From: Natronospira bacteriovora
GTDB lineage: Bacteria > Pseudomonadota > Gammaproteobacteria > Natronospirales > Natronospiraceae
Length of the DNA stretch: 64,000 bases
Assembly: GCF_030848495.1 (NCBI RefSeq)
Contig: NZ_JAVDDT010000002.1
Coordinates: 1-64,000, forward strand
Reading direction: 5' to 3'
Under the pieces are notes generated by a model. That model saw only the letters and a list, made by a program, of their open reading frames with translations, had not been told where the DNA came from and did no database searches. The position numbers and the translations under genes are program-made. Positions 1 to 64,000 of this stretch are shown here, piece after piece (the stretch's first letter is position 1; every line of letters begins with the position of its first letter).

Positions 1-12
1 CCCTGACCAGAA

Positions 13-62
13 CCGTGGGAAACAGGGATGTTTCCCTCGAGCCTACAGGGACGTATTCACGG
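13..62. repeat. Nested palindromic intergenic element
   Basis: Seen directly: CCGTG at 13-17 pairs with CACGG at 58-62. Inside it GGGAAAC (17-23) pairs with GTTTCCC (30-36), and AGGGATG and AGGGACG recur as short direct repeats. It lies downstream of suhB in gene-free sequence at the window edge. It may be a dispersed repeat or a terminator-like fold. Nothing else is recognised in 1-171 except a second inverted repeat (133-141 with 165-173). Confidence 0.4.
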
Positions 63-171
63 CGTGTTCTGGGCAGGGCCGCCAAGACCCGCCCCGGCAA
101 CCACGCCCGAACTTCCTCCCCGCTTTTCCGCGAAGAACCTTTTCTATGAGGCAGGCAGTGGCGGAAGGTTC

Positions 172-966
172 TTAACGCATTTCCGCGGGCAGATGAGGGC
201 GGATTTCCCGTGCCAGGGCGGCAAAGACCTTGGGGTTGCCGGCCATGATGTGGCCGCTCTCCAGGTAATCGGTGCCGCCGGACAGGCTGCCCACCATGCC
301 GCCGGCCTCGCGAATCAGCAGGGCGCCGGCCGCGATGTCCCAGGGCTTGAGGCCCATTTCCCAGAAACCATCGAAACGGCCCGCTGCCAGCCAGGCCAGA
401 TCAATGGCGGCCGCGCCGGGGCGACGAACACCGGCTGTTTTCTGGATGATGGCCCGGAACATGGCCAGGTATTCATCCAGGTAGCGGTGGTCGGTGTAGG
501 GAAAGCCGGTGCCGATCAGGGCGCCGTCCAGGCCGCGCAGATTGCCCACGCGAATGCGCCGGTCGTCCAGGAAGGCGCCGGAGCCGCGGCTTGCGGTAAA
601 GAGCTCCTGGCGCACCGGGTCGTAGATCACCCCATGCTCCAGCTTGCCCTTGTACTGATAGGCAATGGAGACGGCAAAGACGGGCAGGCCATGCAGGAAA
701 TTGGTGGTGCCATCCAGCGGGTCGATGATCCAGAGGTGATCGGAGTCGCCGCTGCTGCCGCTTTCCTCAGCCAGAACCGCGTGGTCACGATGATTCCGCC
801 GGATCAGGTCTATGATCAGGCCCTCGGCCTCGTGATCCACTTCGCTGACGAAATCGTTGCGTTTCTTGCTGGAGACGGACAGGCGATCCCGGTCACCCAT
901 GCGGCGGATGATATGGTCACCGGCGCTGCGCGCCGCGCGCACGGCAATATTCAGTAACGGGTGCAT
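172..966 (-). CDS. suhB: Inositol-1-monophosphatase family protein SuhB
   Basis: A 264-residue inositol monophosphatase-family enzyme, Mg2+ dependent, hydrolysing inositol phosphates. In enterobacteria SuhB also joins the NusA/B/E/G rRNA antitermination complex. The start MHPLLNIAVRAAR matches the family N-terminus and has GGGAG upstream; an 18-residue upstream extension is rejected. Metal ligands are visible in EESG (67-70) and DPLDGTTNF (82-90), with the C-terminal WDIAAG motif. It is divergent from trmJ, with a hexamer hairpin between them. Full family length, nothing missing. The rRNA role is inferred by homology only. Confidence 0.95.
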   Translation of the reverse strand: MHPLLNIAVRAARSAGDHIIRRMGDRDRLSVSSKKRNDFVSEVDHEAEGLIIDLIRRNHRDHAVLAEESGSSGDSDHLWIIDPLDGTTNFLHGLPVFAVSIAYQYKGKLEHGVIYDPVRQELFTASRGSGAFLDDRRIRVGNLRGLDGALIGTGFPYTDHRYLDEYLAMFRAIIQKTAGVRRPGAAAIDLAWLAAGRFDGFWEMGLKPWDIAAGALLIREAGGMVGSLSGGTDYLESGHIMAGNPKVFAALAREIRPHLPAEMR

Positions 967-1076
967 CGACTCCCGACCTCCAAGGCGTTCTGGCTGATTG
1001 TTAACATCCCGCGAGCCCAATCAAAAAGCGCCCATCTGGGATGGAGAAGGGGCGTAGGATACCATGTCCGCAAAAA

Positions 1077-1200
<124 letters not shown>

Positions 1201-1235
1201 CCGGTGGGGGGTGGGATGGAACTCGGAGGTAGATT

Positions 1236-2027
1236 GTGAGATTGGGTGTCAGGATAGTTCTTGTCGGGACGACGCATCCCGGCAACATCGGTTCGGCGGC
1301 GCGGGCCATGAAGACCATGGGTCTGCATGATCTGGTGCTGGTGAATCCGAAATACCCGCCGGATGACGAGGCCCGGGCCAGGGCCTCCGGGGCGGACGAC
1401 GTGCTGGCCTCGGCCCGCATCGTGGGCAGTCTGGAAGAGGCCGTTGCCGATTGCGAGTTGGTCCTGGGGGCCAGTGCTCGCACACGTCGTCTAGGGGTGG
1501 AACCGGTGGGCCCGCGTGAGGCGGTGGCTTCGGTCATGGCTCTGCCGGTGGCTTCGAAGGCGGCCCTCGTCTTTGGCCGCGAGCGCACGGGCCTGACCAA
1601 CGAAGAGCTGGATCGCTGCCACCAGCTGCTGCACATCCCGGCCAACCCGGAATACAGCTCACTCAACATTGCCTCGGCCGTGCAGGTATTGAGCTATGAG
1701 TTGCGCATGGCCGCCCTCGCCCTTGTCGGCGATCGGTTCACCCAGGCCGATACCACCCCAGGTGCTCGGGAACGCAAGCAGCCACTGGCCTCCGCAGGTG
1801 AACTGGAGCAGCTCTATGGGCACTTCGAGAAAGTGCTGGTGGATATCGGTTTTCTCGACCCGGACAATCCGCGCCAGTTGATGCGCCGCATCCGGCGCCT
1901 GTTCGCCCGCGCCCGGCCCGACCGCAATGAGCTCAACATCTTTCGGGGCATACTCAGCGCTGTGGAAGGTCGGGGCTCGGCTCCGCGCCGCCGCCAGCAA
2001 CGTGGTGAAGGAGGAAAGCCGGACTAG
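1236..2027 (+). CDS. trmJ: tRNA Cm32/Um32 2'-O-methyltransferase TrmJ
   Basis: A 263-residue SPOUT-class methyltransferase that uses AdoMet to methylate the 2'-OH of nucleotide 32 in tRNA anticodon loops. The GTG start is set by GGAGGT six bases upstream. The N-terminal strand IVLVGTTHPGNIGSAARAMK and the knot-forming motifs FGRERTGL (113-120) and NPEYSSLNIASAVQ (137-150) are typical of TrmJ. The C-terminal LFARARP and NIFRGILS segments are also family-typical. It ends 10 bases from the convergent gshA stop. A hexamer hairpin lies just upstream and could influence expression. Confidence 0.95.
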   Translation: MRLGVRIVLVGTTHPGNIGSAARAMKTMGLHDLVLVNPKYPPDDEARARASGADDVLASARIVGSLEEAVADCELVLGASARTRRLGVEPVGPREAVASVMALPVASKAALVFGRERTGLTNEELDRCHQLLHIPANPEYSSLNIASAVQVLSYELRMAALALVGDRFTQADTTPGARERKQPLASAGELEQLYGHFEKVLVDIGFLDPDNPRQLMRRIRRLFARARPDRNELNIFRGILSAVEGRGSAPRRRQQRGEGGKPD

Positions 2028-2037
2028 GGGGTGTGCC

Positions 2038-3612
2038 CTAGCCCGTGGCGGTGAAATAGCGTGTCAGATAGGTGTGGAAATCCACCTCATCGTCTGCTTC
2101 CCGCTGGCGCTGGGCCGCCAGTGAGGCTTCGGCCAGGGTGCACAGCCGCTGCTCGCTTTCGGCGCTGAGCGGGTGCTTGAGGTGATGCTGCATATGCGCC
2201 TGGCTCAGGCGCATGGCGTAATCGAAGAAGCCCTCGCCTCGTTCCCGCATCTCCGCCAGCATGCGGGCGGAAGGGGTGCAGTCCGGATCGTCCAGCTTGG
2301 CCTTCTGGGCCCTGAGCGCCTCCGAATAGGCCTGCTCGCCATGGTTGGCATCCAGCAGCTCGCAGATGCCCTCCATGTCCGTGAGAATCTCCCGTGCCCA
2401 GCTGTCGAGACGCTGGTTGTCGCCATCCCGCAGCAGATGCAGGCCCGGCTGGCGGCCGCGGCAGGCCACTCGCTGCTGATTGACGTCGATCTCCCGCTCC
2501 TCCTGCTCGCTCAGGGGCGGGCTGTCCATCAGCAGACAGTAGATGAGGAAGGCCTCGACGAATCGCAGCTGGCTTTCGTGTACACCCAGGGGGTCGAAGG
2601 CACTCACGTCCAGGGCCCGAACTTCGATGTATTCCACCCCCCGGCGTCGCAGGGCATGCACCGGCCGCTCCCCCGGTCGTGTGGGTTGCTTGGGCCGGAT
2701 GAAGGAATAGTACTCATTCTCGATCTGCAGCATGTTGCTGTTGAGCTGTCGCCACTCGCCGTCCACCTCGACCCCGATGCGCTCATATTCCGGATCCGGG
2801 GTCCGGGTCGCCCGTTCCAGTGAATCCGTGTAGCTCTTGAGATCGTTGTAGGAAATGCCCAGGCCCGCCTGGTTCTTGTTCTTGTAGCCGATGTCGCTCA
2901 TGCGCAGGGAGGTGCCCCAGGGCTCGAACAGGGTGTGCTCGTCGAAGGCCTCGAAGTGGCTGCTGCGGCCTTGCAGGAAGGACTTGCAGACGGCGGGGGA
3001 AGCGCCGAACAGGAAGGGGATCAGCCAGCCGCTGCGCTGAAAGTTGCGGATCAGGCCGAAATAGTAGGTATCCCGCTGTTCCCGCAGCACTTCGGGGTCG
3101 CGGCTGTCGCTGAACAGACGCCAGAAGTTCTCCGGCAGGGAGAAGTTGTAGTGCACCCCGGAGATCACCTGCATGGCCCGTCCGTAGCGGTGGGCCAGGC
3201 CGTGGCGGTAGATGTGCCGCATGGTGCCGGCGTTGGAAGAGCCGTAGCGGGCGATGGGAATGCCCGCATCCTCGCCGATGGCGCAGGGCATGCTGGTGGC
3301 CCACAGCAGCTCGTCATCCGCCGCCAGGATTCTGGCGGTGAAGGCGTGCAGATCCTGGAGGTTGGCCAGGGTCTCGGACACATCCGTGAAGGGCGGGGTG
3401 ACGAACTCCAGCAGTGCCTCGGAGTAGTCCGTGGTAATGTAGTCGTGGGTCAGCGCCGAGCCCAGGGACCCGGGGTGGGGAGTGAGCGCGATTCGGCCCT
3501 TCGGGGTCACACGGAGGCTTTCCTTTTCGATACCGTGCCGTCCATTCCGCAGGCAGTCGACACAGCCCTGTTCCCGCAGTCGTTTCAGGCGCTGTTCGAC
3601 GCGCTTGGCCAC
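2038..3612 (-). CDS. gshA: Glutamate-cysteine ligase GshA
   Basis: A 524-residue proteobacterial-type gamma-glutamylcysteine synthetase, the ATP-dependent first step of glutathione synthesis. The GTG start (VAKRVEQRL) is chosen because GAGGAG lies six bases upstream; a longer TTG start at 3648 lacks this. Family sequence is seen in GIEKESLRVTP near the N-terminus, TDYSEALLEFVTPP, the central NFSLPE region, and YIEVRALDVSAFDPLG. Length is close to the 518 residues of the E. coli enzyme. Convergent with trmJ, divergent from the pilin operon. Confidence 0.95.
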   Translation of the reverse strand: MAKRVEQRLKRLREQGCVDCLRNGRHGIEKESLRVTPKGRIALTPHPGSLGSALTHDYITTDYSEALLEFVTPPFTDVSETLANLQDLHAFTARILAADDELLWATSMPCAIGEDAGIPIARYGSSNAGTMRHIYRHGLAHRYGRAMQVISGVHYNFSLPENFWRLFSDSRDPEVLREQRDTYYFGLIRNFQRSGWLIPFLFGASPAVCKSFLQGRSSHFEAFDEHTLFEPWGTSLRMSDIGYKNKNQAGLGISYNDLKSYTDSLERATRTPDPEYERIGVEVDGEWRQLNSNMLQIENEYYSFIRPKQPTRPGERPVHALRRRGVEYIEVRALDVSAFDPLGVHESQLRFVEAFLIYCLLMDSPPLSEQEEREIDVNQQRVACRGRQPGLHLLRDGDNQRLDSWAREILTDMEGICELLDANHGEQAYSEALRAQKAKLDDPDCTPSARMLAEMRERGEGFFDYAMRLSQAHMQHHLKHPLSAESEQRLCTLAEASLAAQRQREADDEVDFHTYLTRYFTATG

Positions 3613-3783
3613 CTCAGGCTCCTCGGATCTCGTCAAAAGGGCCTGCAATGATCCGGGCCCGGCCCTGTGCCGTCAAGCACCGATAAACGGGGCTTTGTGG
3701 TATTCGTCCCACTTGTCGGAATTTTCGTCCCGTCCGTAGCACACGGGGCTGCAAGGGATTTCAAAGGGCATAGAGTAGTGCAC

Positions 3784-4290
3784 ATGAAACAGCAGCGCGG
3801 TATCACATTGCTGGAGCTCATCATCACCCTGGCGGTGGTGGGGATACTGATCGGCCTTGCCACCCCCAGCTTTCGGGCGATGATCCAGAACAACCGCATC
3901 ACGACTCAGGTGAACGAGTTCGTGACGGCGGTCAATATGGCGCGCAGCGAGGCGGTGCGCCGTGGCGACCCCGTGACCCTCTGTTCGTCCGAGGATGGGC
4001 AGAGCTGCACGGGGCAGGATGACTGGGCCATTGGCTGGATCGTGTTGGGGCAGGATACAGACGGTAACGACGAGGTGCTTCGGGTCTGGCGGGCACCCAG
4101 CGGCCAGCCGGTCATGGCCGAACAGGACAATGAATCCGAGGTGATCTTTCTGCCCAATGGCATGGTGGATCGGGAACTTCGGATCCGACACAGCATTCCC
4201 GATGCCACCTGCGACCAGGTGCGCATCATCCGCTTGATTCGCGGCGGCCGAACGGACATTCGCCGCCTGGAGTGTGACGAGGATGGCTAA
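3784..4290 (+). CDS. fimT: Type IV minor pilin, GspH/FimT family
   Basis: A 168-residue pseudopilin. A short basic leader MKQQRG is followed by ITLLELIITLAVVGILIGLATP, giving a PilD prepilin-peptidase site with Glu at mature position 5 and a hydrophobic helix. The rest fits the GspH fold, with two Cys pairs possible (LCSSEDGQSC and the C-terminal TC/EC). The start is placed at the leader; the 39 codons upstream look untranslated. It opens a six-gene minor-pilin operon (FimU/FimT-PilV-W-X-Y1-E order) that primes pilus assembly. FimU and FimT names are interchangeable here. The ribosome site is weak. Confidence 0.9.
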   Translation: MKQQRGITLLELIITLAVVGILIGLATPSFRAMIQNNRITTQVNEFVTAVNMARSEAVRRGDPVTLCSSEDGQSCTGQDDWAIGWIVLGQDTDGNDEVLRVWRAPSGQPVMAEQDNESEVIFLPNGMVDRELRIRHSIPDATCDQVRIIRLIRGGRTDIRRLECDEDG

Positions 4291-4741
4291 TCAGAGCGAC
4301 AAGTTGCCATGGCCCGGGATGACACGTGGCTTCAGCTTCATTGAGGTCCTGATCGCCGTGCTGATTCTGGGCATTGGCCTGCTCGGCGTGGCCAGCCTGC
4401 AGGTGGTGGGGCTGCAGAACAACCAGGGTGCCTATGCCCAATCCCAGGCCACGACCCTGGCTTACCAGATCACCGATGCCATGCGGGCCAACCGACAGGC
4501 GGCGGTTGCCGGACACTACAACCTGGCCATGGGGGACGATGCGCCGACGGGCAATTCCGTGGCAGTGCAGGATCTGCAGGACTGGGTGGCCAATGTGCGG
4601 CAGTTGCTGCCCGATGGCCAGGGTGCGATTCGGGTAACGGGGGGCGGCGAGGTCCGGGTTCGGATTCGCTGGCTGGATGACCGGACACGGGAAGATGAAG
4701 CGGAACGCAGGCGGACTTATGAATATGCCACGGAAATCTGA
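4283..4741 (+). CDS. pilV: Type IV minor pilin PilV
   Basis: A 152-residue prepilin with leader ending MTRG then FSFIEVLIAVLILGIGLLG, the N-methylation/PilD cleavage signature. The body contains AMRANRQAAVAG and the C-terminal VRVRIRWLD segment common in PilV. The ATG at 4283 overlaps the fimT stop in ATGGCTAA, indicating translational coupling. ATG at 4319, giving only a 4-residue leader, is an alternative start. PilV works with PilW, PilX, FimU and PilE in the tip-priming complex for pilus assembly, with PilY1. Confidence 0.88.
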   Translation: MANQSDKLPWPGMTRGFSFIEVLIAVLILGIGLLGVASLQVVGLQNNQGAYAQSQATTLAYQITDAMRANRQAAVAGHYNLAMGDDAPTGNSVAVQDLQDWVANVRQLLPDGQGAIRVTGGGEVRVRIRWLDDRTREDEAERRRTYEYATEI

Positions 4742-5861
4742 CATCCAGCGGCTGCTGCGACAGCGCCAGGGCGGCTTGACCCTGGTGGAGCTGATGATTG
4801 CCATGGTGCTGGGCTCGCTGCTCATGATCGGCGCCGTGCAGCTCTTTTCGGGCATGCGCACGGCCTACCAGCTCAACGAAGGGCTGTCCCGGGTGCAGGA
4901 GTCCGGTCGTTTTGCCATCGACCTGCTCAGCCAGGATCTGCGCATGGCCGGCTACATGGGCTGCACCTCCAACCCCAATTTCCTCGATATCGGCATCGCC
5001 CCCTACCTGGCCGATGATGATGTGGATCAGTTCTACCTCAATTTCACCCGTGGTGTGGAAGGCTATGAAGCGGTGGATACGGGGCCCGATGCAACTCTCA
5101 CCATCACCACCCTGGCTCCCGGCGCCGGTGCCCTGAGCGATTGGAATCCGAGCCTGCCGAATGTCTTTTCGGGCGAGAGTGTCCGGCCCATCGCCGGCTC
5201 CGATGTTCTGGTCATCCGTTACATGGATCAGGACGCGGTTCGCTTCGTGCCGCCGTATACCAAGGGTAACCAGTATCACGTTACCAACAGCGAGCAGTAT
5301 TTGCAGGATGATCTGCTTTTCGCCGCCGACTGCCAGGGAGGTGGGTATCTCTTCCGCAGAAACAACTCCAACAAGGCCGGTGGCAACATCCAGCCGGGAC
5401 AGGGCACCGATCCGCAGTACCGCACCTTTGGTGCTGACGCTGAGTTGGGTCGTGCCCGCATGGTGATCTATTTCATTGGCGTCAATGTTAGCTCGGACAA
5501 CCCTGACCCACGGCCCACGCTCTATCGGCGCTCCCTTACCGAGTCCGGTCAGAACGTTCAGACCGATGCCCTTGTGGGCGGTGTCGAAACCATGCAGGTC
5601 ATGTACGGAATCGATGGGGGGGGCAACCGCGCCATCGATGATTACCAGACCGCTGGCCAGGTTCACGCAGGCAATCGCTGGAATTCGGTGAGCAGTATCC
5701 GGGTAGGCCTGCTGGTGCGCAGTGAGCAGCAGGTCGTACCGCCTGGCGAACAGACGCCAAAGCAGTTCAGCATTCTGGGAACGGACGTCACGGTGGACAT
5801 TGACGACGACCGTCGCCATCGACAGATGTTCACCACCACGATTCAGGTGAGGAATCGCTGA
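4719..5861 (+). CDS. pilW: Type IV pilus assembly protein PilW
   Basis: A 380-residue large minor pilin. The leader ends RQRQGG and is followed by LTLVELMIAMVLGSLLMIGAVQ with Glu5. The conserved PilW stretch SGRFAIDLLSQDLRMAGYMGC follows at about 65-85. The start ATG at 4719 overlaps the pilV 3' end by 23 nt and has AGGCGG upstream. In the Pseudomonas system PilW, PilX and PilY1 depend on each other for incorporation into the pilus tip. Length is typical of the family. Confidence 0.92.
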   Translation: MNMPRKSDIQRLLRQRQGGLTLVELMIAMVLGSLLMIGAVQLFSGMRTAYQLNEGLSRVQESGRFAIDLLSQDLRMAGYMGCTSNPNFLDIGIAPYLADDDVDQFYLNFTRGVEGYEAVDTGPDATLTITTLAPGAGALSDWNPSLPNVFSGESVRPIAGSDVLVIRYMDQDAVRFVPPYTKGNQYHVTNSEQYLQDDLLFAADCQGGGYLFRRNNSNKAGGNIQPGQGTDPQYRTFGADAELGRARMVIYFIGVNVSSDNPDPRPTLYRRSLTESGQNVQTDALVGGVETMQVMYGIDGGGNRAIDDYQTAGQVHAGNRWNSVSSIRVGLLVRSEQQVVPPGEQTPKQFSILGTDVTVDIDDDRRHRQMFTTTIQVRNR

Positions 5862-6439
5862 TGATCCCGAATTACCCACGGCCACGGCTCACCGCACCCC
5901 GGCAGCAACGCGGGGCGGCCCTGCTTTTTTCCCTGATCATCCTGCTGCTGCTGACCGTGATCGGGGTGACCGCGCTGCAGACCACGACCCTGCAGGAGCG
6001 AATGGCCGGTGCCCAGCGTGACCGTTACATCGCCTTCCAGGTGGCCGAGGCCACCGTTCGCGAGGTAGAGCGTTTTCTCGATCAACTGGTACTGCCGACC
6101 TTTGATGGAACCAACGGCCTTCATCACCATGCCTCATCACCACTCAATCTGGTGTATGAAGACGACAAGCGCCGCGTGGACTGGGTGGCAACGTTCGCGC
6201 AAAGCTCGGTCAACCCGAGAAGCTATGACGGGGCGGTAATCCAGTCCGCTCTGCCCGATGGTGCGGTCCGGCCCCTCTGGGTGGTGGAGGAAGTGCCCAG
6301 TGCCGGAGCAGGTGGGCCGGTTGCAGCAGATGAGGCCAGTGTCGAAGGCAATATTTATCGCATCACCACGTTGGCCAGGGGCCCAAGCGGCCGCTCCCTC
6401 GTGGTGTTACAGGTGGTCTACCGGCGAGGTGGCTGGTAA
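5861..6439 (+). CDS. pilX: Type IV pilus assembly protein PilX
   Basis: A 192-residue PilX-type minor pilin. The N-terminal part has RQQRGAALLFSLIILLLLTVIGVTALQTT, with a leader Gly before the hydrophobic helix, then the PilX signature ERMAGAQRDRYIAFQVAEA. Position 5 is not Glu as in classical pilins, consistent with PilX members. The ATG overlaps the pilW TGA by one base (TGATG). It acts with PilY1 and PilW at the pilus tip and in adhesion. Confidence 0.9.
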   Translation: MIPNYPRPRLTAPRQQRGAALLFSLIILLLLTVIGVTALQTTTLQERMAGAQRDRYIAFQVAEATVREVERFLDQLVLPTFDGTNGLHHHASSPLNLVYEDDKRRVDWVATFAQSSVNPRSYDGAVIQSALPDGAVRPLWVVEEVPSAGAGGPVAADEASVEGNIYRITTLARGPSGRSLVVLQVVYRRGGW

Positions 6440-6470
6440 CACCGAGTAGGCAGGAATGAGAGGAAAGACC

Positions 6471-9400
6471 ATGAACGTTCATGCTGAAGGCCGAATGATC
6501 CGGTTTTCCCGCGACATTGCTCTTGCCATGTTGTCACTTGCTGTCCTGTTTTTTCTGGCTGCGGCCCCCAAGACAGCGACCGCAAGTGACGTGGCCCAGA
6601 CGCCATTGACGGTGAGTACCGCCCGGGTTGCCCCGAACCTCATGTTCAATCTGGATGACTCCGGCTCCATGATCTGGGAGCTGACCCCGGACGACATCAT
6701 GGCTGGTGGCGGTGTCATGTGGCTTTATCTGCCTGAAAGTGTCGATGCCACCGAGGCCACGGGGTACAATTTCGAAGTCACTCAGGTTGTTGCCCGGAGA
6801 CAGTCGTTCTTCGATGATAACCAGTGTGGCGAGTGGGTGAACGAGCCCTATGAGCGCCAACATTGTCTTTACGACTGGGGCTATCCCAATGTGGCCACAG
6901 CCTGGGTGGATGACTGGTATGCGCGTTTTTCCCGAAGCCCGCAATTGAATGCTTCCTATTATGATCCCCGTCAACGGTATGAGCCGTGGACGCGATCAGA
7001 TGGCACTCTGATGCCCGATGCCGACCCCGAGGCCGCGCCGGCGAGACCAGGTTTTGATTATAGTGATGGCCGCAATCTCAAGGAATTCCAGACCGAGTTG
7101 GCGAACTGGTGTACGGATTATGATGGTCGCTTTGGAAGGCCTTGCGGTGATGAAACCTATTGGTCAGCCGATTATGACTTTCTCCAGTGGGGCAGCGGGC
7201 ACTATCAGACGGAGCAGACCTATTGGCCGGCCATTTACTGGGAGTACCGGGGTGATCCGAATAATCGGGACGAATATACCGATATCAACAATTACCATGC
7301 CGTCGTCATTGCGCCCGAAAGCCGGCGCCCTCTGGAGCTGGATTTCTCATCGGATCTGACTCAGGCCTTGACGAGTGTGACCAATAATGGTCACGACCCC
7401 TACGTGTACCCCAGGTATCCGAATCGAACCGACTGTGCTGCGGATCCTTGCACCTATGCCGAGGAAATCCAGAATTTCGCCAATTGGTATACCTATCACC
7501 GTTCACGCATTCTTGCCGCCCGAGGTGGCATAGGCAAGGCCTTCAACGACCTGGATGAGATCGTGCGTGTCGGTTATACGGCGATCAATGATGCTACGGT
7601 GCGCATGGGGGTGCGGCCATTTAGTGGTGAGAATCGGGAAGCGTTCTATAACTCGCTTTATAATGATGACATTGGAGGTGGCACCCCCTTGCGTCGTTCC
7701 ATGCGCACAGTCGGGGAGTACTTCAGCGATGGATCCGCCGGCGGCCCCTGGAGTACGAATCCTGGGGACAGTGGCTCCAGTGAGATTCTGGAATGTCGTC
7801 AAAGCTTCCATATTCTGATGACCGATGGCTACTGGAATGACGGCTTGAGCGAGTCCATCGGGAACGTGGATGGCAGTGATCATGATGCCATCCCGAACCC
7901 GGATGGTGTGGACTTCAAATACACCGCCAAGCCCCCGTTCAAGGATGCGTATTCCAATACGCTGGCCGATATGGCCATGAAGTACTGGGTCAACGATCTC
8001 CTTCCGGATGTCGAGAATCGCGTCCCCACCAGCTCCATTAACCCCGCCTATTGGCAGCATCTGGTGACATTCGGTGTAGGACTTGGTGTTGAGGGAACGA
8101 TTTCACCTGATGAAGCGTTCAAGGCGATCGAGACCGGCGACAATATTGACTGGCCGGATCCCCTGAGCAGCAATGCGGCGAAGATTGACGATCTTTTGCA
8201 TGCGGCAGTGAATACAAGAGGTGGTTTCTTCACGGCTGGTGATCCGCAAACCTTTGCGGATGAGCTTACCGGAACATTGTCTTCCATCATTGACCGAACT
8301 CAGGCTTCGGCTGCCTCAGTGGCCACCAACTCGACCCGACTCGATGCCGATACCATGGTGTATCAGGCCCGCTTCAACACCGTCGACTGGTCCGGGGAGC
8401 TGCTTGCCTTCCCGGTAGATCCTGCCACCGGTGAATTGGAAGACGCGGCCTGGGACGCCGGGGACTCCATAAGCTGGTTCGGTCGTAATGTTGTGACCTG
8501 GAGCCCGGAGGAAAAACGGGGCATCAACTTTGTCTGGTCCGAGCTGACTGACCTGCAGAAGAAGGCACTGAACACGCCACCCGGAGGCACGGTTGATGAT
8601 CTCGGCGAAGAACGCCTGCAGTGGTTGCGCGGGGATCAGTCATGGGAGCAGCAGAATGGTGGTGATTTCCGTGACCGCGGTACCCTGCTGGCTGATATCG
8701 TCCACTCCAGCCCGGCATTTGTCGGTCAGCAGGATTTCAATTATTACCTCCTGCCCGACAGCAAGCGCTCGGCCTATGTGGAGTTTCTGGGGAACACGGT
8801 GATGAATCGTGAGCCCATGCTCTATGTGGGGGCGAATGACGGAAAACTGCACGGCTTCAATGCCGTCACCGGTGAAGAGGTGTTTGCCTACGTCCCCAAC
8901 TCTGTGTTCGACAATCTTTCCCGGCTCCCGGAGCCGGATTATCAGGAGAATCACCGCTTCTACGTGGATGAAACACCGCGCCATAGTCATGCCTATATCA
9001 ATGACGAATGGCGGCATATCCTCGTGGGTTCTCTCGGCGCGGGTGGTGCCGGGGTATTTGCGCTTGATGTGACCGATCCCGCGAATCTCGGCCCTGATAG
9101 CGTTCTCTGGGAACTGACCGATGCTGATCTTCCCGATCTCGGCTATACCATCGGTTCGCCCACCATTGCCCGTACCCGGGTTTCCACGGACGGCGAGTTC
9201 GGTGATGAAGACCTGGATTCCGATACCCCGGGGCGCTGGGTTGCCATTTTTGGCAATGGCTATGAGAGCAAGAACGGCAAGGCCAAGATCTATGTGGTGG
9301 ATCTTGCTGATGGTAGTCTGATACGCAGCTTTGATACGGAGGAGGATGGCGGTAACGGGATGTCCGAGCTCTTGCCGGTCGATCTGGATGGCAGTCGCAT

Positions 9401-10265
9401 AACGGACATTATCGTTGGCGGTGATCTCAAGGGGAATCTCTGGCGTATTGATGTCCGTGACGCCGATCCGGCCAACTGGGATTTCATGGATCGCCGGAAC
9501 CAGGGGCCTTTGCCGATGTTCAAGGCAGACGGCCGACCGATTACCGTTCGCCCTCAGGTTGCATCCTATGACGGCGGTAAGCACATGTACCTCTTCGGTA
9601 CTGGTCAATATTATCGCGTTGGTGATAATGACCCGGGTAGCAATCCGCCTGTTGATACCTTCTATGGCGTCATTGCTCCCGGCACCAATTCCAATCCAGG
9701 AGGCATCGGTAACCTGAATTCGGTTCTGGAACGCGATGACCTGCAGCAGCAGGAGATCCTGGCGGAAGTGGCTTTTGAGGATTTCCAGGTGCGAGTTACC
9801 TCGGATGAGGAGGTCGGCAATAACGACGGCTGGTATCTGGATCTGGTTTCTCCCGTTACCGGGCCGGCGGGTGAGCGCATCATCTCCAATCCCGTATTGC
9901 GGGGTAGCCGTGTGATCTTTACCACGGTAATTCCATCGGATAATCCCTGTGCGGCTGGTGGTGAGAGTTGGCTCATGGAAATTGATGCGAAATCCGGTTC
10001 CAGGCTGGAGTATTCGCCGTTCGATCTCAATGATGACGGCGAATTTGACGAAAGCGACTACGTGACGGTGACGGTCAATGGAGAGACGATCACTGTGCCG
10101 GTATCCGGCCTGCGTTCCCGCGTGGGCGTGATTCGTACCCCGGGTATCATCTCGGCCGGTGGCACCGAGTACAAGTATGTGGCCGGTTCCACGGGGCAGA
10201 TGGAGCGGATCGTCGAGCGTGGTGACTTTGCCGATGGCCGCCAATCCTGGCGACAGTTGCGATAA
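6471..10265 (+). CDS. pilY1: PilY1-like pilus tip adhesin/assembly factor
   Basis: A 1264-residue exported protein. The signal peptide ends near AAPKTATA. A von Willebrand A-like region begins around residue 50, with the metal site D-D-S-G-S at 62-66. The C-terminal half is the PilC/PilY1 beta-propeller, with blades marked by VGANDGKLHGFNAVTGEEVFAYVP and LLPVDLDGSRITDIIVGGDLKG in separate segments. An EF-hand-like Ca2+ loop DLNDDGEFDESD is at about 1185-1196. The start at 6471 is set by GAGAGGA upstream. It follows pilX and precedes pilE. PilY1 caps the pilus, antagonises PilT retraction in a Ca2+-dependent way and mediates surface sensing. Those roles are inferred by family. Confidence 0.92.
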   Translation: MNVHAEGRMIRFSRDIALAMLSLAVLFFLAAAPKTATASDVAQTPLTVSTARVAPNLMFNLDDSGSMIWELTPDDIMAGGGVMWLYLPESVDATEATGYNFEVTQVVARRQSFFDDNQCGEWVNEPYERQHCLYDWGYPNVATAWVDDWYARFSRSPQLNASYYDPRQRYEPWTRSDGTLMPDADPEAAPARPGFDYSDGRNLKEFQTELANWCTDYDGRFGRPCGDETYWSADYDFLQWGSGHYQTEQTYWPAIYWEYRGDPNNRDEYTDINNYHAVVIAPESRRPLELDFSSDLTQALTSVTNNGHDPYVYPRYPNRTDCAADPCTYAEEIQNFANWYTYHRSRILAARGGIGKAFNDLDEIVRVGYTAINDATVRMGVRPFSGENREAFYNSLYNDDIGGGTPLRRSMRTVGEYFSDGSAGGPWSTNPGDSGSSEILECRQSFHILMTDGYWNDGLSESIGNVDGSDHDAIPNPDGVDFKYTAKPPFKDAYSNTLADMAMKYWVNDLLPDVENRVPTSSINPAYWQHLVTFGVGLGVEGTISPDEAFKAIETGDNIDWPDPLSSNAAKIDDLLHAAVNTRGGFFTAGDPQTFADELTGTLSSIIDRTQASAASVATNSTRLDADTMVYQARFNTVDWSGELLAFPVDPATGELEDAAWDAGDSISWFGRNVVTWSPEEKRGINFVWSELTDLQKKALNTPPGGTVDDLGEERLQWLRGDQSWEQQNGGDFRDRGTLLADIVHSSPAFVGQQDFNYYLLPDSKRSAYVEFLGNTVMNREPMLYVGANDGKLHGFNAVTGEEVFAYVPNSVFDNLSRLPEPDYQENHRFYVDETPRHSHAYINDEWRHILVGSLGAGGAGVFALDVTDPANLGPDSVLWELTDADLPDLGYTIGSPTIARTRVSTDGEFGDEDLDSDTPGRWVAIFGNGYESKNGKAKIYVVDLADGSLIRSFDTEEDGGNGMSELLPVDLDGSRITDIIVGGDLKGNLWRIDVRDADPANWDFMDRRNQGPLPMFKADGRPITVRPQVASYDGGKHMYLFGTGQYYRVGDNDPGSNPPVDTFYGVIAPGTNSNPGGIGNLNSVLERDDLQQQEILAEVAFEDFQVRVTSDEEVGNNDGWYLDLVSPVTGPAGERIISNPVLRGSRVIFTTVIPSDNPCAAGGESWLMEIDAKSGSRLEYSPFDLNDDGEFDESDYVTVTVNGETITVPVSGLRSRVGVIRTPGIISAGGTEYKYVAGSTGQMERIVERGDFADGRQSWRQLR

Positions 10266-10277
10266 GGAGTAGATGAC

Positions 10278-10703
10278 ATGAAGGATCTGGCGAGACGGCA
10301 GTCCGGCTTTACATTGGTCGAGGTGTTGATCGTGGTTGCCATTCTCGGCATCATCGCGGCCTTCGCCTTCAATACCTTTACCCGCCAGGCGGATGAGAGT
10401 CGTCGGTCGGATGGCGCCACGCTTTTGATGGATGCCAGCCAGCAACTGGAGCGTTGCTATACGCGTTTCTATGACTATGATGCCGCGGAATGTAATGCCT
10501 TGCCTGGCGAGTCTCCCAGCGGACACTATCGCCTGGATGTGCAGAGAGATCAGACTACCTACAGGCTGCGCGCCATTCCCCAGGGTGCTCAAGCGGATCG
10601 TGACGTGGAGCGTTGTGCCTTTCTGGAGTTGGACCACACCGGTCGCCGTTATGCCGAGGATGGCGATGGCAATGATGTTACCGACGATTGTTGGCGTACC
10701 TGA
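10278..10703 (+). CDS. pilE: Type IV minor pilin PilE
   Basis: A 141-residue prepilin. The leader MKDLARRQSG is followed by FTLVEVLIVVAILGIIAAFAF with Glu5. The PilE-type region LERCYTRFYDYDAAEC and two C-terminal Cys can form disulfides. AAGGAG lies upstream of the ATG. It is the last gene of the minor pilin operon and is followed by a strong intrinsic terminator. Position after pilY1 and the length favour minor pilin PilE over the major pilin PilA. Confidence 0.9.
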   Translation: MKDLARRQSGFTLVEVLIVVAILGIIAAFAFNTFTRQADESRRSDGATLLMDASQQLERCYTRFYDYDAAECNALPGESPSGHYRLDVQRDQTTYRLRAIPQGAQADRDVERCAFLELDHTGRRYAEDGDGNDVTDDCWRT

Positions 10704-10723
10704 TAAGTAGTCCTGTCCTCTCA

Positions 10724-10755
10724 CAGCCCCGCCGGGAAACCGCCGGGGCTTTTTA
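10724..10755 (+). terminator. Intrinsic terminator of the minor pilin operon
   Basis: AGCCCCGCCGG pairs with CCGCCGGGGCT around a GAAA loop, followed by TTTTT. It lies 20 bases after the pilE stop. Confidence 0.9.
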
Positions 10756-10779
10756 GTGCTCGTTCGGGGGGGTCCTGCT

Positions 10780-10808
10780 TTGGGGTGTGTGGCGGCTTCG
10801 GATATGCT
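10780..10808 (+). promoter_or_regulatory. Sigma70-type promoter for the spermidine synthase-like fusion gene
   Basis: TTGGGG (10780-10785), a 17-nt spacer, then TATGCT (10803-10808). It lies just after the pilin terminator and about 30 nt before the TTG start codon, which supports that start over the GTG at 10787. Confidence 0.6.
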
Positions 10809-10837
10809 GGCTCTTTGACGGTGAGGGAGAGATTCCT

Positions 10838-13399
10838 TTGAACTGGCAACGCTGGATCTTTCCGGTTTTCTTTACCTCCGGTGCCCTGGCGCTGATCTAT
10901 CAGATGGCCTGGGTGCGGGCGCTGACACTGGAGTTCGGTTCCACCACCCTGGCCGTGGCCACCGTGGTGGCGGTGTTCCTCGCGGGCCTTGGCATCGGGG
11001 CGAAACTGGCTGGTGACCGGGCGGATCATTGGCGGCGACCGCTGGGTGTTTATGCCCTGCTTGAGCTGGGCGTGGCCTTCTGGGGCCTGACGTCACTGCT
11101 GTTCATCCACTTCCTGCTGCCGCTGTTCAGCGGTTTGGCCAGCAGCCTGGGAGGTGGGTTCTGGACAGTATCCCTTGTGCGTTTGCTGCTTGCCATGGTC
11201 ATGCTGCTTCCCCCCACCATTCTGATGGGGGCCGGCTTGCCGGTACTGGCCCGTTTCTACGTTCGCATGCAGGGGGAAGGGCGTCGCGGCAGTGGTCTTC
11301 TCTACGGAATCAACACCCTGGGGGCCTTTCTGGGTGTCCTGCTGGGGGGGCTGTACTTCCTTCCGGTTCACGGACTTGTTCAGACCATCGTGATTGTCAG
11401 TGCCCTGAATACCCTGCTGGCCGCGGTGGCCTGGGTCGGTTTTCGCCAGACCGAGGTGCCTGAGACAGGTTCGGCGAGCCACGTTTCTCAGCGGGAGGGC
11501 CGTAGGGTCTCCGGTGAGGAGTCGGTCATGGTCCGGCTCTGGATGCCAATGGCCATCGCTCTGACTGCTTTCGCCGCCCTGGTATGCCAGGTCGCCTGGG
11601 TTCGCGTCATGGAGCTGGTGCTGGGGGCATCCGTGTTCGCGGTGACCATTGTGCTCGGCCTGTTTCTGGCCGGTCTGGGCCTGGGTGCCTTCGCCGTAGC
11701 GGCGCTGTTGCGACACGGGCAGCTGTTTGCACGGGCGGTGTTCATCATCCTGGCCTTGCTCTCCGCTCTGGCCATTCTTGCCTCCACCTGGCTCTTCCAA
11801 TACCTGCCGGAACTCTATGTGCAACTGCATTCGGCCTGGTCCATCGCCCAGGTGCCGGGCCGGGTGTTGCAACTCCAGTTTCTGATTGCCGCCCTTGTTG
11901 TGTTTCTGCCCACCGTTTTTCTGGGTGGCCTGTTTCCGGCCAGTCTTCAGGTGGTCATCGCGCACAACGCCCAGACCAGTCGTCACACCGGTCGCCTGTT
12001 TGCCTGGGATACCGTGGGCTCCATTGCCGGCTCCGTGACTGCCGGCTTCTTGCTCATCCCGCTTTTGGGCATCGACAACAGTCTCCGGACAGCCATGCTC
12101 CTGTTGGTCCTGGCAGCAGGCGTGCTGGCATTGGCGGGGCGCGAGCGCCGGCTTCTGCGGGCGGTTGCACTCCCTGGGTTTCTCTTGCTGATGATCGGGA
12201 CACTGCTGATGCCCGCCTGGGATCGTGCACTCATGACCAGCGCGGTGTACCAGTACAGTAGCGCCTACCTGCAGCATGGTGCGGAGAATCTTGCCAGTCA
12301 CCTGCGCGGGCAGAGCGAGGTGATTTATTACCGGGATGGTCTGACTTCCACTGTGACGGTGCTGGAGGGCCGGGGCGGTGATGGCGAATGGCGGGCCATC
12401 GCCGTGAACGGAAAGATCGAAGGCAGCAGTGAAAGTGATATGCCGAGCCAGCGTTTGATCGCGCATATCCCGCTGTTGATGAGGCCGGTGACCGAGTCCG
12501 TGGCCGTGATTGGCATGGGTACCGGGTCCACGGCGGCGGCCGTCGCCACGCATCCGGTCAAAACGGTGGATGTGGTGGAAATCGAAGCGGCCATGGTGGA
12601 GGGCGCCCGGCTGTTTCATGATGTCAATGCACAGGTTCATGAGAATGAAAGGGTGACCCTGCATGTCACCGATGGTCGCCTGTTTCTGAACATGCACCCG
12701 GATCGCTACGATCTGATCATTTCCCAGCCTTCCAACCCGTGGATGGCCGGTGCCTCCGATCTCTTCACCCGGGAGGCCTTCCAGCGGGGTGCCCGGGCAC
12801 TGCGCGAGGGTGGTGTTTTCGCCCAGTGGGTTCAGATCTACAACCTGTCACCCCAGAACCTGACCCTGTTGCTGCGTGGCTTCTCGGATGTCTTTCCCCA
12901 CGTCTATGTATTCAAGACATTGGAAGATTCGGATCTGCTGTTGTTGGGGGCATTCGAAGAAATCACGATGGACATGGCGGCCATGCGGCAGCGTCTTCAG
13001 CAACCGGCGGTGGCGCGGGATCTGCAAGGCCACTACACGCAGACAGACGATGTCTTTGATGTGGCCGGTCGTCTCATTCTCGGGCCGGATGATGTGCCGC
13101 TGCTGGTGGGGACAGGGGAGTTTCACAGCGATGATCGACCCCTGATCGCCTATCGGGCCCCCTTCAACCTGTTCATGAATACCCGCCAGGTGAACAAGCA
13201 GTTGCTGGCTAATCATGCAGGTAACCCCCTGCGCTACCTGACGGGCTTGCCAGAGGGTGAGGATGAGCGTCGGGAATGGTTGCAGAAACTGAGGGAAGCC
13301 TGCGAGACACGGGTGGGAATTTATGAGCTGTGCTTGCATTATCGCCCTGGCAGGTCGATGGGTAATGAATTGAACAGCACGTCGCCCGACTTGCCGTGA
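10838..13399 (+). CDS. Multi-membrane-span/spermidine synthase-like fusion protein
   Basis: About 853 residues. The N-terminal part has many hydrophobic helices in two related blocks (repeats of MAWVRALTLEFG and VAWVRVMELVLG), as in fused MFS/spermidine-synthase proteins. The C-terminal part is a Rossmann methyltransferase-like polyamine synthase domain: VAVIGMGTGSTAAA, a VEIEAAMVEG acidic strand end, and SQPSNPWMAGASDLFT. The TTG start is supported by GAGGGAG and a promoter; in-frame GTG at 10787 is the alternative. Substrate is unknown. True spermidine synthesis is not implied, because such fusions lack proven activity in most cases. It stands as a single transcription unit. Confidence 0.82.
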   Translation: MNWQRWIFPVFFTSGALALIYQMAWVRALTLEFGSTTLAVATVVAVFLAGLGIGAKLAGDRADHWRRPLGVYALLELGVAFWGLTSLLFIHFLLPLFSGLASSLGGGFWTVSLVRLLLAMVMLLPPTILMGAGLPVLARFYVRMQGEGRRGSGLLYGINTLGAFLGVLLGGLYFLPVHGLVQTIVIVSALNTLLAAVAWVGFRQTEVPETGSASHVSQREGRRVSGEESVMVRLWMPMAIALTAFAALVCQVAWVRVMELVLGASVFAVTIVLGLFLAGLGLGAFAVAALLRHGQLFARAVFIILALLSALAILASTWLFQYLPELYVQLHSAWSIAQVPGRVLQLQFLIAALVVFLPTVFLGGLFPASLQVVIAHNAQTSRHTGRLFAWDTVGSIAGSVTAGFLLIPLLGIDNSLRTAMLLLVLAAGVLALAGRERRLLRAVALPGFLLLMIGTLLMPAWDRALMTSAVYQYSSAYLQHGAENLASHLRGQSEVIYYRDGLTSTVTVLEGRGGDGEWRAIAVNGKIEGSSESDMPSQRLIAHIPLLMRPVTESVAVIGMGTGSTAAAVATHPVKTVDVVEIEAAMVEGARLFHDVNAQVHENERVTLHVTDGRLFLNMHPDRYDLIISQPSNPWMAGASDLFTREAFQRGARALREGGVFAQWVQIYNLSPQNLTLLLRGFSDVFPHVYVFKTLEDSDLLLLGAFEEITMDMAAMRQRLQQPAVARDLQGHYTQTDDVFDVAGRLILGPDDVPLLVGTGEFHSDDRPLIAYRAPFNLFMNTRQVNKQLLANHAGNPLRYLTGLPEGEDERREWLQKLREACETRVGIYELCLHYRPGRSMGNELNSTSPDLP

Positions 13400-13449
13400 T
13401 TCTCCCTTCCCGGTTAGCTTGATGATCCCAAGCGAGCGAGGATCGACTC

Positions 13450-15111
13450 ATGGCCAGATTCTTTCAGTCGCCGCCGGAACTGATGCACCCATGGAGTGAC
13501 GATGCAGTGATGCAGGCCTGGTTGCGGAGCCGGGTGCCGGAGCATTGCCGTCAACGCTGGGAAGCCGGACTGGAATCCCTGGGACATCGCGCCAGGGAGG
13601 AAATGCCGCCGCTGGCTGAGTCTGCCGAGCGCTGCCCCCCGGTGCACATCTCCTTCGACCCCTGGGGCCGGCGGGTGGATGAGATCCGCGTGTCGGATGC
13701 CTGGACACGGCTGGAGGGCATCGCGGCGGAAGAGGGGATTGTTGCCACGGCCTACGAACGGCTCGATGGAGCCTGGTCGCGGGTTCATCAGTTTCTTCGC
13801 CTGTATCTCTATCACCCCAGCTCTGCCATTGCTTCCTGCCCCATGGCCATGACCGACGGCGCCGCCCGGGTCATCGAGCGCCATGGTGATGAGGCACTCA
13901 GGGAGCGCGTCCTGCCGCATCTGCTGAGTCGGGACCCGGTTTCCTTCTGGACAGCGGGGCAATGGATGACCGAGCGCAGTGGGGGTTCCGATGTCTCCCG
14001 CTCGGAAACGGTGGCCGTGGCAAGGGGCGAGGACTATCGCTTGTACGGTGACAAGTGGTTCACCTCGGCCACCACCTCCCGGGTGGCCATGACGCTGGCA
14101 CGAGTGCAGGAAGGGGCGGTCGCTGATGAGCGGCTGAGCCTGTTTTTCGTCGAATTGCGGGATGAAGACGGTGCGCTGCGAAACATCCGCATCAACCGCC
14201 TCAAGGACAAGCTCGGTACCCGGGCCCTGCCAACCGCCGAACTGACGCTTGAGGGGGTGCCGGCCCGACTGATCGGCGAGCGGGGTCGCGGTGTACCCGC
14301 CATCAGCAGCATTCTGAACATTACCCGCCTCTACAATGCCTGCTGCGCCGCCGGCTATATGGGCAGAGGCCTGATGCTGGCCCTGGATTACGCCCGCAAG
14401 CGCGAGGCCTTTGGCCGGCCTCTGATTGATCAGCCCCTGCACCGGGAGACCCTGGCGGATCTGACCATGGAGCATGCGGCGGCCTTCGAGCTGGTCTTCG
14501 AGTGCGCCCGACTCCTGGGCCGGCAGGAATGTGATGAGGCGGACGAAACGGAGGCCGCCTGTCTGCGCCTGCTGACCCCGGTGGCCAAGCTGTACACCGG
14601 CAAGCAGGCCGTGGCCGTCTGCAGCGAAGTGCTGGAGTGCTTCGGCGGGGCAGGCTATGTGGAAGATACCGGTCTCCCGGTCCTGTTGCGTGATGCCCAG
14701 GTGCTTTCCATCTGGGAGGGCACCACCAATGTGTTGAGTCTCGATCTGCTGCGGGCCCTGTCGAAGGAGAAAGCCTGGGACCTGTTGCTCGAGTCGCTGA
14801 AAGTGCGCATCGCGGCGCTGAATGATGAATCGGCCTGCGCGCTGGGCGCGGCCCTTGAGGCGCTCGCGGGTCTCCCCTCACAGCTGCAAGCCCAGGGCGA
14901 GGAATGCTTGCAGGCCAATGCCCGTCACCTGGCCTTTCGCCTGGCTGCCGTGGTTTGTGGCATCCTGCTGCTGGAAACAGGCGAGGGGCTGACGGGGGAG
15001 GCGGCGACCCGGCGCCGCATTCTGGCGCATCGCTGGATTCGGCTGAAGGTTCGTCTGACGGTGGAGCCGAGCCCGGCCGGTGAGGCGGCGAGCATTCTCG
15101 GACTCGATTGA
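13450..15111 (+). CDS. AidB-like acyl-CoA dehydrogenase
   Basis: A 553-residue flavoprotein of the acyl-CoA dehydrogenase superfamily, AidB branch. It has the AidB-type N-terminal extension, MTERSGGSDVSRSET in the FAD-binding domain (around 175), KDKLGTRALPTAEL, RLYNACCAAGYMGRGLMLALDYARKREAFGRPL in segments, and LSIWEGTTNVLSLDLLRAL near 420-440. E. coli AidB is adaptive-response induced and binds DNA non-specifically. Whether this one protects DNA or oxidises an acyl-CoA cannot be told from sequence. GCGAGG lies upstream of the ATG. A small palindromic element follows the stop. Confidence 0.88.
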   Translation: MARFFQSPPELMHPWSDDAVMQAWLRSRVPEHCRQRWEAGLESLGHRAREEMPPLAESAERCPPVHISFDPWGRRVDEIRVSDAWTRLEGIAAEEGIVATAYERLDGAWSRVHQFLRLYLYHPSSAIASCPMAMTDGAARVIERHGDEALRERVLPHLLSRDPVSFWTAGQWMTERSGGSDVSRSETVAVARGEDYRLYGDKWFTSATTSRVAMTLARVQEGAVADERLSLFFVELRDEDGALRNIRINRLKDKLGTRALPTAELTLEGVPARLIGERGRGVPAISSILNITRLYNACCAAGYMGRGLMLALDYARKREAFGRPLIDQPLHRETLADLTMEHAAAFELVFECARLLGRQECDEADETEAACLRLLTPVAKLYTGKQAVAVCSEVLECFGGAGYVEDTGLPVLLRDAQVLSIWEGTTNVLSLDLLRALSKEKAWDLLLESLKVRIAALNDESACALGAALEALAGLPSQLQAQGEECLQANARHLAFRLAAVVCGILLLETGEGLTGEAATRRRILAHRWIRLKVRLTVEPSPAGEAASILGLD

Positions 15112-15117
15112 ATCCAA

Positions 15118-15172
15118 GGAACCTCTGATTAATCCGTTGCCTGTGAACGCGAATGGATTGATCAGAGGTTCC
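15118..15172. repeat. Short GGAACCTC palindromic element
   Basis: GGAACCTCTGATTAATCC (15118-15135) pairs with GGATTGATCAGAGGTTCC (15155-15172), with one G-U pair, around a 19-nt loop. Flanks are CCAA on the left and CTAA on the right. The ends match those of the large cruciform at 24342-24616. It could also act as a terminator-like hairpin between the acyl-CoA dehydrogenase gene and cstA. Confidence 0.85.
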
Positions 15173-15197
15173 CTAACAGCATCGAAGGAGCGGTAGC

Positions 15198-16879
<1,682 letters not shown>

Positions 16880-16883
<4 letters not shown>

Positions 16884-17155
16884 GCGGCGCCTCGAAGATT
16901 CGAACGTGGCTGAAACAGGCCCTGGCGGCCTATCAGGCCTTCTACGAACAACCCCTGCGACGGGCCGTGGCACTGGAGCAGCGCCGCCGTCAGGATTTCT
17001 TCCGTCTCATGGTCATGTCCGAGAGCCTTGGTCTTCCCAATCCCGCCGGCTGGTACTGCCTGGAACTGATGCCCTTTCTGATCGAGGATTACCATGAATG
17101 GCATCGGCGAATGGGCATGGAGCATTCACCGCCGGGTGGCTTTCGATGCTGCTGA
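16880..17155 (+). CDS. Small CstA-linked protein ending in Cys-Cys (cory-CC-star type)
   Basis: A 91-residue protein without signal peptide or membrane helix, basic and helical. The N-terminal half is KIRTWLKQALAAYQAFYEQ, followed by LMVMSESLGLPNPAGWYCLELMPF and a His/Trp-rich DYHEWHRRMGMEH. It ends Pro-Pro-Gly-Gly-Phe-Arg-Cys-Cys-stop. The start overlaps the cstA stop (ATGA). I recall an NCBI family named cory-CC-star for such proteins, found beside ArsA-like ATPases. The GGxRCC end also resembles the end of YbdD/YjiX, the small partner of CstA/BtsT in E. coli. Function is unknown. A role with CstA or with the downstream ATPase is inferred. Confidence 0.8.
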
Positions 17156-17173
17156 CAAGCCTGCAGCCTCACA

Positions 17174-17276
17174 GTCGTTGTCGTTGTCGTTGTCGTAATC
17201 GTAATCGTAATCGGCCTTTCGATAAGACGAAAAATCCGACAACGACAACGACAACGACAACGACTACGACTACGAG
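17174..17276. repeat. GTNRTC hexamer hairpin element, copy 2
   Basis: Left arm 17174-17222: GTTGTC units, then three GTAATC units, then GGCCTTTCGA. Right arm 17235-17276: GACAAC units, then GACTAC units, ending ACGAG. The hexamer order of the two arms does not mirror, so pairing is imperfect. It lies between the CC-ending gene and the ArsA-like gene and ends 33 nt before the latter. Confidence 0.9.
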
Positions 17277-17309
17277 AAAACCTGACTGGCATTTACCCTT
17301 AGGTGCGCG

Positions 17310-18215
17310 ATGACCGCTTGCGGCCCTAACGTGCCCCCGTTACCCCCCATCCTCTTCCTCGGCGGCAAGGGTGGCGTTGGCAAGACGACTCTGTCCGCCG
17401 CCCTGGCACTGGCCCTGGCCGAGCAGGGCGAAAAGGTCTTGCTGCTGTCCACCGATCCGGCCCATTCCCTGGCCGATCTTCTCGAGCAACCGCTCGGGGA
17501 CAGGCCGGTCGAAGTTCGTCCGGGCCTGTTCGTTCGTGAACTCGATCCGGAGGTGGCACGGCGCCAGTACCTGGAGCAGGTGCAGGAAAACATCCAGCAG
17601 TTCACCCAGCCGGAATTCCTGCAGGAAGCCGAGCGACAGATCGAGCTGGCGGGGCAGCACCCGGGGGTGATGGAGTCAGCCCTGTTCGAGGCCCTGTGTC
17701 GTACCCTGGATGAGATTGATGCCTGGGACCGCATCATTGTCGATACCGCACCCACCGGCCATACCCTGCATCTGCTGACGCTGCCGGCCAGCATGCGCGC
17801 CTGGACCGAAGCCCTGCTGTCCCGTCATGGCCAGGGGCAGGGCGGGCCGGAGCAGGCCCGCTGGGATCGGGCGCGGACGGTGCTGGAGCAGCGACGGGCT
17901 CTGTTCGAACGCAGCCGCGAACGCTTGCAGGCCCCGGCCACCACCGCCTTTCTGCTGGTGGCCAACGACGACCGCCTGAGCGTGCTCGAGGCCGAACGCG
18001 CTCGCCAGACCCTGGAACAGGCCGACGTCGCCATCCCCTGTCTCTTCATCAACCGCGCCGAAGCCGGTACCGACGACCTCCACCAACGCCTGCAAGCGCG
18101 CTTCCCCGGGCAACGCCTTCATCCCATTGAAGCCAGCAAGCCGCCACCGCTGGGTTTGAACGGCCTGCAGGCACTCTCCCGACAACTGGCCGGCGTTCTC
18201 TGCCTCAAGGAATAA
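17310..18215 (+). CDS. ArsA/Get3-like anion-transporting ATPase
   Basis: A 301-residue single-domain ATPase. The deviant Walker A is GGKGGVGKTT (18-27), followed by TDPAHSLAD (A-loop/switch I region, 48-56) and DTAPTGHTLHLLTLP (switch II). One ATPase half suggests a Get3/TRC40-like homodimer rather than the duplicated ArsA of arsenite pumps. No arsB, arsC or arsR is nearby, which argues against arsenite export. The cstA-CC protein-ATPase order suggests a targeting, folding or energising role for the small protein or CstA; this is inference. It ends 11 bases from the convergent nuclease gene. Confidence 0.85.
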   Translation: MTACGPNVPPLPPILFLGGKGGVGKTTLSAALALALAEQGEKVLLLSTDPAHSLADLLEQPLGDRPVEVRPGLFVRELDPEVARRQYLEQVQENIQQFTQPEFLQEAERQIELAGQHPGVMESALFEALCRTLDEIDAWDRIIVDTAPTGHTLHLLTLPASMRAWTEALLSRHGQGQGGPEQARWDRARTVLEQRRALFERSRERLQAPATTAFLLVANDDRLSVLEAERARQTLEQADVAIPCLFINRAEAGTDDLHQRLQARFPGQRLHPIEASKPPPLGLNGLQALSRQLAGVLCLKE

Positions 18216-18237
18216 GGGGCCTCTGATCAGTGGTTCC
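18216..18237. repeat. Minimal GGAACC palindromic element (fused ends)
   Basis: On the minus strand it reads GGAACCACTGATCAGAGG followed by CCCC. That is the two ends of the GGAACCTCTGAT family joined with no interior. It lies between convergent genes and supplies the last codons (Asn-His) and the stop of the nuclease gene. Flanks are TTAG and ATAA. Confidence 0.6.
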
Positions 18238-19909
18238 TTAGATCAATGATCACCGGGTCGTGGTCGGAGCTGCGCCATGGGCCGGGTTGCTGGAACTGGA
18301 GGAAGCGGGGTTCATCGGCGTTGATGGGCCAGAAGTGTACGCGCTGGATGTCGTCGGCCAGTTCCGGCGAAGCGATGGCCGTATCCAGGTAGCCGGATTC
18401 ACCCCGGAACACATAGCTGTAGCGTTGTTCCGCGGGCACATGGTTGGCCACCAGATCCACATAGCCGGCATCCCGCAATGCCTGCACCGGGTCTTCACCA
18501 CCGTAGCTGTTGATATCGCCCATGATGATGACCCGGTTCGTACCGGTCTTCTCGCGCTTGCGGTCGAGGAACTCGATCAGGGCCTCGGATTGCCGGGTGC
18601 GGCGTTCATTCCAGCAGCCCTGGCCACGGTCGATGTCGCCACTCTCCGGGCAGCCGGACTTGGCCTTGAAGTGAATCACGGCCACCAGTTTGCCCGGTCC
18701 CTCTCCGCCCAGACGGAAATGGCCGGCCACCACCGGTCGGTGATGCACGCGACGGTCATCGATGAAGGGGCCGGCCAGTTTCTCCACCCGCTCGGGACGC
18801 CAGGCAAGCACGCTGCGGATGGCATCCGTGCCCACCGCTTCACCCAGATTGAAATGGTGATACCCGCCATGTTCCAGTCCCTCACCAAGGCGATTGAGCA
18901 GATCATGCACCGCCATCGGGCGGTTCTCCACCTCGATCAGGCCGACCAGGTCAGCGTCCAGGCCAGCCGTCACGGCCTGCAGGGCACGCCGCTGGGCAGC
19001 CAGCTCCTGTTCGTCGCTCGCACCCCGTTCGCCCAGGGTCAGGAAGTAATTCTCCACATTGAATGCCGCCAGGCGGGGGCCGCCGTGGCGGGCCGGCGGT
19101 GGTGGGCGCGGATTGCTGTCCTCGAAGCGAAGGGTGTCGGGCGCGAGGGGGTGAATCCGCCATCGCCCGAAGGCGTGGGTGAGAATGCCCTGCAGGGAAG
19201 GCAGCTGGCTGCCGACCCGGCGCGTGCCGTTCTCATCCAGGTAGGGCGTGGGATCGGGATGCTGACGGTAATGGGCATCATCCAGAATGATGCGGTAGGC
19301 GGCATGATCCCGGCTGCGCCTGAGGGCTTCGGGTAGGCCGCCGGGGAAATTGCCCGGGCGGAACAGGCGGGGACCGGCCACCAGGTCGAGGCTGCCGTAG
19401 CGCGCCAGTTCGAAGCTGCCGGTGACGGTCAGCGGTCCCTCGATCTCCACCAGGCGGCCCTCGAAGCGCTGCCACTTCTGCCGGTCGGCCTCGGGCAATT
19501 CCAGGGGCAGGGGATCGGGCAGACCCGGTTCACCGCAGACCAGGATCTGGCTGACTCGGCCAAGCTGCCTCTGGCCACGAAACTCGCCGGCCCGGGCCGC
19601 GATGACCACGTCCTGACCACTGGCAATGACGGGCTCGGCGGGGGAGAGGCCGGGGGCATACACGAAGATGCCCGTCGCCGGCTCCCCGGACTGCAGGTAG
19701 AAGCCGTTCAGCTGCTCTTCTCCCCGGAAGTCACCGGTGACAATGCCGCGTACCAGCACCCGCTCGCCCTCCTGCCGGGCTCCGCTCTCACCCTTGAGCT
19801 CGGCAATGGGGGTGAGGCCCTCCACCGGGCAGTCGGCCCAGGCCGGTGTGCATAGCAGGCTGAACCAGGCAAGGAAAACGACGATCAGGGATTTATTGAC
19901 GATGTCCAT
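18227..19909 (-). CDS. Secreted ExeM/NucH-type extracellular nuclease
   Basis: A 560-residue exported protein. The signal peptide MDIVNKSLIVVFLAWFSLL ends near CTPAWA. An OB-fold/lamin-like N-terminal region (about 25-260) is followed by an endonuclease/exonuclease/phosphatase domain. That domain shows LAAFNVENYFLT, LVGLIEVENRP (catalytic Glu), IIMGDINSYG, and SSDHDPVII. ExeM-type enzymes degrade extracellular DNA for nutrient scavenging or biofilm turnover. The start is placed at the signal peptide. No C-terminal sorting tail is seen. The last residues are encoded in a small palindromic repeat. Confidence 0.88.
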   Translation of the reverse strand: MDIVNKSLIVVFLAWFSLLCTPAWADCPVEGLTPIAELKGESGARQEGERVLVRGIVTGDFRGEEQLNGFYLQSGEPATGIFVYAPGLSPAEPVIASGQDVVIAARAGEFRGQRQLGRVSQILVCGEPGLPDPLPLELPEADRQKWQRFEGRLVEIEGPLTVTGSFELARYGSLDLVAGPRLFRPGNFPGGLPEALRRSRDHAAYRIILDDAHYRQHPDPTPYLDENGTRRVGSQLPSLQGILTHAFGRWRIHPLAPDTLRFEDSNPRPPPPARHGGPRLAAFNVENYFLTLGERGASDEQELAAQRRALQAVTAGLDADLVGLIEVENRPMAVHDLLNRLGEGLEHGGYHHFNLGEAVGTDAIRSVLAWRPERVEKLAGPFIDDRRVHHRPVVAGHFRLGGEGPGKLVAVIHFKAKSGCPESGDIDRGQGCWNERRTRQSEALIEFLDRKREKTGTNRVIIMGDINSYGGEDPVQALRDAGYVDLVANHVPAEQRYSYVFRGESGYLDTAIASPELADDIQRVHFWPINADEPRFLQFQQPGPWRSSDHDPVIIDLRNH

Positions 19910-20001
19910 GCCCGCATTATGACACCGCCGGGGCGCGGCCGGATGCGACATCGCCTGTCGGACAGGGCTGATATGATGGGTACGTACAGGAGGACATGAT
20001 C

Positions 20002-20904
20002 ATGCCGCAGCGACTCGACAATCGACTGGTGATCGGGATCTCTTCCCGCACCCTGTTTGATCTGGAAGACAGCCACCGCCGCTTTGAAGAGGAGGGCGTG
20101 GAGGCCTATTCGGCCTTCCAGATCGAGCACGAGAACGACATTCTCGAGCCGGGGGTGGCCTTCCCCCTGGTGCGCAAGCTGCTGCACCTGAACAAGGGGC
20201 GAGAGGAGCCCCTGGTGGAGGTGATCCTGCTCTCCCGCAACAGCGCGGACACCGGCCTGAGGGTCTTCAACTCCATCGAGCATCACAAACTGGGCATCAC
20301 CCGGGCCGCGTTCACCAACGGGGAATCACCCTGGCGCTACATCGGGCCTTTCGGCGCGGATCTCTTTCTGTCCGCCCACGGCAGTGACGTGGGGGCGGCC
20401 CTGCGTGCGGGCTGCGCCGCCGCCACCCTGGTGCCCTCGGCGGCCGGAGCCAATGATTCCGACCAGATCCGCCTGGCCTTCGACGGCGACGCGGTGTTGT
20501 TCTCCGACGAGGCCGAGCGCATCTTTCGGGAGAAGGGCCTGGATGAGTTCCGCAAGTCGGAAAAGTCCTCGGCGCGCCGGGCCCTGTCCGGCGGCCCCTT
20601 CCGCAACTTTCTCTCCGCCCTGCACCGTATTCAGCAGGCCTTCCCCATCGAGGACAGCCCCATTCGCACCGCCCTGGTCACGGCCCGGGATGCCCCGGCC
20701 CATGAACGGGTGATCCGCACCCTGAGGGAATGGGACATTCGTATCGATGAAGCCATTTTCCTCGGCGGCATGGACAAGACGCCTTTCCTGCAGGCCTTTG
20801 GCGCGGACATATTCTTCGACGACCAGCGTGCCCATGTGGAACGGGCGGCGAATATCGTGGCCACCGGCCATGTGCCCCATGGCATCGCCAACGAGGGAAA
20901 CTAG
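20002..20904 (+). CDS. 5'-nucleotidase (NT5C1-type)
   Basis: A 300-residue protein of the cytosolic 5'-nucleotidase family, which dephosphorylates nucleoside monophosphates. The HAD-like Asp motif is modified (LVIGISSRTLFDLEDSH). It also has AYSAFQIEHEND, LVEVILLSRNSADTGLRVFNSIEHH, and FLGGMDKTPFLQAFGADIFFDDQ near the C-terminus. The ATG at 20002 has AGGAGG eight bases upstream; the ATG at 19996 is too close to it. It is convergent with the fused transferase gene, overlapping by 4 nt at the stops. It may salvage nucleotides released by the neighbouring nuclease (inference). Confidence 0.88.
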   Translation: MPQRLDNRLVIGISSRTLFDLEDSHRRFEEEGVEAYSAFQIEHENDILEPGVAFPLVRKLLHLNKGREEPLVEVILLSRNSADTGLRVFNSIEHHKLGITRAAFTNGESPWRYIGPFGADLFLSAHGSDVGAALRAGCAAATLVPSAAGANDSDQIRLAFDGDAVLFSDEAERIFREKGLDEFRKSEKSSARRALSGGPFRNFLSALHRIQQAFPIEDSPIRTALVTARDAPAHERVIRTLREWDIRIDEAIFLGGMDKTPFLQAFGADIFFDDQRAHVERAANIVATGHVPHGIANEGN

Positions 20905-22265
20905 GCGCTTTTCCGTTCAGGGCCTCGCAGCAGTCGCCGTCGCAGTCGGGCCAGCCGGGGCAGGGGAACGCCCAGGGCGTGACCGATCAGCACCAGACGG
21001 TGGGCAAGAAAGACCCGCCAGAAGCCGGCCCGCTCCCAGTTGCGCGCCGAACTGAGCGCCGGCAGTGGCAGCAGGTGGATGCGTCCTTCACGGCGCAGGC
21101 GTTTCACCAGCAGGTAATCTTCCATCAAGGGGGTCTCGGGGAAGCCGCCCACGCGGAAGAAGACTTCGTGGCGGCAGAACAGGCCCTGGTCCCCGTAGGG
21201 CAGGCGCAGCAGACGGCAGCGCAGGGCCACCAGCCACTCCATCAGACGATAGCGCAGCCCTCGGCCGTCGACCTTAAAACGAAAGGCGCCGGCCACCACG
21301 CGCTCACCCCCGCCTGCCCCGGACAGGGCGGCGAACAATGGATCCCGCCAGCCCTCGGCCAGCCGTGTGTCCGCATGCAGGAAGAGCAGCAGGGGGTGGC
21401 GGGCCTCCCGGGCGGCATGGTTCATCTGTACGGCCCGCCCGGGAGGGGTGTGGATTACCCTGGCCCCGGCTTCCGCCGCTGCTTGAACGCTGCCATCCTC
21501 ACTGCCGCCGTCGGCCACGATGACCTCGTCTGCACCCTCGGCGAACAGGCGGCGTACCTGGGCCGGTATCCGTTCCGCTTCATTGAGTACCGGCAGGATG
21601 ACGCTCACGCCGTCGTCGGGCGACAGGGCAGGGGCCTGTCGCCGGGCCCGTCGCCAATGCCCCAGATCGGCCGCTTCATCCACATCGTCCAGAGTTGGGA
21701 GCAGGCGGCAGGACAGGCCCGCCTCGGCGGCCCGCGCCAGGGTCAGACCCAGCACTTCCGGCCCGCCCCAGGGCATGGAATGGAACAGGGCCGGTGGCAG
21801 CTCGCGCCCCAGGCCGATCAGGTAATAGCCGCCGTCCCGGGCCGGGCCGAGAACCAGCTCCTTGTCCTGGAGGGCATCCAGGGCCTGTTGCAGTCGTTCG
21901 ACGCTGAGGCCGGGGATGTCACTGCCGATGATCAGCTGCCGGCTCGCACCCGCTTCCAGGCCGGCACGAAAGCTTGCCGCCATGCGCTCACCCAGGTCGC
22001 CACTGGCCTGGGCTTCCACTGGAAGCAGCCGTCCGAAGCAGTCCGTGGCGCGTTCCAGGGGACCGGACAGCGCCAGGCGGGCCTCCAGGCCCGGGCGACG
22101 GCGAGCGCACAGGCAGGCCAGGGTGATCGCACGCAGGCTCATGGCCTGTTGCAGGCGGGCGGCACCGTCGGCACCCAGGGCCGGGATCAGTCGTGTCTTG
22201 CTCTGGCCCGGCAGGGGCAGGCGGCTGAAAACCGTCAGGCGTTCACGGCCTGACTCAACGGCCAT
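20901..22265 (-). CDS. Fused DUF2064 transferase and family 2 glycosyltransferase
   Basis: A 454-residue two-domain protein. Residues 1-210 match the DUF2064/TIGR04282 group (LTVFSRLPLPGQSKTRL, GSDIPGLS, GPARDGGYYLIGL). Residues 215-440 match the TIGR04283 glycosyltransferase (VSVILPVLNEAERI, VIVADGGSEDGS, LLFLHADTRL, GAFRFKVDGRG, YGDQGLFCRH). These two are usually separate adjacent genes, and TIGR04283 members are annotated with arsenosugar or radical-SAM/selenodomain clusters. No radical SAM gene is here. It overlaps the upstream phosphatase gene by 11 nt, so the two are cotranscribed. Confidence 0.85.
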   Translation of the reverse strand: MAVESGRERLTVFSRLPLPGQSKTRLIPALGADGAARLQQAMSLRAITLACLCARRRPGLEARLALSGPLERATDCFGRLLPVEAQASGDLGERMAASFRAGLEAGASRQLIIGSDIPGLSVERLQQALDALQDKELVLGPARDGGYYLIGLGRELPPALFHSMPWGGPEVLGLTLARAAEAGLSCRLLPTLDDVDEAADLGHWRRARRQAPALSPDDGVSVILPVLNEAERIPAQVRRLFAEGADEVIVADGGSEDGSVQAAAEAGARVIHTPPGRAVQMNHAAREARHPLLLFLHADTRLAEGWRDPLFAALSGAGGGERVVAGAFRFKVDGRGLRYRLMEWLVALRCRLLRLPYGDQGLFCRHEVFFRVGGFPETPLMEDYLLVKRLRREGRIHLLPLPALSSARNWERAGFWRVFLAHRLVLIGHALGVPLPRLARLRRRLLRGPERKSA

Positions 22266-22791
22266 CCGGAATCCGGCCGGATTCGATCATCTCACGCACC
22301 TGGTCTTCCAGCCCCGTCAGCCCGTGTTCGCGGCCGATTCGCAGGGATTCTTCCAGCCCCGCGCCTTCAATGAGATGCGAACGCAGGGCAAACATGGCCC
22401 CAACGCGGTTACCGCTGGCGCAGTGGTAGAGGGCCGGCTGGTCACCGGCAGCGGCGATGGCCCGGTCGAAGGCCTCGATGGCCGGTCGTGTCAGCCCGTC
22501 GGCACCGGCCACGGGGATAGGGATGTAGAGCATGCCGAGAGATGTGACAACATCACTCGGCTGCCAATCGCCATATTCACTGACGCCACGCAGATCCACC
22601 ACGGTGCGGATGCCGGCATCACGGGCTTCGCGCAACTGTTCCTGATCCGGTGGACCGCCAATCAGCGTGTTCTCGTCCACTTGCGTCTTGTGTGGGATGT
22701 CGGGCATCTCCGTACCTCCGGCTTCGGCCGGGTTGCCCACCGGGGAAAGCCAGACAAAGATCAGTGCCAATGCCAGAATAAGGGTTCTCAT
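22255..22791 (-). CDS. Exported DUF442-like protein tyrosine phosphatase
   Basis: A 178-residue protein with a signal peptide (MRTLILALALIFVWLSP, cleavage near AEA). The phosphatase fold has the Cys-x5-Arg loop in YHCASGNRVGA. Preceding DLRGVSEYGD and GLMYIPIP-like strands match the beta-lactamase-hydrolase-like/DUF442 group. GGAGAT upstream of the ATG supports this start. First gene of a two-gene unit with the fused transferase. Substrate unknown; periplasmic location is inferred. Confidence 0.8.
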   Translation of the reverse strand: MRTLILALALIFVWLSPVGNPAEAGGTEMPDIPHKTQVDENTLIGGPPDQEQLREARDAGIRTVVDLRGVSEYGDWQPSDVVTSLGMLYIPIPVAGADGLTRPAIEAFDRAIAAAGDQPALYHCASGNRVGAMFALRSHLIEGAGLEESLRIGREHGLTGLEDQVREMIESGRIPDGR

Positions 22792-22955
22792 CAGGATCTC
22801 CCGCAGCGAGTGTCTTGCGGATATTGTCGACGCCCGTTTAATCGTGGTCAAACTCCGGGTTCATGCCATTCCACGATGCCGGGATGATAACCTTGCAGTC
22901 AGTTTGACTCTGCCAGATTGACAGCAGCGGGCAAGAGAGCGAAGGAGAGGGTGAG

Positions 22956-24341
22956 GTGCCGGAAGTCCAAATCCATGGTGCTGCAGGGACGGTGACCGGC
23001 TCCTGCTTCCTGCTTCACTTCGAGAGTCGTCGCATTCTGCTGGATTGCGGCATGGCCCAGGGGCACCCCGACGAGGAAGCCCGTAACCGCGATGCCTTTC
23101 CCTTTGATCCCGGGAGCATTGATGCCGTGGTGCTGAGCCACGCCCATCTGGATCACTCTGGCCTGTTGCCCCGCCTGGTTCAGCAGGGTTTCACCGGCCC
23201 CATCTACACCCATCGGGCCAGCCGCGACATCGTCGGTATTCTGCTGGAAGATGCGGCCTGGCTGGCGGAGCGTGAAGCCGAGTTCCTGGGTCGGCGGGAC
23301 AATGGCAAGAATGGTGATTCGGTCGAGCCCCTGTTCACGATGGAGGATGTGCGTGCCTGCATGGCGCAGATCCGGCCCCTGGATTACGACAAGGTTTACG
23401 ACATTCTCCCCAATGTCCGGTTACGGCTCCAGGATGCCGGGCATATCCTTGGATCCGCGGTGGTCAGTATCGATACCCGTTCAGGCGGTGCCTGGCGTCG
23501 TCTGATCCATACCGGCGACCTGGGGCAGAAGGGCAGTCCGCTGATGCCCGACTGGAAGACACCGGAGGCAGCGGATCTGGTGCTGATGGAATCCACTTAC
23601 GGAGATCGCTGCCATCGCAGCCGCCAGGAAACGGACTTCGAGCTCAAGCAGATCATTCAGTCGGCGTCCGAAGGTCGTGGCAACATTCTGATACCCGCCT
23701 TCGCCGTTGGCCGTACTCAGGAGCTGCTCTATCTTTTCGGAAAGCATTACGGTGACTGGGGGCTGGACGGCTGGCAGATCTTTCTGGACGCACCCCTGGG
23801 CATCAAGGCCACGGAAATCCATGCCCGCCATGACCGCTTTCTGCGGCCCGAGGCGGCGGCCTGGGTGCGCCAGACACGTTTCCGTTTCCCCAATCTTCGT
23901 TTCACCGAAAGCGCGGAACAGTCCATGGCCATCAACCGCATACAGAGCGGGGCCATCATCATCGCCGGCAGCGGCATGTGTACCGGCGGCCGTATTCGGC
24001 ATCACCTCAAGCATCAGGTTGGGCGTTCGGGAACCCAGATCATCATTGCCGGTTTCCAGGCCGAGGGCACCACCGGCCGTCAGCTGGTGGATGGTGCTCC
24101 CAGCATTCGCCTTTGGGGCGAGGAGTACCGTGTCAATGCTCGCATCCACACCGTGGGCGGCATTTCCGCCCATGCCGATCGCGACGGCCTGTGTGACTGG
24201 TATCGCGGCTTCACCCTGCCGCCCGCTGTTGCCTTGATTCATGGGGAAGAAAAGGCTCGTGAGGCCTTGGCGGCCACTCTGCGCGAACGCTTCAGTGTCG
24301 ATGCTGCCTGCCCGGAACGGGGTGATCGGCTCGACTACTAA
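22956..24341 (+). CDS. Beta-CASP metallo-beta-lactamase RNA exonuclease
   Basis: A 461-residue beta-CASP protein related to CPSF73/RNase J-like exonucleases. It shows the metal motif SHAHLDHSG (about 62-70), DAGHILGSA, STYGDR, the beta-CASP helix IPAFAVGRTQELLYL, AGSGMCTGGRIRHHL, and the terminal HTVGGISAHADRD motif. The GTG start has GGAGAGGG upstream. Predicted Zn2+-dependent nuclease acting on RNA in the cytoplasm. Its TAA stop lies inside the CTAA that borders the large cruciform repeat. Confidence 0.88.
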   Translation: MPEVQIHGAAGTVTGSCFLLHFESRRILLDCGMAQGHPDEEARNRDAFPFDPGSIDAVVLSHAHLDHSGLLPRLVQQGFTGPIYTHRASRDIVGILLEDAAWLAEREAEFLGRRDNGKNGDSVEPLFTMEDVRACMAQIRPLDYDKVYDILPNVRLRLQDAGHILGSAVVSIDTRSGGAWRRLIHTGDLGQKGSPLMPDWKTPEAADLVLMESTYGDRCHRSRQETDFELKQIIQSASEGRGNILIPAFAVGRTQELLYLFGKHYGDWGLDGWQIFLDAPLGIKATEIHARHDRFLRPEAAAWVRQTRFRFPNLRFTESAEQSMAINRIQSGAIIIAGSGMCTGGRIRHHLKHQVGRSGTQIIIAGFQAEGTTGRQLVDGAPSIRLWGEEYRVNARIHTVGGISAHADRDGLCDWYRGFTLPPAVALIHGEEKAREALAATLRERFSVDAACPERGDRLDY

Positions 24342-24616
24342 GGAACCTCTGATTAATTCATTCGCGCCCGCAGCCAACGGGATTTTTCCTCTCGCGAGGC
24401 GCGACGAGCGTAGTGTAGCCTCTGCGCTACATGAGTGAGGAGTAACGAAGTCGAGAGGGAAAATCCCGTTGGCCCACAAGGGGTTGGCGCTGAGAGCTGC
24501 TGATTCTGCGTTACAGCGCTTGCCCGTAGCGCAGAGGCTACTGTGCTGCGCGCTGCGCCTTGACTCAGCAGCTCTCAGCGCCAACTGCGGGTGCGAATGA
24601 ATTAATCAGAGGTTCC
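24342..24616. repeat. Large GGAACCTC cruciform element A
   Basis: The 275-bp element has 32-nt outer arms (24342-24373 and 24585-24616) that pair with a single G-U. Two inner stems follow. One runs from CCAACGGG to CCCGTTGG around an inner GTAGC/GCTAC hairpin. The other (24483-24503 with 24565-24585) is a perfect 21-bp stem. It therefore folds as a three-way junction. CTAA flanks both sides (24338-24341 and 24617-24620), like a 4-bp target duplication of the YTAR type made by IS5-family elements. No ORF is inside. Together with the promoter downstream it fills the gene-free stretch 24342-24697. Confidence 0.9.
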
Positions 24617-24624
24617 CTAATGAA

Positions 24625-24665
24625 TTGACCCGAATCAACTCCTCTCTCGTGAATTGGGCTACGCT
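24625..24665 (+). promoter_or_regulatory. FNR/Anr-type promoter of the decaheme cytochrome operon
   Basis: TTGACCCGAATCAA (24625-24638) matches the FNR/Anr box TTGAT-N4-ATCAA at 9 of 10 defined bases. After 21 nt comes TACGCT (24660-24665), the spacing of a class II site centred near -41.5. The start codon is 32 nt further on. The flavin reductase operon at 33.3 kb has the same arrangement. Confidence 0.7.
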
Positions 24666-24697
24666 TTGCGATGGAGGGATCAGCTCTGGGAGGGAAG

Positions 24698-25600
24698 ATG
24701 ATACTCGGGTATCTGCTGTTGCTGGGGACGGTCTGGTCCGCCCAGGATTACCCGGTGGAAGCCGGCTATGCCCCGGGTGGTGAGCGCGCCTGTGTCATGT
24801 GCCACATGCGGGAGCCGGATCATCCCCTGGCGGCCATCAACAAGACGCCCCATGGCATGCTGGGAGACCCCCTGAGTCCGGCGGCCGACCGCCAGTGCCA
24901 GGCCTGTCACGGCCCCAGCCTTGCCCACCTTTCCGTGCGAGATGGTGTGCGTCCCCCACCGGCCGTTTCCTTCAACCGGAACACGCCGGCGGCGGACGCC
25001 AATCGCGCCTGCCTCAGCTGTCATGACGATGCCGCCCAGCGCCATTGGCGGGGCAGCGCCCACGAGTTCAATGACGTTTCCTGTACCGACTGTCACCAGT
25101 CCCATGTGGCCCGTGATCCCATGATGGCGAGAGCGAGTCGTGACCGGGTCTGTCTGGATTGTCATACGCGGGTGCGTGCCGAGATCCACCGGCCTTCCAC
25201 TCACCCCATGCGGGCGGGCCAGATGAGCTGCAGTGACTGCCATGCCCCCCACGGCAGCATCAGTACGGGCGAGCTGCGTTCAGCCTCCCTGAACGAAACC
25301 TGTTACAGCTGCCATGCCGAATATCGTGGCCCCTTCCTCTGGGAGCATCCGCCGGTGCGCGAGAGCTGCAGCAACTGCCATGAGCCCCACGGTGCCGTGC
25401 ATGACAATCTCCTGCGTTCCCGCGGGCCACAGCTCTGCCAGCAATGTCACTCGGCCGCCTTCCATCCCAGCACGGCCCTGCACGGCGGTGATGTTCCGCC
25501 TCGTGGTGCGTCGGCCTCCATGCTCCAGCGCAACTGCATGAACTGCCACACCCAGGTGCATGGCTCCAACCACCCCTCCGGCGTGGGGCAGACACGATGA
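24698..25600 (+). CDS. DmsE/MtrA-type decaheme c-type cytochrome
   Basis: A 300-residue periplasmic cytochrome with a short signal peptide (MILGYLLLLGTVWSA). It has exactly ten CXXCH haem sites: CVMCH, CQACH, CLSCH, CTDCH, CLDCH, CSDCH, CYSCH, CSNCH, CQQCH and CMNCH. Size and haem number fit the MtrA/DmsE/PioA family, which threads haems through an outer-membrane MtrB barrel. The start at 24698 is chosen for AGGGAAG upstream and the clean signal peptide; ATG at 24671 is the alternative. ATGA overlap couples it to the MtrB-like gene. Probable oxygen-repressed control by the upstream FNR-type site. Confidence 0.93.
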   Translation: MILGYLLLLGTVWSAQDYPVEAGYAPGGERACVMCHMREPDHPLAAINKTPHGMLGDPLSPAADRQCQACHGPSLAHLSVRDGVRPPPAVSFNRNTPAADANRACLSCHDDAAQRHWRGSAHEFNDVSCTDCHQSHVARDPMMARASRDRVCLDCHTRVRAEIHRPSTHPMRAGQMSCSDCHAPHGSISTGELRSASLNETCYSCHAEYRGPFLWEHPPVRESCSNCHEPHGAVHDNLLRSRGPQLCQQCHSAAFHPSTALHGGDVPPRGASASMLQRNCMNCHTQVHGSNHPSGVGQTR

Positions 25601-27786
25601 GTCTTTCGCCCCGGTCGGGTCGCTACTGGCTGCCAGTGCTGCTGCTGGCCCTGTCCTGGCCACTGGCGGCCGAGCAGAGCAGCGATGGGGACACGGGCTG
25701 GCTGCTGATGGACCTTGATCTTGGCCTGGGTTACCAGGACGGCGAGCTCACGGGTCTGGGCCGCAGCGACTACCTTGCTTCCGAAGGCTGGCGCGGGATT
25801 GGCGGCCTGTGGCTGGACTGGCGCAGTGAGCGGACTTCCGACGATCCCGCCCATTTCTTGCTGGACGCGGAAAGCCGCGGCCCCACAGGCCGCTGGCTCG
25901 ACATGAGCTATAACCGCCAGGGAGTCCATCGCACCCGCCTGCATTACCTGGGCCTGCCCCGCCGGCTGGGTGATGGGCTGACGCCTTACAGCGGCGCCGG
26001 CGGGTATGAGCTGCGTCTGCCCGACGACTGGGATGCCGCCGCCGGCACCTCCGACATGGGCGGACTGGATGAACCCCTCATGGTGGCCCCCTACGATCAC
26101 ATGCGGCGGGAACTCCGCCTTGCCCACGAGCGCACTCTGGATCAACGCTGGCAGCTGGGCACGGATTTCCGTGTCGAGCGCCGCGACGGGACCCGTCCCG
26201 TGGCGGCGGTCATGGGCATTACCGGCGGCAATACCCGTGCGGCACTGGTGCCGGCGCCGGTGGATTACGAGACCCGTGAAGCTGAAATCACCCTGCGTTA
26301 TCAGCGCGAGGGTTTCCATGCCGAAACCGCCTACTTTCTCTCCCGCTTTGATGGCGGCCGCAATCACATGCGTTTCGACAGCCCCTGGACGGATGTGGGA
26401 GGGTGGTCACCAGCTGCGTTTCATCCCGATGGCCGGGGCCATCTGGGCCTGCCTCCCGACAATCAGAGCCAGCAACTGCGTTTCGGTCTTGGACAGGTGC
26501 TGTCGTCCACCCTGCGACTGTCCGCCGACATGGCCATCGGGCGCACGGAACAGGACGAACCCTTCCTGGCCTACACCATCAATCCCGACCTGACGGTGGA
26601 AGAAGGCCTGCCCCGGGACAGCCTGGAAGGGCGGATTGATCTGTTGCGGATTCACGGCCGCCTGAACTGGCAGCCCATGCCCCGCCTGCGGGTGGATCTG
26701 CGTTATCGCCATGAAGACCGGGACAATCGGACGCCGGTGGATGTGTTCAATTACGTGGGTGGGGATGCCGCCAACCAGACGCCCGGTTCCGCCCATGGCC
26801 GTGCCCGGCTCAACCGGCCCATCAGTTTCACCGAGGATCGCCTGGATCTGGACACGGCCTGGCGACTCGCCGAAGGCGGGCAGCTGTCTGCCGGCTACCA
26901 GCGCCAGGCTATCCGCCGGGATTACACCGATGTGGGGCGTACCGAGGAAGACCGCATTCGCCTCGGACTTCGGCGCCCCCTGGGCGAACGCCAGCAATGG
27001 TCCTTGCGACTGGAACAGGCCTGGCGACGGGCCGATGATTACGATGCCACGGCCGATTACTTTCACAGCCATACCAGCGAATACATCGACACCGTGGACG
27101 AGGCCCTGCGCTTTGACAACCATCCCCTGATGTATCGCTACAATCTCGCGGATCGTGATCAGCAGCGGGTGGAATTGCGCTGGGATCTTTTCGCCGCCGA
27201 TGAGCTTCAGTTGGGCGCCGGCTATCAGTTCAGCCAGGAAGACTACGACAACTCACCTCTGGGGCTGGAGCGTGGCCATCGCCAGGGCTTTACCGCCGAC
27301 ATGGGCTGGCAGATCGGCAGTGCCTGGGCGCTGGATGCCTTTGCCAGCAGTGATCTCATGGAGGCGGACCAGAGCAATCGCAGTTTCCGCGGGGGTGGTT
27401 TCCTGGCCAGCGAGTTTCAGGATCCGGCCCGCAACTGGCGGGTGGAGAATCGTGACCGCTATCGCAGCCTCGGCAGCGGCCTCAACTGGCAACCACAGGA
27501 CGCCGGCTACCGCATCCGCCTGGAATGGGTTGAAAGCCGCAGCCGCAGCACCTTCGACCTCTTCAGTGGTCCCGCCCTGACACTGGAACCCCTGGATCCC
27601 GTGCGCACCCGCGGCCGGGTCATCACCCTCTCGGGCGAACATGAGCTTTCGGAGCGCATGGCACTGCGCTGGGAATGGTACCGCGACCACTTCAGCAGCG
27701 ACGACTGGGCCTGGGTCGACGTGGCACCGGACACCATCGAACGAGTCATCGGCTCCGGGCAGAGCCTGGGGTATGAAACCCTCGAT

Positions 27787-28056
<270 letters not shown>

Positions 28057-28153
28057 CTGCCATCGCTTGCGGGAGGGGGAAGGCTCGTGTAGCGTTAAAA
28101 AGGTCACTGAAAAGGGGGTGACAGGATAGTCAAAAAATGCAAGGAGCATTTAA

Positions 28154-29591
28154 ATGCGTAAGCTATTGATCTCTCTCTCTCTCTCTCTCTCTGATAGCCA
28201 GCCCGTTTGCCTCGGCTGAGGCAGCGAGCATTGAAGCCGGGCAGGTCAACGGCGAAGAGACCAGTCGCTGGATTGTTGTCTTTAATCGCAGTTCTGAAAT
28301 TCCCGCCGATGCGGTGCCGGACCTGACTGCACAACTGACGAAACGCATGGCCGTAGAGCCCTTGATGGTCTACCGCCATGCCGGTAAGGGTTTTGTGGCC
28401 GAGATGACGGGCCAGCAGGCAGCCACCCTCGCCAGCAACCCCAACATTCGACGGGTAGAGCGTGATCGCCGTGTGAGTGTACACGGCGCGGGCACCACCA
28501 GCTCCGGTGAGGACACGGTTCAGTATGGAGCCGACTGGAGCCTGGATCGCATTGATCAGCGTGATGGCAACCTGTCTGGTTCCTATGCCTTTGCCCATGA
28601 TGGCAGTGGTATCAATATCTACGTTATCGATACCGGTGTTAACGAGAACCACTCGAACTTCTTCACTGGCCAGGTCGAGCGAATTCATGACCGCTTCACT
28701 GATGAGGAGTTTGATGCCAGCTGCGTGAATAACGACCCCGAGCCGCCTTGCCCGCCGTATGAATGGCCGTGTGGTGACGATGGAATTCACGCCAATGGTG
28801 TCCATGATGAAGGGAAGCGATGGCATGGCACATCCGTGGCGGGCAAGGCGGCCGCGGCAACCTACGGGGCAGCGCAAGGCGCCTATGTCAAGGATCTGCG
28901 CGCTTTCGATTGTCGGGGGATTTCGTATGTCAGCGAGGTGAATGCTGCCCTTGACAGTGTTGCGGAGCATGCTCAGGCTCATGGCCAAGCCGCGCCCCTC
29001 GTGATGAGCTTTGGCTTCGATGAGACTACAAGCAAGGTGAGTAGTATTGAGGACAGTATCCGGGCACTGCCGGATAACGTCCTGCCAATTGCCTCGGCGG
29101 GTAACAGCAATACGCTGGCCTCGACCCAGGTGCCAGCCCGGATGTCGGGGGTGATTACCGTCGGGGGCACCAATAGCAGCGATATGCGCTACAGTAATTC
29201 CAACTACGGCAGCGCCGTCGACATCTTTGCTCCAGGCAGGGACGTGCAGACCCTGTGGGGTGACGGTGATTCGGAAACCATCACCGCCACCGGTACTTCC
29301 TATGCTGCCCCGCTGGTGGCGGGGGTGGCCGCCATCCACGCGAGTTCACTGAATGGCGAAATTAGAGCCGATAACCTGCGTCAGGCGATTCTCGGCAATG
29401 CCACCGAGGGTGCCCTGGGTAATCTCGAAGGCTCCCCGGATCTTCTGCTTTACCAGTGGTATCAATCAAACGACGACGATGATGGCGGTGGTGACGACGA
29501 CGATGATGATGACGACGAAGACGGCGGTGGTGGTGACTGGGGCGGCTGCCCCTACCAGAATGAAGACGGTGAATGGGTAATGTGCCCCTGA
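28154..29591 (+). CDS. Secreted subtilase (S8), out of frame through a CT tract
   Basis: Start ATG at 28154 with AAGGAG seven bases upstream encodes MRKLLISLSLSLS, then runs into (CT)11 (28171-28192) and a stop 24 codons in. The rest continues one frame over. With one extra CT the product is about 479 residues with a signal peptide ending SPFASA. An inhibitor-I9 propeptide (IVVFNRSSEIP to VERDRRVSV) follows, then a catalytic triad of Asp160 (VIDTG), His225 (WHGTS) and Ser383 (GTSYAAP), in restored numbering, and an oxyanion AGN. The tail is Asp/Gly-rich, perhaps Ca2+ binding, and ends in a Cys-bearing segment. Predicted exported protease. In this sequence it is off, or it reflects a tract-length error. 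Confidence 0.85.
28171..28192. repeat. (CT)11 dinucleotide tract in the subtilase signal peptide
   Basis: Eleven perfect CT units encode alternating Ser-Leu in the signal peptide core. Eleven units put the mature enzyme out of frame; 12 or 9 units restore it. This is the classic layout of a slipped-strand phase-variation switch. Confidence 0.9.
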
Positions 29592-29654
29592 CCTCGACTG
29601 TGCTGTTATTTATTTTTGAATGATGAATCCTGTCCCCCTTTTTCGGTGATTGTG

Positions 29655-31444
29655 ATGCGTGTTTTGAAATGCTTGTTGATCGCAAAGATGGTCCTCGCTG
29701 TCTCGGCGGTGGCCGCGGAGGCGCCGGATGACCTGCTGCCCTCGGGCGGTGCTTTGGTGCCGGCAGAAGATCTGGGCCGCTTCAATCGGGTCGAAGGCAG
29801 TGATGATTATGTGGTGATCGGCAATACCTGGGCCATCGGCGATCTCGGGGGTGTCCTTGTCATGGCGCCCGACGAGAGCGGTCAATGGGTTGAGGAGAGC
29901 TGGGTACCGGGCACGATGACGGATGCCTCGGCCGGCGCGGGTTTGGGCTCGGCCATTGCCATTGACGGTGACCGCTTCATTGTCGGCGCCTTCAACGAAG
30001 GTTATGTCCCCGGCCGCCGGGAGAGTGGGGCGGCCTTCGAATTCCGTCGGGACCCCTCAAGCGGGACAGTGGAGTTTCTGCGCCGGATTGACCGCCCCGA
30101 GCCGGACACCTTCTTCTTCGGAACCGGTGCGGCGATGGAGAATGGCTGGCTGGCGGTGGGCGCGGCTTTCGGTGAGCAGTTGCCCGACGAGCAGTATGGC
30201 GCCACCTATCTGTTTCGCTGGTCGGAGGCGATGGACGATTGGGAATACGTTCAGAAATTGCTGGCGCCGGATCGCGAGGACGGCGGTGACCGGGATGATT
30301 TCGGCACGGAAGTCCGCATGGCCTATCCCTGGCTGGCGATCGCGGCGCGCAATGCCTGGGTGGCGGATCAGGACGACCGCCTGGGTGCGATCTACCTTTA
30401 TCGGCATGATGCCGACAGCGACGAGTGGCGCTTTGAACAGAAACTGGTGGGCGATCCGCCCGAAGGGGGCCGTCAGCCGGGCAAGGTGCGGTTATTGTTC
30501 ATGGAAGAGAGGCATGTGTTGATGTCCGGTAATGAAGTAACAGCGGATACGCTGCTAAATAGGATGCACTTATATGTTTACGAGTTAGATGAAAATGATG
30601 ATCGCTGGGAGAAATCAGCGGTGCTATCGGAGGCAGACCCGCCACACGACCGGAATTCAAGTTTCGGTCGTGGCGGAGCCGTTTTTGGTGACGGAGAACG
30701 GTTGGCGGTGACCCATTCGACTCGATTGCGATCTTCCGGGGAAATGGATGGCGCGCTGCACATCTATGAGCGGGATGATAGTGCCTCTCAGGGCTGGGCG
30801 TTGATGGAAAGTCTCACGCCACCATGGCCTTCCTGGGGTTCCGGCCACGCACTGGCCTCGATGGTTGCGCCGGCGGGCCCGGAGGGTCTGGCGGCCCTGG
30901 CCGCCGGAACCGGTTCTCTGGGCCACTCCCGGGGCACGGTGTTTGTGTTTCAGCCGGAAGCGAAGCCGGTTCGCCTGAATGTGAGCGACGCCTGGCCGGA
31001 TGGCGATGGTGAGCCAGTCAGCGGACGTGAGTTTGAGTATCACTGGCGGGTGGCAAACGACGGTCCGGCCACCGCGACCAATGTCCACCTGCGTCTGGAC
31101 CTGTCTTCGGACGATTTCACGCTGGCGGGGGGCAGTGAGCCCTGCTGGTGGGACAGCAGTGCCGATGTCCATGTCTGCCTGATCAAGCGCATCCCACCGG
31201 GGGGCTATGAAACAGTGACCATCAAGCTGATTCCCGAGGCGGCCGGGGATTACGGGATTGACAGCCTGGTGGTATCGGATCAGCTTGACGAGCATCCGGA
31301 AGGTCGTGAAGCCCGCTTCAATCTCGGCGTGGCCGAGCCCGCCAGCGGCTCGAGCTCGGGTTGCAGTCTGGGCCGGGGGCCTTATGAACTGCTGGTGCTC
31401 GTGCTGCTGGCGCTGGCCCGACCTCGGGGGAGGAAGCGGGAGCC

Positions 31445-31457
<13 letters not shown>
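29655..31457 (+). CDS. Exported beta-propeller (FG-GAP-like) protein with C-terminal sorting tail
   Basis: About 600 residues. Signal peptide MRVLKCLLIAKMVLAVSAVAA. Repeated blades of the type LGSAIAIDGDRFIVGAF, GNTWAIGDLGGVLVM and GTGAAMENGWLAVGAAF (residues 40-430) indicate an integrin-like beta-propeller. A DUF11/CARDB-like beta domain with SGREFEYHWRVANDGPATATNV follows. The end is SSSGCSLGRGPYE, a hydrophobic LLVLVLLALA and a basic PRGRKR, like GlyGly-CTERM/JDVT-type sorting signals. The start is uncertain (TTG 29616 possible). It lies 63 nt after the subtilase. Its stop falls in the duplicated mtrB-end sequence. Surface role inferred. Confidence 0.75.
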
Positions 31458-31665
<208 letters not shown>

Positions 31666-31945
31666 TTCGTGTCATAGGCTTCGGTGCTTTCCCGGCCACA
31701 CCATTCATACATGATGGAAGGCGGGGTGGGGTGGTCGGGAATGTAATCGGTCACGTCATAGACCTTGCCGTGGATGGCCTTCCAGCAGCTGTCCTTGTTG
31801 TCGTGCTTGGCCAGCTCTTCCATGGTGATGAGAGGCAGTTCATCCTTGTCCTGGTCGGCCTGGGCCTGGGGTGACAGGCCGCTGACGATCAGCATTGTGG
31901 CGACGGCCGCCCAGAAGGCGACGAAAGCGGTGTAGGCAGTCTTGT

Positions 31946-33259
31946 TCATAGGAAATCGAACTCCTCGGAATGAAAGGATGAAGAGGGCACGCCCAGTTCC
32001 CGGGCGATGTCACGGGCGATACGTGTCAGGGCCGGGGGGCCGCAGACGAACCACTCCCGTTCCGCCGCATCCGGGCAGTGCTGGCGGATGAAATCGGTGT
32101 TCAGCGGGCCATGCTCGACGAAGTAATGTGACTGGATGGCCAGTTTTGGATGGTCTTGAGCCGCCTGCTGGAGCTGCTCCAGGTAGTAGGCCCGGCTTGG
32201 ATCATTGGCGCAGTTGATCAGCAGTGCCTCACCCCAGTGCTCGGCCCAGTCGCCCTGGTGAATGGCTTCGGCTGCACTGACGAAGGGGGTGATGCCGATG
32301 CCACCGCCAATCCAGAGCTGCTTCCTGTGGCGGCTCTCCGGCGGAAAGAACAGGCCGTAGGGGCCTTCCACCGAGGCTTCGCTACCCTCGTTCAGGGACT
32401 GCAGGGCATGACTGGCATCACCCAGGTCCTTGACCGCGATTTTCAGTGTGTCCCCGCCGGGGGCCGAACTGATGGTAAAGGGGTGTTCCTCGTTTCGCCC
32501 GGCCGAAAGCGCCGGGTCATGCGGGGTGAAGTAGATGAACTGGCCCGGCTCGAAATCCATTCGGCGATGCCTTGTCGGGCGCAGTTCGATTTCCACGATG
32601 CGATCGGCCAGAGTTCTTACCGCTTCCACCCGCCAGGGCTGGCGCATGAGTGGCCGGGCGATGAGGGCGCGCCAGAAGAACACCAGGATGGCCAGGCCGC
32701 CCAGCCCGCCCCAGACGAGCAGGGTCATGGGCAGGTTGAATGTCCGGGTGAGGGGAACAGCGTGAATCACACCCGCAACGAGTGCCAGCCCGGCGAGAAA
32801 ATGAATGGCTTTCCAGCGCTGGTAGTCGGGTCGGCCGAAAAACTGAAAGCTGGGCGCCAGAAAGATCATCATGGCGATCAGGGCTACCCAGCCGGCCCAC
32901 ATATAGGCATCGGCCATCGGTGGCAGCAGCACTTCCTGCATGGCCGGCAGGCCCCAGGGCAGTCGCGAGAAGGCCATCAGCAGCACATGGGCCATCAGCA
33001 GCAGGAGACTGGCCAGGCCCAGGTAGTGGTGCTGTTTCCACAGCCGGGTCAGACCACCGAAATGGCGGTCCAGTCGTGGCAGCCGCACACTCATGATGGC
33101 CGCCACCAGCAGGCAGGCGAGGCCGCCCACCCCGGTCACCCGGCCCAGCCAGCCAAGGAGCTCGGGGATGCTGGTGCCGCCTGGCCAGCCCAATACCGCC
33201 GACAGGCCAATGGGAAGCCCCACCAGCACGGTCGTCAGCCAATCGCCCGAATAACGCAT
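31946..33259 (-). CDS. Ferric reductase-like transmembrane flavin oxidoreductase
   Basis: A 437-residue protein. About six membrane helices form a ferric-reductase-like haem b domain (residues 10-210, His in KQHHYLGLAS, MAHVLLMAF and AIHFLAGLALVAGVIHA). A ferredoxin-NADP reductase module follows: FAD site FEPGQFIYFTP and EEHPFTISSAP, NAD(P) site LWIGGGIGITPFVS, and WFVCGPPAL. The start has GGTGAG upstream. First gene of an operon with the cytochrome b5 protein (4-nt overlap), behind an FNR-type promoter. It probably moves electrons between NAD(P)H and haem across the inner membrane. Direction is unknown. Confidence 0.88.
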   Translation of the reverse strand: MRYSGDWLTTVLVGLPIGLSAVLGWPGGTSIPELLGWLGRVTGVGGLACLLVAAIMSVRLPRLDRHFGGLTRLWKQHHYLGLASLLLLMAHVLLMAFSRLPWGLPAMQEVLLPPMADAYMWAGWVALIAMMIFLAPSFQFFGRPDYQRWKAIHFLAGLALVAGVIHAVPLTRTFNLPMTLLVWGGLGGLAILVFFWRALIARPLMRQPWRVEAVRTLADRIVEIELRPTRHRRMDFEPGQFIYFTPHDPALSAGRNEEHPFTISSAPGGDTLKIAVKDLGDASHALQSLNEGSEASVEGPYGLFFPPESRHRKQLWIGGGIGITPFVSAAEAIHQGDWAEHWGEALLINCANDPSRAYYLEQLQQAAQDHPKLAIQSHYFVEHGPLNTDFIRQHCPDAAEREWFVCGPPALTRIARDIARELGVPSSSFHSEEFDFL

Positions 33260-33292
33260 CTACTCACCCGCGGATCAGTGGTTCATGGTCAG

Positions 33293-33333
33293 AGCTTAGC
33301 AGGCTGTGGGCGCCAGGATTTGACCCGGATCAA
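33293..33333 (-). promoter_or_regulatory. FNR/Anr-type promoter of the flavin reductase-cytochrome b5 operon
   Basis: On the minus strand the box reads TTGATCCGGGTCAA (33333-33320), 9 of 10 defined FNR positions. After 21 nt comes TAAGCT (33298-33293), and 33 nt later the start codon. The geometry equals that of the decaheme operon promoter at 24625-24665. The box abuts the stop of the P-type ATPase gene. Confidence 0.7.
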
Positions 33334-33334
33334 T

Positions 33335-36043
33335 TCACTCCGTGGTCCCCTTCAGGGCGGCGCGAGCCTGGCGCTGCATCAGCCATTTTTCCAGTTCCAC
33401 CACGAACAGCACCGGCAGGCTTACAGCCAGGATCAGGGTCATGCTCTCGCGTGACAGGGCCTCGGTCTGGAACAGCTGCTGCATGAAGGGCAGCCAGGTA
33501 AAGCCGGCCTGCAGGGCCATCACCAGCAGAATGGCGCCAGGTACCCAGGGGTTGCCGAACAGGCCGCCCCGCGCAAACACGGTGCGGGTGAGGTAGCGGC
33601 AGTTGAAGAGATAGAAGATCTCGCAGGCCACCACGGTATTCACGGCGGCCGTGCGTGCCACCTCTATGGCATAACCCTGGTCAAGGTGCCAGTGGAAGAC
33701 CCAGAAGGTCGCCGCCAGGATCAGGAAGGAGACAAACACCACCCGCCAGACCAGAAAGGGGGTGAGGATGGGTTCGCCGGGTGGCCGGGGCGGCCGCTGC
33801 ATGACATCCGGCTCGGCGGGTTCGAAGGCCAGCGCCAGCGCCAGCGTCACGGCGGTGACCATGTTCACCCACAGCACCTGCACTGGTGTGACCGGCAGGG
33901 ACAGGCCGAGCATCACCGCCACCAGGATCAGCATCGCCTGTCCGCCGTTGGTGGGCAGGATGAACAGCAGGGACTTGCGGATGTTGTCGTAGATGCCGCG
34001 GCCGATGCGAACGGCACTGGCAATGGTGGCGAAGTTGTCGTCGGCCAGCACGATTTCCGAGGCTTCCCGTGCCGTTTCCGTGCCTTTCTGGCCCATGGCC
34101 ACACCCACATCCGCACTGCGCAGGGCAGGGGCGTCATTGACCCCGTCGCCGGTCATGGCCGTCACCTGCTTCTGCTCCCGCAGGGCGCGCACCAGGCGCA
34201 GCTTGTCTTCCGGACTGAAGCGGGCGTAAATGTCGGTGCGCTCCACGAAATCAGCCAGTTCCTCGTCCCGATGTTTCTGAAAGTCACCACCGCTCATGCC
34301 CTTGCGACCATCACCGATGCCCATCTGCCGGCCGATGGCCATGGCGGTACCCAGGTGGTCACCGGTGATCATCTTCACGCGGATGCCGGCCTGCTGACAG
34401 TCCCGGACGGCATCAATCGCTTCCTTGCGCGGTGGATCTTCCAGGCCCACCACACCCAGCAGCACCAGCCCCGTTTCCACATCGGATTCTTCCAGACTGC
34501 GTTTGTCGCTCGCACAGGATTTCATGGCCAGGGCGAGGGTGCGTTGTCCCTGCTCGGAGAAATGCTTCAGTGTGTCTTCCCAACTGTCGTGATCCAGATC
34601 GACGGGCTCGCCGTCACTGCCAAGTGCCTTTCTGCACAGGGACAGGACCAGTTCCGGTGCCCCCTTGAGCAGGATGCGCCCGTTGCCCTTGTGATCATGG
34701 TGCAGGCTGGCCATGTAACGCCGTTCGGACTCGAAGGGGATATTGTCCGTGCGTGGCCAGTCCCGGCGCAGCTGGCGGGGGTCCTGTTCCGATTTCTCGG
34801 TCAGAACCAGCAGGGCTGCTTCCATGGGGTCACCACTGATCTGGCGCCCGTTCTCGTCATCTCGCAGCTCGGATTCATTGCACAGCGTGGCGGCCAACAG
34901 CAGTTCCTGGATTGCCCTGTCGTCGTCCGGGCCGGAGGCGATCTTCAGGCTGCCCTCCGCCACATAGCCTCCGCCGCTGACCTCCACCTGGCTTGCCGCG
35001 GTGCGCAGGCCGCGTACGGTCATTTCGTTCCGGGTCAGGGTGCCGGTCTTGTCCGAGCAGATCACCGTCACGGAGCCCAGGGTTTCCACTGCCGGCAGGC
35101 GGCGCACGATGGCCTGGCGGCTGGCCATGGCCTGCACCCCGAGGGCCAGGGTAATGGTGATGATGGCCGGCAGGCCCTCGGGAATGGCGGCCACGGCCAG
35201 GCCCACGGCGGCAAAGAACATGTCCGCCATGGCCTGTTCCCGCCACCAGACGCCCAGCGAGAAGGTCAGGGCGGCGAGAATGAGAATGACCACGGTGAGC
35301 TGACGGCCGAACTGATGGATCTTTTTCAGTAGGGGGGTGGTGATGGCTTCCACCGATTCGGTGGCCCGGCTGATGCGACCGATCTCGGAACGCTCGCCGG
35401 TGGCTACTACCACGCCACGAGCCTGACCGGAGGCCACCAGGGTGCCGGACCAGGCCATGCTGGTCTGTTCGGCCAGCAGGGTGTCGGCTTCCACCGGCTC
35501 GGTCTGCTTGTCCACCGGCACGGATTCACCGGTCAGGCTGGATTCATCGGTTCGCAGGCCGCGGGCGTGGATCAGGCGCAGGTCGGCCGGCACCCGGTCA
35601 CCGCTCTCCAGCAGTACGATGTCGCCAGGCACCAGTTCCACGGCATCGATTTCCTGCATTTCCCCCTCACGCCTTACACGAGCCCGCGTGCGCAGCATGC
35701 GCCGAATGCTGTTCATGGCCTGTTCGGCGCGGCCTTCCTGAATGAAGCCGATCAGGGCATTGATCACTACCACCCCGAAGATCACCGCTGCATCCACCCA
35801 GTGCTGCAGCAGAATTGTGATGGCACCCGCCACCATCAGCACGTAGATCAGAACATTGTGAAACTGCAGCAGCAGGCGCATGAGTGGGCCGCGCCGTCGG
35901 GGTTCCGGCAGGCGGTTCTCGCCATGTCGCTCACGCTGTTCGGCGACCTGCCGGTCGGAGAGGCCGTCCTCCCGAGTTTCAAAATGGGCCAGGGTGTCAG
36001 CGACTGACAGGCTGTGAAAGCTCAGGTTCTCCTGGTCCGGCAT
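33335..36043 (-). CDS. Cation-transporting P-type ATPase (PMR1/SERCA-like)
   Basis: A 902-residue P2-type ATPase. N-terminal cation ATPase domain (LSVADTLAHFETREDGLS), actuator TGES motif (DESSLTGES), M4 signature AAIPEGLPAIITI, phosphorylation site CSDKTGTLTRNE, hinge MTGDGVNDAPAL, and about ten membrane helices. M4 PEGLP is typical of Ca2+/Mn2+ and some Na+/K+ pumps, so the ion cannot be fixed from sequence alone. Full length. It appears monocistronic. Start MPDQENLSF lacks an unusual feature. Divergent from recQ. Confidence 0.92.
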   Translation of the reverse strand: MPDQENLSFHSLSVADTLAHFETREDGLSDRQVAEQRERHGENRLPEPRRRGPLMRLLLQFHNVLIYVLMVAGAITILLQHWVDAAVIFGVVVINALIGFIQEGRAEQAMNSIRRMLRTRARVRREGEMQEIDAVELVPGDIVLLESGDRVPADLRLIHARGLRTDESSLTGESVPVDKQTEPVEADTLLAEQTSMAWSGTLVASGQARGVVVATGERSEIGRISRATESVEAITTPLLKKIHQFGRQLTVVILILAALTFSLGVWWREQAMADMFFAAVGLAVAAIPEGLPAIITITLALGVQAMASRQAIVRRLPAVETLGSVTVICSDKTGTLTRNEMTVRGLRTAASQVEVSGGGYVAEGSLKIASGPDDDRAIQELLLAATLCNESELRDDENGRQISGDPMEAALLVLTEKSEQDPRQLRRDWPRTDNIPFESERRYMASLHHDHKGNGRILLKGAPELVLSLCRKALGSDGEPVDLDHDSWEDTLKHFSEQGQRTLALAMKSCASDKRSLEESDVETGLVLLGVVGLEDPPRKEAIDAVRDCQQAGIRVKMITGDHLGTAMAIGRQMGIGDGRKGMSGGDFQKHRDEELADFVERTDIYARFSPEDKLRLVRALREQKQVTAMTGDGVNDAPALRSADVGVAMGQKGTETAREASEIVLADDNFATIASAVRIGRGIYDNIRKSLLFILPTNGGQAMLILVAVMLGLSLPVTPVQVLWVNMVTAVTLALALAFEPAEPDVMQRPPRPPGEPILTPFLVWRVVFVSFLILAATFWVFHWHLDQGYAIEVARTAAVNTVVACEIFYLFNCRYLTRTVFARGGLFGNPWVPGAILLVMALQAGFTWLPFMQQLFQTEALSRESMTLILAVSLPVLFVVELEKWLMQRQARAALKGTTE

Positions 36044-36241
36044 GCGGATTCTCCCTGTGTCGGGGTGCGGGAACGGTCTGGCTGATTATCCGCGTAAGCC
36101 GGGGTTGCCGGTCAAGTCCTTCCGTATTGGGGCATCCTGACAGTCGGTGTCGGCGATGGCTGACAGAAGCGCGCCCCGATAACAGTGCCTTTTGGTGTAG
36201 CCTTGTCGACCACGTTCATTGCCTGCCCCATTGGATCGAGG

Positions 36242-38392
36242 ATGAGCCAGACCGCCGCCGACAATCAGACTTCCGTGGATTCACGCGCCCATGAGGTGCT
36301 GCGCGAGACCTTCGGCTTTCAGCAGTTTCGCGGCAGCCAGCTGGCGATCATCCGCTCGGTGGTGGGCGGCGACAATGCCCTGGTACTCATGCCCACCGGG
36401 GGCGGTAAATCGCTCTGCTACCAGATTCCCGCGCTGTTGCGGCCCGGCACGGCCATTGTCATCTCGCCCCTGATTGCCCTGATGCGCGATCAGGTGGAGG
36501 CCCTCACGCACAACGGGGTGCGCGCCGCCGTCCTCAACTCCAGCCTGGACGCCGAGACCCGGCGCCAGACCCTGTCCGATCTCATGGGCGGGCGTCTGGA
36601 TCTGCTCTATGTGGCCCCGGAGACCCTGCTGTCGGGCTTCATGCTGGAGCGTCTGTCCGAGATTCCCCTGGCCCTGTTCGCCATTGACGAGGCCCATTGC
36701 GTGTCCCAGTGGGGGCATGATTTCCGCCCCGAGTACATGCAGCTGGATCTCCTGCGTGAACGCTTCCCGGGTGTGCCTCGCATTGCCCTGACCGCCACGG
36801 CCGACGAGCGCACCCGGCGGGAGATCGAGCAGCAGCTCCTGCCGGACGGTGGCCAGACCTGGGTCTCGAGTTTCGATCGTCCCAATATCCGCTATCAGGT
36901 GGGGGTCAAGCACAATGGCCGCCAGCAACTGCTGCAGTTCATTCGCCAGCGCCACGCCGGTGACTCCGGCATCGTCTATTGCCTGAGCCGCAAGCGCAGT
37001 GAGGCCACGGCAGAATGGCTGACCGAGCAGGGCATCGAGGCCATTCCCTACCATGCCGGCCTGCCGCCGGAGGTCCGTCGTCGCAATCAGGAGCGCTTCA
37101 TTCGCGAGGAGGGCCTGGTGGTGGTGGCCACGGTGGCCTTCGGCATGGGCATCGACAAGCCGGATGTGCGCTTCGTGGCCCACCTGGACCTGCCCAAGAG
37201 CATGGAGGCCTATTACCAGGAAACCGGTCGCGCCGGCCGCGATGGTCTGCCGGCCAGTGCCTGGATGGTCTACGGCCTGCAGGACGTTTACCAGATGCGC
37301 CAGTTGTTGGCCCAGTCCCAGGCCCCGCTGGCCCAGCAGCAGGCCGAACGCCAGCGCCTGGATGCCCTGCTGGCCTTCTGTGAATCCCCCGAATGCCGGC
37401 GCCAGAGCCTGCTGGCCTATTTTGCCGAGCAACACGATGGCAATTGCGGCAACTGCGACAACTGCCTGGAGCCGCCCGCCACCTGGGACGCCACCGAGCC
37501 GGCCCGCAAGGCCCTGTCCTGTGTCTGGCGCACCGGCCAGCGCTTCGGCGCCCTGCATGTGATCGATGTCCTGATGGGCCAGGCCAATGAGCGCGTGCGC
37601 CAGTGGGGGCACGACAAGCTGAGCACCTTCGGTATCGGTGGCGAGCTGGACAAGCGGAGCTGGCAGTCCCTGTTCCGGCAGCTGCTGGCCCGAGGCTATC
37701 TGCAGGCCGACGCCGAAGGGCACGGGCGCCTGAAGCTCTCGGAGGGCTGCCGGGGTCTGCTGCGCGGCGAGGAGTCCATCACCCTGCGGCGGGATGCCGT
37801 GCCCACGCGCCGAAAGGCCTCGGGGACTGCGGCGGCCCGGCACCCGGCCGGTTGGGAAGCCCTGCGCCGCTGCCGCCGCGAACAGGCCGAGGCCGAGGGC
37901 GTGCCGCCCTATGTGATCTTCCACGACGCCACCCTGATGGAGATGCTGCGCCTGCGTCCGCGCACCCTGGAGCAGATGGCGAATGTCTCCGGGGTGGGGG
38001 ACAGCAAGCTGCAGCGCTACGGCCAGCAGTTCCTGGATGTGCTCAACAGCCTGGACGAGCCGTCCGGCGAGGAGAGCTGGCAGGAAACCGGGGCTTTGCT
38101 GCGCGAGGGCTTGAGCCCGGACGCGGTCGCCGCCCGCCGGGGGCTGGCCATCAGCACCGTACACGGGCATATGGTCCAGTGCGTGGAAAGCGGGCAGCTG
38201 GCCCTGGATGAGGTGCTGGCCTTGCCGGAAGGCGAACTCAACCGCATTCGCGACGCCCTGATGGAAAGCGGCGAGCCCGCGCCGCGCCTGCGACCAGTCT
38301 ATGAGGCCCTGGGCGAGGCCCATGAATTCAAGACGCTGCAGCTGGTGCGGGCCGATCTCATCCGTCAGCTTGACGGGCAGCACTCATTGTAA
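36242..38392 (+). CDS. recQ: ATP-dependent DNA helicase RecQ
   Basis: A 716-residue 3'-5' helicase for recombination and fork repair. Helicase motifs: [16 protein letters not shown] (I), [17 protein letters not shown] (II with the aromatic-rich loop), LTATADERT (III), and [13 protein letters not shown] (VI). RQC zinc site: [15 protein letters not shown] and [15 protein letters not shown] domain near 520-600 ([30 protein letters not shown] in parts). After it is a helix-turn-helix extension ([26 protein letters not shown]), an HTH_40-like tail absent from E. coli RecQ. The start MSQTAADNQ is chosen by family length. Confidence 0.95.
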
Positions 38393-38403
38393 TGAGCAGG
38401 GCG

Positions 38404-38409
38404 TATAAT
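38404..38409 (+). promoter_or_regulatory. Consensus -10 box upstream of nfeD
   Basis: A perfect TATAAT lies between recQ and the nfeD-like gene, 24 nt before its first ATG. No good -35 is found at 16-18 nt, so the promoter call rests on the -10 alone. Confidence 0.45.
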
Positions 38410-38432
38410 CCGCCCATCATGTAACGGGGGAA

Positions 38433-38876
38433 ATGAATATGCAGGCATGGCATCTCTGGGCGATCGCCGCCCTCCTGCTGGGTCTGGCCGAACTGATGGG
38501 CGGGCAGTTCATTCTGCTGGGTCTGGCCCTGGCGGCCTCGGTGGTCATGGTGGTCATGATGCTGGCTCCCAATACGGGCCTGGGTGGACAGCTGCTGATC
38601 TTTGGCGTGTCGGCGGCGGTGATCGTGCCACTGATTGTCATTGTCTTCCGCCAGTATTTCCCGGGTGACCGTTTCTCGGTCATGAACGAGCCCAGCGATG
38701 AAGCCTCCGTGCCGCGTGATGTGGTGGAGCGGGATGGCCGAATCGGCGTGGAGATCTACGGGGATTTCTACCCGGCCGAATTTCGCAGTGGTCTCAAGCC
38801 GGAGCCGGGCATGGAAGTCGTGGTGGTGGAATTTCGCGGCATCGTCGCCCTGGTTCAGGCCACGCAAACCGATTGA
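38433..38876 (+). CDS. NfeD-like membrane protein
   Basis: A 147-residue short NfeD protein. Two or three N-terminal membrane helices (LWAIAALLLGLAELMG, and segments to residue 75) are followed by a C-terminal OB-fold (IGVEIYGDFYPAEFR, GMEVVVVEFRGIVALVQ). NfeD proteins pair with stomatin/SPFH proteins to organise membrane microdomains. The SPFH gene follows 77 nt later on the same strand. Two ATGs (38433 and 38439) are possible; the GGGGG ribosome site fits the second slightly better. E. coli homologue pair is QmcA/YbbK. Confidence 0.88.
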   Translation: MNMQAWHLWAIAALLLGLAELMGGQFILLGLALAASVVMVVMMLAPNTGLGGQLLIFGVSAAVIVPLIVIVFRQYFPGDRFSVMNEPSDEASVPRDVVERDGRIGVEIYGDFYPAEFRSGLKPEPGMEVVVVEFRGIVALVQATQTD

Positions 38877-38953
38877 TGATGAGGTGTTGCTCGCCGGCCC
38901 GCTGAGAACCGGGCTGGCGTTTCTTTTCTTCTATTCCTGTTGGGGGAACATTC

Positions 38954-39907
38954 ATGGAAATGAGCATTCTTGTATTGGGTCTTCTGGCGGTTCTGATCGC
39001 CGTCTTTCTGGCGCAGGGTCTGCGCATCGTGCAGCAGTCCGAATGCATGGTCATCGAGCGTCTCGGCAGCTTTCACCGGGTGCTCAACCCGGGCATCAAT
39101 CTGATCATCCCCTTCGTTGATCAGCCGCGCCAGGTTACGGTGCAGGCCTACACCCGTACCGGTCAGCGCATCATGACCAACACCAATCGCATCGACCAGC
39201 GTGAAACGGTGCTGGATTTTCCCGGTCAGCCCATGATCACCAAGGACAACGTGGCCGTGCGGGTGAACGGTGCCATCTACTATCAGGTGGTGGATCCGAA
39301 ATCCGTGGTCTATACGGTGGAGAATTTCGTGCTGGCGGTGGAAACCCTGACGCGCACCACCCTGCGTTCCGTGGTGGGTAACCGTGAGTTGGACGACCTG
39401 CTGGAAAACCGTGATGAGGTGAACCAGCGCCTGCTCACCATCCTGGATGAAGCCGGTGAGAAATGGGGCGTGAAGGTCACCCGCGTGGAAATCCAGGACA
39501 TTGACTTGCCGGCCGAGGTGGAAGAAGCCATGCGCGCCCAGATGACCGCCGAGCGTAAGCGGCGCGCCACCGTGACCGAAGCCAATGGTATGCGGGAAGC
39601 GGAAATCAAGCAGGCCGAGGGTGACAAGGAAGCGGCCGTGCTGCGCGCCGACGGCGATCGTGAAGCCGCGATTCGCCGTGCCGAAGGTGAGCGCCAGGCC
39701 ATTGAGACCATTCTGTCAGCGGGCGGCGATAAGGGCCTGGATGCGGAAAAGGTCACTGGCTATCTGCTGGGCCTGGAGTACCTGCGCACCCTGCCGAACA
39801 TCGCCCAGAAGGGCGACCGTGTCTTCCTGCCGGCCGAGTTCAGCCAGCTGGGCAGCACCATCGGCGCCTTCAGCGAACTGGCAGGCAAGATGCGCAGCCA
39901 GGGCTGA
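38954..39907 (+). CDS. SPFH/stomatin-family protein (QmcA-like)
   Basis: A 317-residue protein. One N-terminal membrane helix (ILVLGLLAVLIAVFLAQGL) is followed by the SPFH/band-7 domain (VIERLGSFHRVLNPGINLIIPFVDQ in parts, 30-190), including TRTTLRSVVGNRELDDLL and VTRVEIQDIDLP. A charged coiled coil EAEIKQAEGDKEAAVLRADGDREAA (about 200-245) precedes the C-terminal LPAEFSQLG tail. It forms oligomers at membrane microdomains and may regulate FtsH-like proteases. Operon with nfeD. An intrinsic terminator follows 25 nt after the stop. Confidence 0.93.
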   Translation: MEMSILVLGLLAVLIAVFLAQGLRIVQQSECMVIERLGSFHRVLNPGINLIIPFVDQPRQVTVQAYTRTGQRIMTNTNRIDQRETVLDFPGQPMITKDNVAVRVNGAIYYQVVDPKSVVYTVENFVLAVETLTRTTLRSVVGNRELDDLLENRDEVNQRLLTILDEAGEKWGVKVTRVEIQDIDLPAEVEEAMRAQMTAERKRRATVTEANGMREAEIKQAEGDKEAAVLRADGDREAAIRRAEGERQAIETILSAGGDKGLDAEKVTGYLLGLEYLRTLPNIAQKGDRVFLPAEFSQLGSTIGAFSELAGKMRSQG

Positions 39908-39932
39908 TTCCCGACCTTCGCTTGTCATTCGA

Positions 39933-39961
39933 CGGCACCCCATGCAGGGGTGCCGTTTTTT
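39933..39961 (+). terminator. Intrinsic terminator of the nfeD-stomatin operon
   Basis: CGGCACCCC (39933-39941) pairs perfectly with GGGGTGCCG (39947-39955) around ATGCA, followed by a run of six T. Confidence 0.95.
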
Positions 39962-40015
39962 ATTCGAAGCCCCCTGCAGGCGCGGATTTATCCGCGCAAT
40001 GGCCTGAATCCGACG

Positions 40016-40855
40016 TTAATCAAACTCGGAAAAATTCCCCGGCTTGTTCAGTTTCCAGTCATAGCTGATGTAGCGAATACGGTCGGTCTCATCGATTTTC
40101 TCGCCCACCCGATCATCGGCATGCGCCTTGATCCAGTCACGCACCGAATCCGCCTCCCACTTGAAGTGATTCTCGTACCAGTCGAACAGGCGGGTCAGAT
40201 AAAGGGTGCGGCCATCCACCTTGAGGTGACGTTCGGTGTTCAGGGCGCGCCGGGTGTTTTCCGCCAGCAGCGCCCCCAGATTGTCGGCGGTGTAGATCTG
40301 CTTGCGCAGGGGCGGGCAGCCCACCGAGGCGCAGTTCACCGCGAAGTGCACCCGGGCATCGGCCCAGTCCCGCTCCTGAAAGTCATCCCCTAGCAGGGTG
40401 TCCTTTTCCATGCCGTCCAGGCTGTACTGCCGGCCGCCGATCTCGAACAGCTCGCGCTCGAAGACGTTCTTGCGCAGGGGGTTGTAGCGCCCGCCGTAGT
40501 CCCAGACGGATTCCACCAGCTTGCCGTCCGGCTTCTCCTCGAGAATGTGGGCAATCATGAAGAAGTTGTAGGCGTTCAGCCAGAAGGCGTTGGCGGCTTC
40601 CCGCTCGTCCAGTGTGTCGGGATCGAAGTCCTTCAGCGCCTCGCGCTGTCGGCTCACCCGCTCCATGCTGTCTTCATCATCCAGGGCCGCCTGATAGTCG
40701 AAGGCCGAAACCAGGCCGTCCTGGTCCAGATCCTTCTCACTCAGGTGTTTTTCCAACAGTGCCTGGTAATCGGCGAACAGTGCCTCCATCGAGTCGGCGG
40801 ACGCCGGATGGAGGATGAAGAACAGCAGAAGGGCGGTGAGCAATCGAATGGTCAT
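40016..40855 (-). CDS. Exported DUF547 protein
   Basis: A 279-residue protein with a signal peptide (MTIRLLTALLLFFILHPASA). The DUF547 domain includes ANAFWLNAYNFFMIAHIL (about 88-105) and the invariant VHFAVNCASVGCPPL (about 168-182) with conserved Cys and His. Family members resemble papain/transglutaminase-fold proteins, but no activity is established. EF-hand-like DLDQDGLVSAFDY near 42-54 may bind Ca2+. It is probably cotranscribed after the downstream-numbered VTT-domain gene (84-nt gap). Role unknown. Confidence 0.85.
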   Translation of the reverse strand: MTIRLLTALLLFFILHPASADSMEALFADYQALLEKHLSEKDLDQDGLVSAFDYQAALDDEDSMERVSRQREALKDFDPDTLDEREAANAFWLNAYNFFMIAHILEEKPDGKLVESVWDYGGRYNPLRKNVFERELFEIGGRQYSLDGMEKDTLLGDDFQERDWADARVHFAVNCASVGCPPLRKQIYTADNLGALLAENTRRALNTERHLKVDGRTLYLTRLFDWYENHFKWEADSVRDWIKAHADDRVGEKIDETDRIRYISYDWKLNKPGNFSEFD

Positions 40856-40939
40856 GGTCTCTCCCTGATCACACTTGTCTGAGCTGTCTGACGGTCTTGA
40901 CGCCGGGATGTTTCGTGACGTCGCCGTTGCCCCCGTGTC

Positions 40940-41584
40940 TCAGTGGCGCTTGCCCATCAACCTGGGGCGCAGCCAGGCTGCCAGCAGGAACAGGCCGGCG
41001 AGCAGGAACAGGGGCAGCAGCTGCCAGACCGACAGGGCGTCCTCGCCCTGGGCGGCACTGCCGATCCCGTAGATGGCCACCGCATACACCGACCACTTGC
41101 AGCCGAGACCAATGACGACCGCCGTGATATAGCCCGGCAGCGGTAGCCTCAGCAGGCCGCCGGCATAGTTCACCACCGAGTGGGGAAAGCCGGGCAGGGC
41201 GCGCAGGGCAATTTGGGTGAGTACATCGCCGCGTTTCTCCAGCAGATCGATGATGGCCTGGGCCTGGCCGCCCGGTTGCCAGTTTCGTGTCAGGCGGTCG
41301 GCAAAGAGATGCGCCCCCAGGGCGCCGAGCAGACTGCCGGCAATCAATACCGGCACACTGATCCAGGGAGCCTGGAAGGGCGCCACGACCCAGACCAGGG
41401 TGCTGCCCGGCAGGGCGAAGGTGAACAGCAGGCCCTGAATCAGAATGATCAGCAGCAGGGCCAGGGGATTGCCGGTGAAGCGTTCACCCCAGTGGAACAG
41501 GGTGTCCAGATCCACCGGTTGCCAGACAGCAATCAGCAGGCCCGCCGCCACGATGCCGATCAACAGGAGCAGGCGCGGGTTCAT
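40940..41584 (-). CDS. TVP38/TMEM64-type VTT-domain membrane protein
   Basis: A 214-residue inner-membrane protein of the DedA/SNARE-associated (VTT) family, about six hydrophobic helices. Family motifs are FALPGSTLVWVVAPF, a GALGAHLFADRLTR segment with basic residues, and LRALPGFPHSVVNYAGGLLRLPLPGY (the conserved R-x3-FP/N-Y-x-G loop). DedA-like proteins flip phospholipids or undecaprenyl phosphate; the exact substrate here is unknown. Its ATG overlaps the stop of the upstream sugar-dehydrogenase gene (ATGA), so the two are coupled. Confidence 0.87.
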   Translation of the reverse strand: MNPRLLLLIGIVAAGLLIAVWQPVDLDTLFHWGERFTGNPLALLLIILIQGLLFTFALPGSTLVWVVAPFQAPWISVPVLIAGSLLGALGAHLFADRLTRNWQPGGQAQAIIDLLEKRGDVLTQIALRALPGFPHSVVNYAGGLLRLPLPGYITAVVIGLGCKWSVYAVAIYGIGSAAQGEDALSVWQLLPLFLLAGLFLLAAWLRPRLMGKRH

Positions 41585-42699
41585 GAGGCGTCCCGCTCAA
41601 CCCGCAGCAGCTTGCCGTCCCGGCTGTCGGTGAGCAGATAGATCGCTCCGTCCGGACCGACCCGCACATCCCGCATTCGCTCGCCGACTTCCCGGAACAG
41701 GCGTTCTTCTTCCCGGGCCGATTCACCATCCAGGCTGACACGAAGGATGGCCCTGGCCACCAGGCCGGCGATCAGCAGATCGCCCTCCCACTCCGGAAAC
41801 TGCTCGCCGCGATACTGGCTGAGGCCCGCCGGGGCGATGGCCGGTGTCCACACCAGCACGGCTTCTTCCATGCCCGGCAAGGTGCGATGGGGGCTGATGC
41901 GGGCACCGGAGTAGTCAATGCCATGGGTGGCGGCGGGCCAGCCGTAGTTGGCACCGGGCCGGATGATGTTGAGTTCATCACCGCCCCGCGGGCCGTGCTC
42001 ATGGGACCACAGCAGGCCGCTGCCCGGATCGTGCACGATGCCCTGGATATTGCGATGCCCGTAGCTGTAGATCTCCGGGCGCCGCTCTTCATCGTCCACG
42101 AAGGGATTGTCCGGTGGCACGCTGCCTTCGTCGTTCAGGCGGATCAGGGTGCCGAGATGATTGTCCGGCTTCTGGGCCTCTTCCCGGTAATCGAAGCCAT
42201 CGCCCAGGCCCAGCAGCAGGCTGCCGTCGGGCAGAAAGGCCATGCGCCCGCCATAGTGCACCGGTGTCGAACGGGTAGGCTCGGCGTCAAACAGCACTTC
42301 CACATCCACCAGTGCATGCTCCTGCAGGCGCCCGCGCACCACCCGGGTGGTATTGGCGCGGGCCGTGCCATGGGCCAGGCTCAGGTAGAGCCAGCCATTG
42401 TCCTCGTACGCCGGGTGGGGCAATACCTCGAACAGGCCGCCCTGGCTGGCCACATAGGCCTCGGGCACGCCCTCGACAGGCTCCGGCTGCAGCTGGCCGT
42501 CGGCATCGATCAGGCGCAGCCGTCCGGCACGTTCGGTCACCAGCATTCGGCCGTCCGGCAGAAAGGCCAGCGACCAGGGATGATTGAGGCCATCGGCCAC
42601 GGTTTCGATGCGGTAGTTCACCTCACTGGCCTGGGCCGGGACGAGCAGCAGCAGGCCAAGCAGGGCAGATACAGTCACAAGGAGGCGTTGGGTGATCAT
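41581..42699 (-). CDS. Exported PQQ-type soluble sugar dehydrogenase (YliI/Asd-like)
   Basis: A 372-residue protein. Signal peptide MITQRLLVTVSALLGLLLLVPAQA, then a six-bladed propeller of the glucose/sorbosone dehydrogenase family: GLNHPWSLAFLPDGRMLVTERAG in parts, HYGGRMAFLPDGSLLLGLGDG, YSYGHRNIQGIVHDP with the catalytic-type His, and WSHEHGPRGGDELNII. These enzymes oxidise aldose sugars with PQQ in the periplasm. No PQQ biosynthesis genes are in the window. The start at the signal peptide replaces a longer open frame. Cotranscribed with the VTT-domain gene. Confidence 0.9.
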   Translation of the reverse strand: MITQRLLVTVSALLGLLLLVPAQASEVNYRIETVADGLNHPWSLAFLPDGRMLVTERAGRLRLIDADGQLQPEPVEGVPEAYVASQGGLFEVLPHPAYEDNGWLYLSLAHGTARANTTRVVRGRLQEHALVDVEVLFDAEPTRSTPVHYGGRMAFLPDGSLLLGLGDGFDYREEAQKPDNHLGTLIRLNDEGSVPPDNPFVDDEERRPEIYSYGHRNIQGIVHDPGSGLLWSHEHGPRGGDELNIIRPGANYGWPAATHGIDYSGARISPHRTLPGMEEAVLVWTPAIAPAGLSQYRGEQFPEWEGDLLIAGLVARAILRVSLDGESAREEERLFREVGERMRDVRVGPDGAIYLLTDSRDGKLLRVERDAS

Positions 42700-42762
42700 G
42701 GCGAAAGCGTTCCCGAATGGATAGGATGCAATGAAACTACCAGAATATGGCCGGGAGAACAG

Positions 42763-43221
42763 ATGATGCGGACGTTCCTGTCCTGGGTAGGGCTGTGGTT
42801 GGCTGCCGCCCTGACCACCGCGGCCCTTGGCAGTCTGGTGCAGAGCTGGCACAACATGAGCGCCATTGCCGCCTTGGGTGTGCCCGTCACGGCGGGAGAG
42901 CGTCTGGCCGCCATGGGCGCCGACCTGATCACCTTCGGGCCGGTCTGGGCGATCCTGGTGGCCCTGGCCCTGCTGCCGGCCCTGCCCATCGCCGGGCTGA
43001 TCACCCGACGGCTGGCGTCACTGTCCGACCCCATCCGCCGGCAGACCTTCTACGGGCTGGCCGCCTTCATCGCGGTGCTGGCCCTGCTGCTCATCATCAA
43101 TACCCTGGCCCCCATGACCCCCATCGCCGCCACCCGCAGTGCCAGCGGCCTGCTGGGCATGGCCCTGCCGGCCCTGGCCGGTGGCTGGCTGTTTGCCCGC
43201 TACAGCGGCGGGAAACATTGA
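42763..43221 (+). CDS. Hypothetical four-helix membrane protein
   Basis: A 152-residue protein with four predicted membrane helices (about 5-25, 60-85, 100-120 and 128-147). An exported loop contains VQSWHNMSAIAALG. Start MMRTFLSW has GGGAG upstream; ATG at 42766 is equally possible. It is divergent from the sugar-dehydrogenase operon. I do not recognise a family with confidence. Confidence 0.65.
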   Translation: MMRTFLSWVGLWLAAALTTAALGSLVQSWHNMSAIAALGVPVTAGERLAAMGADLITFGPVWAILVALALLPALPIAGLITRRLASLSDPIRRQTFYGLAAFIAVLALLLIINTLAPMTPIAATRSASGLLGMALPALAGGWLFARYSGGKH

Positions 43222-43272
43222 ACCGCGGGCGGCGTCGGAATCGGCAGGTCTCAATGAATGGGAGCACACCCC

Positions 43273-43491
43273 ATGAATGAGAAAGAGAAAGCCCTCACCC
43301 CGGAAGAAGGCGATCGCCTGCTCGACGAGGCGCTCAAGGGCGGGCATCGGCAACTCATCGTTCCCCCGGACCATGCCTTAAGCCTGCAGGCGACTCGCCA
43401 GCTCAAGCCCTGCAAGGACGAAGCCTTCTCGCTCCATGACGACGGCACCGCCTGGGCCTCCGGAAGCGGTGATGGAACCGGACTCGAGTAG
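43273..43491 (+). CDS. Small hypothetical soluble protein
   Basis: A 72-residue acidic protein beginning MNEKEKALTPEEGDRLLDEAL, preceded by GGGAG nine bases upstream. It has one Cys (LKPCKDE) and no signal peptide. A start at 43258 is possible. The opposite-strand frame is judged a shadow because its composition is Ser/Pro/Arg-rich. No function can be assigned. Confidence 0.45.
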   Translation: MNEKEKALTPEEGDRLLDEALKGGHRQLIVPPDHALSLQATRQLKPCKDEAFSLHDDGTAWASGSGDGTGLE

Positions 43492-43554
43492 GCAATGGTG
43501 TTGGCGATGCCAGTGGGGTGATGATTGCGGTTGCCGGTGATCGGGATCACGGGC

Positions 43555-43611
43555 ATAAAAAAGCCCACTGCCGGGAACAGTGGGCTACAGATTAGTGGTC
43601 GGGGTGAGAGG
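43555..43611. repeat. 57-bp direct repeat, distal copy of tRNA-Pro 3' end and terminator
   Basis: Identical over 57 bases to 43938-43994. The copy holds the terminator AGCCCACTG/CAGTGGGCT with its A-run (T-run on the minus strand), the spacer, and the last 16 bases of tRNA-Pro. After that it diverges. It suggests an attachment-type or recombination duplication at the tRNA 3' end. Confidence 0.9.
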
Positions 43612-43758
43612 GCCAGGCGAGACCGAAAGGCCGGTGGCCTTTCGCAGCTCGACTGGCGCCCGGTCCATGGACGGACCGGGCCGGGCTTCCCGTCGCGGAG
43701 GCAGGATGCCGTAGCAGGGAAGTGAACCGTAGGTTCAAATCCTCCCCTCTATTGGCCG
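43612..43758. other. Structured gene-free spacer with several hairpins
   Basis: CGAAAGGCC/GGCCTTTCG is enclosed by GCCAGGCGAG/CTCGACTGGC. Next come CCCGGTCC/GGACCGGG, GGCA-GGA-TGCC (a CsrA-like GGA loop) and TGAACC/GGTTCA. The last lies in GGTTCAAATCC, a tRNA T-arm-like string. AGAGGG at the start can pair with CCCTCT at 43745-43750. No coding frame is convincing. It may be a small RNA or a decayed tRNA-associated insert. Confidence 0.5.
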
Positions 43759-43934
43759 GGAACCTCGCCCCCCTTTTCTCGCGCCCACAGCCAATGGGAT
43801 TTTTCCTCTCGCGAGGCGCGACGAGCGTAGTGTAGCCCCTGTGCTACATGAGCGAGGAGCAACGAAGTCGAGAGGGAAAATGCCATTGGCCCAGAGGGTC
43901 AACTGTGGGTGCGAGAAAAGGGGGGCGAGGTTCC
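43759..43934. repeat. Large GGAACCTC cruciform element B
   Basis: The 176-bp element has 32-nt outer arms (43759-43790 and 43903-43934) that pair with one G-U at the same place as in element A, although 10-12 arm bases differ from A. The inner stem is CCAATGGG...CCATTGG around GTAGC/GCTAC. It lacks the second inner stem of A. No ORF. It fills most of the interval between the two 57-bp repeats. Confidence 0.9.
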
Positions 43935-43937
43935 ATA

Positions 43938-43994
43938 ATAAAAAAGCCCACTGCCGGGAACAGTGGGCTACAGATTAGTGGTCGGGGTGAGAGG
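43938..43994. repeat. 57-bp direct repeat, tRNA-proximal copy
   Basis: Contains the working tRNA-Pro terminator and the 3' end of the tRNA gene. Identical to 43555-43611, 383 bp away. Confidence 0.9.
43940..43969 (-). terminator. Intrinsic terminator of tRNA-Pro
   Basis: On the minus strand AGCCCACTG pairs with CAGTGGGCT around a 7-nt loop, then TTTTTT. A second identical copy lies at 43557-43586 as part of the direct repeat. Confidence 0.9.
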
Positions 43995-44055
43995 ATTTGA
44001 ACCTCCGGCCCCTGCCTCCCGAAGACAGTGCTCTACCAGGCTGAGCTACACCCCG
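43979..44055 (-). tRNA. tRNA-Pro (CGG)
   Basis: 77 nt including an encoded CCA. Acceptor CGGGGTG/CACCCCG, D-arm GCTC...GAGC with CAGCCTGGTA, anticodon loop TTCGGGA giving anticodon CGG, T-arm GGAGG-TTCAAAT-CCTCT. The sequence resembles E. coli proK. Its 3' end is duplicated downstream. Confidence 0.95.
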
Positions 44056-44114
44056 ACGACAGGCGCGGAATCATACGGGATCGCACGGCGCCTTGCAATC
44101 GTTGCCCGCCGGCT

Positions 44115-45083
44115 TCAGTTCTTGCGCCGGGCGGAGAGGTGAGCGAGGGCGGAAAGGGCCTCACGGAAGTTGCTGGCGGGCAGACAGTCCAGGGCGGACA
44201 GCGCCCGTTCCACGGCGGCATCCGCCTGCTGGCCGGCATAGTCCAGGGCTCCGGTCTCGTGGATGGCGGCGGTCACGGCCTCGATGCGTTCCAGGCCGCC
44301 CTGTTCGATGGCTTCTCGGATCAGCTGGCGCTGCTCGGGGCTGCCTTCGCGCATCGCGTGGATCAGCGGTAGGGTGGGCTTGCCCTCGGCCAGGTCGTCG
44401 CCGACATTCTTGCCCATGTCCTCGCTGGAGGCGCTGTAATCCAGCACATCGTCGGTGATCTGAAAGGCCTCGCCCAGGGCCATGCCGTACTCGCTGAGCC
44501 CGTCCTGAACGGCTTCCTCGGCGCCGGCCAGCAGGCCAGCCGTGCGGGTACCCGCGGCAAACAGGGTCGCGGTCTTGCGGCGAATCACCTCCAGGTAGCG
44601 TTCCTCGGTGGTGTCCGGATCATTGCAGTTGAGCAGCTGCAGCACCTCGCCCTCGGCGATGCGGTTGGTGGCATCGGCCATGATGTCCATGATGCGCGGC
44701 TGGCCCAGGGACACCATCATCTGGAAGGAACGGGAATAGAGGAAATCGCCCACCAGCACGGCGGCTTCATTGCCCCACAGGGCGTTGGCGGTGTCCCGCC
44801 CCCGGCGCAGCTCGGAGGCATCCACCACATCGTCATGGAGCAGGGTGGCGGTGTGGATGAACTCGATCACCGCCGCCATGGTCACGGGTTTCGCGCCCTG
44901 GCCACCGGCGGCACGGGCGCCCAGCAGCACCAGCAGCGGGCGCAGGCGCTTGCCACCACTGTTGACGATGTAGTGGCCGAGCTGGTTGATGAGGGCGATG
45001 TCGGAGTTGAGCTGGGCATGGATTTCCCGGTCGACGGCCGCGAAATCGTCCTCTACCAGTGCGCGAATCTGTTCCAGGGTCAT
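44115..45083 (-). CDS. ispB: Octaprenyl diphosphate synthase IspB
   Basis: A 322-residue trans-polyprenyl synthase making the ubiquinone/menaquinone side chain from FPP and IPP. First Asp-rich motif LLHDDVVDASELRRG, second motif ITDDVLDYSAS, plus GGKRLRP and FLYSRSFQMM. The start MTLEQIRALVEDDF matches E. coli IspB; 37 upstream codons are rejected. Divergent from rplU, the usual arrangement in gammaproteobacteria. Confidence 0.95.
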   Translation of the reverse strand: MTLEQIRALVEDDFAAVDREIHAQLNSDIALINQLGHYIVNSGGKRLRPLLVLLGARAAGGQGAKPVTMAAVIEFIHTATLLHDDVVDASELRRGRDTANALWGNEAAVLVGDFLYSRSFQMMVSLGQPRIMDIMADATNRIAEGEVLQLLNCNDPDTTEERYLEVIRRKTATLFAAGTRTAGLLAGAEEAVQDGLSEYGMALGEAFQITDDVLDYSASSEDMGKNVGDDLAEGKPTLPLIHAMREGSPEQRQLIREAIEQGGLERIEAVTAAIHETGALDYAGQQADAAVERALSALDCLPASNFREALSALAHLSARRKN

Positions 45084-45212
45084 GAGCTGATCGAGTATCC
45101 GGGAGCGGTGACGGGCGCTGATGCTAGCAGTCCGGCGCGGGGCCGACAAATGCCGCCTTCCCAGGGTCGCTGGCACCGTGCGCACCGGCGGCAATTAAGG
45201 GCGCGCGGGTAT

Positions 45213-45241
45213 TTGACCCGGGCGCCGGCACGGGCTAGAAT
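45213..45241 (+). promoter_or_regulatory. Sigma70 promoter of rplU-rpmA
   Basis: TTGACC (45213-45218), a 17-nt GC-rich spacer, and TAGAAT (45236-45241). A leader of about 85 nt precedes rplU. Confidence 0.8.
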
Positions 45242-45334
45242 GCGCGGCTTCGCTCAAGGGCCTTTGCGACCCTGGTCCTGGGGAATCCTGGTCTGGGCCG
45301 GGGTTCAACAAGCTTTATCTGGAGACAAGTCCCG

Positions 45335-45649
45335 ATGTACGCCGTAATCAAAACAGGCGGGAAGCAGTACCGCGTCAGTGAAGGTGACACCATCCGCGTG
45401 GAGACCCTCGGCGCTGCCGAAGGTGATTCCATCGAGTTCGATCAGGTTCTGATGATCGGTGAGGAAGGCAAGGAGCCGAAGATCGGCGCCCCCTTCGTGG
45501 ACGGTGGCAAGGTCACGGCAACGGTCAAGGCTGAAGGCCGCCACAGAAAAATTGACGTGATCAAGTTCAAGCGGCGCAAGAACTATCGCCGCCACTATGG
45601 TCATCGCCAGCCCTACACCGAAGTTGAAATTACCGGCATCAAGGGCTGA
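45335..45649 (+). CDS. rplU: 50S ribosomal protein L21
   Basis: A 104-residue protein beginning [14 protein letters not shown], with [23 protein letters not shown] near the end (in parts), the L21 signature region that contacts 23S rRNA. Full length. First gene of rplU-rpmA, GGAGAC upstream. Confidence 0.98.
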
Positions 45650-45715
45650 CAATTGGCGTTTCCGGGCGGGCCCGGGACGTGAGATTCGCCAGACAGCATT
45701 TCGAGGTAGCGCAAG

Positions 45716-45973
45716 ATGGCACATAAAAAGGCAGGCGGCAGTACACGTAACGGTCGCGATTCCGAGTCAAAACGGCTGGGCGTCAAGCGCTTTGGCGGCC
45801 AGGTCGTGAGCGCCGGCAGCATCATCGTGCGCCAGCGGGGCACCCAGTTTCACGCCGGTGAAGGCGTGGGCATGGGCAAGGACCACACCCTGTTCGCCAC
45901 GCGCGACGGCAAGGTGTCCTTCATCACCCGCGGCCCGAAGAACCGCAAGTTCGTCTGCATCGAAGCAGACTGA
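45716..45973 (+). CDS. rpmA: 50S ribosomal protein L27
   Basis: An 85-residue protein: [29 protein letters not shown] in two parts, then [15 protein letters not shown]. The N-terminus reaches the peptidyl transferase centre. No N-terminal leader of the Firmicutes type. It follows rplU by 66 nt. Confidence 0.98.
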
Positions 45974-45998
45974 ATTCAGACGGTTTTTCAGGATGTGC

Positions 45999-47225
<1,227 letters not shown>

Positions 47226-47256
47226 GTCCGGGTGGTGATTGAACGGGGCCGGAACG

Positions 47257-47281
47257 AAAAAGGGCTCCCGATCGGGAGCCC
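47257..47281 (-). terminator. Intrinsic terminator of tRNA-Leu
   Basis: On the minus strand GGGCTCCCGA pairs with its perfect complement TCGGGAGCCC, followed by TTTTT. Confidence 0.9.
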
Positions 47282-47289
47282 TTCGAAGA

Positions 47290-47376
47290 TGGTGCCGAGG
47301 AGAGGACTTGAACCTCCACGGGGTTACCCCCACCAGCACCTGAAGCTGGCGCGTCTACCAATTCCGCCACCTCGGC
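47290..47376 (-). tRNA. tRNA-Leu (CAG)
   Basis: 87 nt with encoded CCA. Acceptor GCCGAGG/CCTCGGC, anticodon stem GCCAGC... with loop TTCAGGT giving anticodon CAG, a long class II variable arm (GGTGGGGGTAACCCC), and T-loop TTCAAGT. Its own promoter must lie between it and rnr. Confidence 0.95.
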
Positions 47377-47512
47377 AGTGACCGGCGGTGCCGATCAAGG
47401 CCGCGAACTTTACCGCCAGCCGTGGCGATTGTCAACGCGCCCATGAGCACAAATTCAAAATTTCGCCCGGCGGCCCTGTTGGCTGTCGGGGCAACAATGA
47501 GACAATGAAAGA

Positions 47513-49786
47513 ATGACAAAAGAAAATAGCAACAAGACACGCTGGAAAGATGATCCGAAGGCGGGCCGGGAGGCGCGCCGTTACGAAAAACCCATTCCCT
47601 CGCGGGAATACATCCTCAAGTGCATGGAAGAGCTGGGTGAGCCCCAGGCCTTCGAGGATTTGACCGAAGAGTTGGGTCTGATTGATCCCGAGGAAGTCGA
47701 GGCCCTCACCTTCCGCATCCGCGCCATGATCCGTGACGGCCAGATCATCACCAACCGTCGCGGGGCGCTGTGCCTGGTGGACCGGGTGGGACTGGTCACC
47801 GGCATAGTGACCGCCCACAAGGACGGTTTCGGTTTCTGCATCCCCGACGACGGCCAGGAAGACGTGTTCCTCCCGCCCCGGGAGATGCGCGAGATCATGC
47901 ACGGCGACCGCGTCGCGGTTCGCGTGGTGGATATCGACCGCCGCAATCGCCCGGTCGGCTCCCTGGCACGCATCCTGTCCCGCAATACCGAAGACCTGGT
48001 GGGGCGTTATTTCGAGGAATCCGGTATCAGTTTCGTGGTGCCGGACAACAGCCGCTACAACCAGGACATCTTCGTGCCGCCGGAAAAGCGCGGCGGAGCG
48101 AAGCACGGCCAGATCGTGCGGGTCATCCTGGAGATGTATCCCAGCCGCCGCAATCAACCCATCGGCCGGGTGGACAAGATTCTTGGTGATCATCGGGATC
48201 CCGGCATGGAAATCGATATTGCCGTGCACTCCCATGGCCTGCCCCGGGAATGGCCCGATGGAGTGGAAGCCGAGGCGAAATCTTTCGGCGAATCCGTGCC
48301 GGATTCCGCGGCCGAGGGGCGCAAGGATTTCCGTGACGTTCCGCTCATCACCATCGATGACGAAACCGCCATGGACTTTGATGACGCGGTGTTCTGTGAG
48401 CGTACGGAGAATGACGGCTTCCGCCTGCTGGTGGCGATTGCCGATGTGGCGGAGTACGTGCAGCCGGACAGCGCCCTGGACGCCGAGGCCTTCCGTCGCG
48501 GGACCTCCGTGTACTTCCCCGGCACCGTCATCCCCATGCTGCCGGAAGTGCTGTCCAACGGTCTCTGCTCCCTGAACCCGGACGTGAATCGTCTGACCAT
48601 GGTCTGCGAGCTCTTCTTCGACGAGAACGGCAAGGTCAAGAGCAGCCGTTTCCATGAAGGCATCATCCGCTCCCATGCCCGCCTGACCTACAACAAGGTC
48701 TGGGCCATGCTGCAGGGTGACAAGGAACTGCGCCGGGAATACGAGCACGTGCTGGGCAATGTGGAAAATCTGCACGATCTGTTCCGCAAGTTGCTGAGCC
48801 GTCGCCATCAGCGTGGTGCCATCGACTTCGAGACGGTGGAGACCAAATTCCTCTTCGATGACTTCGGCAAGATCGAACGCATCGTACCCACGGAGCGCAA
48901 TGATGCCCATCGCCTGATCGAGGAATGCATGATTGCCGCCAACGTGGCGACGGGTGAATTTCTGGCGAAACACCGCATGCCGACCCTGTACCGGGTGCAT
49001 GAGGGGCCGGAGCAGGAGAAGGTCACGGATCTGCGGGAGTTTCTCGGCAAGCTCGGTCTGAAGCTGGGCGGTGGCGAGTCACCGGAGCCGAAGCATTACG
49101 CCCAGGTTCTGCGTGATGCCCAGGGGCGCGAGGATGATACCCTGATCCAGACGGTGTTGCTGCGCTCTCTCAAGCAGGCCATGTACAGCCCCAAGAACGT
49201 GGGCCACTTCGGCCTCTCCCACGACACCTATCTGCACTTTACCTCGCCCATTCGTCGCTATCCGGATCTGCTGGTGCACCGGGCGCTGAAACATGTTCTG
49301 CGCAAGGAGCCGGAGGATGAATACGCTTACGGCTTCAAGGACATGGAACGCATCGGTGGCCATTGTTCTTCCACCGAGCGCCGGGCTGACGAGGCCACCC
49401 GTGATGCGGCCGATACCCTGAAGTGCGAGTTCATGCAGAGCCGAGTGGGTGAGGAGTACGAGGGCATGATCGTGGGAGTGACCTCCTTCGGCCTGTTCGT
49501 GAAGCTGAAGGAGGTCTATATCGAGGGCCTGGTTCACGTCACCTCCCTGCCCAACGATTACTACAAGTTCGACGCCGCCGGCCACCGCATGGTGGGCGAG
49601 CGCTCCGGCCGGGTGTTCCGTCTGACGGACAGCCTCAAGGTTCGCGTGGTGCGTGTGGACCCGGACGAGCGCAAGATTGACCTGGAGCCGGCCGAGGCGG
49701 AGGCCGACGGCGGCCGGGGCGGCGATGGAGGCCGGAAGGGACCGAAGGGCCGCAAGGGTCGGAAAAAGGGCAAGCGGCGTGACTGA
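47513..49786 (+). CDS. rnr: Ribonuclease R
   Basis: A 757-residue 3'-5' exoribonuclease of the RNB family that degrades structured RNA and matures rRNA/tmRNA. N-terminal HTH and cold-shock domains (IVTAHKDGFGFCIPDD). RNB catalytic stretch DDETAMDFDDAVFCER with metal-binding Asp residues. ILSNGLCSLNPDV-like and HYTSPIRRYPDL-like segments (here HFTSPIRRYPDL). S1 domain EYEGMIVGVTSFGLFVKL. The end is a basic Gly/Lys/Arg tail. It overlaps rlmB by 8 nt, the usual gammaproteobacterial pairing. Confidence 0.97.
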   Translation: MTKENSNKTRWKDDPKAGREARRYEKPIPSREYILKCMEELGEPQAFEDLTEELGLIDPEEVEALTFRIRAMIRDGQIITNRRGALCLVDRVGLVTGIVTAHKDGFGFCIPDDGQEDVFLPPREMREIMHGDRVAVRVVDIDRRNRPVGSLARILSRNTEDLVGRYFEESGISFVVPDNSRYNQDIFVPPEKRGGAKHGQIVRVILEMYPSRRNQPIGRVDKILGDHRDPGMEIDIAVHSHGLPREWPDGVEAEAKSFGESVPDSAAEGRKDFRDVPLITIDDETAMDFDDAVFCERTENDGFRLLVAIADVAEYVQPDSALDAEAFRRGTSVYFPGTVIPMLPEVLSNGLCSLNPDVNRLTMVCELFFDENGKVKSSRFHEGIIRSHARLTYNKVWAMLQGDKELRREYEHVLGNVENLHDLFRKLLSRRHQRGAIDFETVETKFLFDDFGKIERIVPTERNDAHRLIEECMIAANVATGEFLAKHRMPTLYRVHEGPEQEKVTDLREFLGKLGLKLGGGESPEPKHYAQVLRDAQGREDDTLIQTVLLRSLKQAMYSPKNVGHFGLSHDTYLHFTSPIRRYPDLLVHRALKHVLRKEPEDEYAYGFKDMERIGGHCSSTERRADEATRDAADTLKCEFMQSRVGEEYEGMIVGVTSFGLFVKLKEVYIEGLVHVTSLPNDYYKFDAAGHRMVGERSGRVFRLTDSLKVRVVRVDPDERKIDLEPAEAEADGGRGGDGGRKGPKGRKGRKKGKRRD

Positions 49787-50501
49787 CATCGTTGCCGGCA
49801 TTCATGCCGTCCGGGCGGCCCTGCAGGCCGGGCGTGTGACCGAATTGCATGTGGCCGTGGGCAATCGTCGTGTTCGAGAACTCGTCGACATGGCGAATGC
49901 GGCCCGCATTCCGGTGATGGATGCCGACAAGCAGCAGCTCATGATCATGGCCGGTACCGATCGGCACCAGGGGATTGTGGCGAAGGCCGAAGCCGGTGGC
50001 AGGGTGGCTGACCTGGACGAGCTGGTGACCCGGGCCGAAAACGGGGATTCATTGCTGCTGCTGGTGCTGGACGGGGTTCAGGACCCGCACAATCTTGGCG
50101 CCTGCCTGCGCACGGCGGATGCGGCGGGGGTGGATGCCGTCATCGTGCCGAAAGATCGTTCCAGCCCCTTGACCCCCGCCGCCCGCAAGGTCGCCGCCGG
50201 GGGCGCCGAGTCGGTGCCCTTCCTGAGCGTGACCAATCTGGCCCGCACCCTGGAACGGCTGCGCGAGGCCGGCATATGGACAGTAGGTCTGGCCGGGGAG
50301 GCCGGCCAGAGTCTCTACGAGCTGGATCTGCGCGGTCCCCTGGCCCTGATCCTCGGTGCCGAAGCCGATGGCCTGCGCCGTCTGACCCGTGAAAACTGTG
50401 ATTTTCTCGCCGCTTTGCCCATGGCGGGGCAGGTGGAGAGCCTGAATGTGTCGGTCACGGCGGGTGTCTGTCTGTACGAAGCCGTCCGCCAGCGGGCCTA
50501 G
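49779..50501 (+). CDS. rlmB: 23S rRNA Gm2251 2'-O-methyltransferase RlmB
   Basis: A 240-residue SPOUT methyltransferase. GTG start (TDIVAGIHAVRAAL) lies within the rnr 3' end, with AAAGGG upstream, so it is coupled. The N-terminal L30e-like RNA-binding domain includes the GIVAKAEAGG stretch. Knot motifs: LDGVQDPHNLGACLRTADAAGVDAVI in parts, ALILGAEADGLRRLTRENCD, and MAGQVESLNVSVTAGVCLYEA. Length matches E. coli RlmB (243). A hexamer hairpin follows the stop by 37 nt. Confidence 0.96.
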   Translation: MTDIVAGIHAVRAALQAGRVTELHVAVGNRRVRELVDMANAARIPVMDADKQQLMIMAGTDRHQGIVAKAEAGGRVADLDELVTRAENGDSLLLLVLDGVQDPHNLGACLRTADAAGVDAVIVPKDRSSPLTPAARKVAAGGAESVPFLSVTNLARTLERLREAGIWTVGLAGEAGQSLYELDLRGPLALILGAEADGLRRLTRENCDFLAALPMAGQVESLNVSVTAGVCLYEAVRQRA

Positions 50502-50538
50502 CAACGCAAAGGCCGGAATTCGCCCCAATCCTACGAAA

Positions 50539-50623
50539 TCGTTGTCGTTGTCGTTGTCGGCCTTTTTGCCTCGTTAGAAGAGCAGAAACCCGATTACGAC
50601 AACGACAACGACAACGAATACGA
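50539..50623. repeat. GTNRTC hexamer hairpin element, copy 5
   Basis: Left arm 50539-50560: GTTGTC units then GGCCTTTTTG. Right arm 50588-50623: CCCGATTAC, then GACAAC units, ending GAATACGAG. It is the shortest and most degenerate copy, with a 27-nt loop. It lies between rlmB and the rpsF operon, about 185 nt before rpsF. Confidence 0.85.
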
Positions 50624-50807
50624 GGACCAGGGCAATCCTCCCCCCTTTGGGCTTGCGGACCTCTCGCAATTCCCCTAAAATTCGTCGATTAATCCCCGGG
50701 CCGGCACCGGGGCTTTTGTTTTTGTGGCGTTTCCCTGTCGGCGGGTCGTCACGCTCTCTGCTTCACCGCGCAGGCGGGAGGCCGAATCCGAAGGGAGTTT
50801 TACTCGA

Positions 50808-51173
50808 ATGCGTCATTACGAGATCGTTTTTCTGACTCACCCGGACCAGAGTGACCAGGTTCCGGCGATGATCGAACGTTACAAGTCCATCATCGAGTCC
50901 GCCGAAGGCACCGTTCATCGCCTGGAGGACTGGGGTCGTCGTCAGCTGGCCTATCCGATCAACAAGGTGCTCAAGGCGCACTACGTTCTGATGAACGTGG
51001 AATGCAGCCAGGAAGCGCTGGAGGAAATCCTCTCCGCCTTCCGCTTCAACGATGCCGTGATCCGTCATCTGGTCATCGGCCGCGAAGAAGCTGTCACCGA
51101 GCCCTCTCCGCTGTCCAAGCCGGAAGGTGAAAGCAGCCGTGAAGAGCGCGAAGAGTCCACTGCCAGCGCCTGA
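50808..51173 (+). CDS. rpsF: 30S ribosomal protein S6
   Basis: A 121-residue protein starting [14 protein letters not shown], with AAGGGAG upstream. It has the [13 protein letters not shown] motif and ends in a Ser/Glu-rich tail ([11 protein letters not shown]), the region modified by RimK in enterobacteria. First gene of rpsF-rpsR-DUF2232-rplI. Four-strand two-helix fold expected. Confidence 0.98.
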
Positions 51174-51206
51174 GCGCGGCAATAAAACCGGATAGGAGAT
51201 ACAGAC

Positions 51207-51437
51207 ATGTCCCGATTTTTCCGTCGTCGCAAGTTCTGCCGTTTCACCGCCGAAGGTGTCAAGGAGATCGATTACAAGGATCTCGGCACCCTGAAGGCCT
51301 ATGTCACGGAAGCCGGCAAGATTGTGCCCAGCCGCATTACCGGCACCTCCGCCTTCTACCAGCGCCAGCTGTCCCGGGCCGTGAAGCGTGCCCGTTATCT
51401 GGCCCTGCTGCCCTACACGGACGGCCACACCAACTGA
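51207..51437 (+). CDS. rpsR: 30S ribosomal protein S18
   Basis: A 76-residue protein with [39 protein letters not shown] in parts and [36 protein letters not shown] ribosome site upstream. It binds S6 on the 30S platform. Lies 33 nt after rpsF. Confidence 0.98.
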
Positions 51438-51502
51438 TCCGGCCTCGCTGGCCGGAATGGACGTCTGGCCCCATGGGGCCAGATGTTTGCTGGAGCTGAT
51501 GC

Positions 51503-52411
51503 ATGCAGGCGGTCCTGTCCTGGATAATGAGCAGCCGCTGGCGAGCCGCCATCGTGGTCTGGCTCACCGGGGCGATCCAGTGGCTGAGCCTGCTGGGCGG
51601 CGGTCTGGTGGCCCTGGTGGGATTACGCCAGGGGCCGGCGGAAGGGCTCGCCGTGGCCCTGCTCGCCAGTGCGGGCCTGGTTCCCTTCGCCCTGTTCGTG
51701 GGAATGCCTCCCATTGTCATGGCGGGAACAGCACTCTCCTTGTGGTTGCCGGTGCTGGTGATGAGCTGGAACCTGCGCCGAACCCAGTCCCTGTCAGGCA
51801 GTCTGCAATTGGCCGGGCTGTTCGGGATGATGGTGGTGCTGGCCTTTTTCGCCAGTCCGGAAACGGGCGGAGAGATCAGCCGACGCCTGGTTGACCAGGT
51901 CCTGGTGCCGCTGTTTGAGGCGTCCCGCGATGGTGGGGTGCCCGGCGAGAGGGAGCTGGATGCCATGGCTCGGCTGGTGCCGGGCGTGCTGGCAACGGCA
52001 CTGACGGCAGCACTGATCGTGAGTCTGATACTGGGTCGCTGGTGGCAGGCGATCCTGTATAATCCCGGGGGATTCCGGGCGGATTTTCACGAGCTGCGCC
52101 ACGGTCAGGTCGCCGTTCTGGCAGGGGGTGCCCTGTTCGTTCTGGCGGCTCTGACCACCATCGGCATCATCGACAGTCTGGCTCTGGTGGCCATCCTGTT
52201 ACTGATGTTCCAGGGGCTGGCCGTTTGCCATGCCCTGGTTCATCGTCGCGGCATGAGCGGATTCTGGCTGGCGCCGGTCTATCTCATGCTGGTACTGATG
52301 TCCCTTCCGGCGATGAGCCTGCTGGCTGCGCTGGCGATACTGGATAATGTGATTGATTTCCGGGGGCGTTTTGCTCCGGCCACTGGCCAGGAAAACAGCG
52401 CCAACGATTAA
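51503..52411 (+). CDS. DUF2232-like membrane protein
   Basis: A 302-residue integral membrane protein with about eight helices. Its place between rpsR and rplI, with GGAG upstream, is characteristic of the DUF2232 (YybS-like) family in many gammaproteobacteria. The conserved-looking central loop is LILGRWWQAILYNPGGFRADFHELR, and another motif is LFQGLAVCHALVHRRGMSGFWL-like near 235-260. Function is unknown; membrane transport or envelope roles are unproven. Confidence 0.85.
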   Translation: MQAVLSWIMSSRWRAAIVVWLTGAIQWLSLLGGGLVALVGLRQGPAEGLAVALLASAGLVPFALFVGMPPIVMAGTALSLWLPVLVMSWNLRRTQSLSGSLQLAGLFGMMVVLAFFASPETGGEISRRLVDQVLVPLFEASRDGGVPGERELDAMARLVPGVLATALTAALIVSLILGRWWQAILYNPGGFRADFHELRHGQVAVLAGGALFVLAALTTIGIIDSLALVAILLLMFQGLAVCHALVHRRGMSGFWLAPVYLMLVLMSLPAMSLLAALAILDNVIDFRGRFAPATGQENSAND

Positions 52412-52435
52412 CCGATACGATTCAGGTAGATAGCT

Positions 52436-52885
52436 ATGGAAGTCATACTCCTCGACAAGGTTGAAAATCTCGGTGGTCTGGGTGACAAGGTAACCGTGAA
52501 GCCCGGTTACGGTCGCAACTACCTCATTCCCTATGGCATCGCCAAGCCGGCGACCAAGGAAAACATTGCCGAATTCGAGGCCCGTCGCGCCGAGCTTGAA
52601 AAGCAGGCCGCCGAGGCTCTGGAAGCGGCCAAGGCCCGTGCCGAGAAGCTGGAAGGCATGACGCTGGAGATCACCGCCAAGGCGGGTTCCGAAGGCAAGC
52701 TGTTCGGCTCCGTGGGTCCCATCGACATCGAAGATGCCCTCAAGGCCCAGGGTCACGAGGTCGAGCGCAAGGAAATCCGCATGCACGACGGTCCCCTGCG
52801 GGAAGCCGGCGAGCACAAGGTGGATCTGCACCTGCACACCGATGTAGACGTCACCATTACCGTGACGGTCATCGGCGAGGAATAA
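52436..52885 (+). CDS. rplI: 50S ribosomal protein L9
   Basis: A 149-residue protein. N-terminal [36 protein letters not shown] (in parts), a long central helix of Glu/Ala/Lys, and a C-terminal domain [14 protein letters not shown]. Full length. Last ribosomal gene of the operon, with a GC hairpin after it. Confidence 0.98.
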
Positions 52886-52900
52886 TCCTGCCTGAACCAG

Positions 52901-52927
52901 CGGGCCGTTCCCGGTGGGGGCGGCCCG
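52901..52927 (+). terminator. GC-rich hairpin after rplI
   Basis: CGGGCCG (52901-52907) pairs with CGGCCCG (52921-52927). No clear T-run follows, so termination is possible but weak. Confidence 0.45.
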
Positions 52928-53035
52928 TGGCTTCTGTCTGCGTCACTTTGGTGGCAGAGTAGGGCGGAAGTGCAAGCGGTACCGGCCAGCCACTTCGGTC
53001 TGGCCTTCGGTGAGCGCCTTGCAGGAGGGCATGGT

Positions 53036-54427
53036 ATGGTCAGTTCGGCAGAATCAATGCACAGCGGCATGGACACGGATGCCCTCAAGGTCCCGCCGCA
53101 CTCTCTTGAAGCCGAACAGGCCGTCCTCGGTGCCCTGATGCTGGACAACAGCAGCTGGGATCAGATCGCTGACCGCCTCTCCGACGAAGACTTCTATCGT
53201 CGCGATCACAAGATCATCTTCAGTGCCATCGCCGCCCTGTCCGAGAAGGGCGAGCCCAGCGATGCCGTGACCGTTTCCGAACACCTGGAAAAGACCGCCG
53301 AACTGGATGATGCCGGCGGTCTGGCCTATCTGGGTGCACTCGCCAAGGACACGCCCAGTGCCGCCAACGTGCGCGCCTACGCGGACATCGTGCGAGAGCG
53401 TTCGGTGCTGCGTCAGCTCATCCGTATCGGTAACGAACTCAGTGAAAGTGCCTTCGCCCCGGACGGGCGCGGCAGCAAGGAACTGATCGAAGAGGCCGAG
53501 AAGCGGGTGTTCCAGATTGCCGAGCAGGGCAGTCGCGGCAGCAAGACCTACAGCCCCATCAAGGCCCTGTTGCGAGAGGCGGTGGATCGCATTGATGAGC
53601 TCATCCACAAGGACGAGCCGATTACCGGCGTGCCGTCGGGTCTCGACCGATTCGATGAGATGACCTCGGGCCTTCAGCCCAGTGATCTGATCATCCTCGC
53701 CGCCCGCCCCTCCATGGGCAAGACCTCCCTGGCCATGAACTTTGCCGAGCACGCGGCCATCCAGGCGAAGAAGTCCGTGGCCATCTTCAGTATGGAGATG
53801 TCGGGTGAGCAGCTCGCCATGCGCATGATCTCCTCGCTGGGCCGGGTGGATCAGTCCAAGGTTCGCACGGGCAAGATCTCGGAAGAGGACTGGCCGCGAA
53901 TCACCTCAGCCGTGCATCTGATGTCCGAGGCCCCCATCTTCATTGACGATACGCCCGCACTGACGCCTACGGAGCTGCGAGCCCGCTGCCGCCGGATCAA
54001 GCGTGAACACGATCTCGGCCTGGTGGTCGTCGATTACCTGCAGCTCATGCGCGTGGCTGGCATGTCCGAAAACCGGACCAATGAGATCTCCGAGATTTCC
54101 CGTGGCCTCAAGGCCCTGGCCAAGGAGCTGGACGTGCCGGTGATTGCGCTCTCCCAGCTCAACCGCAATCTCGAACAGCGCCCGGACAAGCGCCCCAAGA
54201 TGTCCGACCTGCGCGAATCCGGCAGTATCGAACAGGACGCCGACGTCATCGTCTTCATCTACCGTGACGAGGTGTACAACCCGGATACGCCCCACAAGGG
54301 CATGGCCGAACTGATCATCGAGAAACAGCGTAACGGCCCCACTGGCAAGGTGACCGCCACCTTCCTGGGCAGCTTCACCCGTTTCGAGAACTACATCAGT
54401 GATGAATATATGGATGGGGATTACTAA
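53036..54427 (+). CDS. dnaB: Replicative DNA helicase DnaB
   Basis: A 463-residue hexameric 5'-3' helicase. N-terminal primase-interacting domain (PPHSLEAEQAVLGALMLD). RecA-fold motor domain: ARPSMGKTSLAMNFAEHAA (Walker A, about 219), IFSMEMSGEQLAMRM, VVVDYLQLMR (Walker B), SQLNRNLEQRPDKRPKMSDLRESGSIEQDAD in parts. The ATG at 53036 has AGGAGG seven bases upstream. No intein. A hexamer hairpin separates it from alr. Confidence 0.98.
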   Translation: MVSSAESMHSGMDTDALKVPPHSLEAEQAVLGALMLDNSSWDQIADRLSDEDFYRRDHKIIFSAIAALSEKGEPSDAVTVSEHLEKTAELDDAGGLAYLGALAKDTPSAANVRAYADIVRERSVLRQLIRIGNELSESAFAPDGRGSKELIEEAEKRVFQIAEQGSRGSKTYSPIKALLREAVDRIDELIHKDEPITGVPSGLDRFDEMTSGLQPSDLIILAARPSMGKTSLAMNFAEHAAIQAKKSVAIFSMEMSGEQLAMRMISSLGRVDQSKVRTGKISEEDWPRITSAVHLMSEAPIFIDDTPALTPTELRARCRRIKREHDLGLVVVDYLQLMRVAGMSENRTNEISEISRGLKALAKELDVPVIALSQLNRNLEQRPDKRPKMSDLRESGSIEQDADVIVFIYRDEVYNPDTPHKGMAELIIEKQRNGPTGKVTATFLGSFTRFENYISDEYMDGDY

Positions 54428-54456
54428 CCCCCACACTTAACAGAATGCCCCGGCCA

Positions 54457-54558
54457 TCGTAGTCGTAATCGTAATCGTAATCGGGTTTTCCCGAGACTCG
54501 AAAAAAAAACACGACTACGACTACGACTACGACTACGACTACGATTACGATTACGAGA
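54457..54558. repeat. GTNRTC hexamer hairpin element, copy 6
   Basis: Left arm 54457-54488: GTAGTC and three GTAATC units, then GGGTTTTC. A nine-A run lies in the loop. Right arm 54511-54558: GACTAC units, then GATTAC units, ending ACGAGAGA. It uses GTAGTC where other copies use GTTGTC. The ending ACGAGAGA lies 6 nt from the alr start and seems to serve as its ribosome site. Confidence 0.9.
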
Positions 54559-54564
54559 GACACT

Positions 54565-55638
54565 ATGACCCGCGCCACCCGCGCCCGCATTGATACCGAT
54601 GCGTTGACCCATAACCTCACGCAGATCCGCCGGCGGGCGCCGGAGGCTCGGGTGATGGCCTGTGTGAAGGCCAACGGCTACGGGCATGGCCTGGTCGAGG
54701 CGGCGAAGGCCTTTCGTGGGGCAGATGCCTTTGCGGTGGCCTGTATCGAGGAGGCGCTGGAAATCCGCTCCTCGGGTCTGGGGCATCCGGTGGTTTTGCT
54801 GGAAGGGGTGCATTCCGCTGCGGAACTCAACCGGGCTCAGGAAAACAACTTTGAAGTGGTCATTCATGACCCCTGGCAGCTGTCCTTGCTGGAGGAAAGC
54901 CATGCCCGGGTGCCGGTGTGGATGAAGATCGATACCGGCATGCACCGCCTGGGCTTTGATCCCGCCGAGGCAGCAGAAGCCCGTGAACGCCTGCTGGGCA
55001 GCGGTGGCGTGAAGGGAGAGCTTCGCTACATGACCCATCTTGCCTCGGCGGATCTCCCCGGTGGCGAGCCGGATGCGGGTCAACAGATTCGTGACTTTCT
55101 GGAATGCGTGAAGGACTGGCCCGGGGAACGCTCCATCGCCAACTCGGCCGGTGTCATTGATTGGCCCGAAAGCCATCAGCAATGGATTCGTCCCGGTATT
55201 GCACTGTACGGGGCCACGCCCTTCGCTGATCGCTGTGGACGTGATCTTGGCCTGCGGCCTGGCATGACTGTCAGTACCGAACTCATCGCCATCAAGTCCA
55301 TTCGCAAGGGCGGCCAGGTCGGTTACGGTGGTTTCTGGACGGCCCCGGAAGACATGCAGCTTGGCGTTGCCGCCATCGGCTACGGTGATGGCTACCCCTG
55401 GCATGTGGCCACTGGAACGCCCGTGCTGCTGAATGGCGAACTCAGTCAGGTGGTGGGGCGGGTTTCCATGGATATGGTCACCATCGACCTGCGCCAGCAC
55501 CCACAGGCCGCGGTGGGTGATCAGGTGGTGCTGTGGGGTGAAGGCCTGCCCGTGGAGGAGATCGCCCGCCATGTGGGGACGATCCCCTACGAGCTACTTT
55601 GCGGGGTGACCCGACGCGTCAAGTTTGATGTGGTTTGA
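54565..55638 (+). CDS. alr: Alanine racemase
   Basis: A 357-residue PLP enzyme supplying D-alanine for peptidoglycan. PLP Lys35 in MACVKANGYGHG. N-terminal TIM barrel with MKIDTGMHRLGF and TMTHLASAD-like (here YMTHLASAD). ARPGIALYG-like region (RPGIALYGATPF), and C-terminal beta domain with the catalytic Tyr in VGYGGFW and GRVSMDMVTIDL. It follows dnaB, a common gammaproteobacterial arrangement. The leader carries a hexamer hairpin whose end provides GAGAGA before the ATG. Confidence 0.97.
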   Translation: MTRATRARIDTDALTHNLTQIRRRAPEARVMACVKANGYGHGLVEAAKAFRGADAFAVACIEEALEIRSSGLGHPVVLLEGVHSAAELNRAQENNFEVVIHDPWQLSLLEESHARVPVWMKIDTGMHRLGFDPAEAAEARERLLGSGGVKGELRYMTHLASADLPGGEPDAGQQIRDFLECVKDWPGERSIANSAGVIDWPESHQQWIRPGIALYGATPFADRCGRDLGLRPGMTVSTELIAIKSIRKGGQVGYGGFWTAPEDMQLGVAAIGYGDGYPWHVATGTPVLLNGELSQVVGRVSMDMVTIDLRQHPQAAVGDQVVLWGEGLPVEEIARHVGTIPYELLCGVTRRVKFDVV

Positions 55639-55661
55639 GGCAAACCGGATCGGGTAGGTAG

Positions 55662-56321
55662 CTACTCCCGGAAGGCCAGCCGAACCCCGGCCACCTCCAT
55701 CTCATCTCCGTTCTTCAGGCGCATGGATCGCGGTCCGGTTTCCCGTCCATTGACCCGGGGGCTGCCGCCGGCCACGGGAACCAGATAGAAGCCATCGCGA
55801 CGGCGGGTGACGGCGGCGACCTGTTCTCCGGCAACACCGATGGTGGTGACGGCTTCGTCCAGTATCAGGGTTTCACCGGCATTGTCTCCGCTCAAAACCT
55901 CAATGCGGATATCGTTCTTCTTGCCATTGACTGCGGTATCGGTACGGGCTGCTTCCTTCAGTGCGGAGCTGTCCGCGCCGGTATTGGCGAGGTCGTCCAG
56001 CCGCAGAATCATGGTGTCCTGGAAACTCGGGGGGGCGCTGGGCCCCTGATACTGGATACGGAACGGGCCGATGTGGAAGGCATCCCCGTCCCGCAGGCCG
56101 ACCCGGCGTACCCGTCGGTCGCCCAGGTGAGTGCCATTGGTGCTGCCCAGGTCTTCCACGCAGTAGTGATCCCCCCTCAGCTCGACGATGGCGTGATGGC
56201 CACTGACCCGGCCATCATCCAGGTGGATGTCGTTGTCTTCCTGGCGGCCAAGCGTCAGTCGCTTGCCCAGCTCGAACTGCCCCACCAGTGCATCGCGGTG
56301 ATGAACTGAAAGTCGTGCCAT
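55662..56321 (-). CDS. FHA-domain protein
   Basis: A 219-residue cytoplasmic protein with an N-terminal forkhead-associated domain. It carries the phosphothreonine-binding pattern LTLGRQEDNDIHLDD, RVSGHHAIV, and DLGSTNGTHLGDRRV. A second FHA-like domain at 130-219 is partly degenerate (TTIGVAGEQVAAVTRR, SPRVNGRET). It is adjacent to a PP2C phosphatase gene on the same strand, 61 nt apart. No Ser/Thr kinase is in the window, so the phosphorylating partner is elsewhere or absent. Confidence 0.9.
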   Translation of the reverse strand: MARLSVHHRDALVGQFELGKRLTLGRQEDNDIHLDDGRVSGHHAIVELRGDHYCVEDLGSTNGTHLGDRRVRRVGLRDGDAFHIGPFRIQYQGPSAPPSFQDTMILRLDDLANTGADSSALKEAARTDTAVNGKKNDIRIEVLSGDNAGETLILDEAVTTIGVAGEQVAAVTRRRDGFYLVPVAGGSPRVNGRETGPRSMRLKNGDEMEVAGVRLAFRE

Positions 56322-56381
56322 GTCGATTGCCCCTTTGGTTTTCTGTCGTATTGGTCTCTCACCGGGCGCGCAGGCCTGGCC

Positions 56382-57212
56382 TCAGGAGCCGGAGGGATGC
56401 TTTTCCCGGCCCAGCAAGCGCTTGAGTCCCTCCCGCAGCGTCGCCAGCGGTGAAGCCGTTTCGTCCCGGTCGCTGCCCCGGCCTGCCCGGGCCAGAATGA
56501 CGGAGATATTGTCGCGCCCGCCCAGGTCATTGGCCCGACGCACCAGCCCTGTTGCCATCTCTTCCAGCGGCTGGTCTTTCTTGTCCAGCGCATATCGGAT
56601 GCTGTGATCATCCATCATGTCGGTCAGACCATCCGAACAGAGCAGGAACAGGTCGCCCTCCGCCACTGGTTCCTCGTTGATGGTGGCATCCACCTGACGG
56701 TTGATGCCCAGGGCGCGGGTGATGACGTGACGGTTACTCGCCTGACGGGCCTCCATGCGGGTGTAGTATCCGCGTTCAAGCAGCTCCTGGGTCAGGGAAT
56801 GGTCGGTGGTCAGGCGTTCGAGGCGTGAACGCCGGAGGCGATAGACGCGGGAATCACCCACATGGGCTATGGTCACCCGTCCGCGACGAAACAGGCAGAC
56901 GACAATGGTGGTGCCCATGCCTTCGCGTTCGGGGTTCTCTTTCGCCTTGTCGAGAATGGCGCGGTTGGCCTTGGCAATGGCTTCCTGAAGCAGTCGGTCG
57001 CCGCGTTCCATGGGGCTGGCATTCTGGACGGTGTGGACGATGGTATCCACCGCGATCTGGCTGGCGATCTCCCCGGCGCTGTATCCCCCCATTCCGTCGG
57101 CAAGCACCATCAGGCCGTCCTTGATGACTACCTCGATGGCATCCTCATTGTGCGGGCGCTTTCGGCCGGTATCCGTGCGGCCGGCTGCGGTCAGCTTTCC
57201 CTCGGCAGCCAT
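56382..57212 (-). CDS. PP2C-family Ser/Thr phosphatase
   Basis: A 276-residue Mn2+/Mg2+-dependent phosphatase. Metal-binding motifs: RPHNEDA near 19-25, VLADGMGGYSAG (about 36-47), TTIVVCLFRRGRVTIAHVGDSRVYR in parts, LLCSDGLTDMM, and GGRDNISVILAR. No membrane segment. Upstream partner of the FHA gene, so the two probably read and erase Thr phosphorylation. Stp/PppA-like role is inferred; no type VI secretion genes are nearby. Confidence 0.92.
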   Translation of the reverse strand: MAAEGKLTAAGRTDTGRKRPHNEDAIEVVIKDGLMVLADGMGGYSAGEIASQIAVDTIVHTVQNASPMERGDRLLQEAIAKANRAILDKAKENPEREGMGTTIVVCLFRRGRVTIAHVGDSRVYRLRRSRLERLTTDHSLTQELLERGYYTRMEARQASNRHVITRALGINRQVDATINEEPVAEGDLFLLCSDGLTDMMDDHSIRYALDKKDQPLEEMATGLVRRANDLGGRDNISVILARAGRGSDRDETASPLATLREGLKRLLGREKHPSGS

Positions 57213-57370
57213 AGTTACCCCTGCTCATTGGCGGGTCCGGTCATTGCCTGATGCCAGGCCGACCGGGGCGTCATGGCTAAAGAGTATGGCATGCCGGGTA
57301 TCGCCGACAAGGTCTGCTAAGATGCCGGCGCCGACATTCTCCACTTTTCCGTCCAGTCAGCGGAGTCAGC

Positions 57371-58750
57371 ATGGCACGAGCAAAGACCGTCTATGAATGC
57401 GAAAACTGTGGCGCCCAGGCCCCGAAATGGTCCGGTCAGTGTGCGGATTGTGGCGCCTGGAACACGCTGGTGGAGAGCCGCCCGGTGGCCAGTGGCCCGG
57501 GGAGAGTGGCACCGGGTGGGCGGGCGCGCGCCCAGTACGCCGGGGCCAGTGGTGTGTTCGATCTGTCGGATGTGAAAGGTCGCGAGGCCGCTCGGGTCAG
57601 TACCGGCCTGAGTGAGCTGGATCGGGTGCTCGGTGGTGGTCTGGTGGCCGGCTCGGCCGTCCTGATCGGAGGCGACCCCGGCATCGGCAAGTCCACGCTC
57701 CTGTTACAGGCCTGCGCCCGTCTGGCCAATGATCGGGGGGTGCTCTATGTCACCGGTGAGGAGTCACTGGAACAGGTTCGCCTGCGTGCCGAGCGCCTTG
57801 CGGTAGGGGATGCCAGCCTGCGCCTGGCCGCGGAGACCTGCGTGGAGCGGATCCTCGCCACCGCCGAGGCCGAGAAACCGGCAGTGCTGATCGTGGATTC
57901 CATCCAGACGATCTTCTCGGAGGCCGTGCAATCGGCGCCGGGTGCCGTCGGCCAGTTACGGGAAAGCGCGGCCCAGCTGGTGCGCTTTGCCAAACAGACG
58001 GGAACGGCCGTCTTTCTGGTCGGGCATGTCACCAAGGAAGGGGTAATTGCCGGCCCCCGTGTACTGGAACACATGGTGGACACGGTGCTGTACTTCGAGA
58101 ATGATGCCGGAAGCCGTTACCGGGTCATCCGGGCCGTGAAGAATCGCTTCGGTGCAGTCAATGAGCTGGGTGTCTTTGCCATGGATGATGCCGGGCTCAA
58201 GGAAGTACGCAATCCCTCGGCCATATTCCTGTCAGGGCATGAGACCGGTGTCAGCGGCAGTGCCGTGATGGTGGCCCGGGAAGGCAGTCGCCCGCTGCTG
58301 GTTGAAGTGCAGGCCCTGGTGGACGCCAGTCACATGAATAATCCGCGTCGCGTGGCCGTGGGACTGGATCAGAATCGTCTCTCCATGTTGCTGGCGGTGA
58401 TGCATCGCCATGGTGGCATTGCCATGGCTGACCAGGATGTGTTCATCAATGTGGTGGGGGGGCTCAAGGTGGAGGAAACCGCCGCGGATCTGCCCCTGCT
58501 GATGGCCGCCCTGTCCAGCTTTCGTGACCGTCCCCTGCCGGCGGAAATGGTGGTGTTCGGGGAGATCGGTCTGTCCGGAGAGGTACGTCCGGTCTACAAC
58601 GGAGAAGAGCGCCTTAACGAAGCGGCCAAGCATGGTTTCCGACGCGCCATCGTGCCGAAGGCCAATGCCCCAAGGCGCGCCCCCGCCGGCATGGAAGTGG
58701 TTCCCGTTCGACGCCTGAGTGATGCCATCAACGCGGTGTTGAGGGACTGA
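57371..58750 (+). CDS. radA: DNA repair protein RadA
   Basis: A 459-residue RecA-like branch-migration ATPase. Zinc finger CENCGAQAPKWSGQCADCG (10-28), Walker A GGDPGIGKSTLLLQ, RadA motif KNRFGAVNELGVFAM, and a C-terminal Lon-like domain with VVGGLKVEETAADL and GEIGLSGEVRPV. Full length. Divergent from the PP2C/FHA pair and convergent with the CBS-domain gene. Confidence 0.97.
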   Translation: MARAKTVYECENCGAQAPKWSGQCADCGAWNTLVESRPVASGPGRVAPGGRARAQYAGASGVFDLSDVKGREAARVSTGLSELDRVLGGGLVAGSAVLIGGDPGIGKSTLLLQACARLANDRGVLYVTGEESLEQVRLRAERLAVGDASLRLAAETCVERILATAEAEKPAVLIVDSIQTIFSEAVQSAPGAVGQLRESAAQLVRFAKQTGTAVFLVGHVTKEGVIAGPRVLEHMVDTVLYFENDAGSRYRVIRAVKNRFGAVNELGVFAMDDAGLKEVRNPSAIFLSGHETGVSGSAVMVAREGSRPLLVEVQALVDASHMNNPRRVAVGLDQNRLSMLLAVMHRHGGIAMADQDVFINVVGGLKVEETAADLPLLMAALSSFRDRPLPAEMVVFGEIGLSGEVRPVYNGEERLNEAAKHGFRRAIVPKANAPRRAPAGMEVVPVRRLSDAINAVLRD

Positions 58751-58765
58751 GTCCAGCGCATCGGT

Positions 58766-60052
58766 TCAGTCTTCCTCGACGGGAGTGGCGGGCGTCAGTC
58801 GCGGTTTGATTCGCACCGTGCGAACGGCGCTGGCACTGCTCTGAATGATTTCCATGGGGTAGTCGGCAATGCGCAGGCTGGTGCCCGGTTCCGGGATGGT
58901 CTCCATGTATTCCAGGATCAGGCCGTTGATGGTCTTCGGGCCGTCGGTGGGCAGATCCAGTCCCAGCACACGATTGATGGTGCGCAGGTGCAGCGTGCCG
59001 GTCACCATGTAATTGCCGTCCTCTTCCTCGACAATGCCCTTGACCCGGGTGGCCATGGGATCGGTGGTGAACTCGCCCACAATCTCCTCGAGAATGTCCT
59101 CCAGCGTCACCAGGCCCTGGATGTCGCCGTATTCATCCACCACCAGGCCGATTCGGCGCTGGGTGTTCTGGAAATTGATGAGCTGGCGATGCAAGGGGGT
59201 GTTCTCGGGGATGAAGTAGGGCTCTCGAACGATATCCTCCAGCTTGGCCCGGTTCAGTTCACCGCGGGCGATGGCATTGAGTACCCGGCGTGTATGCAGA
59301 ATGCCGACGATATCGTCGATGTTTTCCCGGTAGACCGGGAGACGGGTGTGCTGGCTGTTGGTCAGCTCCTCAATGATCTCTTCCCAGGGATCTTCCAGGT
59401 CAATGCCCGCGATCTCGTTGCGCGGCACCATGATGTCCTCCACCGTCGCCTGCTCAAGGTCGAGGATGCTGATGAGCATGTTCTGGTGGCGCTTCGGGAT
59501 CAGCCGCCCGGCTTCGGCCACCACTGTGCGCAGCTCGTCCGGGCTCAGGGCATCATCACGGGCGACTTCCGGCCGGATACCAAAGGGGCGCAGCAGAGTA
59601 TTGGCAACGAGGTTGACCAGCCAGATTACCGGATACAGCAGGCGGATCAGGGGTGTGTAGACGTAGGCGGCGGGGTAGGCCAGGCGTTCCGGATGGATCG
59701 CCGCCAGGGTCTTGGGTGCCACCTCCGCGAAAATGAGAATCACCAGCGTGAGCAAACCGGTGGCAATGGCGATGGCGGCCTCACCACCCAGGCGCAACGC
59801 AATGATCGTGGCCAGGGCCGAGGCGGCGATGTTGACGAAATTGTTGCACAGCAGGATCAGGCCCAGCAGTCGGTCCGGGCGCTGCAGCAGGCGCTCGGCG
59901 AAACGGGCGCCGCGATATCCGGCCTGAACCTGATTGCGCAGGCGATAGCGGTTCAGGGTCATCAGGGCCGTTTCCGACCCGGAGAAAAATCCGGAAAGTA
60001 TGATCAGCAGCCCGAGTGTCCAGAACAGGGCGCTTAGGGGAATGGCTTCCAC
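58766..60052 (-). CDS. CorB/HlyC-type CBS-domain membrane protein (YfjD-like)
   Basis: A 428-residue protein. DUF21/CNNM transmembrane domain (1-180) with SGFFSGSETALMTLNRYRLR in parts and FAEVAPKTLAA. Paired CBS domains (about 200-330) with MVPRNEIAGID, SQHTRLPVY and LVVDEYGDIQGLVTLEDILEEIVGE in parts. C-terminal CorC_HlyC domain with MVTGTLHLRTINRVLG. Family members transport Mg2+ or regulate its efflux. It lies beside a ypjD-like gene and ffh, the same neighbourhood as E. coli yfjD/corB. Confidence 0.92.
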   Translation of the reverse strand: MEAIPLSALFWTLGLLIILSGFFSGSETALMTLNRYRLRNQVQAGYRGARFAERLLQRPDRLLGLILLCNNFVNIAASALATIIALRLGGEAAIAIATGLLTLVILIFAEVAPKTLAAIHPERLAYPAAYVYTPLIRLLYPVIWLVNLVANTLLRPFGIRPEVARDDALSPDELRTVVAEAGRLIPKRHQNMLISILDLEQATVEDIMVPRNEIAGIDLEDPWEEIIEELTNSQHTRLPVYRENIDDIVGILHTRRVLNAIARGELNRAKLEDIVREPYFIPENTPLHRQLINFQNTQRRIGLVVDEYGDIQGLVTLEDILEEIVGEFTTDPMATRVKGIVEEEDGNYMVTGTLHLRTINRVLGLDLPTDGPKTINGLILEYMETIPEPGTSLRIADYPMEIIQSSASAVRTVRIKPRLTPATPVEED

Positions 60053-60160
60053 GAGCGGTGATGTCTCCCTTTATCCGCGTGAGTGCATTGTCTCCGGCCC
60101 GGGACGGGCCCTGCAAGGGGGCGGCGGGCGTGAATGGATCGATCGGGGGTCCTGGCCGCC

Positions 60161-60991
60161 TTAGCCCCAGCGTTGGTCGAGGATCAGTTCCAGGACGATG
60201 CGACTGCCGAAGTAGGCAAGTGCCAGCAGGACAAAGGCGATCAGGGTCCAGCGGATGGCAATGCGGCCCCGCCAGCCGAACTGGATCCGGCCCCAGATCA
60301 GGATTCCGAAGAGGATCCAGGCCAGCAGGGACAGAATTGTCTTGTGAACGAGATGCTGGGCAAACAGGTTCTCGACGAAGAAGAATCCGCTGAACAGGGC
60401 CAGCGTCAATCCGGCAAAGCCAAGACCGATCAGCTGAAACAGCAGCCGTTCGGTGATCTCAAGGGGGGGCAGAATACGTAGCACCCCCCCGGGATGGCGT
60501 TTTCGCAGGCGGCTTTCCTGGAAACTGAGCACGATGGCCAGGACGGCCGCGATGCTGAGCAGGCTGTAGCTGGCTATGGATAGCAGGATGTGAGCCACCA
60601 GCATGCCTGAGGGCTGATCCACCAGGGTGGGCATGTCCTGGCTGGCAATCACGCCCGCCAGGCTGCTCATGGCCCCGATGGGCAGCAAGGGGATGGCCAG
60701 ATTGAGCACCCGCTGGCGCAGGGCGGAAACCAGGATCACGGTGCTCACGACCCAACCCACCAGGGACACGATATTCAGCAGGCCAAGGTCCAGCCCGTCG
60801 GGGCGCATGATCAATGCGTACAGACTCAGGGCGTGCAGCAGGCTGCCCGAGAGGCCAATGCCCAGTGCGGTTCCACGCATGCGGTCGGCGGCCAGCGGCG
60901 AGGCTGTACGCCGCACCAGGCGAATGATCAGCAGGATCATGGCCACGGTGTAGGCGCTTGCAGCCAGAATGGCGGTTAGCGGCGTGAACAT
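60161..60991 (-). CDS. ypjD: Cytochrome c assembly-like membrane protein YpjD
   Basis: A 276-residue inner-membrane protein with eight helices, related to CcmC/CcsA haem handlers. Conserved His residues occur in LLHALSLYAL, VAHILLSIASYSLLS and LVHKTILSLLAW. The WWD haem motif of CcmC/CcsA is not present, as in E. coli YpjD. The start MFTPLTAILAASAYT is chosen by homology; 33 upstream codons are rejected. Divergent from ffh. The exact function is unproven. Confidence 0.9.
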   Translation of the reverse strand: MFTPLTAILAASAYTVAMILLIIRLVRRTASPLAADRMRGTALGIGLSGSLLHALSLYALIMRPDGLDLGLLNIVSLVGWVVSTVILVSALRQRVLNLAIPLLPIGAMSSLAGVIASQDMPTLVDQPSGMLVAHILLSIASYSLLSIAAVLAIVLSFQESRLRKRHPGGVLRILPPLEITERLLFQLIGLGFAGLTLALFSGFFFVENLFAQHLVHKTILSLLAWILFGILIWGRIQFGWRGRIAIRWTLIAFVLLALAYFGSRIVLELILDQRWG

Positions 60992-61164
60992 GGTGAAGTG
61001 GCGTCTCTCATCAGCTGTCGGGTCATCCGGCCCTGTCGGGCGGCATGGCCGCAGGGTGTCGACTTTCAGATTACCTGCAAAGACAGGCAAATTGGAACAG
61101 GCGGGGTGCGTTCTGTGTGGGCCGGACGGTACAATAGGGGGTTCAATTCACAGTGAGCCGTAAC

Positions 61165-62535
61165 ATGTTCAAGGGACTCAGTGACAGAATCAGTCAGAGC
61201 CTCGATCGGGTAAAGGGCCGGGGCCGCCTGACCGAAGACAACATCCGCCAGACCCTGCGGGAAATCCGCATGGCCCTGCTGGAGGCCGACGTGGCCCTGC
61301 CGGTGGTCAAGGATTTCATCGAGCATGTTCGTGAACGGGCGGTGGGCCAGGAAGTCCTCAAGAGCCTGACCCCCGGCCAGGCACTGGTCAAGGTCGTCAA
61401 TGACGAAATGGTTCGCGTCATGGGTGAAGCCCATGACGGGCTGAACCTGCACGGCAAACCGCCCGTGGTCATTCTCATGGCGGGTCTGCAGGGGGCCGGC
61501 AAGACCACCAGCACTGCCAAGCTCGCCCGCTACCTCATGGAGAGCGAGAAGAAGAAGGTGGCGGTGGTGAGCACCGACGTGCGTCGTCCGGCGGCCATCG
61601 AGCAGCTGGAAACCCTGGCCGGGGATATCGGTGCGGTCTTCTATCGGGCCGAGTCGGGCACCGAGCCTCGCCGTATTGCCGAGCAGGGTCTGGAGCACGC
61701 CCGGCGTCAGCACGCCGATGTTCTGATCGTTGATACGGCAGGCCGTCTCCACGTGGATGCAGACCTCATGCAGGAGGTGCGTGACATCCATGCGGCCGTG
61801 GAGCCTTTGGAGACCCTGTTCGTGGTGGACGCCATGACCGGCCAGGATGCGGCCCGCTCGGCCGCCGCCTTCGGCGAGGCGCTGCCGCTGACCGGGGTGG
61901 TGCTGACCAAGGCCGATGGTGATGCCCGGGGTGGCGCGGCCCTGTCCGTGCGGCAGGTCACCGGCAAGCCGATCAAGTTCATGGGGGTGGGGGAAAAGAC
62001 CGATGCCCTGGAACCCTTCCACCCGGACCGGGTGGCCTCGCGCATCCTCGGCATGGGCGATGTGCTCAGCCTGGTGGATGAGGTTCAGCGCAAGGTTGAT
62101 CAGGAAAAGGCCGACAAGCTCGGCAAGAAGCTCAAGAAGGGCAAGGGTTTCTCCCTGGCGGATTTCCGCGACCAGCTGGAGCAGATGCAGAACATGGGTG
62201 GGGTCGGCGCCCTGCTCGACAAGCTGCCCGGCGCCGGAAAGCTGCCGCCCGGTGCGGCCAGCCAGTTCGATGACCGAGCCATTCGCCGCCAGGTTGCCAT
62301 CATCAATTCCATGACCCGGGAAGAACGGCGCAAGCCGGCCGTGATCAATGGCTCCCGCAAGCGCCGGATTGCCCGTGGTTCCGGGGTGGAAGTCCAGGAC
62401 GTCAACAAGCTTCTCAAGCAGTTCACCCAGGCCCAGAAAATGATGCGAAAGATGGGCAAGAAGGGGGGCATGAAGAAGATGATGCGCGGCCTGCAGGGCA
62501 AGATGCCCCCGGGCATGGGTTTTCCCGGCCAGTAG
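61165..62535 (+). CDS. ffh: Signal recognition particle protein Ffh
   Basis: A 456-residue SRP GTPase. N domain MFKGLSDRISQSL and LTEDNIRQTLREIRMALLEADVALPVV in parts. G domain AGLQGAGKTTSTAKLA, DVRRPAAIEQL, DTAGRLHVD, TKADGDARGG. M domain ends in a Met/Lys/Gly-rich tail (KMMRKMGKKGGMKKMM, GMGFPGQ) for signal peptides and 4.5S RNA. The ATG at 61165 matches the E. coli start; an in-frame GTG 12 bases earlier is rejected. Confidence 0.98.
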   Translation: MFKGLSDRISQSLDRVKGRGRLTEDNIRQTLREIRMALLEADVALPVVKDFIEHVRERAVGQEVLKSLTPGQALVKVVNDEMVRVMGEAHDGLNLHGKPPVVILMAGLQGAGKTTSTAKLARYLMESEKKKVAVVSTDVRRPAAIEQLETLAGDIGAVFYRAESGTEPRRIAEQGLEHARRQHADVLIVDTAGRLHVDADLMQEVRDIHAAVEPLETLFVVDAMTGQDAARSAAAFGEALPLTGVVLTKADGDARGGAALSVRQVTGKPIKFMGVGEKTDALEPFHPDRVASRILGMGDVLSLVDEVQRKVDQEKADKLGKKLKKGKGFSLADFRDQLEQMQNMGGVGALLDKLPGAGKLPPGAASQFDDRAIRRQVAIINSMTREERRKPAVINGSRKRRIARGSGVEVQDVNKLLKQFTQAQKMMRKMGKKGGMKKMMRGLQGKMPPGMGFPGQ

Positions 62536-62543
62536 GCCGGGAG

Positions 62544-62718
62544 CTTCAAACGACAAGCTTCACGCTGCAAGCGACCCCTGTCGGCCGCCGGTTTGTCGTT
62601 AGTTGGTTGAATTACATGGTTTTTTCAAGCTGGTAGTTTGCCGTTTTCCCTTTGCTTGGAGCACGGCATCAGCGGCGGCCCGGAGCAGCTTGTCGCTTGC
62701 GCCTTGAAGCTTGCAGCT
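62544..62718. repeat. Long imperfect inverted repeat between ffh and rpsP
   Basis: The left arm, about 62544-62574 (from GAGCTTCAAACGACAAGC to GCTGCAAGCGAC), pairs imperfectly with the right arm, about 62684-62718 (from GCAGCTTGTCGCTTGC to CTTGAAGCTTGCAGC). The interval of about 110 bp has a T-run and no ORF. It is followed by GCCCGG/CCGGGC (62719-62735). The gene-free stretch 62536-62844 holds this and the rpsP promoter. Confidence 0.65.
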
Positions 62719-62744
62719 GCCCGGCTATGCCGGGCGCCTTGAGC

Positions 62745-62773
62745 TTGTAGCTTTTATCTCCTTCGCGTAAAAT
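62745..62773 (+). promoter_or_regulatory. Sigma70 promoter of rpsP-rimM-trmD
   Basis: TTGTAG (62745-62750), a 17-nt spacer, TAAAAT (62768-62773). Leader of about 65 nt to rpsP. Confidence 0.75.
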
Positions 62774-62844
62774 GCCCGGTTTACCGTCGCAGCGGTAGGG
62801 CTGGCGGCGGGCAGGGATTTCTCACAGAACCGAAGAGTAACGGC

Positions 62845-63111
62845 ATGGTCACGATTCGTCTTGCTCGGGGCGGCATGAAAAAGCGTCCCTTTTATCATCT
62901 GGTTGTCACCGACAGCCGTAACAGCCGTGATGGCCGCTTTGTCGAGCGCCTGGGGTTCTTCAACCCCGTGGCTCGCGGCAATGAAGAGAAGCTGCGCGTG
63001 GATCTGGAGCGGGCCGATTACTGGCTGTCCCAGGGCGCCCAGCCTTCCGAGCGTGCTGCCAAGCTGCTGAAGCAGGGCCGCAAGCAGGCGGAAGCCCAGG
63101 CTGAAGCCTGA
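62845..63111 (+). CDS. rpsP: 30S ribosomal protein S16
   Basis: An 88-residue protein: [41 protein letters not shown] in parts, typical of S16, and [19 protein letters not shown]. Full length with a short Ala/Gln-rich tail. First gene of the rpsP-rimM-trmD operon. Confidence 0.98.
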
Positions 63112-63122
63112 TTCCTGCCGCC

Positions 63123-63689
63123 ATGGCTGAGCGCTCACCCAGTCGGGGTTCGGCGGGCGAAGCGGACCGTCATGGCGGTCAGACGCAGGCGACCGGAATG
63201 GTCACCCTGGGCCGGATATCCGGCCTGTTTGGTGTCAAGGGCTGGGTCAAGGTCTATTCCCACGCCCGGCCAAGAGAGTCGATCGTCGACTTCGACACCT
63301 GGTATCTGCGTCATCGTGGTGAATGGCAGCCCTTCCGGGTACTGGAGGGGAGAAAGCACGGCAAGGGTGTGGTTGCCCGGCTCGAAGGCATTGAGGACCG
63401 GGATCAGGCAGCGGCCCTGATTCAGCGGGACATCGCCATTCCCCGCGAAACCATGCCCGCCACCCAGGCGGATGAGTTTTACTGGGTGGACCTGATCGGC
63501 CTTTCCGTCAGGAATCTGGAAGGCGTCGAGTTCGGTGAAGTGACCGGGCTGCTGGAAACCGGGGCCAATGACGTGATGGTGGTCCAGGGTGACCGGGAAA
63601 GGCTGCTGCCCTTCGTGCAGGGCCAGTTCGTGAAATCCGTGGACCTGGAAGTCGGCCTGATCCTGGTGGACTGGGATCCGGACTTCTGA
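63123..63689 (+). CDS. rimM: Ribosome maturation factor RimM
   Basis: A 188-residue 16S rRNA processing factor that binds S19. The N-terminal barrel begins [20 protein letters not shown], and the PRC barrel has [48 protein letters not shown] in parts. The first 25 residues are an extra polar extension; ATG at 63198 (MVTLGRIS) is an alternative start. Eleven nt after rpsP; its TGA overlaps the trmD ATG. Confidence 0.96.
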
Positions 63690-64000
63690 TGCAGGTCTCG
63701 GTGGTGACATTGTTTCCGGAGCGGGTCGCGGCAGTGACCGGCTTCGGGGTGACGGGCCGCGCCGCGGAGCGTGGCCTTCTGCGTCTGGATACCTGGAATC
63801 CGCGGGACTTTGCCCGCGACCGTCATCGCACGGTGGATGACAGGGCTTACGGCGGCGGTCCCGGCATGGTCATGCGGGTCGAGCCCCTGGGCGAAACCAT
63901 ACGTACGGCGCGGGCGGCCATGCCGGCCGGCAGCCGGACAATCTACCTCAGCCCCCAGGGGCGCCTGCTGGATCAGGCCCTGGTGGAAGAGCTTGCGACC
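63689..64000 (+). CDS. trmD: tRNA (m1G37) methyltransferase TrmD, partial
   Basis: The first 104 residues are present; the gene runs off the window. [25 protein letters not shown], then [27 protein letters not shown] in parts and [11 protein letters not shown] identify TrmD, the SPOUT enzyme methylating G37. The ATG overlaps the rimM stop by one base. The next gene in this conserved order would be rplS. Confidence 0.97.

Follow-up and report, generated by a model that had tools for sequence, protein, structure and literature searches.

Slipped-strand phase variation is likely to control a family of secreted proteases in Natronospira bacteriovora. Three paralogous subtilase loci each appear switchable through a CT tract in the signal-peptide-coding start of the gene, and the bacterium probably flips the three proteases on and off at random by repeat number. 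We show the tracts themselves, their reading frames, the protein families, the paralogues, the selection on them and the exclusive placement of the tracts in the genome. Coordinates refer to the window, the whole stretch of 64,000 nucleotides analysed here, unless another contig is named.

Results

A CT tract at the start of a subtilase gene

The initial annotation of this DNA had picked out a good start codon and ribosome site followed by a signal-peptide core written in (CT)11. Both are present. The ATG has AAGGAG upstream (28141-28146) at a spacing of 7 nt, and the tract begins sixteen bases past the first base of the ATG. It comprises 23 bases (TCTC...T), a leading T and then (CT)11, and is 100% perfect. 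The elements of the locus are as follows.

28154-28156, + strand: ATG start codon of the subtilase, read from the sequence
28170-28192, + strand: (CT)11 tract, Ser-Leu repeats coding for the signal peptide's hydrophobic core
28217-28219, + strand: TGA at which the ATG frame closes when there are 11 units (the sequenced, OFF state)
28194-29591, + strand: intact subtilase frame, 465 codons, open throughout

At 11 units the ATG frame translates to MRKLLISLSLSLSDSQPVCLG, 21 residues. A gain of one CT unit, or a loss of two, fuses this frame to that of the protease and yields MRKLLISLSLSLSLIASPFASA, which looks like a normal signal peptide ending in Ala-Ser-Ala, followed by EAAS.... Twelve or nine units are ON in this reading and 10, 11 or 13 are OFF, which agrees with the earlier proposal that the frame is lost at 11 units and regained at 12. 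Within 28194-29591 the end of the signal peptide (ASA) is followed by an I9 propeptide, an S8 catalytic domain, an Asp-rich linker and the tail GCPYQNEDGEWVMCP; the frame join and Pfam matches uphold the order that had been described for the ON product, from Ala-Ser-Ala through propeptide to catalytic domain. A stop codon lies in the protease frame just 5' of the tract, so no upstream start serves that frame as sequenced and normal decoding would give no secreted product in this state. The first start past the tract, GTG 28314, has a predicted product that lacks a signal peptide, and a signal peptide is present only in the ON-length reading of the gene.

The product of 28194-29591 matched Pfam Peptidase_S8 (3.8e-26) and Inhibitor_I9 (3.7e-6), and an NCBIfam search returned only sub-cut-off S8 relatives. 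By alignment to the PDB, the closest solved structures were the keratinase 5wsl (E 6.9e-44) and aqualysin I 4dzt (E 1.7e-43), with homology in the catalytic domain. The initial annotation had also stated that the downstream frame is fully open with all catalytic residues, and we located each of them within the 465 codons (numbering counts from the frame after the tract, P0001).

28629-28631, + strand: catalytic Asp, D146 of P0001, from family assignment; invariant in four genus members
28824-28826, + strand: catalytic His, H211 of P0001; invariant in four genus members
29103-29105, + strand: oxyanion-hole Asn, N304 of P0001; invariant in four genus members
29298-29300, + strand: catalytic Ser, S369 of P0001, in the motif GTSYAAP; invariant in four genus members

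The Asp/His/Ser triad and the oxyanion Asn stand in S8 motifs, as in peptidase family S8 (proteinase K-like), and judged by its sequence the product is a proteinase K-like S8 subtilase with an I9 propeptide, predicted to be active and exported. It has catalytic-domain homology and the I9 propeptide in common with proteinase K-like subtilases such as 5wsl and 4dzt; unlike them, it carries the Asp-rich linker and a CPYxxEDGxWxxCP tail common only to genus members. Subtilases with this tail were found in this genome and in one same-genus genome (G001) only.

Three long CT tracts mark three paralogous subtilases

We searched the genome (2,998,048 bases in 15 contigs, one assembly) for CT tracts, and (CT)6 or longer occurred at three sites only: (CT)11 in the window, (CT)13 at C2:442989-443014 and (CT)7 at C5:112308-112321. 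When the window subtilase was used for a protein search, its two closest paralogues (49% and 55% identity) coincided with the other two tracts. We call the copies p1 (window), p2 (C2:442989) and p3 (C5); in protein, the three are 46-54% identical. All three tracts occupy the matching position, the signal-peptide-coding start of the subtilase, and those of p2 and p3 each follow a start codon and ribosome site. The signal-peptide reading is GTG-KYLLTLSLSLSLSLFLATPLNA for p2 and MKRIILLLSLSLSGPLQA for p3, with the tract coding for the peptide core. As sequenced, all three loci are out of frame, and one further unit (or two fewer) restores the frame at each, placing every locus one unit from a good predicted signal peptide with n-, h- and c-regions. 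At the OFF lengths, translation would stop within about 22-40 codons at the three loci.

Three sequence hallmarks of SSR-based phase variation are present. A perfect short tandem repeat whose unit is not a multiple of three lies inside the coding sequence at all three loci, some unit numbers lead to a full-length product and others to a premature stop, and the downstream frames are intact and under selection (p1 and p2 have no stops, p3 one TGA). A contingency-locus layout had been suggested for the window gene, and the case for it is now much stronger, with the only three long CT tracts of the genome marking the starts of three paralogous subtilases. The two sister loci, like the partner gene and flanking direct repeats described below, go beyond the initial annotation.

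Neither chance nor codon choice accounts for the tracts. First-order Markov copies of the window (n=40) never contained more than (CT)5, and the expected count of (CT)11 in 3 Mb is 1.3e-7. In the genes counted, TCT is the rarest Ser codon at 3% of Ser codons (8/254), too few for codon choice to explain the tract, and CTC makes up 15% of Leu codons. Random placement of three tracts at subtilase starts has a probability of ~1e-14 (arithmetic on three 60-bp targets in 3 Mb), and chance placement is excluded. None of 18 other genomes of the order contained (CT)7 or longer, and among 369 genomes sampled across the class only four, the present one among them, had (CT)9 or longer. Exclusivity to three sites, absence from the order and rarity in the class together tie the tracts to the subtilase family in this species and not to the genome at large.

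In the three other class genomes with (CT)9 or longer, we could identify no comparable gene start: one tract was near an open frame but outside any recognisable signal peptide, and the rest were at or near contig ends. Poly-G tracts of at least 9 also exist in the N. bacteriovora genome; four such loci were inspected and seem to lie between genes, next to hexamer arrays or immediately past stop codons.

Slippage, selection and the common OFF state

We propose that the CT tract would gain or lose units by slippage during replication in living cells. With 12 or 9 units, translation from the ATG would run through MRKLLISLSLSLSLIASPFASA and on into the propeptide (I9) and protease (S8), the product would be secreted, and cleavage of the I9 propeptide would activate the exported enzyme. 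At 11 units, translation would end after 21 codons and the exported protease would not be made; expression of the partner gene may also fall by polarity. The (CT)13 tract at C2:442989 and the (CT)7 tract at C5:112308 would carry a like switch, making this a family of independently switchable cassettes, and the cells would probably gain either by hedging their bets on an enzyme that is costly and shared or by varying proteolysis at the surface. The tract lengths favour slippage: among these paralogues of one assembly (there being one assembly per species), the unit numbers (11 in p1, 13 and 7 in its sisters) differ by amounts that are not multiples of three, and selection on the peptide alone would shift lengths by 6 nt. 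The MutS gene is intact, and slippage would have to act against working mismatch repair; a mutator background is neither needed nor implied.

Every copy is OFF and would be restored by an identical change in unit number, a pattern for which random phases give a probability of 1/27. It fits random switching only modestly and is likelier if culture selected for OFF, if repeats were systematically miscounted or if a slip occurs at the RNA level. We weighed each of these.

If sequencing or assembly had under-counted every tract by one unit, all three genes would be ON, and a systematic contraction would indeed leave each locus in need of one more unit. We consider such an artefact very unlikely: dinucleotide runs of 14-26 bp fit inside one short read, a (CT)7 run is seldom miscounted, and a miscount would not explain why the tracts lie nowhere else. 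Tandem arrays of the 7-mer CTCAGCA/TGAGTGC stand at the ends of contigs L091, L093, L094 and L100, from which it follows that the genome carries many such arrays. That contigs break in 7-bp tandem arrays suggests a short-read assembly, which, together with the ease of reading a 7-unit tract, disfavours a miscount.

The shared phase could also arise during decoding, by slippage of RNA polymerase or the ribosome on the CU repeat (net -2/+1), giving a fixed ON fraction with no change in the DNA. On a tract of period two, pairing of tRNAs or of the RNA-DNA hybrid could be re-established once a 2-nt slip has occurred, and the three loci share one phase despite their differing lengths. However, given that all are OFF, a matching phase has a 1/4 chance of arising anyway, and DNA slippage is the established mode at such tracts; we rate decoding slippage marginally below even the miscount.

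Decay of the family is the strongest of the competing accounts, although still improbable. The tracts would once have been in-frame Ser-Leu signal peptides that slipped a single time and are now fixed OFF, for example because the need for the proteases was lost in culture. Beyond the OFF state of all three copies, p3 has a nonsense TGA in its propeptide, the partner gene of p2 probably carries a 1-nt frameshift (one base apparently lost near the start), and the copy in G001 likewise has no in-frame signal peptide. Against this, the open frames of p1 (465 codons) and p2 (451 codons) are uninterrupted and still encode every catalytic residue. Between the window gene and p3, mismatch frequencies by codon position are 0.36, 0.29 and 0.57, with dN 0.41 and dS about 2; across the paralogue comparisons dN is 0.41-0.53, dS is about 2 or undefined (near saturation) and mismatches fall mostly at third positions. 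These comparisons support purifying selection in the past on the downstream frames, two of the three being intact, and they vindicate the earlier view, drawn from the window alone, that the gene is under selection. Three independent losses at exactly the sole three CT tracts would, moreover, still need hypermutable tracts, and a dinucleotide tract able to slip off can slip back. The accompanying assertion that the gene is not decayed is right about the window copy, whose frame is clean, and fails as a statement about all copies given the nonsense codon on C5; the protease family shows some wear and the window copy none. Slipped-strand switching at the DNA level remains the reading we prefer.

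A protease-partner cassette

In all four copies found, a gene for an FG-GAP protein lies 3' of the protease. The pair in the window is accompanied by the following elements.

27788-28053, + strand: left direct repeat, with the 3' end of the MtrB gene, a hairpin array and a duplicated cytochrome b5 3' end
28094-28125, + strand: upstream block with the inverted repeat GTCAC-N10-GTGAC
29655-31457, + strand: partner gene; its product is a predicted secreted protein, FG-GAP_2 / DUF11-like, that has a hydrophobic anchor at the C-terminus
31446-31663, + strand: right direct repeat flanking the cassette

The protease-partner pair sits between an MtrB/PioB porin gene and a cytochrome b5-like gene, which are directly adjacent (an empty site) in three relatives. 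The direct repeats around it span about 210-260 bp (about 260 bp on the left and 215 bp on the right), contain the ends of both neighbouring genes and are ~87% identical over an ungapped 130-bp part. This layout identifies the cassette as an apparent insertion between direct repeats; with the empty site in relatives, the bracketing repeats indicate that the pair behaves like a gained cassette, and recombination between them could delete it. The C5 pair is bracketed as well, by intergenic direct repeats of about 240-270 bp that are 89-96% identical (L043 2897-3128 and 6545-6787). No direct repeat flanks p2 (C2:442989), so bracketing by repeats is not a general feature of the cassettes. The subtilase-partner pair occurs once in G001, where the subtilase has neither a CT tract nor an in-frame signal peptide. 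A scan of genome contigs with the window protein recovered remote subtilases only, and no second strain.

The sole other genome copy of the 32-bp block at 28094-28125 is upstream of the C5 paralogue, so that p1 and p3 share it. It is likely to be an operator or promoter element; a promoter scan near the window subtilase gave nothing above chance. No NCBIfam model matched the partner protein, whose C-terminus, a hydrophobic tail with Cys and then basic residues (GCSLGRGPYELLVLVLLALARPRGRKR), resembles C-terminal sorting signals.

Other features of the region were recorded alongside the cassette. Convergent hexamer arrays, for example (TCGTTG)n(TCGTAA)n ... (CGACAA)n, recur between genes and form long hairpins (27833-27956, 31489-31566, 1075-1199, 17174-17275, 50539-50623 and 54456-54556); the hairpin at 27833-27956 has 57-nt arms that are 88% complementary. 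More such arrays occur elsewhere in the genome, beside poly-G tracts. A multihaem cytochrome gene followed by the MtrB/PioB porin gene (24671-27825) is kept in three relatives and may encode an outer-membrane electron conduit.

Discussion

Repeat-based contingency loci are known mostly from host-adapted pathogens, in which they act on antigens, adhesins and restriction enzymes. In Neisseria opa genes, CTCTT repeats code for the signal-peptide core and toggle paralogous surface adhesins independently. The subtilases resemble opa in that the repeat codes for a hydrophobic core and a paralogous family is switched independently; they differ in having a dinucleotide, not a pentamer, and in encoding enzymes, not surface adhesins. 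Several outer-membrane protein genes of Helicobacter pylori, sabA, babB and hopZ, have CT repeats. The oipA gene of the same species has a CT-repeat switch in its signal-sequence-coding region (PMC10564699). As in the subtilases, the tract in these H. pylori genes lies in the 5' signal-peptide code, unit number sets the frame and there are several paralogues per genome. Their products, however, are outer-membrane adhesins of a host-adapted pathogen, whereas the subtilases belong to an unrelated bacterium and come with a partner gene in a cassette that can be flanked by direct repeats.

A parallel in cargo is NalP of Neisseria meningitidis, an exported subtilisin-like protease with a poly-C tract subject to slipped-strand mispairing in the coding region (PMC5472700). 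The window gene also encodes an exported subtilisin-like protease with a slipped-strand switch in its coding region, as we read it, but NalP is an autotransporter lipoprotein, has a poly-C tract and is a single gene, not a cassette family. Neither Pfam nor NCBIfam detected an autotransporter domain in the window subtilase, whose frame ends in the Asp-rich linker and a short Cys tail; with no C-terminal beta-barrel translocator domain found, it does not qualify as a NalP-type autotransporter. The window system works in the manner of the oipA and NalP switches and belongs to neither gene family.

The type of switch is known; the novelty lies in the protease cargo, in the restriction of the tracts to one whole family and in the arrangement as cassettes. 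We found no published SSR-switched secreted protease outside pathogens, in a literature coverage that was incomplete. Taken further, the two-gene protease cassettes may form a mobile family, each with its own CT switch and together capable of 2^3 combinations of expression, a contingency system for a public good, and not for host-facing surface antigens, in a free-living bacterium; we put this wider picture forward as plausible but short of probable. The switch has apparently been taken up by a whole secreted-protease family in a genome otherwise devoid of CT tracts and whose relatives lack them. If the switching is real, a protease-negative genotype in the reference genome may be just one phase, and the tracts would offer a genetic handle on the sharing or withholding of costly extracellular enzymes.
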